Positions 1 to 64,000 of a stretch of DNA of 64,000 nucleotides are shown here, piece by piece. The position numbers and the translations under genes are program-made. The stretch comes from a candidate division SR1 bacterium (lineage in GTDB: Bacteria > Patescibacteriota > Gracilibacteria > Absconditabacterales > Absconditicoccaceae), in NCBI GenBank assembly GCA_026397475.1, contig JAPLUT010000002.1, positions 62,001-126,000 of the forward strand, read 5' to 3'. Under the pieces are notes generated by a model. That model worked only from the letters and a program-made list of their open reading frames with translations. It was not told the DNA's origin and did not search any database. Numbering within the stretch: the stretch's first letter is position 1; every line of letters begins with the position of its first letter.

Positions 1-1083
1 CTTTGAATACCTGAAGCAGAACAAAAATATCTCGCTTGAGCAGGAGGGCAGTATGATTCTCTTAATGTTTATCATCAAATAAAAGAAAAGCGATCATCAA
101 AAGGAATTATTTTTGAAGATATGCCACAAGCCGTTATCAAATACCCTGAACTAGTAAAAAAGCATTTTATGAAATTAGTGACGCCCAACGATCATATGTT
201 TGCGGCATTACATGGTGCAGTTCGAAGCTGAGGGACGTTTATTCATGTACCTAAAGGAGTTAGACTTACCGATCCCCTGCAAGCATACTTTCGTATGAAT
301 ACCTATGGAGGAGGACAATTTGAGCACACTATGATCATTATAGATGATGATGCGGAATGAAGTTATATCGAATGATGTTCAGCGCCAAAATTTGACAAAG
401 CGTCTCTTCATGCAGGACTTGTAGAGGTTTTCGTAGGAAAAAATTCAAAAATGAAATACTCATCCGTAGAAAATTGGTCAACAAATACTTATAATTTAAA
501 TACTAAAAGAGCGATAATAGAGGAGCATGGCTATATGGAATGGGTGAATGGGAATCTATGATCTCACACAACAATGCTTTATCCTTGTTCAATCTTGAAG
601 GGAGATTATAGCAAGACAGATATGCTCGGAATAGCGGTAGCAGGAGAATGACAACATCAAGACACATGATCAAAAGCAATTCACATAGGAAAATACACTT
701 CATCAAATATCGTAGCAAAATCTATTTCTAGAAAATGAGGAATCAACACCTATCGCTGACTGGTAACTATAGGACCAGGAGCAGATTATGCGAGTAATCA
801 CACACAGTGCGATGCCTTACTCTTCGACGACACATCAACGTCTAATACCATACCTGACATCAAATCTAGCAATGACACAGCTATTGTAGCCCACGAAGCA
901 AGCGCAGGAAAAATAGATGAATCTGAACTTTTCTACCTCATGGCTCGCTGACTAACAAAGGACAAAGCAATCACCATGATCGTAAATGGATTCTTTTCTT
1001 CCGTAATAAAAAAACTCCCTCTAGAATATGCAGGAGAATTAAATAAATTAGTAGAGTTAGAAATGGAAGGAAGTATAGGATAA
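1..1083 (+). CDS. sufB: Fe-S cluster assembly scaffold SufB (5' truncated by window)
   Basis: SufB is the core scaffold of the SufBCD complex, which builds Fe-S clusters in the cytosol. The reading frame is open from base 1 to TAA at 1081 once TGA is read as Gly, giving the last 360 residues. Visible family landmarks are FIHVPKGV, the [16 protein letters not shown] stretch, YIEGCSAPKF, SNHTQC and AHEAS. In E. coli SufB the corresponding Cys and His-Glu positions are needed for cluster assembly. About ten in-frame TGA codons sit at conserved glycines. The start, and any sufC/sufD/sufS partners, lie upstream of the window. A SufU-like gene follows about 3 kb downstream. The identity is secure. 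Confidence 0.96.
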
Positions 1084-1115
1084 CATCGATACATTTATTT
1101 TCTAATATATTCTCA

Positions 1116-1655
1116 ATGAGAAGAAAGCCTCTCGCTAGATTTGTCAACAAAGAAAATTTAAAAATCAGAAAGCTGAATAAACTTGTTGCAGATGCCATCA
1201 AAAACGACGAAAGCATAACTCAGACATTATGAGAAGTAAATACAGAAGAGCTTACAATAGGACAAAGAATGGCAGATAAGGTAGCTTCATTTGGATGAAG
1301 CTGGAGGTTTATAATTATGTTTGGCATAGGCATGCTATTATGGATAACTATGAATGCAGTCCTTCTTATGAATAAATGATTTGATCCTTATCCTTTCATA
1401 TTACTAAACTTAGTCCTCTCATGTTTAGCAGCTATTCAAGCACCTATTATCATGATGAGTCAAAACAGAAAAGAAGAAAAAGACCGCAAAAGAGCAGAGA
1501 ATGATTATATGGTAAATCTCAAAGCAGAAACGCAAATCAGAAATATGGATAAAAAAATTAATATCCTCGTCGTAGAACAAATGAAAAAAATGTTCAAACT
1601 TCAAGAAGGACAGATTACCTTGCTCAATGAGATCAAAAAAGTATTAAAAAAATAA
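1116..1655 (+). CDS. DUF1003 family membrane protein
   Basis: A 179-aa protein starting at ATG 1116, 32 bp after sufB. It has a basic N-terminus, the conserved lead-in TIGQRMADKVASFGGSW, two hydrophobic segments (about residues 65-86 and 93-113) with the NRKEEKDRKRAENDY motif after them, and a C-terminal amphipathic/coiled tail. This arrangement matches the DUF1003 family of two-TM proteins of unknown function. TGA codes Gly in TLGEV, FGGSW and NKGFD. The tight spacing suggests transcription together with sufB. The family is recognised from its motif order; its biochemical role is not known. Confidence 0.85.
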
Positions 1656-1685
1656 TATTTATCTTTTCTTCTTTTAAATATAAGA

Positions 1686-2684
1686 ATGTATATCGTAACA
1701 AAAGAAGATCAAATCAAAGAATTAATAAGTCGCATACCGCCAATTCTAAATATTGATTTGGTTATTTTTAAAAAAGACAAAGACAACATCTATGCAGAAC
1801 CAGAATTTCTTGTAGGTAAAAAGATTGCTCATGTTAATATTAAGAATAAAATAGAACGAATTTTTCCCTGAGGAAGAATGCATTTTGACGAAACACCAGA
1901 AGATACTATCAACAGAATCCTAAAAAAGGAGATTCCCTGAGTCGAAGCAAAAATAAAAAAAATGATTACGGCCGTATCAGATAAATGATATGATAATCGC
2001 TGCAATGGGATTACTATGGAATATTTATTAGAATATCAGTCAGGGGAAGCAGAAATTGGGAATGATGAATTTATAGAATTCAAACGAATGAATAGGAAAG
2101 AAATGGAAAGTACTGACTGAATGTATTTTTTGCAATTAAGCACATTAAATGAGATATTAGCAGCTATCGCTGGTATGAATAGTACGCAAGACGAAATATT
2201 GGTACAAGTAGATAAAGATAATCATGAAATAGGCTCTCTCTTAAAAAGAGAAGCACATAGCAATCCTTCTGTTTATCACAGGGCAGCACACATTATACTT
2301 TTTGACTCAGCTAAACAAGTAATTCTTCAACAAAGAGCGCCCACAAAGGCGACACATCCCAATCGACGAGATATGCCTTGAGGGCATCAAACATTAGGAC
2401 AAAGTATTGATGAAACCGCACATGCCGAATTATTCGAAGAAATGGGAGTTAATACAGAGCTAAAGCTCCAAAGAATATGATTATATCAAAATAATAGTCA
2501 GTCTGAATACTATTATTTATATTATGGAATTAGTGATGGTCCTTATGCTTTCGATAAATATGAGGTACAAAAGGTAATGGCATTTGACTGCCAAAAAATA
2601 TTAAATTGAGAGTATGACAAAAAGTATGCTATTCTCCCTCATGTATACAAATATATCAAAGAATTAGAATTCTTACGAAAATAA
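1686..2684 (+). CDS. Tandem-Nudix protein (two Nudix domains)
   Basis: A 332-aa protein with two Nudix-like halves. The first (about residues 15-140) has FPGGRMHFDETPED and resembles GDP-mannose/NDP-sugar Nudix proteins, with an incomplete catalytic box. The second (about 170-325) contains PGGHQTLGQSIDETAHAELF followed by EEMGV. That is the G-x5-E-x7-RE-U-x-EE-x-GU pattern with Gln for the first Glu and Ala for Arg, as in IPP-isomerase-type Nudix proteins. Both halves keep the GG turn, each time with a TGA-coded Gly. The substrate cannot be deduced and one half may be non-catalytic. It lies 30 bp after the DUF1003 gene. Confidence 0.8.
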
Positions 2685-2711
2685 TATTTTTTATATTTTT
2701 ATGTAGACACT

Positions 2712-2879
2712 ATGTCTATGAGAGATAAAAACAATATAATTTTGAGCGACCTTATCCCAACAATTGAAGGAAGATTACCACAAAAAGAAAATTACAAAGG
2801 CGAAATTGCAAAGATATTAGAGGTTCGAAAAAGGAAATTCCCAGAAAAAAAATCAAACGAACAAACAAACAATAAATAA
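2712..2879 (+). CDS. Small hypothetical protein (55 aa)
   Basis: ATG at 2712, TAA at 2877, no TGA codons. The product is lysine/asparagine-rich, with a short predicted helix (SDLIPTIEGRLPQ) and a polar C-terminus. No family is recognised. It sits 28 bp after the Nudix gene and ends 7 bp before the convergent AbiEi-like gene, which fits the tail of the plus-strand operon. The short length makes it the least certain call in this block. Confidence 0.45.
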   Translation: MSMRDKNNIILSDLIPTIEGRLPQKENYKGEIAKILEVRKRKFPEKKSNEQTNNK

Positions 2880-2885
2880 CAATAT

Positions 2886-3656
2886 TTATATAAAATATCC
2901 ATATTTCTTAATTAAATTCTTTAACTTCTCAGCCAAATCAGGATCTATACTCTTAGTAAGCATATACAACCTGTTAATACTGGTGTTATGCTTATTTTTT
3001 CTTAAAATAGCCTCCCAGATAGTAACATCTAAGGTTTTATGATACCTTCTAATAACTTTCTTCACAAGCTCATTAATATATCCCTGAGCGATCATACCAG
3101 GGTTATATAAACTTTCTAAGATAGCTAACTCTAAACCAGCAATAGGGAAAGAGTTTTTCCCAATAGTAACTTTTTTAGTGAGTTTCCAGAAAAACTTAAA
3201 AAGATTGTCTGTCTTATTTTTTGCATAGGTCTTAAAAACAATTTGTTTATCGAACATAAGGACTTCTGTGGCCTGTTTGTATTGGTTCACAATAGATAAT
3301 TCTTCAGGGATATCAAAAGAAGAAAGATTGAGCTCAAGCGCTTTAAGTCCTCAAATATACCAATTTCCTTTTAAAAAATCAGTACAGTGCTTTTTGACAA
3401 TAGTCCGATAAAAAAGATCCATAATTTCTTCTCTACTATAGATATGATTCGGATCTTTAACAAAAAAGATGTTTTTTTTGATATTTTCGAGATATCCCCT
3501 AATTTTTAGATAGTAGACGATTTTATACATTTTTTGTATAGAAAAATCTTCAGCAAGAGAATGTTTCAGAAGCGAAGAGACCTTTCCTCAATCCATAAGC
3601 TTTCCTTTGTATTTCATCAACCTTTTAACAAGAGTGTCAAAAACTTTATTCGACAT
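2886..3656 (-). CDS. AbiEi-like winged-helix protein (orphan antitoxin homologue?)
   Basis: A 256-aa protein with its ATG at 3656. The N-terminal ~80 residues look like a winged helix-turn-helix (KVFDTLVKRLMKYKG, then YYLKIRGYLENI with a basic beta-wing). The middle has YIGGLKALELN and FDIPEELSIVNQYKQ. This layout recalls AbiEi-type antitoxins and 'transcriptional regulator, AbiEi antitoxin' annotations. There is no neighbouring AbiEii nucleotidyltransferase; the adjacent genes are a tiny orphan and the 3.8-kb small genes on the other strand. It may be a stand-alone regulator. The family assignment is by resemblance only. Confidence 0.45.
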
Positions 3657-3818
3657 ACGTAGGTACTTACCTATAAAAGTAGAATAAAAAAATGTAATGA
3701 TTTTTACAAAAAAATCAAGACGATTTATCCACAAAAAATCAAACGATTTTTCTATTGCTTTTATTTTTTAAAACCATAAAACCGCACGTACCTATATTTT
3801 TTTATATCCCATCAGGCC

Positions 3819-4091
3819 ATGACACAAACGAACTTAATTACTATGATGGATATATGCCAAAAGAACGTTTGTCTCGACAATGTTCGTGCGGTATTTACAG
3901 AGAATAGTGATGGTTCATATGATGTGATATTGGAAATAAATTCAAATAAATTTTTGATAGCAATGCAAAACGTTGCAAATAAAATAGAAGGCCTAGAAAT
4001 TATAGCAACAAGATGATTCATAGAATTAAGCAATAGAATTATCCTCATGATAAAAAGATTGGTAGAACATCTTCGATACAGATTAGATTAA
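3819..4091 (+). CDS. Hypothetical protein (90 aa)
   Basis: ATG at 3819, TAA at 4089, one TGA-Gly (IATRGFIE). The product has a Cys pair early on (ICQKNVCLD), a short beta-rich middle and a basic amphipathic C-terminal helix ending HLRYRLD. No family is recognised. It precedes the SufU-like gene by 15 bp and is probably co-transcribed with it, so a link to Fe-S metabolism is possible but rests on position only. The 162-bp gap upstream (3657-3818) separates it from the divergent AbiEi-like gene and should hold promoters for both. Confidence 0.55.
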
Positions 4092-4106
4092 TAACCTAAG
4101 ATACCT

Positions 4107-4514
4107 ATGAATGAAGAACAGAATATATTAATACAAGAATATGCCAAGACCCCACTACAAAACTTTGCTATGAAAGATTACACTATCAAGCAACATGAGG
4201 GCAATTTTATCTGTTGAGATGATATTGTGGTGTATTTAGTGATCAAAGACAATAAAGTGGGAAAATATAGTTTTGATGGGAATTGTTCTAATATAACTAC
4301 GGCCGCGGCAAGCTTCTTGTCAGAATTTATTATAAGCACATCTATAGAAGAGATTCTCAACCGGACATACCAGACAATGGTAAACCATTGATTCGAGGTA
4401 TCACCAAGAAGGAAAAGGGCAGCAGTTATAGCCATATTAGCGACAAGAAATGCGATTCATTCCTACATAAAAGACAATAAACAAGACACATTTGATGATA
4501 TAATAGGCGACTAG
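4107..4514 (+). CDS. SufU/IscU-like scaffold protein lacking the third cysteine
   Basis: A 135-aa protein aligned by eye with the NifU N-terminal/SufU fold. NFICGDDI (Cys36, Asp38) matches the CGD loop. DGNCSNITTAAASF (Cys60) matches the second-cysteine helix (GxGCAIS.ASAS). SPRRKRAAVIAILATRNAI matches the RIKCA..AWxAL helix, but Arg104 sits where the third cluster/zinc ligand is normally Cys. A scaffold or SufS activator role is known for the family. With the third Cys missing, this copy may bind a cluster differently or act only as a sulfur acceptor. The nearby sufB supports Suf involvement. The assignment is moderately sure. Confidence 0.6.
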
Positions 4515-4682
4515 AAGAGGACAATCAGAAGATCAAACAGACAGATATGTACACAAATTGACATTATTTTAACAAAATTGACAAATATGTGTTAAAAAAA
4601 ACCCGAAAATAGGATTGAAAAGAGTAGACAAATACTTATCGTTCTAGAACGCCATCGTTCTGTTTTAATTAGATTATCAGAC

Positions 4683-5066
4683 ATGAAGCCACTAAAGCAT
4701 CTCATAGTCAATGTTGTTGTGAATGGAATAGTACTGTATGTGATCGTTCACTACATACCAGAGTTTTGATTTAAAATTCAGTCTATTTACAATGATAGCT
4801 ACGTCATCTTTGGTATATTAGGAGTAATCTTCCGGCTGATCAATTCTGTACTCAAAAACATCTTGAACATTCTTACCTTACCAGTAAGGTTGGTAACGTT
4901 AGGATTTTCATCATTATTACTCAACACTTGAGTATTATATGCTTTTGAGCAGACAGTAAATTATTTAAATGTATGAATTACGGTACAGCTTGGGACAATA
5001 CTACAAACATTCCTATTATCAGTTATTCTTGGTGCAATCTACTTCTTAATTAAAAAGATAATTTAG
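4683..5066 (+). CDS. Phage-holin-4-2/YvlD-type four-TM protein
   Basis: A 127-aa very hydrophobic protein with four segments and the LKNILNILTLPVRLVTLGF loop that is diagnostic for the YvlD/holin_4_2 family (L-K-P-[IL]-L-x-[IL]-L-[TS]-L-P). The family is widespread in Firmicutes and CPR, is not linked to lysis in most genomes, and its function is unknown. A TGA-coded Gly occurs at YIPEFGF and LGFSSLLLNTG. A 168-bp gap upstream (4515-4682) has no gene I can support. Confidence 0.85.
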
Positions 5067-5106
5067 ACAAAAGACTCTCTTTATTTAATAAATAGACTAT
5101 ACAAAA

Positions 5107-5373
5107 ATGAAAAAAAGAACAATGTTCCTTATGCGATTTGTTATCCTTATGTTTATAGCTATTATAATACCGTACATTCAAAATGCATCTGCGGGACCAT
5201 CAACATCAGGCATATCATTTTTTATGTGATATTATGTACAAGATTTTCCTCCTGTATATCTCTATGTTATAAGTATGTGAATGATAGAATGAGTATTGTT
5301 AACCTTATTCGTACAATCACTATTAATCGATATGAAAGGAGATGAACCTACAAAATTCGATCTTAATCCATAA
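5107..5373 (+). CDS. Small two-TM membrane protein (88 aa)
   Basis: ATG 5107 to TAA 5371. A cleavable-looking or anchor segment (residues 3-25, ending NASAG) is followed by a second hydrophobic stretch (about 48-72) and a short acidic tail (MKGDEPTKFDLNP). The two-TM layout resembles LapA-domain proteins, but no diagnostic motif is seen, so I leave it unnamed. It is 40 bp downstream of the holin-like gene in the same direction. Gly is coded by TGA at FFMGYY and SMGMIEGVL. Confidence 0.6.
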
Positions 5374-5472
5374 ATAAACAACAAAAAACATATAAAAAAA
5401 ATAAAAAAAGCTTATCTCAATGTAGACAGGCAAATTGTATATGTATTTTAAATTATTAATAACTGAAGTATT

Positions 5473-6039
5473 ATGAGCAAAACGTATAATGTAACTAGAG
5501 AAGTTGCATCGAAATCTTTAAATATATCCACAAGGACTATCGACAGATATATCAAAAGCTGAAAATTATCTTACAAAAAGATTGCTAACAAGGTACTATT
5601 AGCAAAGGAAGAGGTTATATGACTGAAACAAGAATTTGCAACTCTTCATCAAGAACTTAGTTCAGAAATCATTAATCAATCAAGCACGGTAAGTACAGGC
5701 ATATCCAACAAGACTAACGCAGAAACAGATATTGACCAAAAAGTAGAAAAATTTTTTCTTATTTTCAAAGAAAAAGAGAAAATGCTTGAAGAAAAGAATA
5801 AAGTCATATTTGTTCTTCAACAAAGAGTATCTGAACTTGAAAATAAGATTCAACATATGATTGCATTACCAGACTACAACAAAGAGAAGCAAGAGGCTAT
5901 CATAGAAAAGCAAAAATTAGAAGAAAAAATAGGACAACTAAAAGGCATGATCAAAAATGAAAAGCTCAAAAATCTAATTTTCATATGACTTTCTCTTATA
6001 TTTATCATTGTGGCGGGTTTTTTTATATTTAAAGGATAG
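5473..6039 (+). CDS. MerR-like HTH + coiled coil + C-terminal TM protein
   Basis: A 188-aa protein. Residues 5-35 (VTREVASKSLNISTRTIDRY, then KSGKLSYKKI) form an excisionase/MerR-type helix-turn-helix with wing. Residues ~85-160 form a coiled coil, and the last ~20 residues are one TM helix (LIFIGLSLIFIIVAGFF). A membrane-tethered DNA-binding protein is the straightforward reading. The segment KEKEKMLEEKNKVIFVLQQR closely matches repeats in the next gene at 6184, so the two are related by segment duplication. A terminator follows at 6064. The function is unknown; anchoring or sensing of DNA at the membrane is inference. Confidence 0.7.
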
Positions 6040-6063
6040 TATAATCAGCCAATAAACAGATCA

Positions 6064-6092
6064 AAATCCCTGGAAATTAAGGGGTTTTTTTT
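6064..6092 (+). terminator. Intrinsic terminator after the HTH/TM gene
   Basis: AAATCCCT pairs with AGGGGTTT (8 bp, one U.G pair) around an 8-nt loop and runs into eight T residues. It lies 25 bp after the TAG at 6037. Confidence 0.75.
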
Positions 6093-6116
6093 GTTATATC
6101 TGGGGGCAAAGTTGTA

Positions 6117-6144
6117 TTGACTTTTATGTTAATATAAATATAGT
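6117..6144 (+). promoter_or_regulatory. Sigma-70-type promoter for the coiled-coil gene
   Basis: TTGACT (6117-6122), a 16-bp spacer, then TATAGT (6139-6144), 40 bp upstream of the ATG at 6184 and directly after the terminator at 6064. It is a good fit to the -35/-10 consensus, but there is no transcript evidence. Confidence 0.55.
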
Positions 6145-6183
6145 ATAAAAAATAGCTTTAGCTAATTACAAGAAGCACACGCT

Positions 6184-7257
6184 ATGTTGAAAACACTTAT
6201 CCAATACCAAATATATATCATCATAGGAATACTTGTTTTTCCTGTTTTTGCGTTTATTATTTATTTCGCAAAAAACTTAATTGATAGAGCAAGATTTGTA
6301 AAAATACTCCATAAGATGAAAAAACCTCTCATGGAGAGAATCAATAATGTAGAAACTATTTATGAGATGAAAGAAAAACAAGCGGAAATGAATATGCTCA
6401 TCAATGAAATAAAGTGAAGTATCAGCATTCTGAAACAAGACATAGGAATATCACAAGAAACATTAGAAATAGGTAAATTTGATCAGATAGAAAAAGAAAT
6501 AACAATGTTTTATACGGAGATGCAAAATATAGAAGAAAAAATGCAAAGATGAACAGCTCCTATAAACGAAGAGCCTACAAGAGAAGAATCGTCAGCTCAA
6601 AACATATATGATAATGCTATCATACACCAACGCAACTACGAACTACAAGAAAATAGCCAGAGAACAGATCTTCAGAAAGAACAAGTTAGGGTAATGAATG
6701 CCAATATTAGTAAATTTTTATTAGTATATAGGGAAAAAGATAAGGCTATTGAAGAAAAGAACAAATCTATTTATATCCTTCAGAAAAAGCTAAATGAAGC
6801 AGAGCAGAGGATAAAAAGATTTATAATAGAACATGAAAATAATAAAGATAAAGATAATCTTATAGAAGCGAAAACAAAAATAATCGCCACATTGCAAGAA
6901 AGATTACAAGAAGTAGAAAACAAATTTAGAAAAATAGCACTACTCCATAAGAACATTACGGAGAAAGAGACAATCAAAGATACTATGATAGAAGAAAAAA
7001 ATAAATTTATTCTCAGCCTTCAAGATAAACTTAATGAAATAGAAAGAAAACTTCAGAACATGACGAACATAAATGAGAACAACAAAGAAATCATCCTAAA
7101 CAAAAAACTTTCTGACATTGATCAAAAAATTCAATCAGAGAAAAAGAAAACATGGGTATTTGTTTTGCTATTTATTCTTTTCTTGTTGGTGAGTGCTTGA
7201 GGATTTATCTTTATTTATACATCATATATTCAACACACCGCAGTCTACACTATTTAA
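6184..7257 (+). CDS. TM-anchored coiled-coil protein with three ~44-aa repeats
   Basis: A 357-aa protein with an N-terminal TM helix (about 8-30), a long charged coiled coil, and a C-terminal TM helix (TWVFVLLFILFLLVSAGGF). Residues ~178-310 contain three tandem copies of a unit with the pattern E(E/A)KNK-x-I-x-x-LQ-x-(R/K)-L-x-E-x-E: IEEKNKSIYILQKKL, IEAKTKIIATLQERL and IEEKNKFILSLQDKL. The same unit occurs once in the 5473 gene. It has its own promoter and, unusually, its last 90 bp are antisense to the end of the OLD-type gene. No family is recognised; a structural or membrane-linked role is inferred from shape. Confidence 0.7.
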
Positions 7258-9183
7258 GAACATAGTAGAAAAAATTTCTGAAAATTCCTGCCTACAGAGA
7301 TCAAAATTATGATTTGCTAATCGTTGCTCAAAATCATGATGGCAAAAATTTACTGTACTCTCTAATCATTTTTCCGTCATACCAAGATAGGTTTCTATAT
7401 CTCATTTTTTTAATATAAATACCTTCTCTTTGTAAAGAGAATCTATTTTTGTAACAAGATATTTGTATTTTTGAGGGAAAACATTTTTGATGGTATCAAC
7501 TAATTTATTATAATGACGATGCGTCTTTCAGCTTTTTTTAAGTCCTGCATAATGAGCTCTTGCCTGTTTGTAGTAATAGACCAAATCATCTTGAGTCATA
7601 AATCAATAGTCCACAATATTATCCCAATCGCCAATAAAAAATGATTGTAAGCCAAATCTAGCAAGAAATTTACTTCGAACCTTATAACTTCATTTTCCAT
7701 TAATATTAATAACTTCATAATCAGCAATTTTATCCTTTCGTTCAGGCAAAGTATGAAGATGTCTTAGATAAAATTCGAAAAAATATTCATCAGTTTCGCC
7801 CTCTACCATAATAATTTTATTAACAAAGAATATTTTAGACAAATTTTCAAATTTTAATAAATGCAACAATGTGGTTTCATCTGATGATAAAGTAAAGAAT
7901 GGATTTTTTATTTTTGTCTCTCCATTGATTTTTGAAAATCTATAAACATTTCAAATATTATCTTCATTGATAAAAAGGGGAGAGTAGGTAGAAAGGATAA
8001 ACTGTGTTCCTATATTCTGATTAATTCTTTCTATCATTCTAGAAAAACTTCTTTGCATCTGAGGATGAAAATGAATTTCTGGTTCATCAACAATAACCAT
8101 TCCCTGGCTAAGGTCATAACCATACATAATAAATATCATAGACAACAAAGACTGTTCGCCATCACTCAACTCAGAAAAATTAACGCTAGTATTAAAACTA
8201 TCTGTCAACTGGAAGCTAAGAAGATTATTAACATATACAATCGTCAACGTCTTATTAAAATATTTTTTTATAATAGCCACCAGACTAGTATAAAATTCAG
8301 ATTCTTGAAGTTTCTGAGGATAGTTTTTAATATCATCTTGAGTCATCTTAAGTGTAGAATGATCAGAAATAATATTTCGCACCTTTCTTGCACAAAGACA
8401 GAATCCGATATAAGAACGATAATCAGAAGAATTTTTATCTCATATTCCACTATTCCAAGTAGCGGGATCTATAGTATTCGATACTTTTTTTAAACTTCTA
8501 TTGGTACCGATAAATCAAATGCCATTTTTGAGAGGAAGCAGATGTTGTTCATTATTTTTTCTTTCGAATTCATTATAAATATTCACACAAATTTGGACAA
8601 GTTCTACGGTCCTCAAAGAAAGAAGAACAAATTGATGCTCAGAGGATAACAATGTTTCATCAATAGCTATCTTTTTTGCAACAACATCAAATGAACATTT
8701 TAAGACAAAAGCACTTGGAATAGCAAGGATAGCTTCATCAGAAAATAGCGGATACTCGAAATTTAGATTACTATATTTTTTTATAAGCATATTAAAAATA
8801 TCACGATTTTTCATAATATATTGCATATTCTCATAATCATGCTGGGTAAGGACAAATGACGTTATGACATCGGAATCTTTATCCATGTAATTGGAATGCT
8901 TACGAATTCATTCTAGCCATTGTTCAGTTATTTGTATCGTCTGATTATTTTGTTTGGGATCTGAAATACATGTTTTGTCATATACGTAATCATTCATAAG
9001 ACCAAGCTTTAAAATCTGTTTTATTATATGAAGAAATCAGCTTTTACCTGCACCATTGGGTCAGATAAGGATATTTACATTATTATTTTCTCTATTATGA
9101 AATTTCACACCTTCAGTCTGGACAAGATTGGGCAAATAAGGGTAACTTAAAATATTAGATATTTTGATATTCGTAAGTTGCAT
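7168..9183 (-). CDS. OLD-family AAA ATPase/Toprim nuclease-like protein
   Basis: A 671-aa protein, ATG at 9183, TAG at 7168. Order of motifs: Walker A GPNGAGKS (residues 41-48, the first Gly a TGA codon), ABC-type signature LSDGEQS (~340), Walker B MVIVDEPEIHFHP (~358-370), H-loop region QFILSTYSP, then a Toprim-like module with VEGETDEYFF (~460), GDWDNI (~520) and LKKGDIETYL (~594). This is the class 1/2 OLD architecture, known from phage P2 Old and Gabija GajA. No gajB-like helicase is adjacent, so a named defence system is not supported. Its 3' end overlaps the convergent coiled-coil gene by 90 bp. The upstream gap to 9311 is short. Confidence 0.82.
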
Positions 9184-9311
9184 AGGGTGGCTAGAGAAGT
9201 ATAAATACTTGTATTTATGTACCATATAAGTATACTCAAAAATGCAATTTTTGCAAATTGTATACCTTTGTTCAAGATAGGCATAGATTTACCCCATTTA
9301 AAGCAATACTA

Positions 9312-9440
9312 ATGCAAGAATCTAAAGAAATAGGGCCTCATATTACCACGAGAGAGGAGCTTGATGCTCTCTACAAAAATATACAAAAACCAAGAAAAGA
9401 AGACGAAGAAATCACTATTTTAGAAAATAAATGAGAATAA
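9312..9440 (+). CDS. Small hypothetical protein (42 aa)
   Basis: ATG 9312 to TAA 9438. The product is acidic and Lys-rich (REELDALYKNIQKPRKEDEE) with one TGA-Gly just before the end. It is 3 bp upstream of truD, so translational coupling is plausible. No family is recognised and the short length keeps confidence modest. Confidence 0.45.
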
Positions 9441-9443
9441 TAT

Positions 9444-10547
9444 ATGGATGATAGATTATTTTCATTTAAACAAAAATCCCAAGACTTTATAGTAACAGAA
9501 GAACTTCCTTTCAAATTTGCAAATGAGGGAGATGTTTTTTTCGTGTTTTTTGAAAAAAGAAACTTAAATACCATGGATGTGGTAAAACATATCTGTAATT
9601 CACGTAATCTGTCTAGATTAGCACTTTGAATAGCTGGCCTTAAAGACAAAAAAGCTATAACTAGACAACGAATATGCATCTACAAAAGTGCATTAAAAAA
9701 AATAGGCTGAGAAAATGGCTTCTTAGAGACAATAGGAGAAGTAGCAAAAGTATTGGATACTTGATGGCACACCACCCCAATAGGAATGACTACACCTATA
9801 AAAAATGGGTTCTACATCAAATTAAGAGCCAACAAAAAACTTAGTGAAAAAGAAAAAGATATTTCAAACAGAAAGATATTAAGCCTATTTAAAAAGTGAT
9901 TTCCTAATTTATTTGGAAATCAGAGATTTGGAATAAATGGAATAAATCCACAACAGGGGAGTGATATTTTGGCATGAAGGCTAAAACTTCAAGATAAAAA
10001 GGATCTTGTTTTTAAAATCCAGGCCTACGCAAGTAAAATATTTAACGAATATCTTCATACAAGGACAAAAAAATGATTAGAAATCATAGACGGAGATATT
10101 GTTATAGACACTGCCAATACCGTAAAGAATCAATTAGGGCTCTATCAGGCAAAAAGCGATACTATCAAAATATTTGACGACACAAAAGATAAGGTCTTTT
10201 TCCGTTATCCGGAGCATATGAGATGAGAAATCGCCTTCAATAAAGAGACAATGATTGCTACCTGACCGGTAATAGGATACAATCTCCTTTTAACCCCAAA
10301 AGACAGTGCTGCAGGGAAGAAAGAACAATGACTTCTAGAAAAAAACTGAATATCTGAAAAAAGTTTAAAGCTTTGCATAGACTACAAAATATATTGAATC
10401 AGAAGGCCTCTTTGGGTATTTCCTGAAAAAGTCCACGTACATTTCCAACAAGACGACATCCTTCTCAACTTTAGTTTACCCTGAGGAGCATATGCAAGTA
10501 TTATGATAGATGAGCTAGAAAAGACATTATGAGTAAAAGTTTCTTAA
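9444..10547 (+). CDS. truD: tRNA pseudouridine synthase TruD
   Basis: TruD isomerises U13 in tRNA. The 367-aa product has the family signature GIAGLKDKKAITRQ (residues ~63-76; the Asp is the catalytic residue by homology), an N-terminal FxVxE-like segment (SQDFIVTEELP), NLFGNQRFG, and PGGAYASIMIDEL near the C-terminus. The length is close to E. coli TruD (349 aa). Gly codons in all of these motifs include TGA. The ATG at 9444 follows the 42-aa ORF by 3 bp. Confidence 0.93.
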
Positions 10548-10611
10548 ACAAAGACTAAAAACAAAAAACCATGGATTTGAAGAAATATTTAGAATTATTA
10601 TGAGACATCAC

Positions 10612-12063
10612 ATGGAAAATAACGAAACCAATGAATATAGCGAAAGCAGGCACTTACCAGAACTAAAGATCTGAAAACATAGGTCGAGATTGCCTATTAT
10701 TCAATGATGAATGGGGATAGGAGTATCCACATCAGAACTTGCCTGAGCTGTCGCACGTGAATGATGAATATGAACACTAAGCGCGTGAGCCATCCACAAA
10801 ACTCCTCTTTATAAAAAATATCGAGCAAGTCTTTTAGAACAAGCAGTAAAAAAATCACCAAACGGCAAGCTATCAGCAGAAGAACGTAGATACATATCTA
10901 CAGAAGCCAATATTTTATGTATCAAAGAAGAAGTAAAAAAAGCCAAAGAAATAGCTCAATGAAATGGGAAAATATTTATAAACATTATGGTCGCTTCCAA
11001 AGATTATGATGTCTGTGTAAAGGCAGCATGTGAGGCAGGAGTAGATGGTATCGTATCGGGAGCAGGATTACCCAAAGACTTACATAAACTTACTGTTGAA
11101 TATCCTGATGTGGCATTGATTCCAATATTATCTCAATCAAAAGGAGTAAGGGTGCTTATAGATATGTGGAACAAACCCTACGAAGTAAAATCTGAAATAG
11201 TAAATAATAGCACAACAACTATAAATGCTAGAAAAATAGAAAATAGGGGAGGAGAACTTTATCAAGAAAATTGAACAAATTTATTGGTAAAAACAACTGG
11301 TGAGTCTAGCATAATAACGGTATGAGACAGAGAATATAATTATACTAGAGATGATAATAAAAATATTATTCTCACAAAAATATATCAATGAAAAATTCCT
11401 GATGCGGTAATATTAGAAGATCCTTCAAAAGCAGGATGACATCTCTGAGCTATCAAAGGGCAATTAAGCGAAGTAAATAATCCAGAGACAACGCTTGAAG
11501 TAGCTCTACCTGCTACAATAAAAATACTAAAAGATAAAAATCTTGATGTCCCGGTAATAGCTGCTTGATGAATAGTTACGAAAAAAGACGTTGAAAGAAT
11601 GCTTGCATTATGAGCATCATGAGTACAACTTTGATCATTATTTCTAACTACAGAAGAAAGTAATGCTCATCCAGACTTTAAAAACGATGTAATAAATGCA
11701 AAAGTAGAAGACGTAGGGACCTACAATTCTAGCGCTTTTTATCCCGCAAGATATTTAAAAAAAAGTCTTGAGGGTAAGGATATTGAGTGAATAACTATAA
11801 AAACCAAGGACTGCCTTATCGAATGTCTAAGTCATTGTGCGCTCAAAGATTGAATTGGTTGATATGCCCAGATATGTATCCAAAATGAACTTCTCACTTC
11901 AGTAAAATGATCTGATGGAACTTGATTAAAGTTTATTTGATATCCTTTTACTCCAGAGTGAGAAAACAAAATTGCAACGCTTATACAAGAGATACAGGGA
12001 TCAAAATGAATATCTAAAATAACTTTCCCAACAGTAAAAGAAATTATGAAGACATTTGAATAG
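10612..12063 (+). CDS. Nitronate monooxygenase / FabK-like FMN oxidoreductase
   Basis: A 483-aa TIM-barrel flavoprotein. Landmarks: RLPIIQGGMGIGVSTSELAG at the N-terminus, GIGTLSAGA, INIMVASKDY, GVDGIVSGAGLP, DPSKAGGHLGA, VIAAGGIVTKKDV and LGASGVQLGSLF (phosphate-binding end of the barrel). These match the nitronate monooxygenase/2-nitropropane dioxygenase family. The physiological substrate is not deducible. Relative to short FabK/NMO proteins there is an insertion of about 70 residues (around 200-270) before the DAVILEDPSKAGG strand, and a Cys-bearing C-terminal region (ECLSHCALKDG). An earlier ATG at 10571 in another frame runs into TAA. A terminator follows directly. Confidence 0.85.
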
Positions 12064-12074
12064 CGGACACATGC

Positions 12075-12101
12075 AGAGGAGAGGAGTCTCCTCTTTTTTT
12101 T
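12075..12101 (+). terminator. Intrinsic terminator after NMO gene
   Basis: A perfect 8-bp stem AGAGGAGA/TCTCCTCT with a GGAG loop, followed by seven T residues, 11 bp after TAG at 12061. Confidence 0.85.
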
Positions 12102-12143
12102 GACTTTTTTTGCTTTTTAGAGTATACTTAGAAGCACGCTTTA

Positions 12144-12803
12144 ATGATAGCAATATATATAATGCATAGCTGAAGATATTTTGTAAAATCAATGGAAGAT
12201 GATTTGATACTCAAGATGCTAGTTTGAGAACAGAAAATAGCAAATCAAACCATAGAAAATATATTAGAGACGGTAACGATAAACCCCAATACGGTGAGTT
12301 TTAACGAACCCGTAAGATTATCTACAACGATTTTGTGAAAAAATTATGTAGAAACCTATAGGCCAGAATGAATTATATTTGAAACAGAACAAGAACCTAA
12401 ACACATATTTCCGTTTGATCTTATCGTACTCACCGATAATGATACTTTCGAAGTACAATACTATAAAATGGAAGGAAACCTCTGATTTTTCTATCAAAGA
12501 AACCTCATCCCCTGATACGAAAAATTTAAATGCTCTAGCTATGAAGATCTTATTCAAAAATACCCTAGTGTTGAAACAGTATTAAATGCAGTAAATGATT
12601 TTAGAATCCAAAATGGATTCAAGGCACTTCCCGAAGACAAAACAAGGCTTATTCATTATAACGAAGCAGTATTTCAAGAGCCCGTAAAGATAAAACCTGT
12701 AGCTATTTTTGGAACAAATGAAAAATCTAAACAAGTAGCAAAAGTATTTAATCTTCCCCATGCAAATTCAGCAAAAGAGTTTTATGAAAGTATAAAAAAC
12801 TAA
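12144..12803 (+). CDS. Hypothetical protein (219 aa)
   Basis: The frame is open from ATG 12144 to TAA 12801; in-frame ATGs at 12162 and 12192 are possible later starts. The product is soluble and mixed alpha/beta. It has a central ILGKNYVETYRPEG and a C-terminal PVAIFGTNEKSKQVAKVFNL stretch that looks like an NAD- or nucleotide-binding strand-loop-helix, though this is weak. No family is recognised. Its stop codon abuts the start of the SDR gene (TAA-ATG), so the two are almost certainly translated from one mRNA. Confidence 0.65.
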
Positions 12804-13604
12804 ATGCAGTGACTTAGCGTAAATAACAATCAAGAGCTCTGATTAGTAGTAGGATCAGAGACAAGTACTATAGGACAAGCAGCAGAAACTGCTTTGTTAA
12901 AAAATTTTAATGTAATCAAAACATCCAAAAACGAAAATGGAGAAAGAGTATATTTAGATATCTGTAACCTAGAATCTATTCAGTGATTTATAAAAAATTT
13001 TATTAAAAAATATCCATGAAAAAAGATTAAAGTGCTCTTTTTAAATGCAGGAAGCATGATAGCGGGAGATACGATATCTCGTTGAAATTTTTTCAAAAGA
13101 GTAAACGACGGAGAAATGAATATCAATACTCATGTCTACAATATCGTTCTCGTAGAATCTTTACAAAGAGAAGGAATCATCGACAAAAATACGAAGATAA
13201 TATACAATTCATCTGTCCAAATTTTTTCTCCTAAAGAATGATTTGAAGACTACGCAAAACTTAAAAACATGGTTTCAACTATTCTCCTAGAGGACAAAGA
13301 TCTTGATGTAAGTGTCTTAATACTCTCCTTAGTAAAGTGAACTCATATGACCAAAGAATTTGAAAAAAACCTGAGGGAAAGAGATATAAATATCGATGAA
13401 TATATCAAAGATACTATGCCAGAATGACAGCCAAGCTTGGATCAAGTAGAATACATAACGGAAAAAATAATAGAACATAAACAAGAAACAAAAGGAAAGT
13501 TTATTTGTCTAGATTGAGGAATAACAAGAAATCTATCAAAAGACATATCAAAAGATTGTATCTATTTTGATAAAAAAAGCGACTCCTTCAAAGAAATTAA
13601 ATAA
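12804..13604 (+). CDS. Short-chain dehydrogenase/reductase-like protein
   Basis: A 266-aa Rossmann protein. It has LGLVVGSETSTIGQAAE in the position of the TGxxxGxG loop (degenerate), LDICNLESI (acidic residue after beta-3), LFLNAGSM (NAG motif), IIYNSSVQIF (Ser strand) and DYAKLKNMV, which provides YxxxK, so the SDR catalytic triad may be intact. The cofactor loop is poorly conserved and the substrate is unknown. Its ATG directly follows the TAA of the previous gene. It ends 20 bp before the convergent flavoprotein gene. Confidence 0.72.
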
Positions 13605-13623
13605 AAAAAACATTCATTTTTAA

Positions 13624-15012
13624 TTATTCATTATTCATTCTTAATTTGCTTCAAATAGAAAGTCCTGCGATCATCCCCGTAGCTCGCGAAGATTGTAGAT
13701 TAAATCATCAAGTAAATCCGTCTATATTTAATATTTCTCAAGCAAAGTAGAGTCATTTGCAAAGAGTTGATTCCATGGTTTCATTGTTAACTTCATTGGT
13801 ATCTACGCCTCCTGCAGTGACAAATTCATCGCCTGGTCTGCGAGATATTGCATGTAAGGGGAATCAGTTTCACAATTTATTTGCTAAAGATTCGCGAGTA
13901 CTTTTGGTTAACTGAATAGCATGCTGTTTAGCATCTATTTTTTCAAAACGCAAAAATTCTTCCACAAAACGTTTAGAGAATTTCTGTCATAGAATCGTTT
14001 GCAATTCTTTATTCGGCTGCTCTTTCATAGCAGTTAATAAAAAAGTATTTCGTCGATTAAAATCATAGTCTGAATACGCTTGTACGAGTATTTCTAAAGA
14101 ATTAGTTTCATCTATCTTTTCAAATGCTGAATAGGCCGAGATAACAAATGTTGCAGGTCAAGAAATACCAAAATGCGTCAATAAAATTCATCACATAGCA
14201 GTCAATTTTTTTTCGTGAAGTTTAATATGCAACATCGCATTTTTAAAACTCAATCAGGAAAGGGGATGCGTCCAAGTTTCTTTGGTCAAAAAACTATTCA
14301 AAGAAGGTCAGAGAGGAGTGATAGTATGTCAGCACTCACGCGCAAAAGTATATCCATCTCAACTCGATCAGGTATGAGCGTATGCACTTCATCAGGTCGT
14401 GAGTATCACATAATCAAATTCGTATGACGAGATATCACTCACTAAAGTAAATTTTTTATTTTTTTTAATAGATACAATACTCTCTCCAAAATGAAGAATA
14501 ACTTTTTCACACACGACTGCTTTCGAAATATTTAATCACTTCATTTCATTCGTGCTTAAATTTTCTCAAGTCGTCGGTATTCCTCAATCATCCAAAAAAA
14601 CTTCGTTTCACTCGTTTTTTGGGTGGTTGAGAGTATTAGAAAACATTTTTTCAAAAATTCATACAATATCTGATCCTTTATTTGATACGGGGAAGATACG
14701 ATGATCAGCTTCTTCTTTGAGCTTTGCTCCATGATCTTCAAACCGATTTTTTATTTTTCTAGGTCAAAACTTTGAAAAAGTATATTTCAAAAATTCCGCA
14801 CCTCTAGGATAATTTTTTAGTAACTCATTATTTTTATACATCCCGGTAGTGACATTACAACGTCATCATCAGCTGATAAGCACCTTTGCTCAGAGCATTT
14901 TATTTTTTTCAAAAAGATGAATCTCTGCATCAATATTTTTCAATTCACTCAATGCAGCAGCAGCCATCATGCCTGCCGCTCATCATCAGATTATTGCTAT
15001 ACGAGCTTTCAT
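13624..15012 (-). CDS. BaiN/HI0933-family NAD(P)/FAD oxidoreductase with an in-frame repeat insertion
   Basis: A 462-aa flavoprotein. Residues 5-14 (IAIIGGGAAG) form the GxGxxG dinucleotide site, and its three consecutive Gly codons are all TGA. SGGGRCNVT (~51-59) again uses TGA TGA TGA. Other family landmarks are RIFPVSNKGSDIV, ITPLGPSLNSF, GLSFKNAM and AGGVDTNEVN. Residues ~128-167 (NHPKNEGNEVFLDDGGIPTT onward) are the translation of the 120-bp repeat at 14511-14630, which is also found in the HAD gene at 62.5 kb, so this stretch is an insertion in a surface loop. The exact reaction is unknown for most of the family. Confidence 0.85.
14511..14630. repeat. 120-bp in-gene repeat, copy A (RPE-like)
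   Basis: It matches 63001-63120 over exactly 120 positions with 13 differences and no indels. Both copies are read on the minus strand in the same frame, giving NHxKNEGNEV-x-LDDG-x-IPTTGE-x-L-x-TNEMKGL. Inverted arms are visible: ACGACT/AGTCGT, and on the minus strand CCAAAAAAC/GTTTTTTGG around GAGTGAAACGAA. Confidence 0.9.
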
Positions 15013-15116
15013 AGGTAAGTATAAGAGAATAAGAATAGTGAGAATATAGTGATTTGATTTTAGATTTCAGCAGTAAATGAATTCAACGCTCCAGGTCATT
15101 CCCTTTTCTGGTACCC

Positions 15117-15181
15117 GTCATTCCCGCGAAAGCGGGAATCCAAGCTTAATAGTATGGATTCCCGATCAGGTCGGGAATGAC
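15117..15181. repeat. Palindromic repeat element (double hairpin)
   Basis: GTCATTCCCGC-GAAA-GCGGGAATCC is followed after 14 bp by GGATTCCCGA-TCAGG-TCGGGAATGAC. Each half is a hairpin, and the outer arms GTCATTCCCG/CGGGAATGAC also pair. It has the form of REP/MITE-like elements. The sequence is clearly more GC-rich than its surroundings. It lies 79 bp upstream of the trhO start. A single-hairpin relative lies inside uvrD at 57.45 kb. Confidence 0.85.
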
Positions 15182-15259
15182 GTTAGTACGCAATTTCTTG
15201 AAATTCACAACGATATCCGTATAAAATCTAACATACAAATTTTAGATGTTATAAAAATA

Positions 15260-16354
15260 ATGCCATTAAAAACAGAATTTACTCTACTTACTTTTTATAA
15301 GTTTGTCGCTATCAAAAACCCTGAGCAAGAAGTCAAAAGACATCTCATTTTTTGTAGAGACATCGGAATGAAGGGGAGGATATATCTTTGAGAAGAAGGA
15401 ATCTCGGCTACGGTAAGTTGCAATAAAGGACAGCTTCAAGCATACAAAGCGTTTCTTGTAAGTAATGCATATTTTAATGATATTGAAGATATCGATATCA
15501 AATCTTCGAGTGTAAAATCACATGCATTTGAAAAGATGATCGTGAAATATCGTCCTGAAATTGTTTCTCTTGGAATCAAAGTTGATCCCAAACAAGTCAA
15601 AAAGGTCTACCAAAAGATATCCGTAGATGAATTTAAAAATATCGTAGATAGTTCAGATCAGAATTATGAAATCTTGGATATGAGAAATAGCTACGAATAC
15701 AAGTTATGACATTTCAAAAACTCGCTTCCTTCATGAACCGTTAATTTCAAAGAAGTAAAAGCTCTCGTCAAAGAATATGGAAAAAAATTTAAAAATAAAA
15801 AAGTTGTGATGTATTGCACCTGAGGTATTAGATGCGAAAAGCTCTCTGTCTTACTAAAAAATGAAGGCGTAGATAACTTCTATTCCCTAGACGGAGGAAT
15901 AGTTAAATACATCAATACCCATAACGATGGAAACTGGCTTTGAAATTTATATACCTTTGATTGATTGGTCAGTACGCCCGTGGGAGACGAAAAAACACAC
16001 ACAAAAATCTGAACCTGCATCTATACGGGTGCATCGACAGATTACATCGAGAACTGCAGATACAGCCCTTGCAACGCCCGCATTATCACGACAAGAAAAG
16101 CATACAAACAGCATCTCGGATTCTGTTCACAGGAATGTTTTGATAAAGGGAAGAAAGACTTATTGATCAAGCCAGATTTTTCACTAGACAAGAAGGATTA
16201 CAAAGATATTCGTTCACAGATTAAGTTAGGGAAATTAAAATTAGAAGAAACCCGCGAAGGTATATCAAGATATTTGGATAACAAATTAGGAAAACATAGC
16301 TTCAACCATAAGGAATCACAAAAAGAAGAATATGTAGATTCTTGTATGATATAA
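15260..16354 (+). CDS. trhO: tRNA uridine(34) hydroxylase TrhO (rhodanese-like, YceA/UPF0176)
   Basis: TrhO catalyses oxygen-dependent 5-hydroxyuridine formation at U34 of tRNA. The 364-aa protein has an N-terminal acylphosphatase-like domain (FTLLTFYKFVAIKNPEQ, then GRIYLGEEGISATVS), a rhodanese domain with YEILDMRNSYEYKLGHF and the active loop MYCTGGIRCEKL (Cys at ~186), and a C-terminal Cys-rich part (NCRYSPCNARI, GFCSQEC). I chose ATG 15260 because the protein family begins there. The frame continues upstream to an ATG at 15077 through the palindromic repeat, but that extension looks like leader DNA. Confidence 0.92.
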
Positions 16355-16952
16355 GGGGGGAGAGGAGTCTTGAAGAAATTTAGAATTAACAATTTTCCAC
16401 CCTCATGGATTTATCCTGAGGGACAAGGAAATTTTAAAAGTTCTCCAGAAAATATTCCAGAATAAAACAATATAAACATTAATTGAGGAAATATCAGTTC
16501 AAAACGGAAAATAGCTTATTTTAGACCATTACATACTTTACACAATATATCTTGTGCAAAGTTCGTTGTGTTTCAATGAGGAATTTCAAAATATAATAAT
16601 AATTCAAGTTATAGCTTATAATAAGCATTATATTCCATCATTAGATCTAATATATCTAGCACTACCGAGAAACAAGAAAATACTGGATTACTAAAAAAAC
16701 CATCAAAATACCCTATTTTTGGAAGAAAAATCAGGCCTGTTTTCATGTCTGGGTGCGACTAAGTGCCACAGAAGAGCAGAAAAGATCAGTTTTGAACTAG
16801 CATTTTAGCGGATTTAGCGGAGGAGACACTCCTCTGCCTTTTTAAGAAAAAATCCATACTATACATATTAATTTTGATATTGCATTTCGAAAGGAAATAG
16901 ATATATGTATACCACAAACAAAAAATAACAAGTAAATTTAATTTAAAAAAGA
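16355..16952 (+). other. 598-bp intergenic region ending in a transcript terminator
   Basis: No frame open for more than a few tens of codons with a start is credible in table 25. The region is AT-rich with a somewhat less AT-rich stretch at 16735-16845 (GGGTGCGACTAAGTGCC, short stem) ending in the terminator at 16817. This could be the 3' end of a small RNA or a long trhO 3' UTR. No known RNA family is recognised. Confidence 0.35.
16817..16843 (+). terminator. Intrinsic terminator
   Basis: GCGGAGGAG-ACA-CTCCTCTGC, a 9-bp stem with one G.U pair, followed by CTTTTT. No gene ends within 450 bp upstream, which implies an untranslated transcript. Confidence 0.8.
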
Positions 16953-17279
16953 ATGAACAAAAACAATGAATCAAAGGAAGGAACGCCTACAACAGGCTTC
17001 TTTGTGGCCCTCGGAGAAGAAACCGATAGCCTTAAAAAAAACAATACAATAAGCGAAGGCCGATTAGGCATCTTCCATAAAAAACCGGAATTAATTGCTA
17101 CATTAGCAAAAAACCCGGCTATGCACGGAACAAATGTGCATATTATAGAAGTTGCAGTACCCAAAGCTTCTGTTATAGGAAGCAATGCGGAAAAGTTCGG
17201 ATTCATCCGTGGTCATGAGGTTCCAATAATCTCTATAACCCCCCACATTCACAGTGCAACGGAAGTTGCACTTGCATAA
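16953..17279 (+). CDS. Hypothetical protein (108 aa), no TGA codons
   Basis: ATG 16953 to TAA 17277. The product has about ten glycines, none coded by TGA, and a less AT-rich composition than its neighbours. It contains GRLGIFHKKPELIATLAKNP and a C-terminal RGHEVPIISITPHIH. No family is recognised. Its own terminator follows at 17297, so it is a monocistronic unit. Lack of TGA may reflect high expression or origin from a standard-code genome. Confidence 0.7.
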   Translation: MNKNNESKEGTPTTGFFVALGEETDSLKKNNTISEGRLGIFHKKPELIATLAKNPAMHGTNVHIIEVAVPKASVIGSNAEKFGFIRGHEVPIISITPHIHSATEVALA

Positions 17280-17296
17280 CCCTATGCATTATTTTT

Positions 17297-17328
17297 AAAA
17301 GAGAGTTCCGGAATCCCGGGACTCTTTT
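17297..17328 (+). terminator. Intrinsic terminator
   Basis: AAAAGAG..TTCCGG/CCGGGACTCTTTT, a long stem with a 2-nt bulge and an AATC loop, 18 bp after the TAA of the 108-aa gene. The U-tract is short (TTTTGCCTT). Confidence 0.65.
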
Positions 17329-17363
17329 GCCTTATAGAAATTTTAAAAATATTTCCAATAAAG

Positions 17364-17640
17364 AAAAAACTACCTGATAATAACCAGGTAGCCGTCAGCT
17401 TCGGGGACGGCTTGCCCTTTATTATAAGGCGTACAGAATAAGTAATCTAGCTACCTATTGTGTATACCTAATAATTAGAATGCCGTCTCCAAAGGTTTGG
17501 TGCGAACGTTTCACTTTGGTAAGTTACTCAGCTAGCGAACAAATCTTTAGAATACTAAGAGATTTGTAATAAGGGTATTTTTTGTAGATGCCCATTGGCG
17601 TAACTCATTTTTGTTTTCTGCGTCTTTTTTGTTTACGTCA
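17364..17640 (-). ncRNA. Candidate structured ncRNA (minus strand) ending at a perfect terminator
   Basis: Read on the minus strand, a gene-free ~270 nt contains a 12-bp hairpin (17539-17550 with 17555-17567, one bulged base), CCAAAG/CTTTGG (~17492-17519), GCCGTC/GACGGC (17391-17411), and finally CTACCTG-GTTATTAT-CAGGTAG followed by six U (17364-17391). Several hairpins in series with a strong terminator and no ORF fit a stable RNA. I looked for tmRNA (no T-arm, no typical tag), SRP and 6S signatures and found none. The 5' end is a guess. Confidence 0.5.
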
Positions 17641-17771
17641 ACAATATATCATTATATAGCCATAAAACAAACAGATTAATGCATAATCATATAGCTTTTC
17701 GTTAGCACACGATGAAATAAAATATAACTTATATATTGTCATATTTGAATAATCAAGATATAATAAGCAAC

Positions 17772-17800
17772 AAAAAAAGGCCAAGACACAAGTCTTGACC
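17772..17800 (-). terminator. lemA terminator
   Basis: On the minus strand, GGTCAAGAC/GTCTTGGCC (9 bp, one G.U) is followed by TTTTTTT, 25 bp beyond the lemA stop. Confidence 0.85.
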
Positions 17801-17824
17801 AGATAATATTAGAGTTTTTGCGTA

Positions 17825-18451
17825 TTATTCTGTTCCCTCTGTAGGGATAGTATCTGCTGGAAAAGCACTAGTACCTCCAAAGTTTACTGTAGGAGCTACA
17901 TTTGCTCATTCTTTCGCTTCAAATTGTTGTGCTTTTTCAAAGTTAAACATCGCAGCTATAATATTTGCTGGGAATCTGCGAAGATAGGTATTTAAGGTAT
18001 TTACCGCATCATTAAAGTTTTTTCTTTCTACAGTAATTCTATTTTCTGTCCCTTCAAGTTGTGTCATAAGATCACGAAATGCTTGAATAGATTGAAGTGT
18101 CGGATAGTTTTCTACAACTGCTAATAATTTAGATAATGAAGATGATACCTCCCCTTGTGCTGCTTGAAATGCTGCCAAGGATTTTGCATCCTTAATATCA
18201 ACAGTTATCTTTGTAGCATTTGCTCTAGCATTAACTACAGCAATCAATACTCCACTCTCTTGTGCAGCAGCACCTTTTACCGTATTTACAAGATTTGGAA
18301 TAAGGTCCATTCTTCTTTGATACACGTTTTCTACTTGAGATCGAGCGGTTTTTACAGATTCATCAAATCCAACTAAGGTATTGTACTTACCTACAACAAA
18401 TAACACAAGGACGACAACGACAGCCAAGACGATAAGCAATGATTTTTTCAT
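17825..18451 (-). CDS. lemA: LemA family protein
   Basis: A 208-aa protein with an N-terminal TM anchor (SLLIVLAVVVVLVLFVVG), then the LemA core: YNTLVGFDESVKTARSQVEN, RMDLIPNLVNTVKG and FNDAVNTLNTYLRRFP. The family forms a helical bundle exposed outside the membrane; its function is unclear. Reading the single TGA as Gly adds the tail GANVAPTVNFGG...PTEGTE to TAA at 17825. Only one of about eleven glycines uses TGA. It lies in a block with a TPM-domain gene, a pairing common across bacteria. Confidence 0.93.
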
Positions 18452-18476
18452 AAGAAAAGCATTTTATAAAATAAAA

Positions 18477-19097
18477 TTATATTTTATTACATAAATCTGA
18501 AAGATAGACATGAATACGATGGATTAAAGCAGGAATTTCTCACTCCTCCACCTTATCATCCAAAAGATAATAAAAATTCTGACTATTACAAGACCAAGCA
18601 ATATCAAAGAGAGAAAGTAATTCTTTCATGTCTTTAGGGATTTTCATATCAGGAGATTTCAATAAAAGAGCTCATTCTCGGACAATTTGCATCCCCAACA
18701 AGATATGTTTCAAAAAATCTTTTCATTTATCCTGAGAAAGATATCCCTCTCTTAGTTGTACGCATTTATTACGAAGATCAAGTTCAAGCGAAGCTCTAAG
18801 ATCAGTTTTTTCTATCTTAAAATTTGATAAAATATTGCTCCCATAAAAGAGATCTGAATGATTTTTAATATTCAAAAGTTGTAGACAAAAGACATCGCTT
18901 CCCTGACTTATGTTGTCTTGTGTCAATATTATAAATCTCTCACGAGCGAAGAGAGGTCTGATAGAGTCTAGCAAAACAAAATTAACATCCTTGACAACAA
19001 AAACTGGTATCTCGTCAGCACCCTTTTGGTATAGATATATAGATACAAGTCAGTCTCTCAATACAGCGATGATCTCTTGCAGTTTTTTTGTGCCCAT
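18477..19097 (-). CDS. Hypothetical protein (206 aa) between lemA and TPM genes
   Basis: ATG at 19097, TAA at 18477. The N-terminus reads MGTKKLQEIIAVLRDGLVSI, followed by YQKGADEIPVFVVKDVNF, and the rest is mostly helical (NIKNHSDLFYGSN, ELDLRNKCVQLREGY). The layout of an early helix, a beta hairpin and then helices faintly recalls small nucleotidyltransferase-like or stress proteins, but no catalytic motif is visible. TGA-Gly occurs four times. It lies 25 bp upstream of lemA and is likely in one operon with it. Confidence 0.7.
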
Positions 19098-19189
19098 TAT
19101 AACGAATTCAGAATGTAAAATGTAGAATGCAGAACTAATTTAGAATATACGATAATTGCTAGTTGTTAACTATTAGTTGTTAGTTAGCT

Positions 19190-20095
19190 TTACCGTGATC
19201 AAGACGATCCCCCACCACCAAAACTTCAGCCACCAAATCATCCAAAACTTGATCATCCTCCTCCAAAAGAACTTCAACCCCCTCCTCCATATCGTATTCA
19301 TGTTCATCAACTTGATGTTCTACCATACAATGATCCCAATACTGAAAAAAGCAAAAAGAGATAAGAGACACATATCGCAAAGACAAAAGGAATTACTAAA
19401 GCAACAACAAGTCATAGGACGATTCCTCCTCCCATATACATCAATCGTCCATACTTTTTCATTTTTCTTTTTTTATTTTTTGTAGAAGAAGCAACAGTAA
19501 CCAAGCTACCAAAAACAGATATAGAAAAGATAAAGAAGAAAAAAACAAATTCCAAATATCTTTCATTAAAAGAATTACCAATCGTTGATTGTGATGTCTG
19601 AGAATATGATTGCACTATAGTAGGATCTTGTTGAATATATCAAGAAACATCATCAAGCATTTCTAATATCCCTTGATAATAATCTCCATTTCTAAAATTT
19701 GGAGGGAAGCGAGCTTCGCCTATTTGTTTGGTAACCAGATCTGGAAGCGTTCCTTCTAAACCATAGCCGACCTGAAGGGACCATTTTCTATCATCTACAG
19801 CTATCAAAAGAACCAAACCATTATCCTGACCCTTTTTTCCCACTCCCCATTGATTCCCTACGTCAACCGCTGCAAGGTTAATATCATCATCAACAGTCGG
19901 TACGACTAAGACGGCTATTTCAATACTGCTAGATTTTTCTATCTCTTGTATCTTTGTATTCAAATCAGCTTTCTGAGTTTCTGAAAAAACGCCTACCTTA
20001 TCGGTAACATATCATTCATTATTCGGAATAGTAAATCCGTAAACTACTCAGAATAAAGAAATTAGAATAAAACATTTTATAACGGTTTTGAACAT
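19190..20095 (-). CDS. TPM-domain membrane protein with Gly-rich tail (YgcG-like)
   Basis: A 301-aa protein. It has a signal-like N-terminus, then a TPM_phosphatase domain (TIPNNEGYVTDKVGVFSE, LNTKIQEIEKSSSIEIAVLV, GNQWGVGKKGQDNGLVLLIA, YGLEGTLPD), two TM helices (~185-205 and ~230-255) and a C-terminus of ~50 residues almost entirely Gly/Ser/Phe (SFGGGGSS-like repeats), where many Gly codons are TGA. Read in the standard code this tail would vanish. The TPM family has been tied to photosystem/membrane protein quality control and acid phosphatase activity. The role here is unknown; it pairs with lemA. Confidence 0.88.
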
Positions 20096-20129
20096 ACAGA
20101 AAGAAAAAATATAATAATAAAACATATCT

Positions 20130-21482
20130 TTAATCTGATCTCGATTTCAATTCTGTAAATTTCATAATTTCCTTTTCAAAATAGAGTTCAGATTCACCGA
20201 CAGGACCATTTCTATTTTTTCTTACACAGATATCAGTAAGTCATTTCTTATCCGTCTCAGGATCATAATAATCTTCTCTATGAAGCATGATAACTTCATC
20301 AGCATCTTGCTCAATCGCACCAGACTCTCTCAAATCAGAAAGCTGTGGTTTTTTATCAACTCTTTTTTCTACTTCACGAGAAAGCTGAGATAATGCTATA
20401 ATTGGTATTTCAAGTTCTCTGGCAAGCTCTTTAAGTCCTCTAGAAATTTCAGATATTTCTTGCACTCTATTACCAGAATATCATGAATTAGAACCACTCA
20501 TCAGTTGAAGGTAATCGATAATAACAAGGTCGAGATTCGTCTTCTCTATTTTCAGTCTTCTAATTTTTGATTTCAACTCTGGAATAGTAGTAGATCATTT
20601 GTCGTCGATAAAGATATTCGTTTCAGAAAGCGTTTCCATGGAACCGCCCATGATTGTAAAGTCTTCTGTATCCAATTGTCCTTTAGATATCTTCCACATA
20701 GGGATACCAGAAACCATAGACAATATTCTGTCTGCTATTTGTTCAGAGCTCATTTCTAGAGAGAACAAAGCGACGCTTTTTTTCTGATCGACAGCCATAT
20801 TCTTCAAAATATTCAATGCGAAAGCGGTCTTACCCATACTCGGACGTGCAGCAAGAATGATTAGTTCTGCAGGCTTAAATCAGCCAAGCATATCATCCAA
20901 ACCATGATATCCAGAAAACACTTTTCTCAAATTGGCTTTTTCTGGATGATCGACGATATCCATATACTCCTCTACTCTTTTATTCAAAATTTCTCAGATA
21001 GAATGAACTTTTTCAGCGACATTATTTTGTGTAAGATCAAAAACTCTTTTCTCTATGTCTTGTAAAACATGCATCGTATCTTTTTGTTCATAGACATCAC
21101 CAATAATTTTTTGTGAGGTTTTGAGAATATTTCTCAATATCGATTTCTCTTTTACTATTTTTATATATTCAGCACAAGAAGATGTACTTAACAGAAAACT
21201 AGAAAGCTCATAAAGATAGCCGGTTCATCCAATGGCATCTAAAACAGAGTCCTTGGAAAGCTGATCTGCCAAAGTAACAACATCTATAGTTTTACGTGCA
21301 GCCCAAAGCTTTTTAATTCCTTGATAAATATAAAAATGTTCCTTTTGATAAAAATCTTCAGGAGCAAGTCAGGTTCCATCATAATAATACATCAATTCAT
21401 TATCCATTAGGATTCCTCAAAGAGCGCCCTTTTCTGCATCAATATTATGAGGTGGAAGTTTTATATCTTCTAAGCTTACCAT
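20130..21482 (-). CDS. dnaB: Replicative DNA helicase DnaB
   Basis: A 450-aa hexameric 5'-3' helicase of the replication fork. The N-terminal domain starts [19 protein letters not shown], and the linker is followed by the RecA-like core: [15 protein letters not shown] (Walker A, ~210), [41 protein letters not shown] (Walker B), [12 protein letters not shown] and [12 protein letters not shown]. Full length for the family, no intein. TGA-Gly is present, for instance in GGILMD and GSTTIPE. It stands alone between the TPM and galU genes. Confidence 0.97.
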
Positions 21483-21651
21483 AAGAAATACAAATTTAAA
21501 TATTAAAATATTATGAAAAATAAAATATTAATTCTAATTTTTGAACGTTGCAATCTTTTAATTTTTTAATTATTCAATGCAAGAGAAAATTTCAAGAAAG
21601 TGCAGGTAAGAACTACAATAGTTAACAATATTCTAACAATATTTTAACAAT

Positions 21652-22449
21652 TTAATCAAAAAGTTTGCCATTTTTCAAAAATTTTGCATTAGCCTCTAGC
21701 CATCATGTAAGACTTCCCGTATCTAAATAGGGGCGCAAAGACAATCATGTAATAGGGACCTCTTTGATAAGAGCTTTGATTGCATCGGGAAGATTCAATT
21801 CTCAAGATCTATGATCAGACTCTATCTCTTGTAAAAGAGAAAAAATACGTTTAGGAAGAATTGCAGCACCATTCCAAATTAAATTAGAAGGAGCATCTTC
21901 TACTTTAGGTTTTTCTACGAAATCAATAATTTTATCTCATGCAAGTTGTACAACACCATACTTATATACATCCTCTTTGGGCACTTGATGGATAGCAACA
22001 ATAGGAGAAGGCGCAATAGTGAATACCTTCATCATTTCGATAAAAGCCTCAGGGGGATAAATTGTATCAGCAAAAATAACCATAAAATAATCATCAGAAA
22101 TCAAATGCTGAGCTTGCATTAAAGCATGTCCCGTACCAAGCATTTCCAATTGTTTTACAAAAGTATAGGTTGCCATAGTTTTTGGTTTATTAATCAATGC
22201 CAACAAATCAAACTTTCCCTTCTTTTGTAAAATATCTTCCAATTCATAATTTTTATCAAAATAATCCTCAAGAGCTTTTTTTTGATGAGAAGTTACCATA
22301 ATGATATCAGTTATTCAAGCAGCGACAAGTCATTCAATAGTATATTGAATAATAGGCTTATCTCAGACAGGAAGCATTTCCTTGGGAACCGTTTTAGTTA
22401 TAGGCAACATTCTAGTACCAAATCATGCGGCAACAATAACAGCTTTCAT
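21652..22449 (-). CDS. galU: UTP-glucose-1-phosphate uridylyltransferase
   Basis: GalU makes UDP-glucose from UTP and glucose-1-P. The 265-aa product begins MKAVIVAAGFGTRMLPITK, with the nucleotide-binding GxGTRxLPxTK signature and KEMLPVGDKPIIQY. It continues with TSHQKKALEDYFD, GTGHALMQA, VIFADTIYP (DD-like metal site, here AD), VEKPKVEDAPS, NGAAILPKRIF and YLDTGSLTGWLEAN. The length is slightly short of the usual ~290. It supplies sugar nucleotides for cell-surface polymers, compatible with the WecG-type gene at 49.6 kb. Confidence 0.95.
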
Positions 22450-22486
22450 ACAGATAATAAAGAGAATAAAAGCACAATTATATGGT

Positions 22487-23803
22487 TTATTTTTTAAAAA
22501 ATTCATATGCAAAATTAAATCATTTCTCAATAAGATCAATATCAAAGTTCTCATCTATACCATGGGCATTGCAGTCCTGATTGACAAGAGGGATAAGAAC
22601 AGCTTTTGTATTCAATACCCTTTCTAAAATATCCACAATAGGAAGGCCTCCTCATGAATACTTGTAAAATACGGGTTGACCAAAAACTTTTTGTAAAGCC
22701 AACTCTGCTTTTTTGATATAAAAATTATTCATATCTACTTTGACCGGTTCATAGGTATCTCAAATATCAAGAGAATAATCAACATGCATAGGAACAGTTG
22801 TTTTTAACCACTGATCGAATGCACTAATAACATTTTTTGTAGTTTGATTTTTTACAATCCTAAAATTAATATGGGCATGTGCGACATTGGGAATTGCATT
22901 CTTGTATCCATCCCCCACATGTCATGAAGAAATTCAAGTAATTTGAATAGTAGGTTTAAGTCCTATTTGGGTAATCATATCTATATCTTTTTCTTTGAAA
23001 ATAGTTTTAATTCAGGTATCAAGCATAAGTTTCTGACTATCGGTTTTTATTTTCTTATTTTTAACTAGAATATCAAAAGCAACTTCTTCTACATCATAAT
23101 AAAAATACGGTATAGTGATACGATTATGGGTATCATAAAGTTTAGATAAGATGGAATTCATTTCATGAATAGCATTTGGCACTATTCATCCATATAATCA
23201 TGAATGAAGATCGGTAATCGCAGTAGTTATTTTTAATTTAGCATTGATACCTCATCTATATCCCACATCGATACATGGGATACTTCACAAAATATAAGAA
23301 TCTGAAATCAAACAAAAATCTGAAATCAAATCTTGCTTATAATCTATAAGAAAATTTTCAATATGCTGAGAACCAGTTTCTTCATTTCCTTCCAACAGAA
23401 CAATAACATTATATCACAATTTTTTAGAAGCAATAAGTTCAAAAATGGTAAGCAAATGGATAAGAAATTGTCATTTATTGTCAGCGACACCTCTTCCATA
23501 AATCTTTTCTTTACCTATATACAAAGAAAAAGGATCATGACTTCGTCATTGATTAGAATCAGCAGTTTGAACATCATAATGCCCATACAATATCATTGTA
23601 GGCAACGAATCATCTACAGAGAATTTACCCAATACAAGAGGATTCCCATATCCATGAACAATTTCTGTAGAGAAGTCATTATCTTGGAGCATAGCATTGA
23701 GATAAATCGCTATTTTTTCTATAGCATTCATATGATCAGGATCAACTGAAATGCTTTGAATAGCTACAAGCTCTTTAAGTATTTGATAATACGATGTAAG
23801 CAT
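22487..23803 (-). CDS. M20 family metallopeptidase (dipeptidase-like)
   Basis: A 438-aa protein. I start at the ATG at 23803 (MLTSYYQILKELVAIQSISV), which matches family N-termini; an upstream in-frame ATG would add a hydrophobic stretch. Metal/catalytic motifs are LYGHYDVQTAD (HxD), GRGVADNKGQF, LLEGNEETGSQ (EE), LISDSYILG, DLHSGLYGG and NAHGIDENF (final His ligand). This matches M20 peptidases of the CPG2/carnosinase type. Substrates are probably peptides. It begins 124 bp after the TPR gene stop. Confidence 0.92.
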
Positions 23804-23927
23804 AAGAAAACAAAAAAACATAAAACAGAAGCTCATTGCTATATTTATGTTTTTATTTTTGAACAGATTTTTTGACACAGATATTAGGGAGAAGGCATTA
23901 GCTACCAGGAACTTTTCCGCATCCCTG

Positions 23928-24854
23928 TTATTCTACTACTAATTCTTTCAATTTTTTCTTAGCTTTTTCATTGGAAGGTTCATATTCCAAGACCCTAAAA
24001 TAGTATTTTTTAGCATTATCAAGATCATTTATTTCTGCATATAAATCAGCCAGAGTAAGCATATAAGCAGAATTAGTAGGTCTCAGTTTAATAACCTTTT
24101 CCATCTCCAAGACAGAGTTATGTTTTCTATCGGTATTGTACAAAAGTTCGACCATACTGATATAGTATTTTGGATTAGTGGGATTGATACCAATAGCTTT
24201 TTGAATAAGTAACTCAGCGACATCAAAGTCACTCGAAGTAAGATATACTTCTCCTATCTGTCGTATTGCTTTATGGTCTTTGGGATCAAGTTCAACAATT
24301 TTTTTTAGAATAGGTAATGCTTTTTTATAGTTACTCATAGTGAAATAAAGATCAGCCAATAATTTATTAAGATCCTTATCTTCAGAATCAATAGCCAATC
24401 ATTCAATGATTTTCTTTTCATATTCATCAAGCCTTCAATCCTTTCTTAATCCCAAGGCATCATAAATTATTTTTTCAAGCAGCTTTCTTTTTTTAATCAT
24501 TGTAGATTTATCCTGTTCATCATCTACTATCATATGCGGTTCTGCATATTTAGAAACAGAATAATTTGGTTTAATAAGATCATCTATGCCATTAAGAAAC
24601 ACCTGTTCTTCATTGACCATATTATCTATTTTTTCTTTACTTACATGTGAACGTAAACTAGCAAATTTTGTTCTATAAAGACGTACAGCATCTTGCTTAA
24701 ATTTTACCAACGCGTCAAAAGTATCTATCTTATCAAGCAAACGAATAAGTTTTTTAAATATTTTTTTAGAAAAGAAAAATGATGCTATGCCAATCGGCAA
24801 TGAGATAAGGATAATAGTAAACAACATCCACAATACAACCGACATCTTTAACAT
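23928..24854 (-). CDS. Membrane-anchored TPR protein
   Basis: A 308-aa protein. One N-terminal TM helix (MSVVLWMLFTIILISLPIGI) and a charged linker are followed by at least four tetratricopeptide repeats from ~residue 150 (KDLNKLLADLYFTMSNYKKA, HKAIRQIGEVYLTSSDFDVA, NSAYMLTLADLYAEINDLDN). TPRs mediate protein-protein contacts. The topology suggests a membrane scaffold or assembly factor. It lies 33 bp upstream of the PSP1 gene stop in the same direction, forming part of the ftsH-PSP1-TPR block. Confidence 0.82.
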
Positions 24855-24886
24855 TTCCCCTTTATAATAAGATAAATAATTTTAAA

Positions 24887-25801
24887 TTATTTCTTTGCAG
24901 GAGCTACATGTTTCGGAGCGTCCTTGTTGTCTATCTTTCAAACTTCTTTTGTGGATTCTTCTTGTTTACCAGGAAGCTTAACATTTTTGATAAGCGTATA
25001 CGGGATCTTAACTATTGGACCTTCTTTTGTCCTTATGGTAACATCACCATTCATAATATTAAATGATAGCGCTACGCCGCAAGTCTCACATCATTCAGTT
25101 TCCACATGAGATCATTTTGCTGGAAATTTTTTGCTTTCTTGTACATAAGTTTCTAATTCATAAATCAATGAACATTTTAATTTTCCGCATCTTCATTTTA
25201 ATCTTTCGATATCTCTTCATTCTAGATTTTGGAGAACAATATTTTCTATTTCCACACTAGGCAAGGGCCTAGAACTTTTACAACATAAATTAATTCCATT
25301 ACATCAAACGAGACAATCAGTTCATGGAGACATTTTGACCATATCTCTTGCTCCCACCTGGAACAAGAAAATATTTTTTCAAAGCTCTTGTCTAAATTCC
25401 TTTACAAAATCAGTAAACACATATCTCTCCTCCGAATAAAAATAGAAATAGAGTTGGTCTCAAAAAATTTGATATCTCGCGGTCACAGGAACCGAATCAG
25501 GAAAATATTTTTTGAATGATTTTTTGAATAATGGAAAGATATCTAATGCCAAAGACTGTTGTTCATCAAAGAATGTTTTATCTTCATCTTCAAGTATTTT
25601 TTGGAAAATTCCTTGCCTATCAGTAACCGTTTCATGTCAAATATAAGTTCATACGGTTTGTTTACTGACTCAAGTTTGATCAGTTGACGAATACACAACT
25701 TTAGTTCCCGCTCTAAGTTTTGCAAAAGACTCTTCAGGGACGTCTTTAACCAAAACATTTTTATTAGTATATCGATCTAATACATAGATATTTTTTTTCA
25801 T
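24887..25801 (-). CDS. PSP1-domain protein (YaaT/RicT-like)
   Basis: A 304-aa protein. Its core matches the PSP1 C-terminal domain: FRQELGKNIFLFQVGARDMV, KMSPGTDCLVGCNGINLCCK, QNLEGRDIERLKGRCGKLKC. The Cys-rich loop corresponds to the Fe-S-binding cysteines of B. subtilis YaaT/RicT, which acts in the RicAFT complex on RNase Y-dependent mRNA maturation. RicA/RicF partners are not seen here. The N-terminal ~100 residues and the Lys-rich C-terminus are lineage-specific. Several Gly are TGA. Confidence 0.85.
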
Positions 25802-25843
25802 CAACTCATTGAGAAAATAAAACCACAAAAGTTATAGATAAAG

Positions 25844-27730
25844 TTATTTCTTTACAGATTTTTTAGTCTTGGAAAAGTTAGTAATCATAGACTCAAATTC
25901 ATCTTTGGTAAGATATTCTTTATCTAAAAGGACTAACGACAATTTCTCAATCAACTCCTTATTTTCTATAACGAGTTTTTTGGAGTGTGCATAACATTCA
26001 GACATATATTTTTTTATTTTCTCATCAATGATTTGTGCTGTTTTTTCACTATATCCTCTAAACATACTATATTCGTTTTTATTATTTTCCAAATAGGTAA
26101 TAGTACCCAAATCAGCATCCATACCATATTTTACAATCATATTTGTAATAATTTCTGTCGCCTTTTCAAAATCATTTGAGGCTCAAGTCGTAATATTTTC
26201 TATCCCAAAGAAAACTTCTTCTGCGGCTCTTCATCAAAGCAATGAAGTTACCTCATCAAGGAACTTTGCTTTAGAATTTAGATACATATCCTCATTAGGC
26301 ATAATCCAAGTAACTCCTAAGGCCTGCCCTCTACGTACAATAGAAACTTTTTCTACAGGATCAGCAAGTGGCAAGATATGAGAAGTAACTGCATGTCCAA
26401 GCTCATGAAAGGTTATAATTTTTCTTTCTTCTTCTTTCATAGATTTTACTTTTTTTTCAGGGCCCATAATGATCTTTTCTAGAGCATATTCAAAATCATT
26501 CTGATCAAGGGCATTCCTATTTTCCTTAGCTTCTTTGAGCGCTGATTCATTCACGATATTTTCGATATCAGCACCAACCAAACCGATTGTTCTCTTAGCT
26601 AATGAAGGGATATCTATCGACTTAGCAAGTTTTTTCCCTTTAAGATAATATTGAAATATAAGAACTCTTTCTTCATAAGTAGGTTCAGAGACATACACCT
26701 TTCTATCAAACCTTCCAGCTCTCATCAATGCAGGATCCAAAATATCAGGCCTGTTAGTCGCAGCCATAACTATGATATTCGTAGTGTTATCAAATCCGTC
26801 CATCTCAGTCAAAATCTGATTTAATGTTTGTTCTTGTTCTTGATGCCCTCATGTAGATCAAACTCCTCTCTTTTTACCTATCGCATCTATTTCATCGATA
26901 AAGATAATTGCTCTACCCGCAGCTTTTGCTTTACCAAAAAGCTCTCTTACTTTAGCCGCTCACATACCGACCAACATTTCCATAAATTCAGATCCAGAGA
27001 CAGAGAAAAAAGCAACATTCGATTCTCAAGCTACTGCTCTTGCAAGCAAGGTTTTTCCTGATCCTGGCTGTCCATATAATAATACTCACTTAGGATGTCT
27101 AGCGCCAACTTTATGATACTTAGCAGGATTTTTTAAATAATCTACGATCTCAGAAAGTTCCATTTTTACTTCATCCATACCCGCAACATCAGCAAATCTT
27201 GTTTTCATGGTTTTTTTATCATTCAATTTTCATGCTTTGATGCTAAACGGGAATCATGCACCGCCTTTTGGCATAGCAAATTTAAAGATAAGAAAGAAAA
27301 CAAGAAGAAACAAAAATAAGGGTCAAATATCTTGAAGAAGCTGTGATCGCCAAGCTTTTTGATTAAATTTTACATCTACAGTAATAGGTCATATCATAGA
27401 TATTCCTAAATCTTTGAGTGAAGTACCAAGCGGTTTGTTAGTTTCAAATACATTAACATACTCTTCAGTCATTTTTTTATTCATAGTGAGAAGAGAGACA
27501 GAAGTCCCAGTTCATAGATATTGATACCCTCTGAGAAGTGTTTCATCTTCCAAGACTATCTTCGAGAAAGACTTGTTATTATATTGTTTTAAAAAATCAT
27601 TAAGGGGTACCTTCTTTGTCTCACGAACAACTTCTATGGTATTTCATTGAACATTAGCAGTTTTATATAACTGGATAGCTCCCGTTGAGAGGAGAATGAA
27701 GATAAATACATATCGTAATCATTTTTTCAT
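25844..27730 (-). CDS. ftsH: ATP-dependent zinc metalloprotease FtsH
   Basis: A 628-aa membrane AAA+ protease that degrades misfolded membrane and regulatory proteins. The N-terminal TM, extracytoplasmic domain and second TM ([17 protein letters not shown]) are followed by [18 protein letters not shown], Walker [11 protein letters not shown] (~221), Walker [32 protein letters not shown], and the zinc site FHELGHAV (~437-444) with a downstream acidic ligand (NDFEKATEI). TGA codes several invariant Gly. Upstream, 27731-27895 is the divergent promoter region shared with the 122-aa gene. Confidence 0.97.
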
Positions 27731-27839
27731 AAACAAAAAAATATCAGATAAAATGTTTCATATCAAATATAATAAATCTGGGACGAATTTCAACGTATAT
27801 AACCAAGACAAAAAAATAGATTGAAAATACGAGAAGGGA

Positions 27840-27867
27840 TTGACATTCGTTGATAAATATATATCCT
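27840..27867 (+). promoter_or_regulatory. Sigma-70-type promoter for the 122-aa gene
   Basis: TTGACA (27840-27845), a 16-bp spacer, TATCCT (27862-27867), 29 bp before ATG 27896. This is inferred from consensus only. Confidence 0.5.
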
Positions 27868-27895
27868 AAATAGACACAAATAAAAAAGAAAAGCA

Positions 27896-28264
27896 ATGAA
27901 ACTAATAACAGAAACACCAAAACTATTAAAATTCTTCGAGGCAGACGATGTCAAAAACACACTTGGAGTACAACTCAGAATATGGGAAACCTCAAACCAT
28001 ACCGAATTGGTTGTAAGAATGGAAAATCAAAACAAAAAGGCTATAAAACTTTGGAAAGAAGGAATTACGAAGCTAAATAGTGGCGATGTTAGTAGAAAAG
28101 TACTAAGTTTTTTGCATGAACTAGGCTTCGCTAATAATCCAGAAAATTGGACTTCCTCAGGACAACGGACGAGTGAAATAAGAAATTTTGATGAATATGA
28201 AGATAGAGACAACTGTATATATTTTGTCTTTTATGTTCACAAACGTCTTTTGGTTGAGTTCTAA
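27896..28264 (+). CDS. Hypothetical protein (122 aa), no TGA codons
   Basis: ATG 27896 to TAA 28262, flanked by a promoter-like sequence and a strong terminator, so a monocistronic gene. The product is soluble with alternating beta and helix (VQLRIWETSNHTELVVRMEN, KAIKLWKEGITKLNSGDV, YFVFYVHKRLLVEF). It has five Gly codons, none TGA. No family is recognised. Confidence 0.72.
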   Translation: MKLITETPKLLKFFEADDVKNTLGVQLRIWETSNHTELVVRMENQNKKAIKLWKEGITKLNSGDVSRKVLSFLHELGFANNPENWTSSGQRTSEIRNFDEYEDRDNCIYFVFYVHKRLLVEF

Positions 28265-28289
28265 AAAATCAATTTATTTTTCAATAGTG

Positions 28290-28316
28290 GTTCTGTGTAT
28301 TCGCAGAACTTTTTTT
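28290..28316 (+). terminator. Intrinsic terminator
   Basis: GTTCTGTG-TATT-CGCAGAAC with seven T residues, 26 bp after the TAA of the 122-aa gene. Confidence 0.85.
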
Positions 28317-28318
28317 AA

Positions 28319-28425
28319 TTGAGACGCAGTAAAAATTCGAGGCATCGAGATTTTTTACTACGTCGAAATTATAGTTGTTATCCAAATAAGTCGGAAATGT
28401 AATAAAGAATTATTGTGATAACAAC
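28319..28425 (+). ncRNA. Candidate structured RNA element, copy 1 (upstream of recG)
   Basis: TTGA is followed by a long hairpin, GACG(28323-28326)/CGTC(28361-28364) plus AGTAAAAA/TTTTTACT plus TCGA/TCGA, and then GAAATTATAG and a perfect 9-bp hairpin GTTGTTATC/GATAACAAC (28374-28425). The same flanking words with a different but still paired stem occur at 40949 and 53113. It lies 111 bp before recG. Just downstream (28429-28475) ATATCCTTCAA can pair with a segment containing AAGGAGGATAT. Confidence 0.5.
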
Positions 28426-28535
28426 TACATATCCTTCAATCAAAAATAAAGATACTTTTGAAGGAGGATATATATTTTCGTTTCAGAAAATGTATTAAAA
28501 GTTGAAAACAATATAATTATCCGTAAACATAGAAC

Positions 28536-30635
28536 ATGATCGATCTCAAAACCGCACTCAAAACCACACCTAAATACCTCAAAATTCTCGCTGCTGAAGG
28601 AATAGTCACCGTGAAAGATTTTTTGCAATATTTCCCAAGAGCGTATGAAGACAGGTCTACCATTAGAAACTTGCACGAGCTTATCTTCAACGAGAAAGGT
28701 ATAACAGCCACCAAAGGCAAAATCATTAAAAAGAGCATTTTTATGAGAGGAGGGAAAAGAATATATACAATAAATTTTGTAGATCCTATAGGGAATAAAT
28801 GAGTAATAACTATTTTCAATTCAGGATTTCTTGCAAGCAAAATCCATGAGGAAAAACGATATATCATCGTAGGAAAACCAAATATAAGTTACGGAAAAAT
28901 AAGTTTTTCCCATCCTGACGTAATAGAAACAGATTCCCCGGAAGGTGAGATCAATAATGAATGATGAATAATGAATGATATTGGTACGCATAAAGAAATA
29001 TATAACACAGGAAGAATTTTCCCTATCTATCCAGAACTCATGGGAATCTCTCCCGGATGGTTCGCCCAAAAGATGCGATTATTGATGGACAAGGTGGACA
29101 CAATTTTTACTGAGTACTTACCTAAGGAATTCATAGATAAATTCAATCTCATAGGCGTACAAGAAACAATCAAAGAAATGCATTATCCCACTAGTTTCGA
29201 AAAGCAAAAAGAAGCAAATCTAAGAATATTTTTTGACAGACTACTAAGAATTCAGTTATATTCACTTATTAATCGCAGTAGCTACCAACTAAATAAAACG
29301 AATATGGAACATGAAAGCATAGACCGAAATATTGTAAAAGAAATTATGGCAACACTGCCTTTTGAATTAACTAACGCACAAAAGAAAGTAATTAAACATA
29401 TCACAGAAAATATCCACGAACCTAAACCGATGCTCAGACTCCTTCAAGGAGATGTTTGAAGCTGAAAAACTATCGTTGCGGCTATTTCAGCATATTATAC
29501 TTTTAAAAAATATCAATGACAATCAGTGTTTCTAGCGCCTCTAGAAGTACTGGCAAATCAGCATTACAAAACCCTAGCTAAATTACTTTTGCCTCTAGGA
29601 TTAAGAGTAGCATTACTTACTTGATCATTAAGCAAATGAGAAAAAGATAAAATTAAATTAGACTTAGCAGAAGGAAGGATACATACAATAGTTTGAACCC
29701 ATGCGGTAATTCAAGAAGACATTAAATTCAAAAAACTTCAATTCGTTGTAATAGATGAACAGCATAAGTTTTGAGTCAGACAAAGGGCTTTTTTCAAAAG
29801 ATTTTGAGCTCCTCATATCTTACAAATGAGTGCGACACCCATCCCTAGATCTATGGCATTAGCCTTTTTCGGAGAATTTGACGTCAGCATCATTGATGAA
29901 ATGCCGATAGGCAGAAAGCCAATTATCACAAAAGTTATTTCAGAAAAAGAATATATAAAACTAAAACCACGAGTTCTTGATCACATTAAGAAAGGACAAA
30001 AAGTGTTTATTGTCACTCCCCTTATCGAAGAATCAGAAAAGTTAGAAGAAGTGAATTCAGCTACAAACGAATTTGAAAATATGAAAGAATTGTATCCAGA
30101 GCTTAAAGGTAAAATAGGGCTTCTTCATTGAAAAATGAGACCTCAAGATAAAGAACAAGTGATGCAGGATTTTAAGTCATGAAAGATTTGTCTACTTGTG
30201 TCTACTACTGTCATAGAGGTGGGAGTAGATATTCCTGAGGCTACTATCATGGTAATCAAAAATGCCGAAAGATTTGGGCTCTCACAACTTCATCAATTAA
30301 GAGGAAGAATAGGAAGAGCAGATATTCAGTCTTACTGTTTCTTAGAAACTAAAAGCAAATCAGGCGATATCGGGAAAAGATTAAAAGCAATGGAAGATAG
30401 CAATGATGGATTCAAGCTAGCGGAACTCGATCTTCAAAATCGTGGTGCAGGAGAAATTCTATGAACCATGCAATCATGAGAAAGTGACATTCCCTTAGAA
30501 ATATTATCAGATTTAATATTTTTGGAAAGAATCCAAGAATGAGCTAAATGGCTACTTGAAAAATACCCAAAATTAGAATGACTTCCTGGATTAAAAAAAT
30601 ATCTAGAAGAAAAGATGGGTGACGTACTCGCATAA
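28536..30635 (+). CDS. recG: ATP-dependent DNA helicase RecG
   Basis: RecG is a dsDNA translocase that remodels stalled forks and Holliday junctions. The 699-aa product has an N-terminal wedge region ([15 protein letters not shown]), Walker A GDVGSGKT (305-312; two of its three Gly are TGA), [22 protein letters not shown], the RecG form of motif [37 protein letters not shown] and [10 protein letters not shown]. The region around residues 140-150 (NNEGGIMND) is coded by an AATGAATGATGAATAATGAA tract and looks like a small in-frame repeat expansion. Confidence 0.96.
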
Positions 30636-30658
30636 TTTTTAGACTTTAATTACATCTA

Positions 30659-31111
30659 ATGTTACAAACAACTCATGTCTATCTCTTTAACAGTAAAGGA
30701 CAAATTTTACTAGGGATGAAGAAAAGATGATTTGGTATGGGAAATCGAAATGGGTTTGGTGGGAAAAACCATGAATGAGAAACAATAGAAGAGACAGCGC
30801 TTAGAGAGCTTTCAGAAGAAGCAAAAATCCTTCTTAATAAGAACGAAATAAAGAAAATAGGAATGTTGCATTTCTTTTATAAAGCAAATCCAAGTCGAGA
30901 TCAAGATGTACACATATATAGTGGAACCTATGATTGAACCTTTGAAGAAACTGAAGAGATGAAACCTCAATGGCGAGATATAAAGGATATCCCCTACGAT
31001 AATATGCGAGAAGACGACAGTATTTGGTTACCTAAACTAATAAAAAAAGAATTTCCGATTGATATGACATTTAAGTTTGACGAAGAATGAAAGCTTGCAG
31101 AATACAGATAG
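30659..31111 (+). CDS. MutT/MTH1-type Nudix hydrolase
   Basis: A 150-aa protein whose N-terminal half follows MTH1 closely: KRGFGMGNRNGFGGKNHEGE, then TIEETALRELSEEAKI. That is a Nudix box with RE and EE intact (G-x5-E-x7-RELSEE). MTH1-type enzymes hydrolyse oxidised purine nucleoside triphosphates such as 8-oxo-dGTP. The C-terminal half keeps FYKANPSRDQDVHIY and WLPKLI. It follows recG by 23 bp, forming a small repair operon. Confidence 0.85.
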
Positions 31112-31162
31112 ATATACATAATACAATTTATTAATAAATACATTTGACAATATACATATAAT

Positions 31163-31195
31163 ACCTATAAAGAATGTACTTTATAGGTTATTTTT
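31163..31195 (+). terminator. Hairpin terminator abutting the next start codon
   Basis: ACCTATAAAG/CTTTATAGGT, a perfect 10-bp stem (31163-31172/31179-31188) followed by TATTTTTT, ending 3 bp before ATG 31198. It can end the recG-Nudix transcript. Because it overlaps the leader of the next gene it could also act as an attenuator. Confidence 0.6.
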
Positions 31196-31197
31196 TA

Positions 31198-33903
31198 ATG
31201 AAAAACTGAATAAACAAACAAAAAACGATTTCTTCTCTTAGTGGCATTGACCATATTTTTTCTCAAATGAAGAAATTCTTAGAAAAAGCTAAAATTGAGT
31301 ACAAAGAAGATATCGTAATTTTCTTAAATACCATCATGAATGAATATACAAATGACATAATCACATTTCATTGCGAAAATCAAATAAATGACAAAAAATA
31401 TAGAACTTCAACAAGAAACGAAGAAGATGAAGACGAGGGAGAAGAACCAATCTTATTTGAAAATGACGATATCATGAAGCTTCTTCTTCATGATCTCTAT
31501 CGTTTTAGACAAAATGATTTTGAATGGCAGATCAACAACTATACCAGCGACAAAGACGCTCCTCTAACTTCAAACGACATATATGTATTTCACAATATGC
31601 ATACCTGAACATTGGAAGAACTTGCATGAAAAGAAAATTTTGATGAAATTTTAAAAGAATTTCAACAAGCAATCATAACTATAAGAAATAGAATCCTTTG
31701 GATATTAGAAAAAGAAAAAAGACTAAAAGAAACAAACTCTCGCGAAAAGAAACAAAAAGCCATAGAAGCAAAAAACGCAAAAGCCATCAAACAGTTATTG
31801 TCTAGTACTCCTAATACCACGATTATACAAGATACAACATTAGCAAAAGAAGAAGATTTTATCTGATGATACACAAGCGTAAAGAATATCATTCACGAAG
31901 TATACGCAGAACAAGAAGAATATTTCAACAATCTTTTTTTGGGATTTGATTTCAAAAAATGAAGATTTCAAACTTCAAAAGAAAAAGAGAAGCAATACGA
32001 AAAGTATTTTTATGAAAAAAAATGAGCAATAAGAATTCAAGAAAAATGACAGAAAAATAGCAACAAGGAGCTGCCTGCAATTATTTCACAAGCATCTCTT
32101 GAACTCACAAAAATAATGAAAAAGAATACCATGCCCATACCAAGAACAGATGAACAAAAAATAGACGCAGCTATAGAAAGGTGAGAAATGAGCTATAGTG
32201 AAGAAAGCGAAAAAAATACAGTAAAAAAAATAATTCTTGAAAGATTTAAAAAGAAAAATCTCCAAACAGAAGAAGAAAAACATAAGGAAAAACGAAAAGT
32301 AATAAATACCTACTACACCACATCAACATATAAGAAAAGGAAGTTAAATATTAGTGCGACAAACTCTTCAGACATCAACACATATATTTCAAATCATATT
32401 CGAGATTGTACTACCACGATAAATTTTGAGAGATTATTTAATAATCTTGAAAAAATACTGACTAGCTTACCCGACAAACGAGAAAATTTAATTTTAAAGA
32501 AAATAGCAGAAAATAATCAAAAGAAAAAAGAAATATGAAATGAGATCTTTGACGAACGATTTGATTTTGAGGAACTTAAAAAAAATGAAATGTTTATGGA
32601 TGATATAAGATTTTATACGGGTATCTGATGAAACTTAGAACGAGCCTATCGAGTAGTATTAAAAAGCAGATTCCCATGAAATGAGAGAGTAAGAGAATTT
32701 CTAGATAAAAGAGAAAGCTTAGATGATGCGATTGAAAAATACATACAAGACACATTAACAACCTATGGATTTTTACAAGACATAGAAAGAATAAAAACTC
32801 TCGAAAAAGAGATTCAAGAAAAATTTGATCCAAAATTTGTGTTTAATTCTGAAATATTATGAAATATACTAAAAGCGATAATCAAGCAAGTATTTGGTAG
32901 CTGGCTAATTATGTTTAGTGAAGAAAGAATGAGTAATATAGAGAAAGATATTTTTGCTATGTCTCAAAGGATTTCTTTTTATGGAAAAATAGAAAAAAAA
33001 GAAGATAATTTTGTTAGACAAATATTCGAAGAGTCTTTACATGAACTCAAAGATTTTTATCAACTAGAAATTTTCATCAAGATAATAAAAAAATTAGGAC
33101 TCTCTCTTGAACGAAATAAAACAAAAGTTAAAGAAATCCTTCAAAAAGGATATAATGATGCACAATACAATATCAGCGATTTTTGAATTAACGATATTAA
33201 TTTCTTAGAAAAGATAAAAGGAATGGCGGTAGAGTTTTCTATAGCATTAGATTTACCCAAAGCTCCTCCACTAGAAACTTACTATATCCATAGGCTACGT
33301 ACGCCTGAACGCATACTTGAGAAACAAATGAAAGAAAACATGCTTGATAGATATACATGAGTATCAGGATATCAAAAGGGGAATCTTGCTTCAATCCGAG
33401 CTCTTGAAGAATTAGGACAAGAAATTTGAATGCCACTAAGAAGAGAAGAAGCTTTAAATATAGATATGCGTAGTTATAAGAACATCCTCCTTGAAAATAG
33501 ATTTGATCTCAAAACTACAGTTCCTGTAGCAGTCAATTTTCCAAAAGTAGAAGTAGTAGTAAAAGGAAATTGGAACGAAAAATGCCTAATCCAAGGGCAT
33601 TATGTATTTCATTACAATCCAGAAACGAAGCTCTATGGACTACTCTTTGATGATTCATTTATGGATGCAAAACTTCTCATAGAAAGATATAAATTTTCTG
33701 ATCAGATTATCCTCGGATGAGGATTCATTGTTTTTGATAAAGAGACAAAATCGATTTTGATAGAAGATAGAATAGAAGACCATAATCATGAACCAAGGAT
33801 ACTTTCAATAACGGGATTAAGAAATGCAGTAAAAGACAGCTTGCCAGGATATAAAATATTTATTGGAAATGATGGGGTGGATCAGTTTGGAAGTTACTTT
33901 TAA
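31198..33903 (+). CDS. Large orphan protein (901 aa)
   Basis: The frame is open from ATG 31198 to TAA 33901 with many TGA-Gly codons. The product is highly charged (Lys/Glu-rich), predicted mostly helical with coiled-coil segments (ILEKEKRLKETNSREKKQKA; ERIKTLEKEIQEKFD), without signal peptide or TM helices. The C-terminal ~120 residues are more beta-rich (YVFHYNPETKLYGLLFDDSF; GGGFIVFDKETKSILIEDR). No known domain is recognised. It stands alone after a strong hairpin. It is similar in style, though not detectably in sequence, to the orphans at 43.7, 59.5 and 61.3 kb. Confidence 0.75.
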
Positions 33904-33927
33904 AAAAACCGGAAGAAAAACTTCCGG
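33902..33927 (-). terminator. Intrinsic terminator of the minus-strand gene
   Basis: On the minus strand, CCGGAAG-TTTTT-CTTCCGG is followed by seven T. It overlaps the stop codon of the 901-aa gene and lies 14 bp beyond the stop of the 153-aa gene. Confidence 0.85.
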
Positions 33928-33940
33928 CGAATGATAATTT

Positions 33941-34402
33941 CTACAATTCGTTTTTTAACAATTCTATCTCATCATTAGCAACTTGAATAGCAATTTTATT
34001 GCTATCAATTATTTCCTGATACTCAACACTATTGCTTTCTAGTTTTTTAATTTTCTGTGTGGCATACTTAGTAACAATTTCCTTTCTTTCTTCCTTAGGC
34101 AACAAAGAAATTAATTTTTGTTGTATCTTTTTATGCATACATGTAAAGTAAACAACACGGAAGAGCAATAAAATCAGAAAGATAAACATTCCACCAATAA
34201 AACCCACAACAATGAAAAGCACAACTATTTCTATTGGCGTGTTACTAGTATTTAATAAGACAAGTAGGAATAGGCCGATACCTAGAGCAAAGCCAATAAC
34301 TAGTAGATACCCCATAGCCTCTTTTTTGTTGTCTATTAGATCATTAGCATAACTATCAAGAGCATCTTGCTGAACCGATTTTTCATTTTTATTTTTTTTC
34401 AT
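33941..34402 (-). CDS. Two-TM membrane protein with coiled-coil tail (153 aa)
   Basis: The product has an N-terminal polar stretch, two TM helices (MGYLLVIGFALGIGLFLLVL; IEIVVLFIVVGFIGGMFIF, extending to residue ~90) and a C-terminal charged helix (KLISLLPKEERKEIVTKYAT; EYQEIIDSNKIAIQ). It contains no TGA codons although it has eight Gly. No family is recognised. It has its own terminator. Confidence 0.65.
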   Translation of the reverse strand: MKKNKNEKSVQQDALDSYANDLIDNKKEAMGYLLVIGFALGIGLFLLVLLNTSNTPIEIVVLFIVVGFIGGMFIFLILLLFRVVYFTCMHKKIQQKLISLLPKEERKEIVTKYATQKIKKLESNSVEYQEIIDSNKIAIQVANDEIELLKNEL

Positions 34403-34440
34403 TTTTAATTATTTATTTGTTTTTATTATCATACTACATA

Positions 34441-35031
34441 CTAGGTAATATCTTCTCTTTCCAATAGATGTATTTGATTCCTAAAGTTATGTACAGCCAT
34501 ATATTGGAGACTTAAGGGAAGATCATCACTCTTTTCGTAATCACTCAGAAATATGCGCTGTCCATCCGTAAGAGTTATTTTTTTAGACTTTAAATCTTTA
34601 AAAAATTGATAGTTCTTTATATACTGATCAAAAAAATCTCATACTAAATCAGGATCTCATAACAACTTACATACTTTTTTATTTGAAAGTCATAAAATAG
34701 GTTTTCTAATATCCTTATAATCTATATCTCATCGAAATATATCCCGTGTTGTAGCCTCTAATTCGATTTCAGAAAATTCTAAGTCCTTGGCTCTATCCTT
34801 TAAACGCTTCCATCTCTTTGTAAACTTATGGATAATGAAAGGGTGTGATATCTCCTTAGTTAAATTATCTATACAAGAAAATGCTTCTACAACCATATCA
34901 GCACTATGTTTTGTTATTTTTTCTTTTCTATTAAACATATTCTCCATTAAGGAATCTGCGGTTTTTAACTTTGGTAGTAACGTTGAAATATGTTCCTTTA
35001 ATTCAGTATCATTTAAGATCTTCATAGCCAT
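34441..35031 (-). CDS. Hypothetical protein (196 aa)
   Basis: ATG at 35031 (a second ATG lies two codons on), TAG at 34441. A soluble, helical and strongly charged product: LKEHISTLLPKLKTADSLME, FTKRWKRLKDRAKDLEFSEI, then a C-terminal half with GRDIDYKDIRKPILGLSNKK. No domain is recognised. It follows the SDR-like gene at 35059 by 27 bp and may share its transcript. Confidence 0.62.
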
Positions 35032-35058
35032 CTATACAATTTAAATAAATAAAATATC

Positions 35059-35877
35059 CTATATTAAGCCTATTTCTCACTTTAATCTTTCTGTCATTTG
35101 TTCATCGGTTTCATTTTTGTAGTATTCGTTATATCTAGGATTGAAGGTATAGACATCGATATCCTTATATAAATTTTTATGTTCTTTCATCTCTGAGACC
35201 AAGACATCTGCTATGGTATCTCAAGAGGTTCGATACTGTTGTTCTTTACAAAACTTTCTAAAGTTTGTTTCTGTGCCTGTTTTAACAGTTGACGCAGAGA
35301 TACAGACGGCTTGGATATTAGCATTACTCATGGCAAGCGATTCTATTTTACCTCTAAGCATTTTATTACTTCTAACCATAGACTGAAAAATAGTCGGAAT
35401 GTACTTTTTCTTATCAATGAGAGAACAAATTGTTCCTACTGATATTTTTTTATTGGGATAGTGGTATTGCACAGTGGTGAATACATTGTCAAAGGTAGTC
35501 AGTAAAGAATGATATGCTCTATCGTCGATACCATCTCCGTCGTTATCCTGTAATATAAGTTTATCTATAAGTTTTGGTTCTTGTTGTAATAAAGGATGAT
35601 TGACATCTAAATCAGGAACTTCAGCAACTGCATAACAACAGTTATGAAATATTCTGATCGTGTCTATACTATTGGAATCTATAGAACCCAAAACAGTCAT
35701 CAAAGTTTTTTTTACCTCTTCTTCGTCTGTTAAATCAATTAACTGAACATTTAATACATTAGCGATATCACATCATCTTCTTGAAAGTCCTAATGTAATA
35801 TCTTGCGAATTCCCAATCTTTTTTAAGATAGATTTCCCTACTGAGTTAGAAGCAGCCGTTACGATATTTAAATTCAT
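35059..35877 (-). CDS. Rossmann/SDR-like protein (272 aa)
   Basis: The product starts MNLNIVTAASNSVGKSILKK, which has the layout of an SDR cofactor loop (TGASSGIG) with substitutions, then GLSRRGCDIANVLNVQLIDL (Arg after beta-2, Asp at the end of beta-3) and a later VGTICSLIDKKKY (Ser-containing beta-5). The Tyr-x3-Lys is not clearly placed. The insert QDNDGDGIDDRAYHS looks like a calcium-binding (EF-hand-type) loop. It is classified as SDR-like with caution. Confidence 0.5.
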
Positions 35878-36014
35878 ATTGTCAGTGATTAAGATATAAA
35901 ATTTACATTGACATTTATGAATTTAATGATATGAAAAAACTAATCAATAGATTTGATAATTTTAGAAAAATAATTATCATTAAGTGATAATTTTAATTAT
36001 TGATAAATAATGCC

Positions 36015-36830
36015 ATGCTTTTGTTTGATCCCGTATATGATATTTTAATAGAAGCATTTATAGAGCATCAGAAACTCTCCACGCAGGATTTACAAAAATA
36101 CATCAATAAGAACTACCCTATTTCCCTTCCCAATCTCTATAAGATCATTGCAAAACTTCTCGACGAACAAATTCTTATAAAGGAATGAGGCAAGCTTTCT
36201 CTCCATAGCAGATGGATAGGAGATTTCTGTGAAATCGCAGACAAGCTCAAAAAGGTATACTTCGAAAGCCCTTCGCGTCCTATTGATTTAAAAGAAGGAC
36301 AAATAATAAACTTTCAAGCCAACAGTATCAAAGACATGGATGGAATACGGGGAGATGTAGTACTCAATGTGCATCGCTTACACGAAAAATCAGAACCCAT
36401 ATATATCTATCACGCACATCCGTATTATGCACTGTGAATGCACGACACCGAGATGGCATTTTTCAAGGCAATACAAAAAAATACAGAAGTATATTTACTC
36501 TTTAGCGATACTGGATTTCTAGATACTTATGGACTAAAACTCTACAAAAAAGTTGGAATAAACAACGTCGTTATCAGCAAAAAACATCCTTTTTTGCAAG
36601 ATGGATATTGCTTCAATATTGTTTGAGAATATATTTTTGAATTCGTATATCCTAAGGCCATAAGCGACTATTTCAAGATGTTTTTTTCTTCTATCCATAC
36701 AGAAAAACAGTTCAACCAAGAACTGTTTAGCAAGATATTTGAAATGAAATGAGAGTGTAAAGTGAGTTTAAGGCGTAACAAAAAAGAAGCAGAGATGTTT
36801 AAGAAAGAAGTCATGAAATGTTTTAAATAG
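36015..36830 (+). CDS. Winged-helix protein with unknown effector domain (271 aa)
   Basis: ATG 36015 is taken as start; an in-frame TTG at 36000 is possible. The N-terminal ~70 residues form a winged helix (LIEAFIEHQKLSTQDLQKYI, LPNLYKIIAKLLDEQILIKE) typical of DNA-binding transcription regulators. The remainder (residues 75-271) is mixed alpha/beta with IYIYHAHPYYALGMHDTEMA and VYLLFSDTGFLDTYGLKLYK. TrmB-type regulators have a similar plan, but no specific match is claimed. It lies 6 bp from the convergent Nudix gene. Confidence 0.55.
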
Positions 36831-36836
36831 ATATCA

Positions 36837-37382
36837 TTAAGACAAATATTTCAACAAAACTCCTACAGATCTATCTTCACTCATTCCTCAAGATTTAATG
36901 ATATCTTTTATTTCTTGGACAGTCTTCCATTCTACAACGATATTTTCTCCTAATTCTAAATGCTATCACTCGTCATGACGAGAGACATGCTTAATAACAT
37001 AGTAATGCAAGTCTCGCTCTACAGTAGTTCATACCTTAGAAATATAATATAAGGAAATATCTGAAGGAACTAATCCCGTTTCTTCTTCACATTCACGTTT
37101 AGCGGCTAACAAAGAATATTTTTCTGTGTCATTTCTATGTTCATTGTACTCCTTTAAAGTATCAAAAACCTTTCCTCAAGGCAAACGATAATCGTCAGCA
37201 TTTATTTCTCTACGAAATTCTTTTGTGAGCAGAATCTTATATTCATCACAAATAATAAGACGAACTCAGGGAGATCTTCTAGCAATTTCTCGCAAAAGTT
37301 CTTTGTCTCCTATTTTAACAGTCTGTTGAACAACTTCTATAATTTTTCATTGAAAGACAATCTCTTCTTTGATAAGTTCCAT
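36837..37382 (-). CDS. Nudix hydrolase, ADP-ribose pyrophosphatase type, with a split Nudix box
   Basis: A 181-aa protein with RLPGGKVFD, then an insertion of about 18 residues, then LLAAKRECEEETGL. The second half of the Nudix box (RECEEETG) is intact, and the first half is pushed apart by TLKEYNEHRNDTEKYS. The overall fold (GVRLIICDEYKILLTKEFRR before the box) resembles ADP-ribose pyrophosphatases. The substrate is uncertain. The ATG is 63 bp downstream of the ung stop in the same direction. Confidence 0.8.
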
Positions 37383-37445
37383 TAAACATTTTTTAAAATA
37401 AAACTTTTCGACTTCATCGTTCTATTCCTCTATCGTTCAATCGTT

Positions 37446-38174
37446 CTACTCTATATTCCAATCAATCTCCTTTTCTCCTCTACCCTTCAAGATATCATTT
37501 ACTTTTGAAAAATGCTTAGATCAGGAGAACCCTCTATATACACTCAATCATGAAGGATGAGACGTCTCTAACACGACATGTCTACTTGTGTCTATAAGTT
37601 CCTTCTTCTTTTGAGCAAAAGCTCATCGCAAAAGAAAGATTATTCCATTTTTATGATCAGAAATAGCTTTTATAGTAGCATCAGTAAAAGTATGCCAACC
37701 TATTTTTCTATGTGAATTAGCCATATCCTTTTGAACGGTAAGACTAGAATTTAACAAAAAAACTCACTGCTCTGCTCGATGCGCAAGATTTCATTTTGTC
37801 GGCATTAAAATTCATATATCTGTATGTAATTCTTTGAAAATATTTTTTAGTGATCCTGGTAATTTGATTCCGTCTTGGACAGAAAAACATAGTCCATGAG
37901 CTTCTCACTCCCCATGATAAGGATCCTGTCAAATAATAACGACTCTCACCTTATCGAAAGGAGTCAGAGTAAATGCTTTAAATATCTCTGATTCTAGAGG
38001 ACAAACGACATGTCCCAATTGTTTTTCTTGAATAAGAAATTCCTGGATAGCAGTAAAATAAGGTTTAGAAAATTCATCTGCAATAACCGACCTCCAGGAT
38101 TGCTCTATTGGGATAGTATTTATATCAATCAAAGCAACAGAAAAAACATATAAAGGAATATTCTTTCTATGCAC
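37446..38174 (-). CDS. ung: Uracil-DNA glycosylase (family 1)
   Basis: Ung removes uracil from DNA as the first step of base-excision repair. The 242-aa product has [20 protein letters not shown] (catalytic water-activating Asp in GQDPYHG, ~residue 89), FLLNSSLTV (Asn and aromatic region), IIFLLRGAFAQKKK and SHPSGLSVYRGF (HPSPLS-type DNA intercalation loop, with Gly for Pro coded by TGA). Full length for the family. Confidence 0.96.
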
Positions 38175-38186
38175 AGAAAGAAAAAA

Positions 38187-38390
38187 CTATTTTTTAGGAT
38201 TCATATTGTAGCTTACAAGAACATATACAGTAGCGATTCCGACAACTGCATATATTACACGAGAAACAAAACTCATGTAACCAAATATCCAAGCAACAAG
38301 ATCAAAATTAAACAATCCTACTAATCCTCGATTAAGTCATCCAATAATCAAAAGAATCCAAGCTACTTTTTTGAGATTTTTCATGAGCAT
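38187..38390 (-). CDS. DUF378 (YuzA-type) membrane protein
   Basis: A 67-aa protein with two hydrophobic helices and the family signature WILLIIGGLNRGLVGLFNFD, one Gly being TGA. DUF378 proteins are common in CPR and Firmicutes; their function is unknown. A second ATG two codons in is an alternative start. It lies 12 bp upstream of the ung ATG and is probably co-transcribed with ung and the Nudix gene. Confidence 0.9.
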
Positions 38391-38665
38391 ATACATAAAA
38401 AATAAAAAAGAACATCTACTATATAATGGATTTGAAAGTAAAATGCAAGAAGGACTTTAATGCTAAATTTTGGCAAGAAATAGAGAAAAAAATAGAACTG
38501 TAAATTAGTTTAGAAAAGTAATAGAATAAAAAAAAGTATATAATTGCAATGGTATTGGGAGATTAAAACCCTACCTCTTTTAAAAAAAATATTATTGTAT
38601 TCGTGAGTTTTGTATGTTTCTATAGTATTTACTGTTGAAGTTTTTGAGGAATTCAATAAAAGGAG
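38391..38665. other. Divergent intergenic region before rnpB
   Basis: AT-rich, 275 bp, no gene. TATAAT occurs at ~38536 on the plus strand. A weak hairpin GGTATTGGG/CCCTACC with a following TCTTTT (~38549-38580) is seen. It should hold the rnpB promoter and the promoter of the ung operon on the other strand. Confidence 0.4.
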
Positions 38666-38792
38666 CAGGTCCAAATATTGTATAGCCCCACAGCAATGTA
38701 GGGAGGAAAGTCCTGACACCATAAAACAGGTAACATCTAACGGATGTTGAATACCGAAAGGGTAAATGAAAGTGCCACAGAAACGTAAACTA

Positions 38793-39102
38793 CCCCGCAC
38801 CAAATTTAGACTTAGCCCACAAAATGTACTTTGTATACCTACTTTACAACGAAACAACTAAAAAGTTCTATGTTTGAGTTACTCAAAATATAGAAAAAAG
38901 ATTGATAGAGCATGTCGCTTGAAAAAATCAATCTACAAAATATTGTTGTAAGGATCGAAAACTTGTGTATTATGAATATTATAATCACAAAAGCGATGCG
39001 TATACTAGAGAGAAAAAGCTAAAACATCATGGTAAATGATTTATCTCGTTAAGTCCAGGATTAGCAATACATTAGATGATTTAGCCTAAATTTGGTGCGG
39101 GG
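38793..39102 (+). mobile_element. Inverted-repeat-bounded insertion in rnpB
   Basis: CCCCGCACCAAATTTAG (38793-38809) and its exact reverse complement (39086-39102) flank 276 bp that hold one GIY-YIG ORF and little else. The arms extend the P12 stem position of rnpB. No group I intron core (P, Q, R, S elements) was seen. The inner arm words TACCCCGCACC and GGTGCGGGGAAA recur at 39199-39249. Confidence 0.7.
38824..39075 (+). CDS. GIY-YIG nuclease domain protein inside rnpB
   Basis: An 83-aa single-domain protein. The N-terminus MYFVYLLYNETTKKFYVGVT provides the GIY..YIG pair in the form YVYLL...FYVG (Gly is TGA), then NIEKRLIEHVAG (conserved Arg), YYEYYNHKSDAYTREKKLKH (catalytic Glu in REKKLK) and a basic tail. 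It matches UPF0213/YhbQ-type small GIY-YIG nucleases. Because it lies wholly within the P12 hairpin of rnpB and between perfect inverted repeats, a homing-type or transposon-like origin is inferred. No ribosome binding site is evident. Confidence 0.85.
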
Positions 39103-39199
39103 AAAAGATGCAACGCGAGGATGATCGCTTCGGCGCGCTACCTCTACTCAGCTTCCACGATGTGGATTCGAGTGGTAAACCATACCTGGTGCAAGCTTA

Positions 39200-39246
39200 C
39201 CCCGCACCTTTTCTTACAGATTATATTTTTAAGAAAAGGTGCGGGG
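39200..39246 (+). repeat. Second CCCCGCACC/GGTGCGGGG hairpin in rnpB
   Basis: CCCCGCACCTTTTCTTA (39200-39216) and its perfect reverse complement (39230-39246) form a 17-bp hairpin with a 13-nt loop in the 3' half of rnpB. The outer 9 bp plus flanks (TA before, AAA after) equal those of the P12 insertion arms; the inner 8 bp differ. Confidence 0.85.
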
Positions 39247-39412
39247 AAAGTGCAATACGTTGGCTCTAAGCCGACATAGATACATTATACAACACGACAG
39301 AATCAGGCTTATCATTTGGACAAATTACATAGAACAACAGAAAATAGAACGATTGAACGATAAGTGACATCCTTCATCGTTCCAAGAATGCATCGTTCTT
39401 CTTGATCTAAGT

Positions 39413-39484
39413 AGGGCCGTAGCTCAGCGGTAGAGCGGAAGTCTCCAAAGCTTCGCGTCGAGGGTTCAACTCCTTCCGGTCCTG
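39413..39484 (+). tRNA. trnW: tRNA-Trp (anticodon CCA)
   Basis: The cloverleaf is complete: acceptor AGGGCCG/CGGTCCT with one G.U, D-stem GCTC/GAGC, anticodon stem GAAGT/GCTTC with loop CTCCAAA, T-stem GAGGG/CCTTC with loop TTCAACT, and discriminator G as in bacterial tRNA-Trp. CCA is not encoded. The CCA anticodon decodes UGG only, consistent with UGA being used for Gly rather than Trp. Confidence 0.95.
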
Positions 39485-39491
39485 GTGTAAA

Positions 39492-39518
39492 AATGCAAAA
39501 ATAATTGCATTTTTTTTA
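39492..39518 (+). terminator. tRNA-Trp terminator
   Basis: AATGCAA-AAATAA-TTGCATT followed by seven T residues, 8 bp after the tRNA. Confidence 0.85.
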
Positions 39519-39557
39519 TAAAGTATAAGCCTCTGATTTATTATTCACAGCGAACCC

Positions 39558-40499
39558 ATGGAACAAAAGATAGGACTATGTATTGGACGTTTTCAACCAT
39601 TCCATCTTGGACATATAGACGCAATAAAGCAGGCAAAAGAATATGGGGTAACAGAATTTCTTATCGGCATTTGATCTTGCGACAAAGAACATACAGCAGA
39701 AAATCCATTCACCTATGACGAGAGGAAAATGATGATTGATAAGTCATTAAAGACATTAAATATCAAATTCACTATATATCCGATACCTGACATGAAAAAA
39801 GATGAAGATCGAAAAAATCATATTATCAATACCATTCCAGAATTTGATATAGTTATCAGCGGGAATATATGAATTACTAACATATTCAAGGGAACGAAAT
39901 ATCCGATATGTAAGGTAAAAATAAATAAGGAGATAAAATCTACAAGCATTAGACATCTTCTCTACATAGGAGAAACTCATAAATTACAAGAGATGCTCCC
40001 TACACAAGTACTTAGCTATCTCCAAGGAATCAATGCTGCAAAAAGAATAGGAACATATTTCATTAATGAAGAAATAGGACCAAAGATAAGTGTTAACGGA
40101 ATAGTAATAACCAAAGATAAATGCATAGTCATCACAGAAAGCAAACATGAACCACTAGGATATGCATTACCAGGATGCTTTGTAAATTATGGAGAGACTA
40201 CGGAACAAGCTATCATCAGAGGAATGAGAGAAGAAATAGGCGCATATATAAATATAAGAAGAATAGTAGGAGTGATGAGCAATCCCAAGAGAGATGCTGG
40301 CGGACATATCATTTCTATAGTATATATGGCAGACATTGTTTCTGGAAAGCTTAAAGCATGAAACAACACGAAATCATTAAAAGTAGTAAAACTTGAAGAT
40401 GCAAAAAAAATGAATCTTCTTTTTGATCATAATGAGATAGTAGAATGAATCACAAGCATCAATTATAATGATAAAATTAATTTTTCAACAAACGTTTAA
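39558..40499 (+). CDS. NMN adenylyltransferase-Nudix fusion
   Basis: A 313-aa bifunctional protein. Residues 1-165 are a nucleotidyltransferase domain: CIGRFQPFHLGHIDAIKQ (HxGH) and EIKSTSIRHLL (ISSTxxR), as in archaeal-type NadM and the NMNAT of NadM-Nudix fusions. Residues ~175-300 are a Nudix domain with PGCFVNYGETTEQAIIRGMR followed by EEIG; Cys and Gly replace the first Gly and the Glu of RE, but the EE pair is kept. NMNAT makes NAD+ from NMN and ATP, and the fused Nudix domain is known to act on ADP-ribose in cyanobacterial relatives. Activity of this Nudix box is uncertain. Confidence 0.88.
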
Positions 40500-40642
40500 A
40501 TATGTTTTAAAATACCTATCACAAGAACAACAAGGAAAGGGCCTGATATCTTTTAGTTATCGGAGAGAGAATCACATACATACTTCGATGATTTATGAAA
40601 AATAAGTCAATAGTAAAAAAATAAAAATAGTTGCTTTAACCA

Positions 40643-40920
40643 GAGATTCTTTGCATATAAGCAAATCTGGAGTATACTTATACTAACATAGTTACTTGTC
40701 ATATGGATCACTACACAGTACCTTGGTATAGGTAATTATGTTGGAGGTATTTCCTCCTTAAACACTATCTAGATCTTATACCCAATAAGATCAGATGGAC
40801 CCAGAGAGAGTATTGGGGCTCTAATATAAAATCCACATTAATAGTCAGCTTTGTTGGGTATATATGTGGGCTGTATGAAGCTCATCCCGATGCTCTCTCG
40901 TTAAAAACAACTATGGGAAT
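40643..40920 (+). ncRNA. Candidate structured ncRNA
   Basis: Successive hairpins: CCAGA..TTTGC/GCAAATCTGG (~40641-40676); GGAGG/CCTCC (40743-40757); a perfect GATCTTAT/ATAAGATC (40772-40792); and a long closing stem GAGAGAGTATTGGGG (40804-40818) with TCCCGATGCTCTCTC (40885-40899) enclosing CCACAT/ATGTGG. The density of stable stems in otherwise AT-rich DNA suggests a stable RNA. No match to 6S, SRP, tmRNA or a riboswitch class was recognised. Confidence 0.45.
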
Positions 40921-40948
40921 TTCAAAAAGACAATAAAATATAATATAT

Positions 40949-41019
40949 TTGAGACGCAATGAAAATCCGAATATTCCAGAGGATTTACATGACGTCGAAA
41001 TTATACCGACATCAGTCGG
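40949..41019 (+). ncRNA. Candidate structured RNA element, copy 2 (upstream of recJ)
   Basis: TTGAGACGC-stem-GACGTCGAAATTATA. The stem pairs GACG (40953-40956) with CGTC (40993-40996), and ATG/CAT plus AAATCC/GGATTT inside. These differ in sequence from copy 1 at 28319 but preserve pairing, so they are compensatory changes. A CCGAC-ATCA-GTCGG hairpin follows immediately (41006-41019), then the terminator at 41033. Confidence 0.5.
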
Positions 41020-41032
41020 TAAAAGGGGGAAG

Positions 41033-41062
41033 CACTAAGGATATATCCATTAGTGTTTTTTT
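41033..41062 (+). terminator. Intrinsic terminator upstream of recJ
   Basis: CACTAA(GGATATATCCA)TTAGTG, whose inner part GGATATATCC is itself self-complementary, followed by seven T. It lies 142 bp before the recJ ATG and directly after RNA motif copy 2, so it either ends a small RNA or forms a leader attenuator. Confidence 0.75.
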
Positions 41063-41203
41063 ATTCGTTTGAAAAAGCATATTTGAGACAATAAAGAATA
41101 AAATACCAGAAAATCTATTTGTAATTACTAAAATAAAATTTATAATCTCTGAACACAGAAAAATTCTGAATTTGTTTCAAATCTTCTCACCATAAAATAG
41201 AAT

Positions 41204-42865
41204 ATGAATTATAAAGTATTACGCGATAATCCGGATGAAAATCTGCTGACTAGGCTTTTTAAAGTAAGATGAATCGATGACAATATCGACTCTTTTTTGG
41301 ATCCAAAATTAAGTAGCTACCGAGGAGATCCTTTTTTACTCAATGATATGGAAAAAGCAGTAAAAAGAATCCATAGCGCCATAGAAAAAAATGAGAAAAT
41401 CATGATATTTGGAGATTATGATGTCGATGGAGTAACTTCAAGTTATATTCTGTATGAGTTTATTACAAAATACCTCAAATATAAAAACATAAGCATCCTG
41501 TATCCCGATAGGATTAAAGAATGATATGGAATGAAAAAATTACACATTGACGATATGAAGCAAAAAGGAATAGATCTTATCATTACCGTAGATAATGGGA
41601 TCACATCAGTACAAGAAGCAATATATGCAAAAGAACAATGAGTTGATCTTATCATTACAGATCATCATCAACCCTTAGAAGTAATTCCTGATTCATTCGC
41701 ATTAGTAAATCCCCAAGTTTCTCCTAACTACGCATTCAAGGGATTGGCAGGAGTAGGTGTAGCATTCAAAGTAATTTGTGCGCTACTCAGCAAATCTGAT
41801 TTTGATCAGAAAAAAAGAAACGAGATTTTTCATTATTTTATTGGTATTGTTGCAATAGGAACAGTAGCTGACATTGTACCTCTACTTTGAGAAAATAGAG
41901 TTATCGTAAAGAAATGATTAGAGCTCTTAAATTCTCGCAAAAATATACCTGAATCATTAAAATGATTTTTAGACTACCTCAACATAAAATGAGGGATAGA
42001 AAGTTATCATATAGGATTTATAATCTGACCAAGAATCAATGCAGGAGGCAGAATGGGATCTCCTTACGATAGTCTTCACGTACTCCTCTATTCCGGGGAA
42101 AAACAATTAGCATATTTAGACAAGCTAGAACTTATCAACACAGAGAGAAGAAAAATTCAAGAAAATATGTTCAAAGAAGCAGAATGAATGTTAGATTTAG
42201 ATAAAAAAATGCTAATTGCTTTCCATGAAGAATTTCATGAATGAATCGTTGGAATAATATGAGGGAGACTCACAGAGAAATATAACAAACCTTCTATGGT
42301 TATGAAGATAAACCAAGAAAGACAAGTAGGGATAGCAAGCTTAAGATGACCAGCATATTTTAGCGTTATTGATATGCTAAAAAAACACGGAGACACTCTA
42401 GAAAGATTTTGAGGACATAGATGAGCGGGCGGACTCACAATAAAATTAGAACACTTAGATGCCTTCATCAAAAAGATTAGCGATCATTGTGAAGAAATAA
42501 TACAAGATAGTCATTTAGTAAAATCCATCAATGTTGATACAAAAATATACGAACACGAACGAGACAACACTACTCTTCAAAAAATAGATAAACTTGCGCC
42601 CTTCGGAGAAGGGAATAAGGAACCTATATTTCTATTAGAAAACATTGTCGTTCAAAAAATAGAAAAGGTAGGGACAAAAGGGAAACGTCATTTAAAAATA
42701 CATGGAAAGTTTGGTGACAAAAAGATCATAAGCATGTTTCGATCGAGAGGAGACGAGGTTGAAGCACTTGTTGCTCGCCACAAAGAACCCGTATCCCTAG
42801 TAGGTAAAATAAGAAAAGATACCTTCAATGGGTGATTTTATCTAGAATGAATAGATATCCATTAA
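41204..42865 (+). CDS. recJ: Single-stranded-DNA-specific exonuclease RecJ
   Basis: A 553-aa DHH/DHHA1 5'-3' ssDNA exonuclease. Motifs: IFGDYDVDGVTSS (motif I DYDVDG, ~70), IITVDNGITS, IITDHHQP (DHH), VNPQ, LAGVGVAFKV, VADIVPLLGENR, GPRINAGGRMGSP and, in the DHHA1 part, GIVGIIGGRL and GGHRGAGGLTI. Gly residues are frequently TGA. Family length. The gene follows a structured, terminator-containing leader. Confidence 0.96.
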
Positions 42866-42957
42866 ATAAATATTTCCCATTGAAATTAATCAGAAAAATT
42901 CTTATAGTCTGATCAGAAAAAGATCCTCATCCGGGGATTTTTAATTATCACATTTCC

Positions 42958-43212
42958 ATGAAAGATCTAGAAAAAGAAATAGAACAGATCAAAGAAAGAA
43001 ACCAACGCGTAGAAGCAGATAAAGCTCGAGAAACAAGCATATCAAGAAAAATAATTATTATGCTACTCACCTATGCCGTTATTATAATTTTTCTTTATAC
43101 CGCAAAACTTCCTAACCCCCGAATTAACGCTATTGTACCAACGCTAGGGTTTATGCTTTCTACACTAGGCCTATCTGCATTCAAAAAAATACGAATAAAA
43201 AAATTTAAATAA
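42958..43212 (+). CDS. Small coiled-coil/two-TM protein (84 aa)
   Basis: The N-terminal 28 residues are a charged helix (KDLEKEIEQIKERNQRVEAD), followed by two TM helices (IIIMLLTYAVIIIFLYTA; INAIVPTLGFMLSTLGL) and a basic tail. There are no TGA codons. No family is recognised, though the plan resembles small membrane proteins found next to stress genes. It is the first of two small genes after recJ. Confidence 0.6.
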   Translation: MKDLEKEIEQIKERNQRVEADKARETSISRKIIIMLLTYAVIIIFLYTAKLPNPRINAIVPTLGFMLSTLGLSAFKKIRIKKFK

Positions 43213-43251
43213 ATGAGAAACATTGAACATTTTATTTTTTAGTCATTGAAC

Positions 43252-43710
43252 ATGAATGAGCAAGAAAGCAATCAGATTAGGAACATTATAATAAACATCG
43301 AAGAAAAAAAATGATCTATCCCCTATTTTTCTGATCTAACAAAACATGAAACATTTGGTCCCATATTCCAAAGCGTATCTTCCGAAGAAAAAATAGATAT
43401 TCAACACATTATAAACGACCATATTACTGAAAAAATAGAAGGGATGACCAAGACAAAATGAGGACAACTCTTCAAAAGATTTTTTGAAGCATACAATGAA
43501 TTATTTCGAAAATTCAGAACGCTCAACGAAGGAGATGAGACAAATAAAAATTTCCAAGAAACAGGGAAAGAAGTAGAAAAAGAGATGTTTAAACTCGAAG
43601 GAATACTTACCGAAAAAATGTTTAAACAAGAAAAATGACTCGACAAGGTTATCGACTCATTTTACAAGATTGTATACGCTTTTTTCCCTAAGTACAATAA
43701 AATAGACTAG
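43252..43710 (+). CDS. Hypothetical helical protein (152 aa)
   Basis: ATG 43252 to TAG 43708. The product is soluble, helical and charged (RFFEAYNELFRKFRTLNEGD; GILTEKMFKQEKGLDKVIDS). Gly is TGA in three places. No domain is recognised. Its stop codon overlaps the stop of the convergent 568-aa gene: the plus TAG at 43708-43710 and the minus TAG at 43707-43709 share two bases. Confidence 0.6.
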
Positions 43711-45413
43711 AAACGATTTTTAATATGTCTTTCATAAGAATCATGGGATCATAGAGTATGAATGATTCCTTTTTTATAAAGCAAAATTCTCCATCAATTT
43801 GTCATATCAAAGACATAGAATCCACGTCAGAATTTATGTTCTTCCTCCCTATTCTTTACAATAACATCATTAAGTATTTTTTTAATTTCTTTATCTAATC
43901 TTGGATTAGAATAAGAATATTCAGCAGCATCTGAAATAAATTTTTTTTTATTATCAAAAGAATATCCTAATTCCTGAAACATATCGGCATATCAAGACAT
44001 TTTTTTTAGAAGATGTGCTTTCTTGGATTCTCCCTCCAAACGTTCAAGCGTATCTAAGGCATCCAAAGTAGTCAATTTGTTTCTTTGAGGATCAGAAAGT
44101 AATTCTTGAGAGATAGGATTTTCTAAGAACAATTGTAGAATTTCTTCTTCTGTAGAATCTTCATTTATTGATTTATTGACATCAACACAAGAGAATCCAT
44201 ACTTTTCTAAAAGGACAAAAAAATCGTTATCTATACAATTTGAACCATAAGACGCAACCTTTTCTATAAACCATTGTTTTCTGATAACATCCTTTCTTGT
44301 AAGAAACTTTTGAAGAATCTTTTCTATGGCACTAGCTATTTTTTCAAGATTAGAAGTGTTTTTTTTCTGAACCAAATATGTTTTGATTTCATCTTTGAGT
44401 CCTAAAGGCAATGGCTCTAATGGAGAAGTCTTAATATCTTCATCGAGAACAACAGCTTCAATCATTTGTTTTTTTGATATAGGAACATTCTCTTTCTTAA
44501 TAAGATTATTAGCATTAGATTTTTGGAATTGATTTTCCAAAAATAAAGATACGTAAGAAGAAAATCCACGAGAAACATATTCCTCATCAGCCATTATAAA
44601 AAGATTTAGAGAGACGATGGGGACAATCTTATGAAAATCTAAATTAGAAATTTCAGAAAAATCTTTTTCCAATTTCAAACGACAAGCTTCCTTAGTAATA
44701 TTTAAAAAATCATCTTGAATAGCCGCTCGTTTACTTTTACTCAACAAAGTGTGATCTACGCTCTTTGAAGCATGAGAATATTGCAATCTTATTTTTTGGG
44801 TAACTTCCTTTTTAGTTTCGTCATTTCGATGAGCAACCTCACTAAGGATACCAAATATTACATTAGAAACAAAAGAATCTATAAGTTTTATCAATAGTTT
44901 AAATATTTCTTCATGAGACAAGACGTTATTATTTTTACATAGTTCAACGAAAACTTCAGGACTAGAAGAAAACGCATAATGTTTCGCGAAAAAACGCCAA
45001 GAACCATGATGGATATAATCAAAATCAGAAATCTTCCTATCATGAATTTTATCGACAAAAAGATGAGGATGTTTAAGCATAAAGAGGAAAAGAACCCTCA
45101 TTTTAACAACATATTCTTCTATATATTGAGTTAATACATCACAAAGAGCTCCCTTTAAGCCCTTAGAATATTTATCCAAATCAATAAGAAGATCTCTTTT
45201 AAGAGCTCTAGAAAAAGTTGAAGTAGATTTTTCTATATCAAAAAGTTCATTTTGCAATTCTTTAATTGAAGAAAGAACAGTCGGATTAGTTTTTATGTCA
45301 AAATCTAATCAACTGACAATATCAGAGATATGATTGACCCTATCCTCAAAATTACCTATTTTTTTAGCATCACGTCAATTATACATTATATCAAAAAAAG
45401 ACACATAAAACAT
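43707..45413 (-). CDS. Large orphan protein (568 aa)
   Basis: ATG at 45413 with alternatives downstream at in-frame ATG/TTG, TAG at 43707. The product is soluble and all-helical with few Gly: TFSRALKRDLLIDLDKYSKG, VLTQYIEEYVVKMRVLFLFM, FFAKHYAFSSSPEVFVELCK. It is acidic with no signal or TM segments, and has a short C-terminal domain (FGRGFYVFD...HTLGSHDSYERH). No family is recognised. The upstream gap is 44 bp to the small transporter gene, same strand. Confidence 0.72.
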
Positions 45414-45457
45414 GTATTTTTATAACTATTTAACAAGAAAAGTCAATGGATCTTATT

Positions 45458-45805
45458 TTATAGAAAAATAGTAGCTAACATTCAGATTACCCCACAGAAA
45501 AAACCAATAATAGATCATCTTGTAGGCAGTTCATGAAAGAATATCCAAGCCAAGATAGGCTCAATAATAAATATGGCGGTAATAGAAATAGCGGTAACTA
45601 TCCAAATATTTTTGAAATACATATATGACAAAAGATATCCCAACATCAAACATATACCTCATAAGACAACAATCAATGCTGGCTTTACCATAAGATGTAT
45701 ATTCCGACCATTTTTTGATGCTATCATTTCAGCATAAATCGAAAGAAACTCTCCTGCTGCGAGAATAAGCAATCATAGGACTTTCATCAAAACATTTCTA
45801 CTCAT
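45458..45805 (-). CDS. Small four-TM DMT/EamA-like transporter (115 aa)
   Basis: Four hydrophobic helices in 115 residues. It has an early Glu in TM1 (AAGEFLSIYAEM), GYLLSYMYFKNIWIVTAISI, and FIIEPILAWIFFHELPTRGS, which is the typical end-of-EamA/SMR motif (E-P-[VIL]-x-A-x-[IL]-x-[LF]-x-E). This is the half-size arrangement of SMR/EamA-type drug-metabolite transporters, which dimerise. The ligand is unknown. The ATG at 45805 was chosen because it precedes a Met-Lys start by six codons. Confidence 0.75.
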
Positions 45806-45829
45806 ATATAGATCTAGTCTAGTAAAAAC

Positions 45830-47410
45830 CTATCCAACAAAATGAAGAAAAATCCCATTATATTTTTGAACTTGAATAATATTCACCTCAGTACCATCAT
45901 CCAGTACGACAACTCCCCTATCTCAAACTTGACCTCATCCTTCTGCATAAAATGGAGTAGATTGAAAAACTAATATTCTCTGTTCCCCTACTTTAAAATC
46001 TTTCAACAGCTGCATATCAGCTGACTCCAGCAGCTCATATCCGATAAATTTTGTAGGAGCAATTCCTTCAAGATAATTTGCCCAATCTACTCATTGTTTA
46101 AACATATCTTTAGCTCAACTACGAGATCTCTCTTGTTGAGATAGCATTTCTTTTTCAAATCAGACCAAATCAAGTGATAATCACTTCTCTTCAACAATCT
46201 CCTTAGTTAACTCAAGAGGGAATCAGAAGGTATCATAAAGCTTGAAGATATCTTTTCCAGAAATAGTTTTTTTAGTTGAAGATAGAATAAGGTCATTAAG
46301 CAATTTTTGTCCATGAGTAATAGTTTTTTGAAACTGATGAGCTTCTTTGATCAAGACAACAGCAATATTTTTTGTGTTAGCTTTCGTCTCCATCAAGGCA
46401 TCAACAAAGGTAACAATAGTTGTCACAAAGGTATCGAAAACTGTATCTTCAACAGGTTTCAAAAGCATGAAGTTATAATACATTCTTCTGATCAATCTTC
46501 TAAGCACATATCATCTTCCTTCATTGGAAGGAATAATGTCATGATGAATCAGAAAAAATGCAGTCCTAATATGATCAGCTATTATTCTACACCTTCTTTC
46601 ATTTCCCGTATAAGAGATATCAAGTGTTCTTTCTATCAGAGCAAGGAGAGGTGAAAATATATCGGTATCAAAGACCGTTTCTTTTTGTTGCAAAACCTTT
46701 GCCATTCTCTCAAATCACATTCAGGTATCTACATTCTGATTTTTTAATTTCGTAAGCTTCCCGACATCATCACGGTAAAACTCCATAAAGACATTATTCC
46801 ATATTTCCAATCGATTATTTTCATCAGATTTCGGATTAGAAGACTTAGGAGGAAATTTTGCTTTTCCTACTCGATAAAATATTTCTGTATCTGGTCAGCA
46901 AGGTCAAACAGGCCCTGGACTTCGTCGATTATTTTCTGCAGGCATATACGCAATTTTATCTTCTGGGATTCCCATAAATTTCCAATATCATGCAGTTTCA
47001 TCATCTTTGGGAGTATCTTTATCTCACTCAAACACCGTAACCGCTAATTTTTTAACATCAAAGCCAAGTTCATCGACAAGGAATTCTCGACTTCGTTGAA
47101 CGGATTCTTTTTTGAAATAATCACCAAGTGATCGATTTCCCATCATCTCAAAAAGTGTACAATGACTTGCATCACCGACCTCATCAATATCTACTGTTCT
47201 AACACATTTTTGGATGTTAAACAATCTTTTACCCAACTGATGCTCTTTACCAGAAAGATAAGGAATAAGTTGTTGCATCCCGGCAATAGTAAACATAGCA
47301 GTACTTTCTTTACCGCCAATCAATGAGCTTTCTGGCAAATATGTATGTTGTTTTGATAATCGAAATTTTCTCCAATGTTCTCTAAGTTGCTTAGATGATA
47401 TCTGTTCCAT
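45830..47410 (-). CDS. alaS: Alanyl-tRNA synthetase, short form lacking the zinc/editing core and C-Ala
   Basis: AlaRS charges tRNA-Ala. The 526-aa protein starts MEQISSKQLREHWRKFRLSK with TYLPESSLIGGKESTAMFTI and FNIQKCVRTVDIDEVGDASH, then GPVGPCGPDTEIFY, LEIWNNVFMEFYRD, VDTGMGFERMAKVLQ, RIIADHIRTAFFLI and GRGYVLRRLIRRMYYN. It ends in the editing beta-barrel (FYAEGGGQVGDRG...FLHFVG) at TAG 45830. Full-length AlaRS (~870 aa) continues with HTATHLLH, the Cys-x3-His zinc ligands and the C-Ala domain. All are absent here, so proofreading of mischarged Ser/Gly is probably lost or supplied in trans. Confidence 0.93.
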
Positions 47411-47455
47411 AAGTAGTATCTTTATTGTATAAACAAGTTCGAATTAAGAATACAA

Positions 47456-49507
47456 CTAATTAAGTTGTTTGAGTATTTTATTATCTTTAATGCTATCAAT
47501 AAATTCGTACAATGAAACCTTATTTATTCATTCATTAGTCAAAATATACATTTCTGGTCTATTTCCAGTAGGATCAGGAATATCAATATCAAACACTCTA
47601 CTCATGGTACCCAAATCAAACTTAAACATAAAAACATAATAAAGAGAATAACTATAATTATCAGCGCCTTTTGCAGGACGAGAATCGTAAATAGTAAATG
47701 TCTGATTTATTCTATCGAAAAGATATACATACTTAGAATTAATAGAACTAATAACTTTTACATCATTAGAATATTGTAATGTTTTTTTGTCTCATCCAAG
47801 CAATTTAACCTCACGAGTATCAAGAGTAAATGCTGTTGGTGGATTTCTTCGAAATTGGAATAATTTTCAATCACTCCATGCCAAGAAAGATCAATCTACA
47901 GCGAAATTAGTAAGCCCAGAACCAAAAGATTGTCCTGTCATATTAGGAGCCAAATAATATTTTTGTCCTCATTGATAGATAGTTTGTGATCATAAAGTAT
48001 TGCGATATCTAGTAACTAATGTGGTATTGCCGGCATTACTAATATTGTTTTCAAAAACATAAAGATTATTTTTACCATAGGTCACAACTCCAGCTATATT
48101 TTTTGTAAAGGGCTCGGTATCTGTAGTTGTAAGTGGCTGAGCTCATTCTTTATTGATGGAATAGATATTAGCATTATTCGTAAAACAATACAATCCATCC
48201 TTGAGGAGATTAAAATTACATCCTTTCATAACATCCGTTGACGTAAGATTATAGTCTACCAAAGACCCTCTCATATTGTCATCAAGGGCACCTACCAAAG
48301 CAGATTTTGCCCCAGCAACAATCATATTTCTCCAGATATAAAGTCATTGAATATCTCCCAATTTAGATATTTCAGAAGGATTAAAAGATAATATTTTAGT
48401 TTTTTTACCAAGAGTGGCATCATCAAACTTTGATAAACTACTTACATAGACAATATTAAATCATTTATAATATTCTGATTGTAGTAATTTTCTAAATTGC
48501 GCTACATCTTCAAGCCATCTTCATTTACTTTGAAGAGCATCAAGCTTAGATTGAATCTCATTATATTTAATAGATTTTTCTTCAGAAGTTGGATCCATTC
48601 CTTGAAACATGAAAAGATCTTTTTTAATATCTTCTATAGTAAGATCTACAGTAACCCCATCTGAAGTTACAAAACTATCAACATTTGATCTCAATACCTG
48701 AGAAAGCAAATTTATAACCATAAATAAAATGAATACTCCGAGGACAGCAACAGTTGCTTGATATTTATTTTTAAGTAAGCTTTTTTTTATTTTAGCAAAC
48801 AATGAATTTTCGTTCATTTTGCTTACATACTCTTCATGAGCTTTTACAGCTGTTCAAGTAACAAGATAATGAAAAACAAATCCAAATGATTTTTTATCTA
48901 ATCTTGCATTAAGCACCTCTTGAAAGAAATTAATCAAATGCGTATCTTCTGACTTCAATACACTTCACATTTCTTTAAAATCATTATTATCAAAGACATC
49001 AGCAATTTTTGTGCCTACATATAATATCTGATCATATCATTCTACATCTCATTCTACAAAGTCAGAAAACAAATCTATCTTTCCTTTATCGTTAAGAGAA
49101 TTAGTAAGCGAATAATATACTTTTTCATTTCTAAAAATCATAACGCTCACATCACCGATCATAGAGAGCATAAGTACATTATCCAAAATAAGTTGGATAT
49201 ACCCTTTGATACCAAAAAAATCTACATCACGAACCTTATCAGCAAAAGCTTTAAGCTTGATATTTAGATTTTGAAGAGCTATTTCAAAATTATTTTTCAC
49301 CTCCTCAATATCATAATTTTCATCACTGATTTTATCTTTGAGTTCCGCAACAAAATCTTGAAGTAAGTCTTTTTGAAAATCCAAAAACTTGTCTGATTGG
49401 AAACCAACAAACATTTTTATTTTGATTCCATTTTGCACTTCTTCAGCAAAATTAAATACCTGTTCTTCTGTAAGATACAGAAATTTTTTCTCTTTAATAT
49501 GCATCAA
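47456..49507 (-). CDS. Membrane protein with N-terminal phosphatase-like and C-terminal beta-propeller-like regions
   Basis: A 683-aa protein. Residues 1-~190 (FLYLTEEQVFNFAEEVQNGI; LMLSMIGDVSVMIFRNEKVY) resemble a degenerate PPM/PP2C-type phosphatase fold with its IGD-x-R/A-like strand. One TM helix follows (~240-262, ATVAVLGVFILFMVINLL), then a large outer domain of repeated short strands (GLYIWRNMIVAGAKSALVGA, YLFDRINQTFTIYDSRPA) that looks like a beta-propeller. Phosphatase metal ligands are not clear. It lies 45 bp upstream of alaS on the same strand. Confidence 0.55.
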
Positions 49508-49559
49508 ATGGAAGCGTAAAATGAGTAAAATAAGAAAGTTAGCTAGTATGTATACATAT

Positions 49560-50402
49560 TTACCCTTTTTTCAATATCAAATATGAGAAAATATACCTAA
49601 AAAGAGCTAAAGTAGATAGAACTTTTTTGACATTCCTCCTAGGATCAGAAATAAGTCTTCGTAACCACTCCATTTTCAAAATTCTTATGAGCTTCGGAGC
49701 CCTTTTTTGATCTCCTACCCAAAAATCAAAAGTACCTCACTGATTCATAACAAGAAGTTTATATTTTTGGATATTTTCTTTGTTGGCTAGGGTTCGAATT
49801 TCTTGGATAGGATACTCAGGAGTTGTTCTAGCAACCAACAATATATTGATAGCTTTATTTCTTCATTTCAAAGCAAGATCGACGTTTTCCCAATCTAAAT
49901 GAGTATATCCATCTTGGGCATACACAACATTATATCCTTGTTTGAGAAGCAGATCCTTTGTTTTTTCTAGAAGATGAGGATGGGTTCCATAAAGAATAAT
50001 ATTTATCCCCAATCATCAAGATTTCTCTTTGATATAAGACAAAAAATAGGGACAGAAATCAGTTCCATTTAAATTTTTAAGTCGTTTCTTATTTGCGAAG
50101 AAATAGAAAAGCTGCAAAGCAATACCATCAGGCAAAACAACATCAGCATCAAGAATAGCTTCTTGATATACCTTATAGATATAATGAATATTTGTATTTT
50201 TATAATCAGGGAGCAAAGCTTCACGAAAGCTGGTAAGCTCAGATTTATTCGTATGTTGTAAAAAAAGTTTTTTTCAAACAACATTGGCAAAGTACAAATA
50301 ATCTACAACACAAAAATCGTTCTTACTATAAAGTTCAAGAATACGTTCGCACGCCTGATCAGTATCTCATTGGAACAAGGTATTGAGGATTTTTTTATGC
50401 AC
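49560..50402 (-). CDS. WecG/TagA/CpsF family glycosyltransferase
   Basis: The family (GT26) transfers N-acetylmannosamine-type sugars to lipid-linked acceptors in cell-wall or capsule polymers. Motifs: ILDADVVLPDGIALQ, LKNLNGTDFCPYF, NIILYGTHPHLLEKTKDLLL, NILLVARTTPEYP, VMNQGGTFDFWVGDQKRAP and MEWLRRLISDPRR. No ATG fits the N-terminus. I use GTG at 50402, giving 280 aa, but the frame is open further (KILTLYFKSVP) to the end of the amidase gene, so the true start may be a rarer codon in an overlap. It is probably translated with the upstream amidase gene. Confidence 0.85.
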
Positions 50403-50433
50403 AGGAACTGATTTAAAATATAAAGTTAAGATT

Positions 50434-52605
50434 TTAGTTCGTTGTCGCTAAATTTATTCCTGGATAATAATATTGCAATATTTGCTCCATCGTCCATCAT
50501 TTATCAGCGAGAAATTGCGCTCACTTACCACTCAATCCTACTCCATGGCCATTAAAATCAAAACACGGAGCAAAGTCTAATTTAGATTGGAGATACGGGG
50601 TATCGTCCCAACCCCATTTTTCTTTTGCTGACCGGGTAAAACCAGCAGAACAGCTAAAATATGGCAAAATAGGAACATAGCCATTATAAAGGACAACAGT
50701 ATTTTTTATATCAGACAACAAGCCTGCAGACATTTTTGAAGTTTTTTCTCGTCAAGCTCACACATATTTTTGAAACATATCAGGATTATCTATTGCTTGA
50801 TAACTAGCTCCGGCAGGAATAGAAGGATGTACATTTTGTCCATTGATATAGAACAAGGTATACATTTTTGCAAGAAGCAGAACCAATCTTTGTTTATCAA
50901 TATTGTCCGTATCGCTGGTTTCAGCAATCCCCTTCATATAATTATCAAAGGATGTTCTATTCATCACAACCGTATGATCTACAAATGTGCCTGTGGCAAG
51001 ATCTTTTATACTTTCTTTTTTCCAAATTAATGATCATCTGAAACTATTCCACGCGACAGCTCCATATGATTTTCTCAGATAGTTATTCACACGAACCAAT
51101 CCTCCACTCAAAGACGAAGAAGCTATTTCAAGATTTGTGACGGCAAGTGCATTTTCAAAACTTGGAAGCGTAAGATATATAAATCCATTACTTGTCTCTA
51201 TAATAGGATGGGTATCGCTATAGGCAACACCATCAGCTTGAATAGCGCATCCTCAATCGCAAGATATCTCATATCTTGAATAATTCATACTCAATTCATA
51301 AAGTAAAATACTGAGAGGAGATTGAAGTAGAATTTTAAGATCAGAAATATTTATTTTTGAAGTTATTTTATTAAAAGCCAATGAAGAAGCGGCAATAAGT
51401 TTTCTCGTAGAATACTCTTGCTTAAGGGTATTTGCGATACCAGCAAAATCTTCTTGCCAGATAAGATTCATAGAAAATAGTTTTGTTCCAGAATTGGTAA
51501 GGACAGAGATAGTTTTAAGACCACTCAGTCATTTTTTAGTCAAAGAAATATTTAACTGATTATTACTTGAGACGCAAGCATTTATAGTGATAGTAGCATC
51601 AGTAGTAGTACAGGACTTGAGCCCCGCCAATCTAATAGGAAGAGCAAATGTATCTGTTAATTTATCAGAATAATATCGACCATCCACAACAGTTCCCCTA
51701 GGAATAGTAGATTTTGGAGGAGCTATTTTACGAGTACTTAGCAAGGTATATTTAGTCAATCCTTCAGTAACCTGATCCCTAATTTCTGGGAGTAAATTAT
51801 AAAGATTAGTTCATGGACAAGACGTTATTCCAGCGTCTTCATGTCCAGCAATATCATAATTAGTATATGTTTTTAGATAAGGAACCTGGTCATATTTTTT
51901 AAAATAAGTAGTAGTAGCTTTGGGATCAATATGATATTTTTTTGCCAATGCAGTAACGAGCTTGACCAAAGATTTTAGAGCGGCATCCGTAGGGACATTG
52001 ACATTAAAATTTCCCATCATAGATATTCCAATACTTGGAGTATTATTCCAAGCTGCATGGGCTCCAACAACTCATTCTCCACCAGCCCTTCATTCATAAA
52101 TATTTCCAAAAGGATCAATAACAAAATTATATCAAACATCTCCCCATCATCTTGTAAGAGCATGATATTTATAAATATTTTGCATTTCTATAATAGCCGC
52201 CCCAGTTCATCAAGTCAGCAAAACAGAGTTATCATCAGCAGTATGATGGATAACAATTTTAGATTTATTTTTATGAATACTTTCTGGCCACTTAAGAAAA
52301 TTACCATTTGATAATTCACGATATTCATCGACCACTTGTTCATCAGGAGTAGTTTGAAGTAAAAAATCTGTAGCCATCTGTCCTTGATATACAGGCTGAC
52401 TAAGCTGACTAGATTCATTATCCAATTGCAACTGACGAATAGCATCTCTCTGACTTTTTGATTGAGTAGCATATCTCAAAGATTCATTGGCTCACCACTG
52501 TGCGCGAGTAATGATAGTAACTCCAGGCAAATTCCATGAAGCAGCAGAAGCAAAAGAAGACAATCAGGTCAATAAAAAAGCACATATGATTATTTTTTTA
52601 TACAT
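50434..52605 (-). CDS. PGRP/amidase_2-SpoIID fusion, secreted
   Basis: A 723-aa protein with a signal peptide (KKIIICAFLLTGLSSFASAA). Residues ~115-290 are a peptidoglycan-recognition/N-acetylmuramoyl-L-alanine amidase domain with zinc ligands visible in KIVIHHTADDNS, GGEGVVGAHAAWN and IAGHEDAGITSCPG. Residues ~480-720 are a SpoIID-type domain: VDHTVVMNRTSFDNYMKGIA, FSCSAGFTRSAKEKWGWDD and FNGHGVGLSGKGAQFLADKG. SpoIID proteins are lytic transglycosylases acting on amidase-processed glycan. Having both in one chain implies coupled stem-peptide removal and glycan cleavage (inference). Confidence 0.88.
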
Positions 52606-52817
52606 TTTAGTGAACACAAAAATAAAGCCCTAGTAGGATACAAAAAAACATATTTTTTTCAATCAGAAATATGATTTTAGAGCAAAGTATTGAAATTAGT
52701 TTTTTGTGATTTTAAGAAAACGAAGCGTTATCACGCTTTTCAGTAAATATTTAGATATAGTATAGGGGATTGAAAGAAAACAAGAAGGTAGCTATTAATA
52801 TATAGTGCAAATGTTCA

Positions 52818-52921
52818 TGCAGTCCGTCGCAGATACACACTTCCGATATATAGAGGTATAGAGTATACCTTCTTTTTATGTCTTCATTAAATAGGAGCAC
52901 TCTTGCAGTCCGTCGCAGATA
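52818..52921 (+). repeat. Tandem 18-bp repeats, possibly twin small RNAs
   Basis: TGCAGTCCGTCGCAGATA occurs at 52818-52835 and 52904-52921 (86-bp period), each followed by a short pyrimidine-rich CTTC. The first is followed by a terminator. The repeats are richer in GC than their surroundings. They could be two related small transcripts or a protein/RNA binding site pair. Confidence 0.6.
52854..52877 (+). terminator. Intrinsic terminator between the tandem repeats
   Basis: AGGTATA-GAG-TATACCT (perfect 7 bp) followed by TCTTTTT. Confidence 0.6.
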
Positions 52922-53112
52922 TATGCTTCTGTTATTGTTTTTTGTTAAAGCTAGCGTATTTGAAAATAGAATGAGGAATTTGTTTTAAAAAAAACACAGG
53001 TTCCAATATAATATGTAATACAACAGCCTTCTTACCTTACGGTACCTGTTATCTTGCATATTACATGGGCAGAGCCTATGTTTATAAATCAAAAAAAACT
53101 GGGTGAAAAACT

Positions 53113-53177
53113 TTTGAGCTTAGTAGAGAATAATTTCTTATTAGATTTCGTCTATTACTTTAGCATGGAAATTATAG
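53113..53177 (+). ncRNA. Candidate structured RNA element, copy 3 (upstream of dnaE-PHP)
   Basis: TTTGAG, then GCTTAGTAGA pairing with TCTATTACTTTAGC through internal loops, then CATGGAAATTATAG. It shares the 5' UUUGAG and 3' GAAAUUAUAG words with copies 1 and 2. It lies 146 bp before the DnaE-PHP start, a spacing close to the other two copies. Confidence 0.4.
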
Positions 53178-53323
53178 CTATTAGGTATTGAAAGTCAAGG
53201 GATATTAATTAAACACAATTAAAACATTAGAAAATTTAGAAAATTAAAACATTCGTACCTCATCACTATCTTACACAATTTTATTAATCTTTTAATATTT
53301 TAATCTTTTAATATTTTAATCTA

Positions 53324-54265
53324 ATGTCTTTCGTTCATCTTCACGGCCACAGTACATTTTCTTTCTTAGAAGCAATAGGCAAACCAGCAACTATAATCAA
53401 AAAAGCAAAAGAGTTAGATATGAAAGCAATCGCAATAACTGACTACAATGGAATGTATGGAATGGTAAAATTTTATCAATTAGCAAAAGAAGCAGGAATA
53501 AAACCTATCATAGGCGTAGAAGTCGGATTCGTTATGGATATTAGCACTCAGATACCCGATCAACACATTGGAAATATCGTAATAATAGCGAAGACTAAAG
53601 AAGGATATCAAAGTCTTATGGAATTGACCTCATTCGCGAATAAAGAAGGAGTAAAAGGGAAACCAAAAATAGATCTCCAAGCGCTGAAAACATTCTGAAG
53701 AGAAATTATTTGTTTCTTTGGAGGAGCTAATTCACGAATAGGGAAAATGATTGCGCTCGATGAAAAAGAATCAAAAATGATAGAAATTATTCACCTCATC
53801 CAAAACATTGTAGGAAAAGAAAACGTCTACCTAGAGATACTAGCACAAGACTACACAGAGACAAGCGAATCAAAAAAAGTAAATGAAATATTATTCTCAA
53901 TAGCAGAAAAAGAACAAATTGATTGTATAGTAAACAACAATTATTCATATCCAGCAAAAGAAGACAAAGAAGCACGAGAAGTTGCTCTTGCGATCAAAGA
54001 TGGACTTAAAATTTATGACGAAAACAGAAGAAAACCCAAAGGACAATTTCACATCATGACAGAAGATGAAATCAGAAATATTCTCACAAAAAACGGACGA
54101 GAAAAGAAAACAATAAATCAACTGATTGAAAACAACACCACGATCGCAGAGCAAATAACGACAGAAATAGATCTCAACCAAACCCTCTTTCCAAACTACG
54201 AAACTCCAGAAGATGTAAAAGAACTATATGACCAATATAAAGAAGGATTGGTGGTGAAAGAATAA
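53324..54265 (+). CDS. DNA polymerase III alpha PHP domain only (truncated DnaE)
   Basis: A 313-aa protein that begins exactly like DnaE: FVHLHGHSTFSFLEAIGKPA, IAITDYNGMYGMVKFYQLAK, AGIKPIIGVEVGF. It continues through the PHP domain to LFPNYETPEDVKELYDQYKE and stops at TAA 54263, where intact DnaE enters the palm/polymerase domain with its catalytic Asp residues. The next frames downstream are unrelated. Mostly GGA/GGC Gly codons with one TGA. It could be a decayed paralogue, one part of a split enzyme, or a stand-alone PHP phosphoesterase. A separate full replicative polymerase is expected elsewhere in the genome. Confidence 0.85.
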
Positions 54266-54302
54266 TTCTGAATTATGAATTTTAAATTCTGAATTTTAGA
54301 AA

Positions 54303-54665
54303 ATGGAAGTTGATATAACAAAACTCACAGGACCAGAAAAAATAGAGTTTTGTAAAAATGAAATCAAAGAAACCATAGATCAAGCAAGAGCATCTATCCA
54401 AGAAGAATTTTCTAGAACAGCAAATAACCGGACTGCATGTTGTGCTTCAGTAGGTGATGTAATAGATACCTATCGAAGTATAGCAAGAAAATATATAGAC
54501 AAAGAAGAACACGATAGAGTAAATAAAAAGATAGAAGAATTTAAAAAAGAATTACGATGATTGAGAAAAATATATACAACAAAAGAAATACAACCCAATG
54601 ATCAAGAAAAAGAAAGTTTATTCAAACATCTCGAAGGAATAAAGAAAATAATTTTCTGAGAATAA
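54303..54665 (+). CDS. Hypothetical helical protein (120 aa)
   Basis: ATG 54303 to TAA 54663. The product is soluble and helical: LTGPEKIEFCKNEIKETIDQ, ACCASVGDVIDTYRSIARKY, RVNKKIEEFKKELRGLRKIY. It has a vicinal Cys pair (TACCASV) and two TGA-Gly codons. No family is recognised. It starts 37 bp after the dnaE-PHP stop, with a palindromic AATTCTGAATT... spacer between, and is probably co-transcribed. Confidence 0.6.
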
Positions 54666-54751
54666 ATTTAAAATAAGACGACTTAAATCATTTTAAATGC
54701 TAAATTAAGGTTTTGAAAAAAAATTGGTTCAAAAAAACATCTTGAATATAT

Positions 54752-54931
54752 ATGCCTATTTCATGGCAAGGATACGGAATTTTCATTACTTCTTTACTCT
54801 TTTGTATACATATTTTTTTATTTGTAGATAATAAATCACATTCCATCAGTGATACTTTTTACGGCATATTTCCGTTTATTGTTCCCACACTTCTTATATA
54901 TCTATGGATCGCAAAGGAAAAGAGCAATTAA
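54752..54931 (+). CDS. Small two-TM membrane protein (59 aa)
   Basis: ATG 54752 to TAA 54929. Two hydrophobic helices (YGIFITSLLFCIHIFLFV; YGIFPFIVPTLLIYLWIA) are separated by a short polar loop, with a charged end KEKSN. It resembles small hairpin membrane proteins, but no family is identified. The stop overlaps the U-tract of the minus-strand terminator at 54930. Confidence 0.55.
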   Translation: MPISWQGYGIFITSLLFCIHIFLFVDNKSHSISDTFYGIFPFIVPTLLIYLWIAKEKSN

Positions 54932-55020
54932 AAAAAAGAGGGCTGAGACACAGTCCTCCTCGAGTCCGGAAACGGACTCTCCCCTACAACAACCAATCCA
55001 ATCCAAACTAACAAGTAAGA
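54930..55020 (-). ncRNA. Candidate small RNA (minus strand) downstream of adk
   Basis: On the minus strand, a tetraloop hairpin GAGTCCG/CGGACTC (54962-54979) is followed by a terminator GAGGACTG-TGTCT-CAGCCCTC (8 bp, one G.U) and eight U (54930-54958). Because adk already has its own terminator at 55117, this second terminator implies an independent short transcript. The 5' end is not defined. Confidence 0.4.
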
Positions 55021-55116
55021 CGTGAAACATCCTACGAACAATATATATCCGGTTAATATACAAATTCAAGAGCATTATAGCAAAGAAAAAATTACACATG
55101 ACTTTAAAAAAATTTT

Positions 55117-55141
55117 AAAAAAAAGAGTCCCAAAACGGGAC
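55117..55141 (-). terminator. adk terminator
   Basis: On the minus strand, GTCCC-GTTTT-GGGAC is followed by TC and a run of eight T, 20 bp beyond the adk stop. Confidence 0.8.
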
Positions 55142-55160
55142 CCCAGCAAAATAATAAACC

Positions 55161-55736
55161 CTACATCATTGCAGAAATTAAAGTGTACGTCTCATCAGAA
55201 ACTTGTTCAGGAGTCTTGCCTGTTCCAACTATAGTGGATAACAAATAACGATCAGCGTAATGCTCAATAACTGGCAATGTTAGCGTTTTGAACGTTTCAA
55301 TACGTTTTTGGATTGTTTCCAATGACGAATCATCAGTTCTTTGGTCTTCTCCAGCTCTTTTCAAAAGCCTCGAAATAAGGGCTTTTTCTTCAACATGAAG
55401 AAGGATGATCACATTAGTATCTCCTTGGTGTTGAAGTCGTTCAAAAGGGCGAACCTGCTCAAGAGTTCTAGGGAACCCATCAAAGATTATACCCTCATAG
55501 TGAGAACGACTCTCAGTAACAAACTCCTCAACGACCCGCACAGTGATATCATCAGGGACATACCTGCCATCATCAATAAGACCCTTGATTTGCAATCCAA
55601 GAGGATCAGAGATTTTTGCTCGTTCTCTAAATACGTCTCCCGTAGAAAGATGAACATAAGCAAGCTTTTGGGCAAGCATTTTTGCGGTAGTGCCCTTTCC
55701 ACCTCCAGGTGGACCGAATAATGTTATAAATTTCAT
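55161..55736 (-). CDS. adk: Adenylate kinase
   Basis: Adk interconverts ATP + AMP and 2 ADP. The 191-aa product has the P-loop LFGPPGGGKGTTAKML, the AMP-site LSTGDVFRERAK, DDGRYVPDDITVRVVEE, IIFDGFPRTLEQVRPFERL, a short LID without zinc cysteines (LKRAGEDQRTDDSSLETIQK), and a C-terminal DRYLLSTIVGTGKTPEQV. All of its 15 or so Gly codons are GGN; none is TGA, unlike most neighbours, and the gene looks less AT-rich. This may reflect high expression or recent transfer from a standard-code organism. Confidence 0.96.
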   Translation of the reverse strand: MKFITLFGPPGGGKGTTAKMLAQKLAYVHLSTGDVFRERAKISDPLGLQIKGLIDDGRYVPDDITVRVVEEFVTESRSHYEGIIFDGFPRTLEQVRPFERLQHQGDTNVIILLHVEEKALISRLLKRAGEDQRTDDSSLETIQKRIETFKTLTLPVIEHYADRYLLSTIVGTGKTPEQVSDETYTLISAMM

Positions 55737-55922
55737 TTGTTTTTTTTATTTAGACAAATAATGTAATGATAATTACAAAAAAGTCAATGAAAGAAAAAAG
55801 TAGGCTCCAGAAACAGAGCCCACTTACATTAACATGAAACATGCAGACAAAAAATCACAAACACTATGTCTGCACAAGAAAATTATATATTTTTAAAAAA
55901 TATTTTCAAGTTCAAATACAAC

Positions 55923-56978
55923 TTAGTCGATTAGCTTAGCATCATTCATCTTACTGAGATCACAGATATCTTTCAAAGGCTGGAGCTTTTGTTCTAAGAC
56001 AGTTTTATCAGTTCTCAAGATTATTTTCAAACAATCGTTTTGAAGAGTAAGTTCATTTATTGTTTTGATATCTAGCTCTTTTTCTACCTTAACAACACTA
56101 GCAGAAGGATCAAGAATAACAAGTTCTTCATTACCACCTCAATCATCATTAGTTTTTTTAAGAACTTCAGTCAATCGAGTATATAAAGGTATAGCAGATT
56201 CTAAGTATTTTTGAAGTATTTCATTATTTTTTTTAATAATTAATTGCAATCATTCCAACACCGCATCAATCGTAATCTGTCCAAAACCATATTGAATAAA
56301 AAGCAATCCATGTGATATATATTCCATAGATACATTTTCTAGTCCTCAAAAAAGAGAACGAGTAACATTTTCTCAACTGATTTTCATAAGATGCTGCAAA
56401 GCCTTATCTATACTCTCAGTTCAAGTATAAATATGTTTTTGAAGTAAAAGGGAAAAAATATATGTCATGCTATTAATAGAAATAGATTCAATATTTCCAA
56501 TACTTCTATTACTGATATCATATTTAAGAGAACGGATTTCATCAATAGTTAAACGTTTTTTATAGCTAATAAAACAGTTAAAAATATTAGTAAATAAATA
56601 TTTTATCTGTTTTTCAAACAATATTTTTTTATCTTTTTCTTGTTCTGTAAAATATCCAGGCTCTTCATAGCTTCTCAACGCCAAAGCCAATTCGTTAATC
56701 ATTTTTTCAACATCACGCCTCAAACGTAACATACAATTAACCTTATTCGTCATGATGTCATTATTAATATCACTATCAAATTTTGTATTTAAAGCCATAT
56801 ATAGTCAAAAAACCCCCGCTAATTCATTTTCATGTAAATCATAAAACTCCTCTCTCGGCATTTTATTCAATGCTTCATAGAGATCCTTTATCGTTTGAGG
56901 ATTACCGAGATATTTTGGCATATCTTTTAAGACTTGAGGATTAGTTACATGAGCTTGTATATTATTAGTGGCTGTCAT
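55923..56978 (-). CDS. Hypothetical protein (351 aa)
   Basis: ATG at 56978, TAA at 55923. The frame passes through TGA at 56807 (ELAGVFGLYMAL), so what looks like two genes in the standard code is one. The product is helical and soluble: YLGNPQTIKDLYEALNKMPR, VNCMLRLRRDVEKMINELAL, YISHGLLFIQYGFGQITIDA, with a C-terminal region rich in hydrophobic heptads. No domain is recognised. It stands alone between adk and uvrD. Confidence 0.68.
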
Positions 56979-57151
56979 TTTTATGAGGTGAAGAGTAAAT
57001 AGTATGTATTTTATAATTAATAATACAACTAAGTCAATAAAAATAGAGAGAAAAATAGAAAATATTGAAATTGAAACCAAAATCATTTTCACTACACTCC
57101 AAAACAACACACAATTCTCAATTCTGAATTTTAAATTCTGCATTCTTAAAC

Positions 57152-59434
57152 ATGAACATTAAGGACTATATAGCAAATCAGCTGAACGAAGAACAAACAA
57201 AAGCATGTACACATATCGATACTTCTTCACTTATCATAGCAGGAGCTTGAAGTTGAAAAACAAGGGTACTCACGTACAAAATAGCGTACATCGTACAAGC
57301 TAAAAACATTCCTATAAACAGAATTTTGGCAGTAACGTTTACCAACAAAGCTTCAAATGAGATGAAAGAAAGGCTGGTAAAAATTTCTGAAGAAATGCCA
57401 ACAATGAATAAAGTATCTACAAAAAAAGATGTGACTGAACAAAGTGAAGGAATCCCGCAAAGCGGGAACGATTCTATTGCTGACTTTTTAGAAAGCATCC
57501 AAGAAAACGAAGAAATCCTTACTCCCAAAAAATTCTACACGGTAGAATCGTTAAAACGAATCGGGACTTTCCATAGCATCTTCCTCAAGATTCTAAAAGA
57601 AGATGTAGAAAAGCTTGAAATGAAATATAATAAAAATTTTTGAATCCTAGATACAAATGAAGCCCAATCCGTCGTAAAAGAAGTTCTGAAAAAATTAAAT
57701 CTTCAAGAAATATTTAAAGTCGCTGAAGCAAAAAACTTCATCTCCAAGCAAAAAAACAATTGATTTGATGCAGAATCATCTATTAAAGACATAAAGACAG
57801 ACTACGATCAAACAATGTACAAAGTCTACGAACATTATCAAAAAGAATTAGAAAAAGCAAACTCAGTCGACTTTGATGATCTTCTTCTCCTTCCCTATCG
57901 TTTGTTTAAAAAGAATAAAGAAACTCTGACAAAACGACAAAATAAATTTGATTATATCTTAGTAGACGAAGCTCAAGATACCAACTGGATACAATTTGAA
58001 CTCATAAAAATGATATCAGGAAATGCAGGAAATGTAACACTTATCGGAGATGATTTTCAAAGCATTTACGGACGAAGATGAGCATTGATGGAAAATTTTT
58101 TGAATGTAAAAAAGTATTGGCCAGATATCGAAATGTTCAAATTACAAATCAACTATCGTTCAAGACCACACATCGTACATGCGAGTAATCATATCATCAA
58201 ACACAACACCAATCAATATGAAAAAAACATAGTACCTCATAGAAGCGGTGATGATAAAATCACTATATTTTCTCACAATAGCGAAATGGATGAAGCGGCA
58301 AACATTATCGATCTCATCAAAAAGATGAAAGACGGAGATAAAATAAAATCACGATGATCGATAGCAATACTCTATAGAACGAACGCACAATCCTCTCCGT
58401 TTGAACAGCTCCTAATCCAAGAAGGAATTCCTTATAAAGTACGAGGAGCATTTAAATTTTTCGAAAGAAAAGAAATCAAAGACATCATTTCATATATTAG
58501 ATATCTTTGCAATCCAGCAAACACTATTTCACTCAAAAGAATACTAAATATTCCCAATAGAAAAATCTGAAAAACTACCATCGAATACCTCGAAGAAGAA
58601 GCGGCAATCAAAAATACGCCCCTCATTACAATCCTTGAACAAAGCCTTCAAGAAGGATCCACCATAAAAATTACTCCTATGGCAAAGAAATGAATTCAAG
58701 AATTTATGGAAGCCATGAAAGAAATAACTGAGCATATTCAAACCCATAGACCTTCAGAAGTTATAGGTAAGTTAGTCAAGAAAATAAAATATAGAGACTA
58801 TCTCGTCAAAGAAGAATGAGGAGAGATACAAGCTGATGAAAAATATGAAAACATCGGACAGTTGATCAACATGGCAGACAAATACGTCGAATGAGGGGAA
58901 GAAACTCTCAGGCAATTTTTGGAAGAAGTAGCCTTACTTTCAGATATTTCAGAGAATGAAAAAGGAGACATCGATGCAGTAAAATTGATGACAATCCATT
59001 CAAGCAAAGGACTAGAATTCCCCATCGTATTCGTAGCAGGACTTGAAGACAATATTTTCCCACTATCGAACGCAATGATGGAACCTAAACTTCTAGAGGA
59101 GGAACGCAGACTCATGTATGTAGCTATCACAAGAGCAAAAGATGTTCTCTTTCTTTCTCATGCAAATAGTAGAATGACCCGAGGACAGACAAAAATGAAC
59201 CCTCCTAGCAGATTTTTGGATGAAATACCCGTAGAACTTATCAAAAGATTCGACCTCTGAGGAGATGCAGATCCTTCTCGTGGACCAAGCATTGAAGAAT
59301 GAAATATCGTAAAACACAAATTATTTGGAACCTGATATGTGTTGGAAATATGGAATAAATTAGCCATCGTGAAGTTCCACAACCCCAAGTTTGGAGTCAG
59401 AAAAATTGAATGTAGATTTCTAGAAGTTGTTTAG
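57152..59434 (+). CDS. uvrD: UvrD/PcrA-type DNA helicase with a repeat-bearing insertion
   Basis: A 760-aa SF1A 3'-5' helicase for repair and replication-fork work. Motifs: LNEEQTKAC (Q), AGAGSGKTR (31-38, two Gly are TGA), [16 protein letters not shown] (Ia), [12 protein letters not shown] (Ib, ~137), [12 protein letters not shown] (II), [14 protein letters not shown] (III), QINYRSRP (IV), [15 protein letters not shown] (V) and YVAITRAK (VI), plus a C-terminal Tudor-like tail ([20 protein letters not shown]). Between motifs Ia and Ib about 50 extra residues (82-130) are present, partly coded by a palindromic repeat. The function should be intact. Confidence 0.94.
57449..57474. repeat. Palindromic element inside uvrD
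   Basis: GGAATCCCGC-AAA-GCGGGAACGATTC, with perfect CCCGC/GCGGG arms and outer GAATC/GATTC. It is read in frame as EGIPQSGND. It matches the inner hairpin of the element at 15117, so the same repeat family has entered a coding gene without breaking the frame. Confidence 0.75.
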
Positions 59435-59461
59435 AAATAAGATCAAAGTAATTATGAAAAA

Positions 59462-59487
59462 CGATAGACGCGAATCTATTGTTTTTT
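59462..59487 (+). terminator. uvrD terminator
   Basis: CGATAGA-CGCGAA-TCTATTG (one G.U), followed by six T, 27 bp after the uvrD stop. Confidence 0.8.
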
Positions 59488-59535
59488 GTTTTAAATACAC
59501 TATAGTATTGACATAGCTTTACAAAACATAAAGAA

Positions 59536-61251
59536 ATGTATTACTATTGAAACGAAGATAATCCCTATAAAAACGGTGAACTAAACCGATATCTCAAAAA
59601 AAATCTTCCTATGGAAGAGTTTGTATCGGGTAATTTTTCTCAATGACATAAAATCATCGATGCGTATAGAGGGTATTTAACGATGTGTTTATCTGAAGCG
59701 ACCAAAAAATATACAGGAGATGATGGTGACATTCAACCTCATCTCAAAAAAGAATTAGAAAAACTAGAAAAAACGCAGAAAGAACTTTCAGAAGAAAAGA
59801 ATAGGATTGTAACAATAATCAAACAAAGAGAAGCAATTTTTCAAGAATTGAAAAAAGAATGCGCAGGAGATAAAGTACGAGATACGATACGAAAAAAATT
59901 TGAATATTATAAGTTCGAGAAAAGTCAGTTAGAAAACTTTTTTGATGAACTTGAAAAAGGAAATAACGAACAATATATAGCAGCAAAAGATACCTATATA
60001 GATTTTAAAAAATCTCCTCATTACAAAAATATTTGAAGAGATATCATTGGAATGAAAGCAATTTTAGAAGAAAAAGAGATTCAAAAAAATAATAAGGTAT
60101 GGCAAACATTATATAGTCGACTTGAAAACTTTGACTTTGACAAAGAAGAATTTGAAAAAGAAGTCGCACGTCTTGAACAAAACAATTTTGATAATTACAA
60201 AACAGGAGAAACAACGTATAAAGAGATGATTAGTTCAGAGTATTATAAAAATCTAAAAAAAGAAGTATGGAGACAGTGGATGCGACGATTAGTAAGTGAT
60301 AGAAACGATATCACAGCAAAACTTTCAAATAAAAAAAATAGTTCCAATATAGAACAACAAATTGCAAATATCAAAACAGGAAAAGAAAGAAATGAAATAG
60401 AAAAATACATCAGAGAAGAAGTAGAAAAAATAGTAAGAATTAAAAGTCGTATCGGAGGAGATATTATATATCCAAAAGGCAAAGAAAGTTTATTTATGAG
60501 CGTAATCACGACACAGCTCATTAGCAATCCCGACGTTAGTCGAAAATTAAGAAAACAGGCAATTCATCTCCATCCCAACAAAGAATGATTATTTCATCAT
60601 ATCTGGACAATCTATACAGAATACCCACAATCTATGGATACCATTATCAACCATAGGGATGATAAAGAATGTAACATAAACATTAAGGAAGAAAGTATTG
60701 TAAGGCTGACTCAAGAAGCAAAAAGAATACTAGATACAATACCTCACATATCACTTTTTTGGATCATAAAAATAAGTCGCGAAGAAAATGATCTCTCTCA
60801 AAAAATGTGAACAGAGAAACGAAAAGCATATCAGATAGATATCCTAGTTTCCCATCTAGGAAAAATTTTGAGAGAAAAGAAAAACTGCAATTGGGCAGGA
60901 CTTAATGATTCAAATTTAACAAAGCTTATTCAAGGGATCAATGAGATGACTGAATCTCTCGAATTTGAACACTTATGTGAAAAAGTACGAGAGGTTGATT
61001 TTAACAGAGAACGAGAGATTTTAATGGTGAATTGAAAGAACATTCTTGAAGAGATCTTCGCTTCTATGACAGAAGAAGAAAGAAAAGACGTGAATAATCA
61101 TTATCAGTGATGGAAAAATTTTGAACAAATAAAAGAAACCGTCTCTAAAAAAGAAAATATTCAGCTCTTGCTTTTTGATCTACCCGCTCCTATAGAAAAA
61201 GAAGTACAGGTATATGAGAAAAAAAGAAGGAAAAGTAAAAAAGTTGCATAA
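59536..61251 (+). CDS. Large orphan protein (571 aa)
   Basis: ATG 59536 to TAA 61249. The N-terminus reads MYYYGNEDNPYKNGELNRYL, followed by a long charged coiled-coil zone (KKELEKLEKTQKELSEEKNR; EEKEIQKNNKVWQTLYSRLE), a middle part (SVITTQLISNPDVSRKLRKQ, HLHPNKEGLFHHI) and a basic C-terminus (YEKKRRKSKKVA). The HPNKE patch faintly recalls J-domain HPD loops, but the surrounding helices do not fit. No family is recognised. It forms a pair with the next gene (23-bp gap). Confidence 0.7.
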
Positions 61252-61274
61252 TTATATTTATATATAATTCACAT

Positions 61275-62528
61275 ATGACTCCTCTCTTACCGGAATGATT
61301 CTTAAAAACGATATTCTCCTCTGTGGCAGACACTCAGTGAAAAAAAATTCCACAATGATTTGAAAAGCATATCAAAGATTTTTCAGAATACGCAGAAAAA
61401 CTTCCTTTAGATATGTGGACAAAACAGATAACAAGACATATCAAGAGAGAAATAAGGAATACATTTAAAGAAGAAATAAGCCAAGAAAACACAAGATTTT
61501 ATGTTTCCATAAAAAAAGAATTATTAATTGCATTACATACAGAGACAAAAAAATACATCAAGGATAATAAAAAAAATACCGACACACAAAAAAGAGACGA
61601 AAAAATAATTCCTCTTTTAAGAGATTTTTTATTACAACAAAAATGACCTTGGACGATAAATGATATTGTAACGTATAGTTTTAAAACAAAACATACAATA
61701 AAAGGAGAATCTGTAAGAAATTATCTTAATAATCACTATAATCCATTCACCACAGAAACCTTTAAAAAAATACTGGGAGAAGAAAATTATCTTCTAAAAG
61801 ACAATCCATTCAAAAAAGAAATCAGAAGAAGCCACGAAGACATTAAAAACGAACTTGAAGCGTTCTTACAAGAAAGAGAATCAGGATCGATTAGCATCAA
61901 TCAGTTATGATCTAAATTATACTCTGCACTTTATATCAAACATTGAGCAGAACGACCTAATCATATTGTAGACTATATTTGAAAAGAAAAAGCCAAGCTT
62001 TATCCTATTTCACGTAAAATAACTTTTAAATATGAAGATATAAAAAAAAGGATGCGTCCATTTTTGTTAGATATGATTCTAAAATCTCAAATAATTAGGC
62101 CCTCCCTTATAAAAAGGAAATCTCCAAACGATGCGGCTCGAATAAAAAACCATTGTAGATGTAATGGCAAAATAGATCGGTTGATTGCAATTTTTAAGTG
62201 CTTTGACGAAGATATAATAGAAAAAATGACTTTTAAATATCACGGAAAAGATATATTTAAAGACGACGTAATAGCTCCGCCTCAAAGATACGAAGACATT
62301 TCCGAAGCTAATTATTGAAGAGGAATAAAAGATAAGCATGAAAAAAATCCAGAAGAGATTTTGATAGAAAAGGAAGAATTAGATTTGCTTGAAAAGGCTA
62401 TTTTACAATTACCCAAACATCTTAGAAGTTGAATTGTAAAATTTAGAAAATGAAAAGAAGTTAATCCGGAGATACTCCATGAAGCAATCACATTAATGAG
62501 AAAACATATAGAACTTATGAATAAATAG
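61275..62528 (+). CDS. Hypothetical protein with sigma-like C-terminus (417 aa)
   Basis: ATG 61275 to TAG 62526. The N-terminal half is Lys/Glu-rich helix (FSEYAEKLPLDMWTKQITRH). A central part (GPWTINDIVTYSFKTKHTIK; YPISRKITFKYEDIKKRMRP) contains CRCNGKIDRL, with two close Cys. The C-terminal ~80 residues (EKNPEEILIEKEELDLLEKA, ILQLPKHLRSG) resemble the linker into sigma-70 region 4, but region 2 is not recognisable. A regulatory or DNA-binding role is speculation. It follows the 571-aa orphan. Confidence 0.65.
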
Positions 62529-62533
62529 GAATA

Positions 62534-63298
62534 TTACAATATTTCCAGCAACTGTTGCAAAGTAGAAATTGAGATATAAGCATCACAATATTTAATTCAT
62601 TCAGAATTTCTATTCAGATGAACTGGAGCTATTCCACAACGTTTTGCTCACTGAACATCAGAAGATAAACTATCACCAACCATAAGAATTTGATCTTCAT
62701 GATATCAAGAAATATTTTTTAAACAATCAAATATTTTTTTGTCAGGCTTAATCAATCATACCTCACAAGATAGGACCTCATAATGGAAAACATGAGGCAA
62801 AAGGATATTCAGTGGTTCAATATAAGGCTGCGCGAGATTAGAAATAGCTGCTATTTTATAGCCTCTATTTTTTAATTCAGACAAAACAGAAGTAACTTCT
62901 GGGAAAAGAGAAACAGAATCAATTTCATTACGAAGATTTTTATAAAAATCATTCAACTGAAGACGTATCGTTCATTCAGGAAATTGAGAAGAAAATTTTC
63001 ACACGACTGCTTTCGAATTTTTTAATCACTTCATTTCATTTGTGTTTAAAATTTCTCAAGTCGTCGGTATAATTCAATCATCCAAAAGAACCTCATTTCA
63101 TTCGTTTTTTTGGTGGTTGAATATATCTGAAAGAATTTCTTCGATAGATTTATTTGAAGTCAGAAGAATTTTTTTTAATTCACGCTTCTTATCAGAGACT
63201 CACAAATCAAAAAAAAGCTGGCTATAAGCCATATTTCCATTCTCTATACTAAAGCAGGTATCATACAGATCAAACGCTATCAATTTTTTCTCTTTCAT
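62534..63298 (-). CDS. HAD-superfamily hydrolase with an in-frame repeat insertion
   Basis: A 254-aa haloacid-dehalogenase-type phosphatase. Motif I is LIAFDLYDTCF (Asp10, Asp13), motif II IAAISNLAQPY, motif III GLIKPDKKIFDC, and motif IV MVGDSLSSDVQGAKRCG. The cap region holds residues ~62-101 (NHQKNEGNEVLLDDGIIPTT, then GEILNTNEMKGLKNSKAVV), which are the translation of repeat copy B at 63001-63120 and match the insertion in the BaiN-like protein almost residue for residue. The substrate is unknown. The gene's stop is 6 bp from the convergent 417-aa gene. Confidence 0.88.
63001..63120. repeat. 120-bp in-gene repeat, copy B (RPE-like)
   Basis: The partner of 14511-14630: 107 of 120 positions identical, no gaps, and the same frame on the minus strand of its host gene. 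Four TGA-Gly codons are at identical positions in both copies; other Gly positions differ. Confidence 0.9.
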
Positions 63299-63414
63299 TA
63301 CAGTACCTCAAGATAAATACAAAAGAATATATAGATATTCCATTTTATTTCCACATTAGTATCATACTACCAAATTATTCATTATTCATTATTAATTTTT
63401 AATTATTTTAAACC

Positions 63415-63783
63415 ATGATTGATAAAAAAAACTTCTACACTGTAATCGGCGCATCAAACAATAAAGAAAAATATGGATATAAGGTTTTTAAAGATTTACT
63501 AGACGCAGGATATAAGGTAACACCAGTCAACCCAGCAGAGAAGGAAATTTTATGAAAAAAAGTTTTCTCCACACTCTCAGAAATCAAAGAAAATATCGAC
63601 GTAGCAATTTTTGTCACCCAACCCACCATTACAGAAAAAATTTTGGAGGAAGTAAAAAAGTTATGAATTAAAAAGGTGTGGTTACAACCAGGATCGCAAA
63701 GCGACATAGCAATATCTTTTTGTAAAAACAATACTATTGAATGCATTCATGATGCATGCATCATGATTCAGAGAACAAAATAA
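63415..63783 (+). CDS. CoA-binding domain protein (YccU-like)
   Basis: A 122-aa Rossmann protein: FYTVIGASNNKEKYGYKVFK (nucleotide-binding loop GASxxxxKxG), YKVTPVNPAEKEILGKKVFS, DVAIFVTQPTITEKILEEVK, KKVWLQPGSQSD and IHDACIMIQ. It matches the stand-alone CoA-binding family (YccU/YdaP-type), which binds CoA or related nucleotides; its physiological role is unclear. TGA-Gly occurs in EILGKK and LGIKKV. It lies divergently from the HAD gene across 116 bp of AT-rich DNA. Confidence 0.9.
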
Positions 63784-64000
63784 TAAAAAAATAATTAGGA
63801 TTTCTTCGACGTAAAAGATTTTTTTGATATACAAACAGCTCGACGACATTTTTTATCAGTTCTCATTATATATCTCTCAAGAAAAATATTTTTTTATCGA
63901 CAGTATATTTTCTATGAGAAAGATATGATAGCTAGGCCAAAAAAATCAAAATCATAACATAACCTATACACTTAATGGAATATGTAAACCGCATTTTTTT
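63784..64000. other. Window-end region without a supported gene
   Basis: 217 bp of AT-rich sequence. A 23-codon minus-strand frame (MRTDKKCRRAVCISKKSF...) is basic and Cys-bearing, like fragments of small ribosomal proteins, but it is too short to call. No clear terminator is seen. Confidence 0.3.

Follow-up and report, generated by a model that had tools for sequence, protein, structure and literature searches.

Results

The RNase P RNA gene is interrupted in one hairpin and retains its core

RNase P RNA is a near-universal ribozyme that is usually encoded by a single-copy gene. In the stretch of 64,000 nucleotides analyzed here (the window, on contig JAPLUT010000002.1), this gene, rnpB, is interrupted in its P12 hairpin by an element in which a long inverted repeat encloses a small GIY-YIG nuclease gene, and a second, gene-less palindrome sits in the P16/17 hairpin (Table 1). 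The window belongs to a candidate division SR1 genome (G000) of 1.17 Mb in 8 contigs that is 99.57% complete; the evidence base as a whole consists of assembled genomes, mostly draft. G000 reads TGA as Gly, with long ORFs emerging under code 25, which is named after SR1 and Gracilibacteria. The tRNA-Trp gene follows rnpB in G000 and in two congeners, G001 and G005, and the three rnpB loci are therefore orthologous.

Table 1. Features of the interrupted rnpB locus (coordinates are those of the window).
Feature	Coordinates	Strand	Basis
rnpB, RF00010 type A, interrupted	38667..39327	+	full-length covariance-model match, the sole match in the genome
P3 hairpin, unoccupied in G000, occupied by the orthologous element in G005	38686..38703	+	alignments, G005 sequence
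Left arm of inverted repeat = P12 5' strand, CCCCGCACCAAATTTAG	38793..38809	+	17-bp stem in fold
Inserted element CACC...GGTG, 300 nt, at the P12 tip	38798..39097	+	boundaries inferred from compact congeners and G005
GIY-YIG nuclease gene, 83 codons, code 25 (three TGA = Gly)	38824..39075	+
Right arm of inverted repeat = P12 3' strand, CTAAATTTGGTGCGGGG	39086..39102	+
Second palindrome, gene-less, in P16/17; CACC...GGTG at 39205-39241	39196..39250	+	arms CCCCGCACC/GGTGCGGGG
tRNA-Trp (CCA), 3' of rnpB	39412..39485	+	same order in G000, G001, G005

The RNase P RNA model aligns end to end (model positions 1-367; 85 bits, E 3.5e-26), placing the whole insert between the two strands of P12. The score falls short of the RF00010 gathering cut-off of 100 bits, which is only partly due to the insert, because the compact rnpB genes of two congeners also score below 100 (88 and 93 bits). 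When the interior of the insert is omitted, G000 keeps 82/85 (96%) of the pairs in a consensus structure built from uninterrupted relatives, with G000 and G005 excluded from its construction, and G005 keeps 83/85 (98%); these are as numerous as in the uninterrupted sisters, and all five core motifs tested are present in both. Judged by these retained pairs and motifs, the ribozyme core looks intact despite the insertion. A covariance-model search of the 99.57%-complete genome found no second rnpB. What the earlier note had read from the letters alone, an RNase P RNA with its universal elements in order and, in P12, an 83-codon GIY-YIG gene enclosed by a perfect inverted repeat of 17 bp, is confirmed here. 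Neither of the two outcomes that it named as refuting came about: both halves align to one RNase P model, and no second intact copy turned up. Two features had escaped it, namely the alternative code and the P16/17 palindrome with its CCCCGCACC arms. As for the proteins that might act on such an RNA, G000 encodes an RNase III, and no RNase P protein (rnpA) was found at E<=1e-3 with the Pfam model PF00825 over the whole genome, which may reflect divergence, an assembly gap or true absence.

Anatomy of the inserted element

The arms of the inverted repeat are complementary at 17/17 positions, and the P12 region folds with -84.8 kcal/mol (z = -8.1 against shuffles) into a structure with an uninterrupted 17-bp terminal stem. 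The outer part of this stem, CCCCG/CGGGG, is probably native, as judged by comparison with sister species: the copy in G000 begins at CACC within CCCCG/CGGGG, resembling the uninterrupted P12 of G001, and the P12 copy in G005 begins at CACC within TCCAG/CTGGA, resembling the uninterrupted P12 of G003 and G007. As the same CACC start lies inside different native stems, we infer that CACC and GGTG are the two ends of the element and that it is seated at the apex of the native stem, its palindrome being CACCAAATTT...AAATTTGGTG. Removal of the element and of the 37-nt P16/17 palindrome leaves, by arithmetic, 324 nt, near the 332-342 nt of the sisters. The sequence CCCCGCACC occurs four times in the window, all within rnpB, against 0.01 expected.

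Several familiar kinds of insertion were considered and set aside. The group I/II intron reading was rejected, as no Rfam intron family, group I, group II or other, matched at E<=1 over 38600-39450. An IS transposon does not fit, since the GIY-YIG gene is the sole ORF between the arms and the alignments with congeners reveal no visible target-site duplication flanking the insert. Nor is the rnpB palindrome a CGTC-tagged REP, its termini being CACCAAATTT...AAATTTGGTG. A genome-wide repeat was likewise rejected: of the three occurrences of CCCCGCACCNNNTT in the genome, two are the P12 arms, and within the family the AAATTT palindrome is seen in rnpB only.

The nuclease gene is open only under the alternative code and is conserved as a protein

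The ORF between the arms is open under code 25 only, for it contains three in-frame TGA codons. One of these encodes the conserved Gly (G18) of the 'YIG' motif, here YVG, so that the gene is unreadable with the standard code, and with a TGA codon in the catalytic motif it escapes standard annotation. The product matches the GIY-YIG domain PF01541 with 53 bits (cut-off 22.6; E 4.4e-14), whereas the match to TIGR01453 stays below its cut-off (30 bits vs 56). Across 14 sequences, Y5, Y16, G18, R26, H30, E63 and K67 are invariant, and the predicted set of catalytic residues (two Tyr, Gly, Arg, Glu) is complete. Between the G000 and G005 genes, the differences over 73 aligned codons number 14, 7 and 27 at the first, second and third positions, respectively, giving a dN/dS of 0.21 by simple count, and all three TGA-Gly codons are conserved. 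By these counts, the protein appears to have been under purifying selection during some or all of the period since the two lineages split. The ATG is not preceded by a good ribosome-binding site, and solved structures gave no significant match to the nuclease. Its relatives are few: a scan of 84,980 genomes recovered the G005 copy as the sole close relative of the gene, the nuclease tree offers the pairing of G000 with G005 as its only informative grouping, and the best relative in viral contigs reaches 41%.

Sister species carry empty and differently occupied sites

In seven congeners, the orthologous sites are empty: rnpB is compact (332-342 nt), and its P3, P12 and P16/17 hairpins are short. 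The gene within rnpB has no counterpart in seven of the nine species of the genus. The situation differs in G005 (contig CAJBLF010000021.1), the closest congener, whose rnpB core is 91% identical to that of G000 outside the inserts. Its rnpB is interrupted in P3, where GTATAGCCCCGCACCAAATTTATA ... TAAATTTGGTGCGGGGAGGAAAG surround an orthologous gene with a product 66% identical to the G000 protein, and the arm cores of the P12 element of G000 and the P3 element of G005 are identical. The Rfam match wrongly sets the 5' end of the G005 rnpB at the second arm, whereas the actual 5' strand, TTGGTCCAAATATTG, precedes the insertion and is found at L039:173. In P12, G005 holds the palindrome alone, with no gene (CCAGCACCAAATTTGTA ... 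TATAAATTTGGTGCTGG), and the P16/17 palindrome (CCCCGCACCTTTTCTTAC ... GAAAAGGTGCGGGG) is shared by G000 and G005 but by none of the other seven congeners. In the wider family, the form GCACYAAATTT..AAATTTRGTGC is found in 2/49 genomes, always in rnpB, once in P12 of G005 and once in P16/17 of G063, a member of another genus whose P12 carries a short palindrome remnant, AGCACCAAACTTTAGTGCT; the gene itself has no close homologue in G063.

Thus, homologous copies occur at P12 in G000 and P3 in G005, with empty sites elsewhere, as befits a mobile element. This lends support to the earlier note's idea of a mobile element in a tolerated loop of an essential RNA, including the empty site that it expected in sister genomes, with the difference that the orthologous element of G005 lies in P3 and not in P12. 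Its appeal to classical homing, in the sense of sequence-specific spread from allele to allele, found no backing, as there is no intron match and the insertion position differs between species. The element combines insertion at a helix tip, terminal complementarity that extends the helix (the 17-bp stem on P12) and empty sites in congeners, as intervening sequences (IVS) of structural RNAs do; its host is rnpB and its ORF a GIY-YIG gene, in place of the rRNA and S23p ORF of the known cases. Among the matches listed for 353 genomes of the class, which are best matches and may miss further weak-scoring cases, and in 40 re-searched genomes, no other rnpB is near 661 nt, the longest being 508 nt.

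Other sequences at and beside rnpB deserve mention. In G161, from another family of the class, a long perfect palindrome (CCCCGCACCCTTCAATC...) at the P3 position of rnpB (L091:148-210) contains the 9-mer CCCCGCACC of the element; it could be an old insertion or just a long P3 of the usual kind. The long P3 palindromes of L091 and L097, both from other families, were not counted as further cases, as they may be ordinary long P3 helices. In G005, L039:884-925 consists of a partial tRNA-Trp start (AGGGCCGTA) and a palindrome (CCCGCCTTTGGTGGG), followed by an intact tRNA-Trp, and in G001 a GIY-YIG gene lies between intact and altered copies of tRNA-Trp (L035:849-1257). The region of rnpB and tRNA-Trp looks like a hot spot.

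Small GIY-YIG genes across the family and other repeats

At E<=1e-4, G000 has two further small GIY-YIG genes, both beside tRNA genes: those at L068 (C2:11686-14892) and L078 (C3:228586-231777) adjoin tRNA-Lys(CTT) and tRNA-Leu(TAG), respectively. Next to these are incomplete copies of tRNAs with a short GC palindrome (TCCCGCTTTAGCGGGA; TCCCGATAGAATCGGGA) in place of the anticodon hairpin. We surveyed 31 small GIY-YIG loci from 36 genomes of the family. Eleven of the 31 lie within 200 nt of a tRNA gene, against 1 of 150 random placements, and two lie in rnpB. Repeats of the GTCATT type stand on both sides of 13 of the 31, in 12 of these as an inverted pair, compared with 0.5% of random placements being flanked on both sides. 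Flanking inverted or direct repeats at p<=0.01 accompany 22 of the 31 loci; the control, random placement of windows that include coding DNA, somewhat overstates these enrichments. At L054-L061, L064, L066, L072 and L076, all in other genomes of the family, small GIY-YIG genes lie between inverted GTCATT... repeats that resemble CGTC-tagged REPs.

The window holds further repeats of its own. One of ~160 nt and ~83% identity (14506-14622 and 62996-63112, both on the minus strand) lies in frame within two unrelated ORFs (13624-15234 and 62534-63343) and codes for KNEGNEVxLDDGxIPTTGExLxTNEMKGLxxSKAVV, in kind like the protein-coding palindromic elements of Rickettsia. Two REP-like palindromes at 15095-15185, GTCATTCCCGCGAAAGCGGGAATCC and CCCGATCAGGTCGGGAATGAC, reach into the predicted 5' ends of a divergent ORF pair, so the start codons listed for both are probably too far upstream.

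Discussion

Comparison with known insertions

The nearest precedent comes from the rRNA genes of Candidate Phyla Radiation (CPR) bacteria: GIY-YIG ORFs are found there in non-intron insertions, and most of the insertions in these genes lie at the apex or base of a stem-loop (PMC11270868). Those insertions share with the rnpB element the broad bacterial group and a GIY-YIG ORF outside any intron (PMC11270868), but the latter has RNase P RNA as its host and a defined terminal palindrome, occupies different helices in sister species and has identified gene-less derivatives. It is of the same kind, with a new host RNA, defined ends and evidence of a change of helix. The IVS of the 23S rRNA of Coxiella burnetii, which bears an S23p ORF, has a 28-bp terminal stem and is excised by RNase III (PMC4990558), is comparable in another respect. 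In both it and the rnpB element, an ORF lies in a stem-loop with long terminal complementarity, the host is an essential single-copy RNA, the site is the tip of a variable helix, and the distribution is sporadic. They differ in that the IVS pairs rRNA with a four-helix S23p protein and the present element pairs rnpB with a GIY-YIG nuclease, in that excision by RNase III is demonstrated for the IVS and putative for the rnpB element, and in the stem, of 28 bp against the 17 bp before the first mismatch here.

The homing endonucleases of group I introns of the I-TevI type have the same catalytic domain family as the rnpB-borne protein, which differs in having no intron, no DNA-binding extension and a length of only 83 residues. 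Repetitive DNA is tolerated within rnpB elsewhere: Vioque is said to have described STRR repeats in rnpB of heterocystous cyanobacteria in 1997. STRR are tandem heptamers with neither gene nor palindrome. CGTC-tagged REPs, which have been reported to lack a dedicated transposase, and the palindromic elements of Rickettsia resemble the rnpB element as short, mobile-looking palindromes (PMC3733652), although the rnpB palindrome differs from the CGTC type in its sequence (CACCAAATTT) and its confinement to rnpB. In keeping with the earlier note, which was aware of no such case, the searchable literature, which is mainly open-access and includes few preprints or subscription papers, yielded no bacterial rnpB with a nuclease ORF.

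A proposed selfish intervening sequence in a ribozyme gene

We posit, with somewhat better than even confidence, that the element is a selfish intervening sequence, a palindrome around a one-domain GIY-YIG gene that resides on the tips of rnpB hairpins. The comparison of G000 with G005 suggests that it moves between hairpins without breaking the essential ribozyme. Its arms would extend the host helix and leave the core to fold normally. RNase III could then cut the long stem and release the gene-bearing RNA, and a two-piece RNase P RNA would be held together by the remaining helices, as in the case of 23S rRNA intervening sequences. The nuclease, for its part, would nick or cut hairpin-forming rnpB sites that are free of the element, which would then spread through repair templated by an occupied copy or arm. 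The gene-less palindromes could be deletion derivatives that persist either because they are harmless or because they block further cutting. Since the gene lies within rnpB in two species only, G000 and G005, the direction, rate and number of such movements cannot be fixed from them, and a single transfer plus recombination would suffice for the pattern.

This last point leads to the reading in which the element is a settled passenger: it would have entered rnpB once, recombination between palindromes would account for the difference between P12 and P3, and the nuclease need not act at all. The CCCCGCACC core present in three hairpins would be enough for template switching or gene conversion, and gene-less palindromes do exist at P12 and P16/17. 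Nevertheless, we regard this as unlikely, for the gene shows signs of purifying selection and a complete set of active-site residues, and some other cause would be needed for identical palindromes at three hairpins in two genera and nowhere else in the genomes; passive recombination is a weaker alternative to nuclease-driven spread. The fate of the RNA is a separate matter. The giant P12 might simply be tolerated, with a mature RNase P RNA of ~660 nt from which nothing is excised. P12 is peripheral and very variable, and even plastid and cyanobacterial RNAs could not be aligned with one another in P3, P12 and P15-17 (PMC4264200), so that this is a serious possibility, if one we would not bet on; a long perfect stem is a typical substrate of RNase III, which G000 encodes, and excision is known for 23S rRNA intervening sequences built in the same way (PMC4990558). 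A giant uncut P12 is compatible with the same mobility, and our degrees of belief in these readings therefore overlap and need not add up to a whole.

Two further readings seek the explanation in the host. If a protein-only RNase P were in use, rnpB could be a decaying pseudogene, insertable because it is dispensable. The missing RNase P protein of the usual family and the RF00010 score under the cut-off might hint at this, but compact relatives likewise score near or below the cut-off, the core motifs and 96% of the consensus pairs are intact, G000 and G005 are 91% identical outside the inserts and the gene is kept in all seven compact congeners; decay is accordingly very improbable. We give even less credence to recruitment of the ORF as a host protein, for instance an RNase P accessory subunit made from its own RNA gene. 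While the missing rnpA match and the purifying selection could be cited in its favor, seven of the nine species of the genus do without the ORF, and the genes related to it are located by tRNA genes and palindromic repeats, the kind of place where selfish elements are found.

Implications

Returning to the selfish intervening sequence, we tentatively consider, as a conjecture more doubtful than the account of rnpB itself, that it exemplifies a general class: small GIY-YIG nucleases that would recognize hairpin or cruciform DNA, spread palindromes, settle at rnpB, tRNA and probably rRNA genes, and mobilize REPs of the CGTC type. The association of GIY-YIG genes with the latter is a lead, not proof. 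If the reading of the rnpB element is true, it would mean that rnpB tolerates the invasion of several of its helix tips with no loss of function, and that RNase P RNA might work in nature as two pieces. The link of GIY-YIG nucleases to palindromes and RNA hairpins would, in turn, make it testable which enzyme spreads the CGTC-type repeats.
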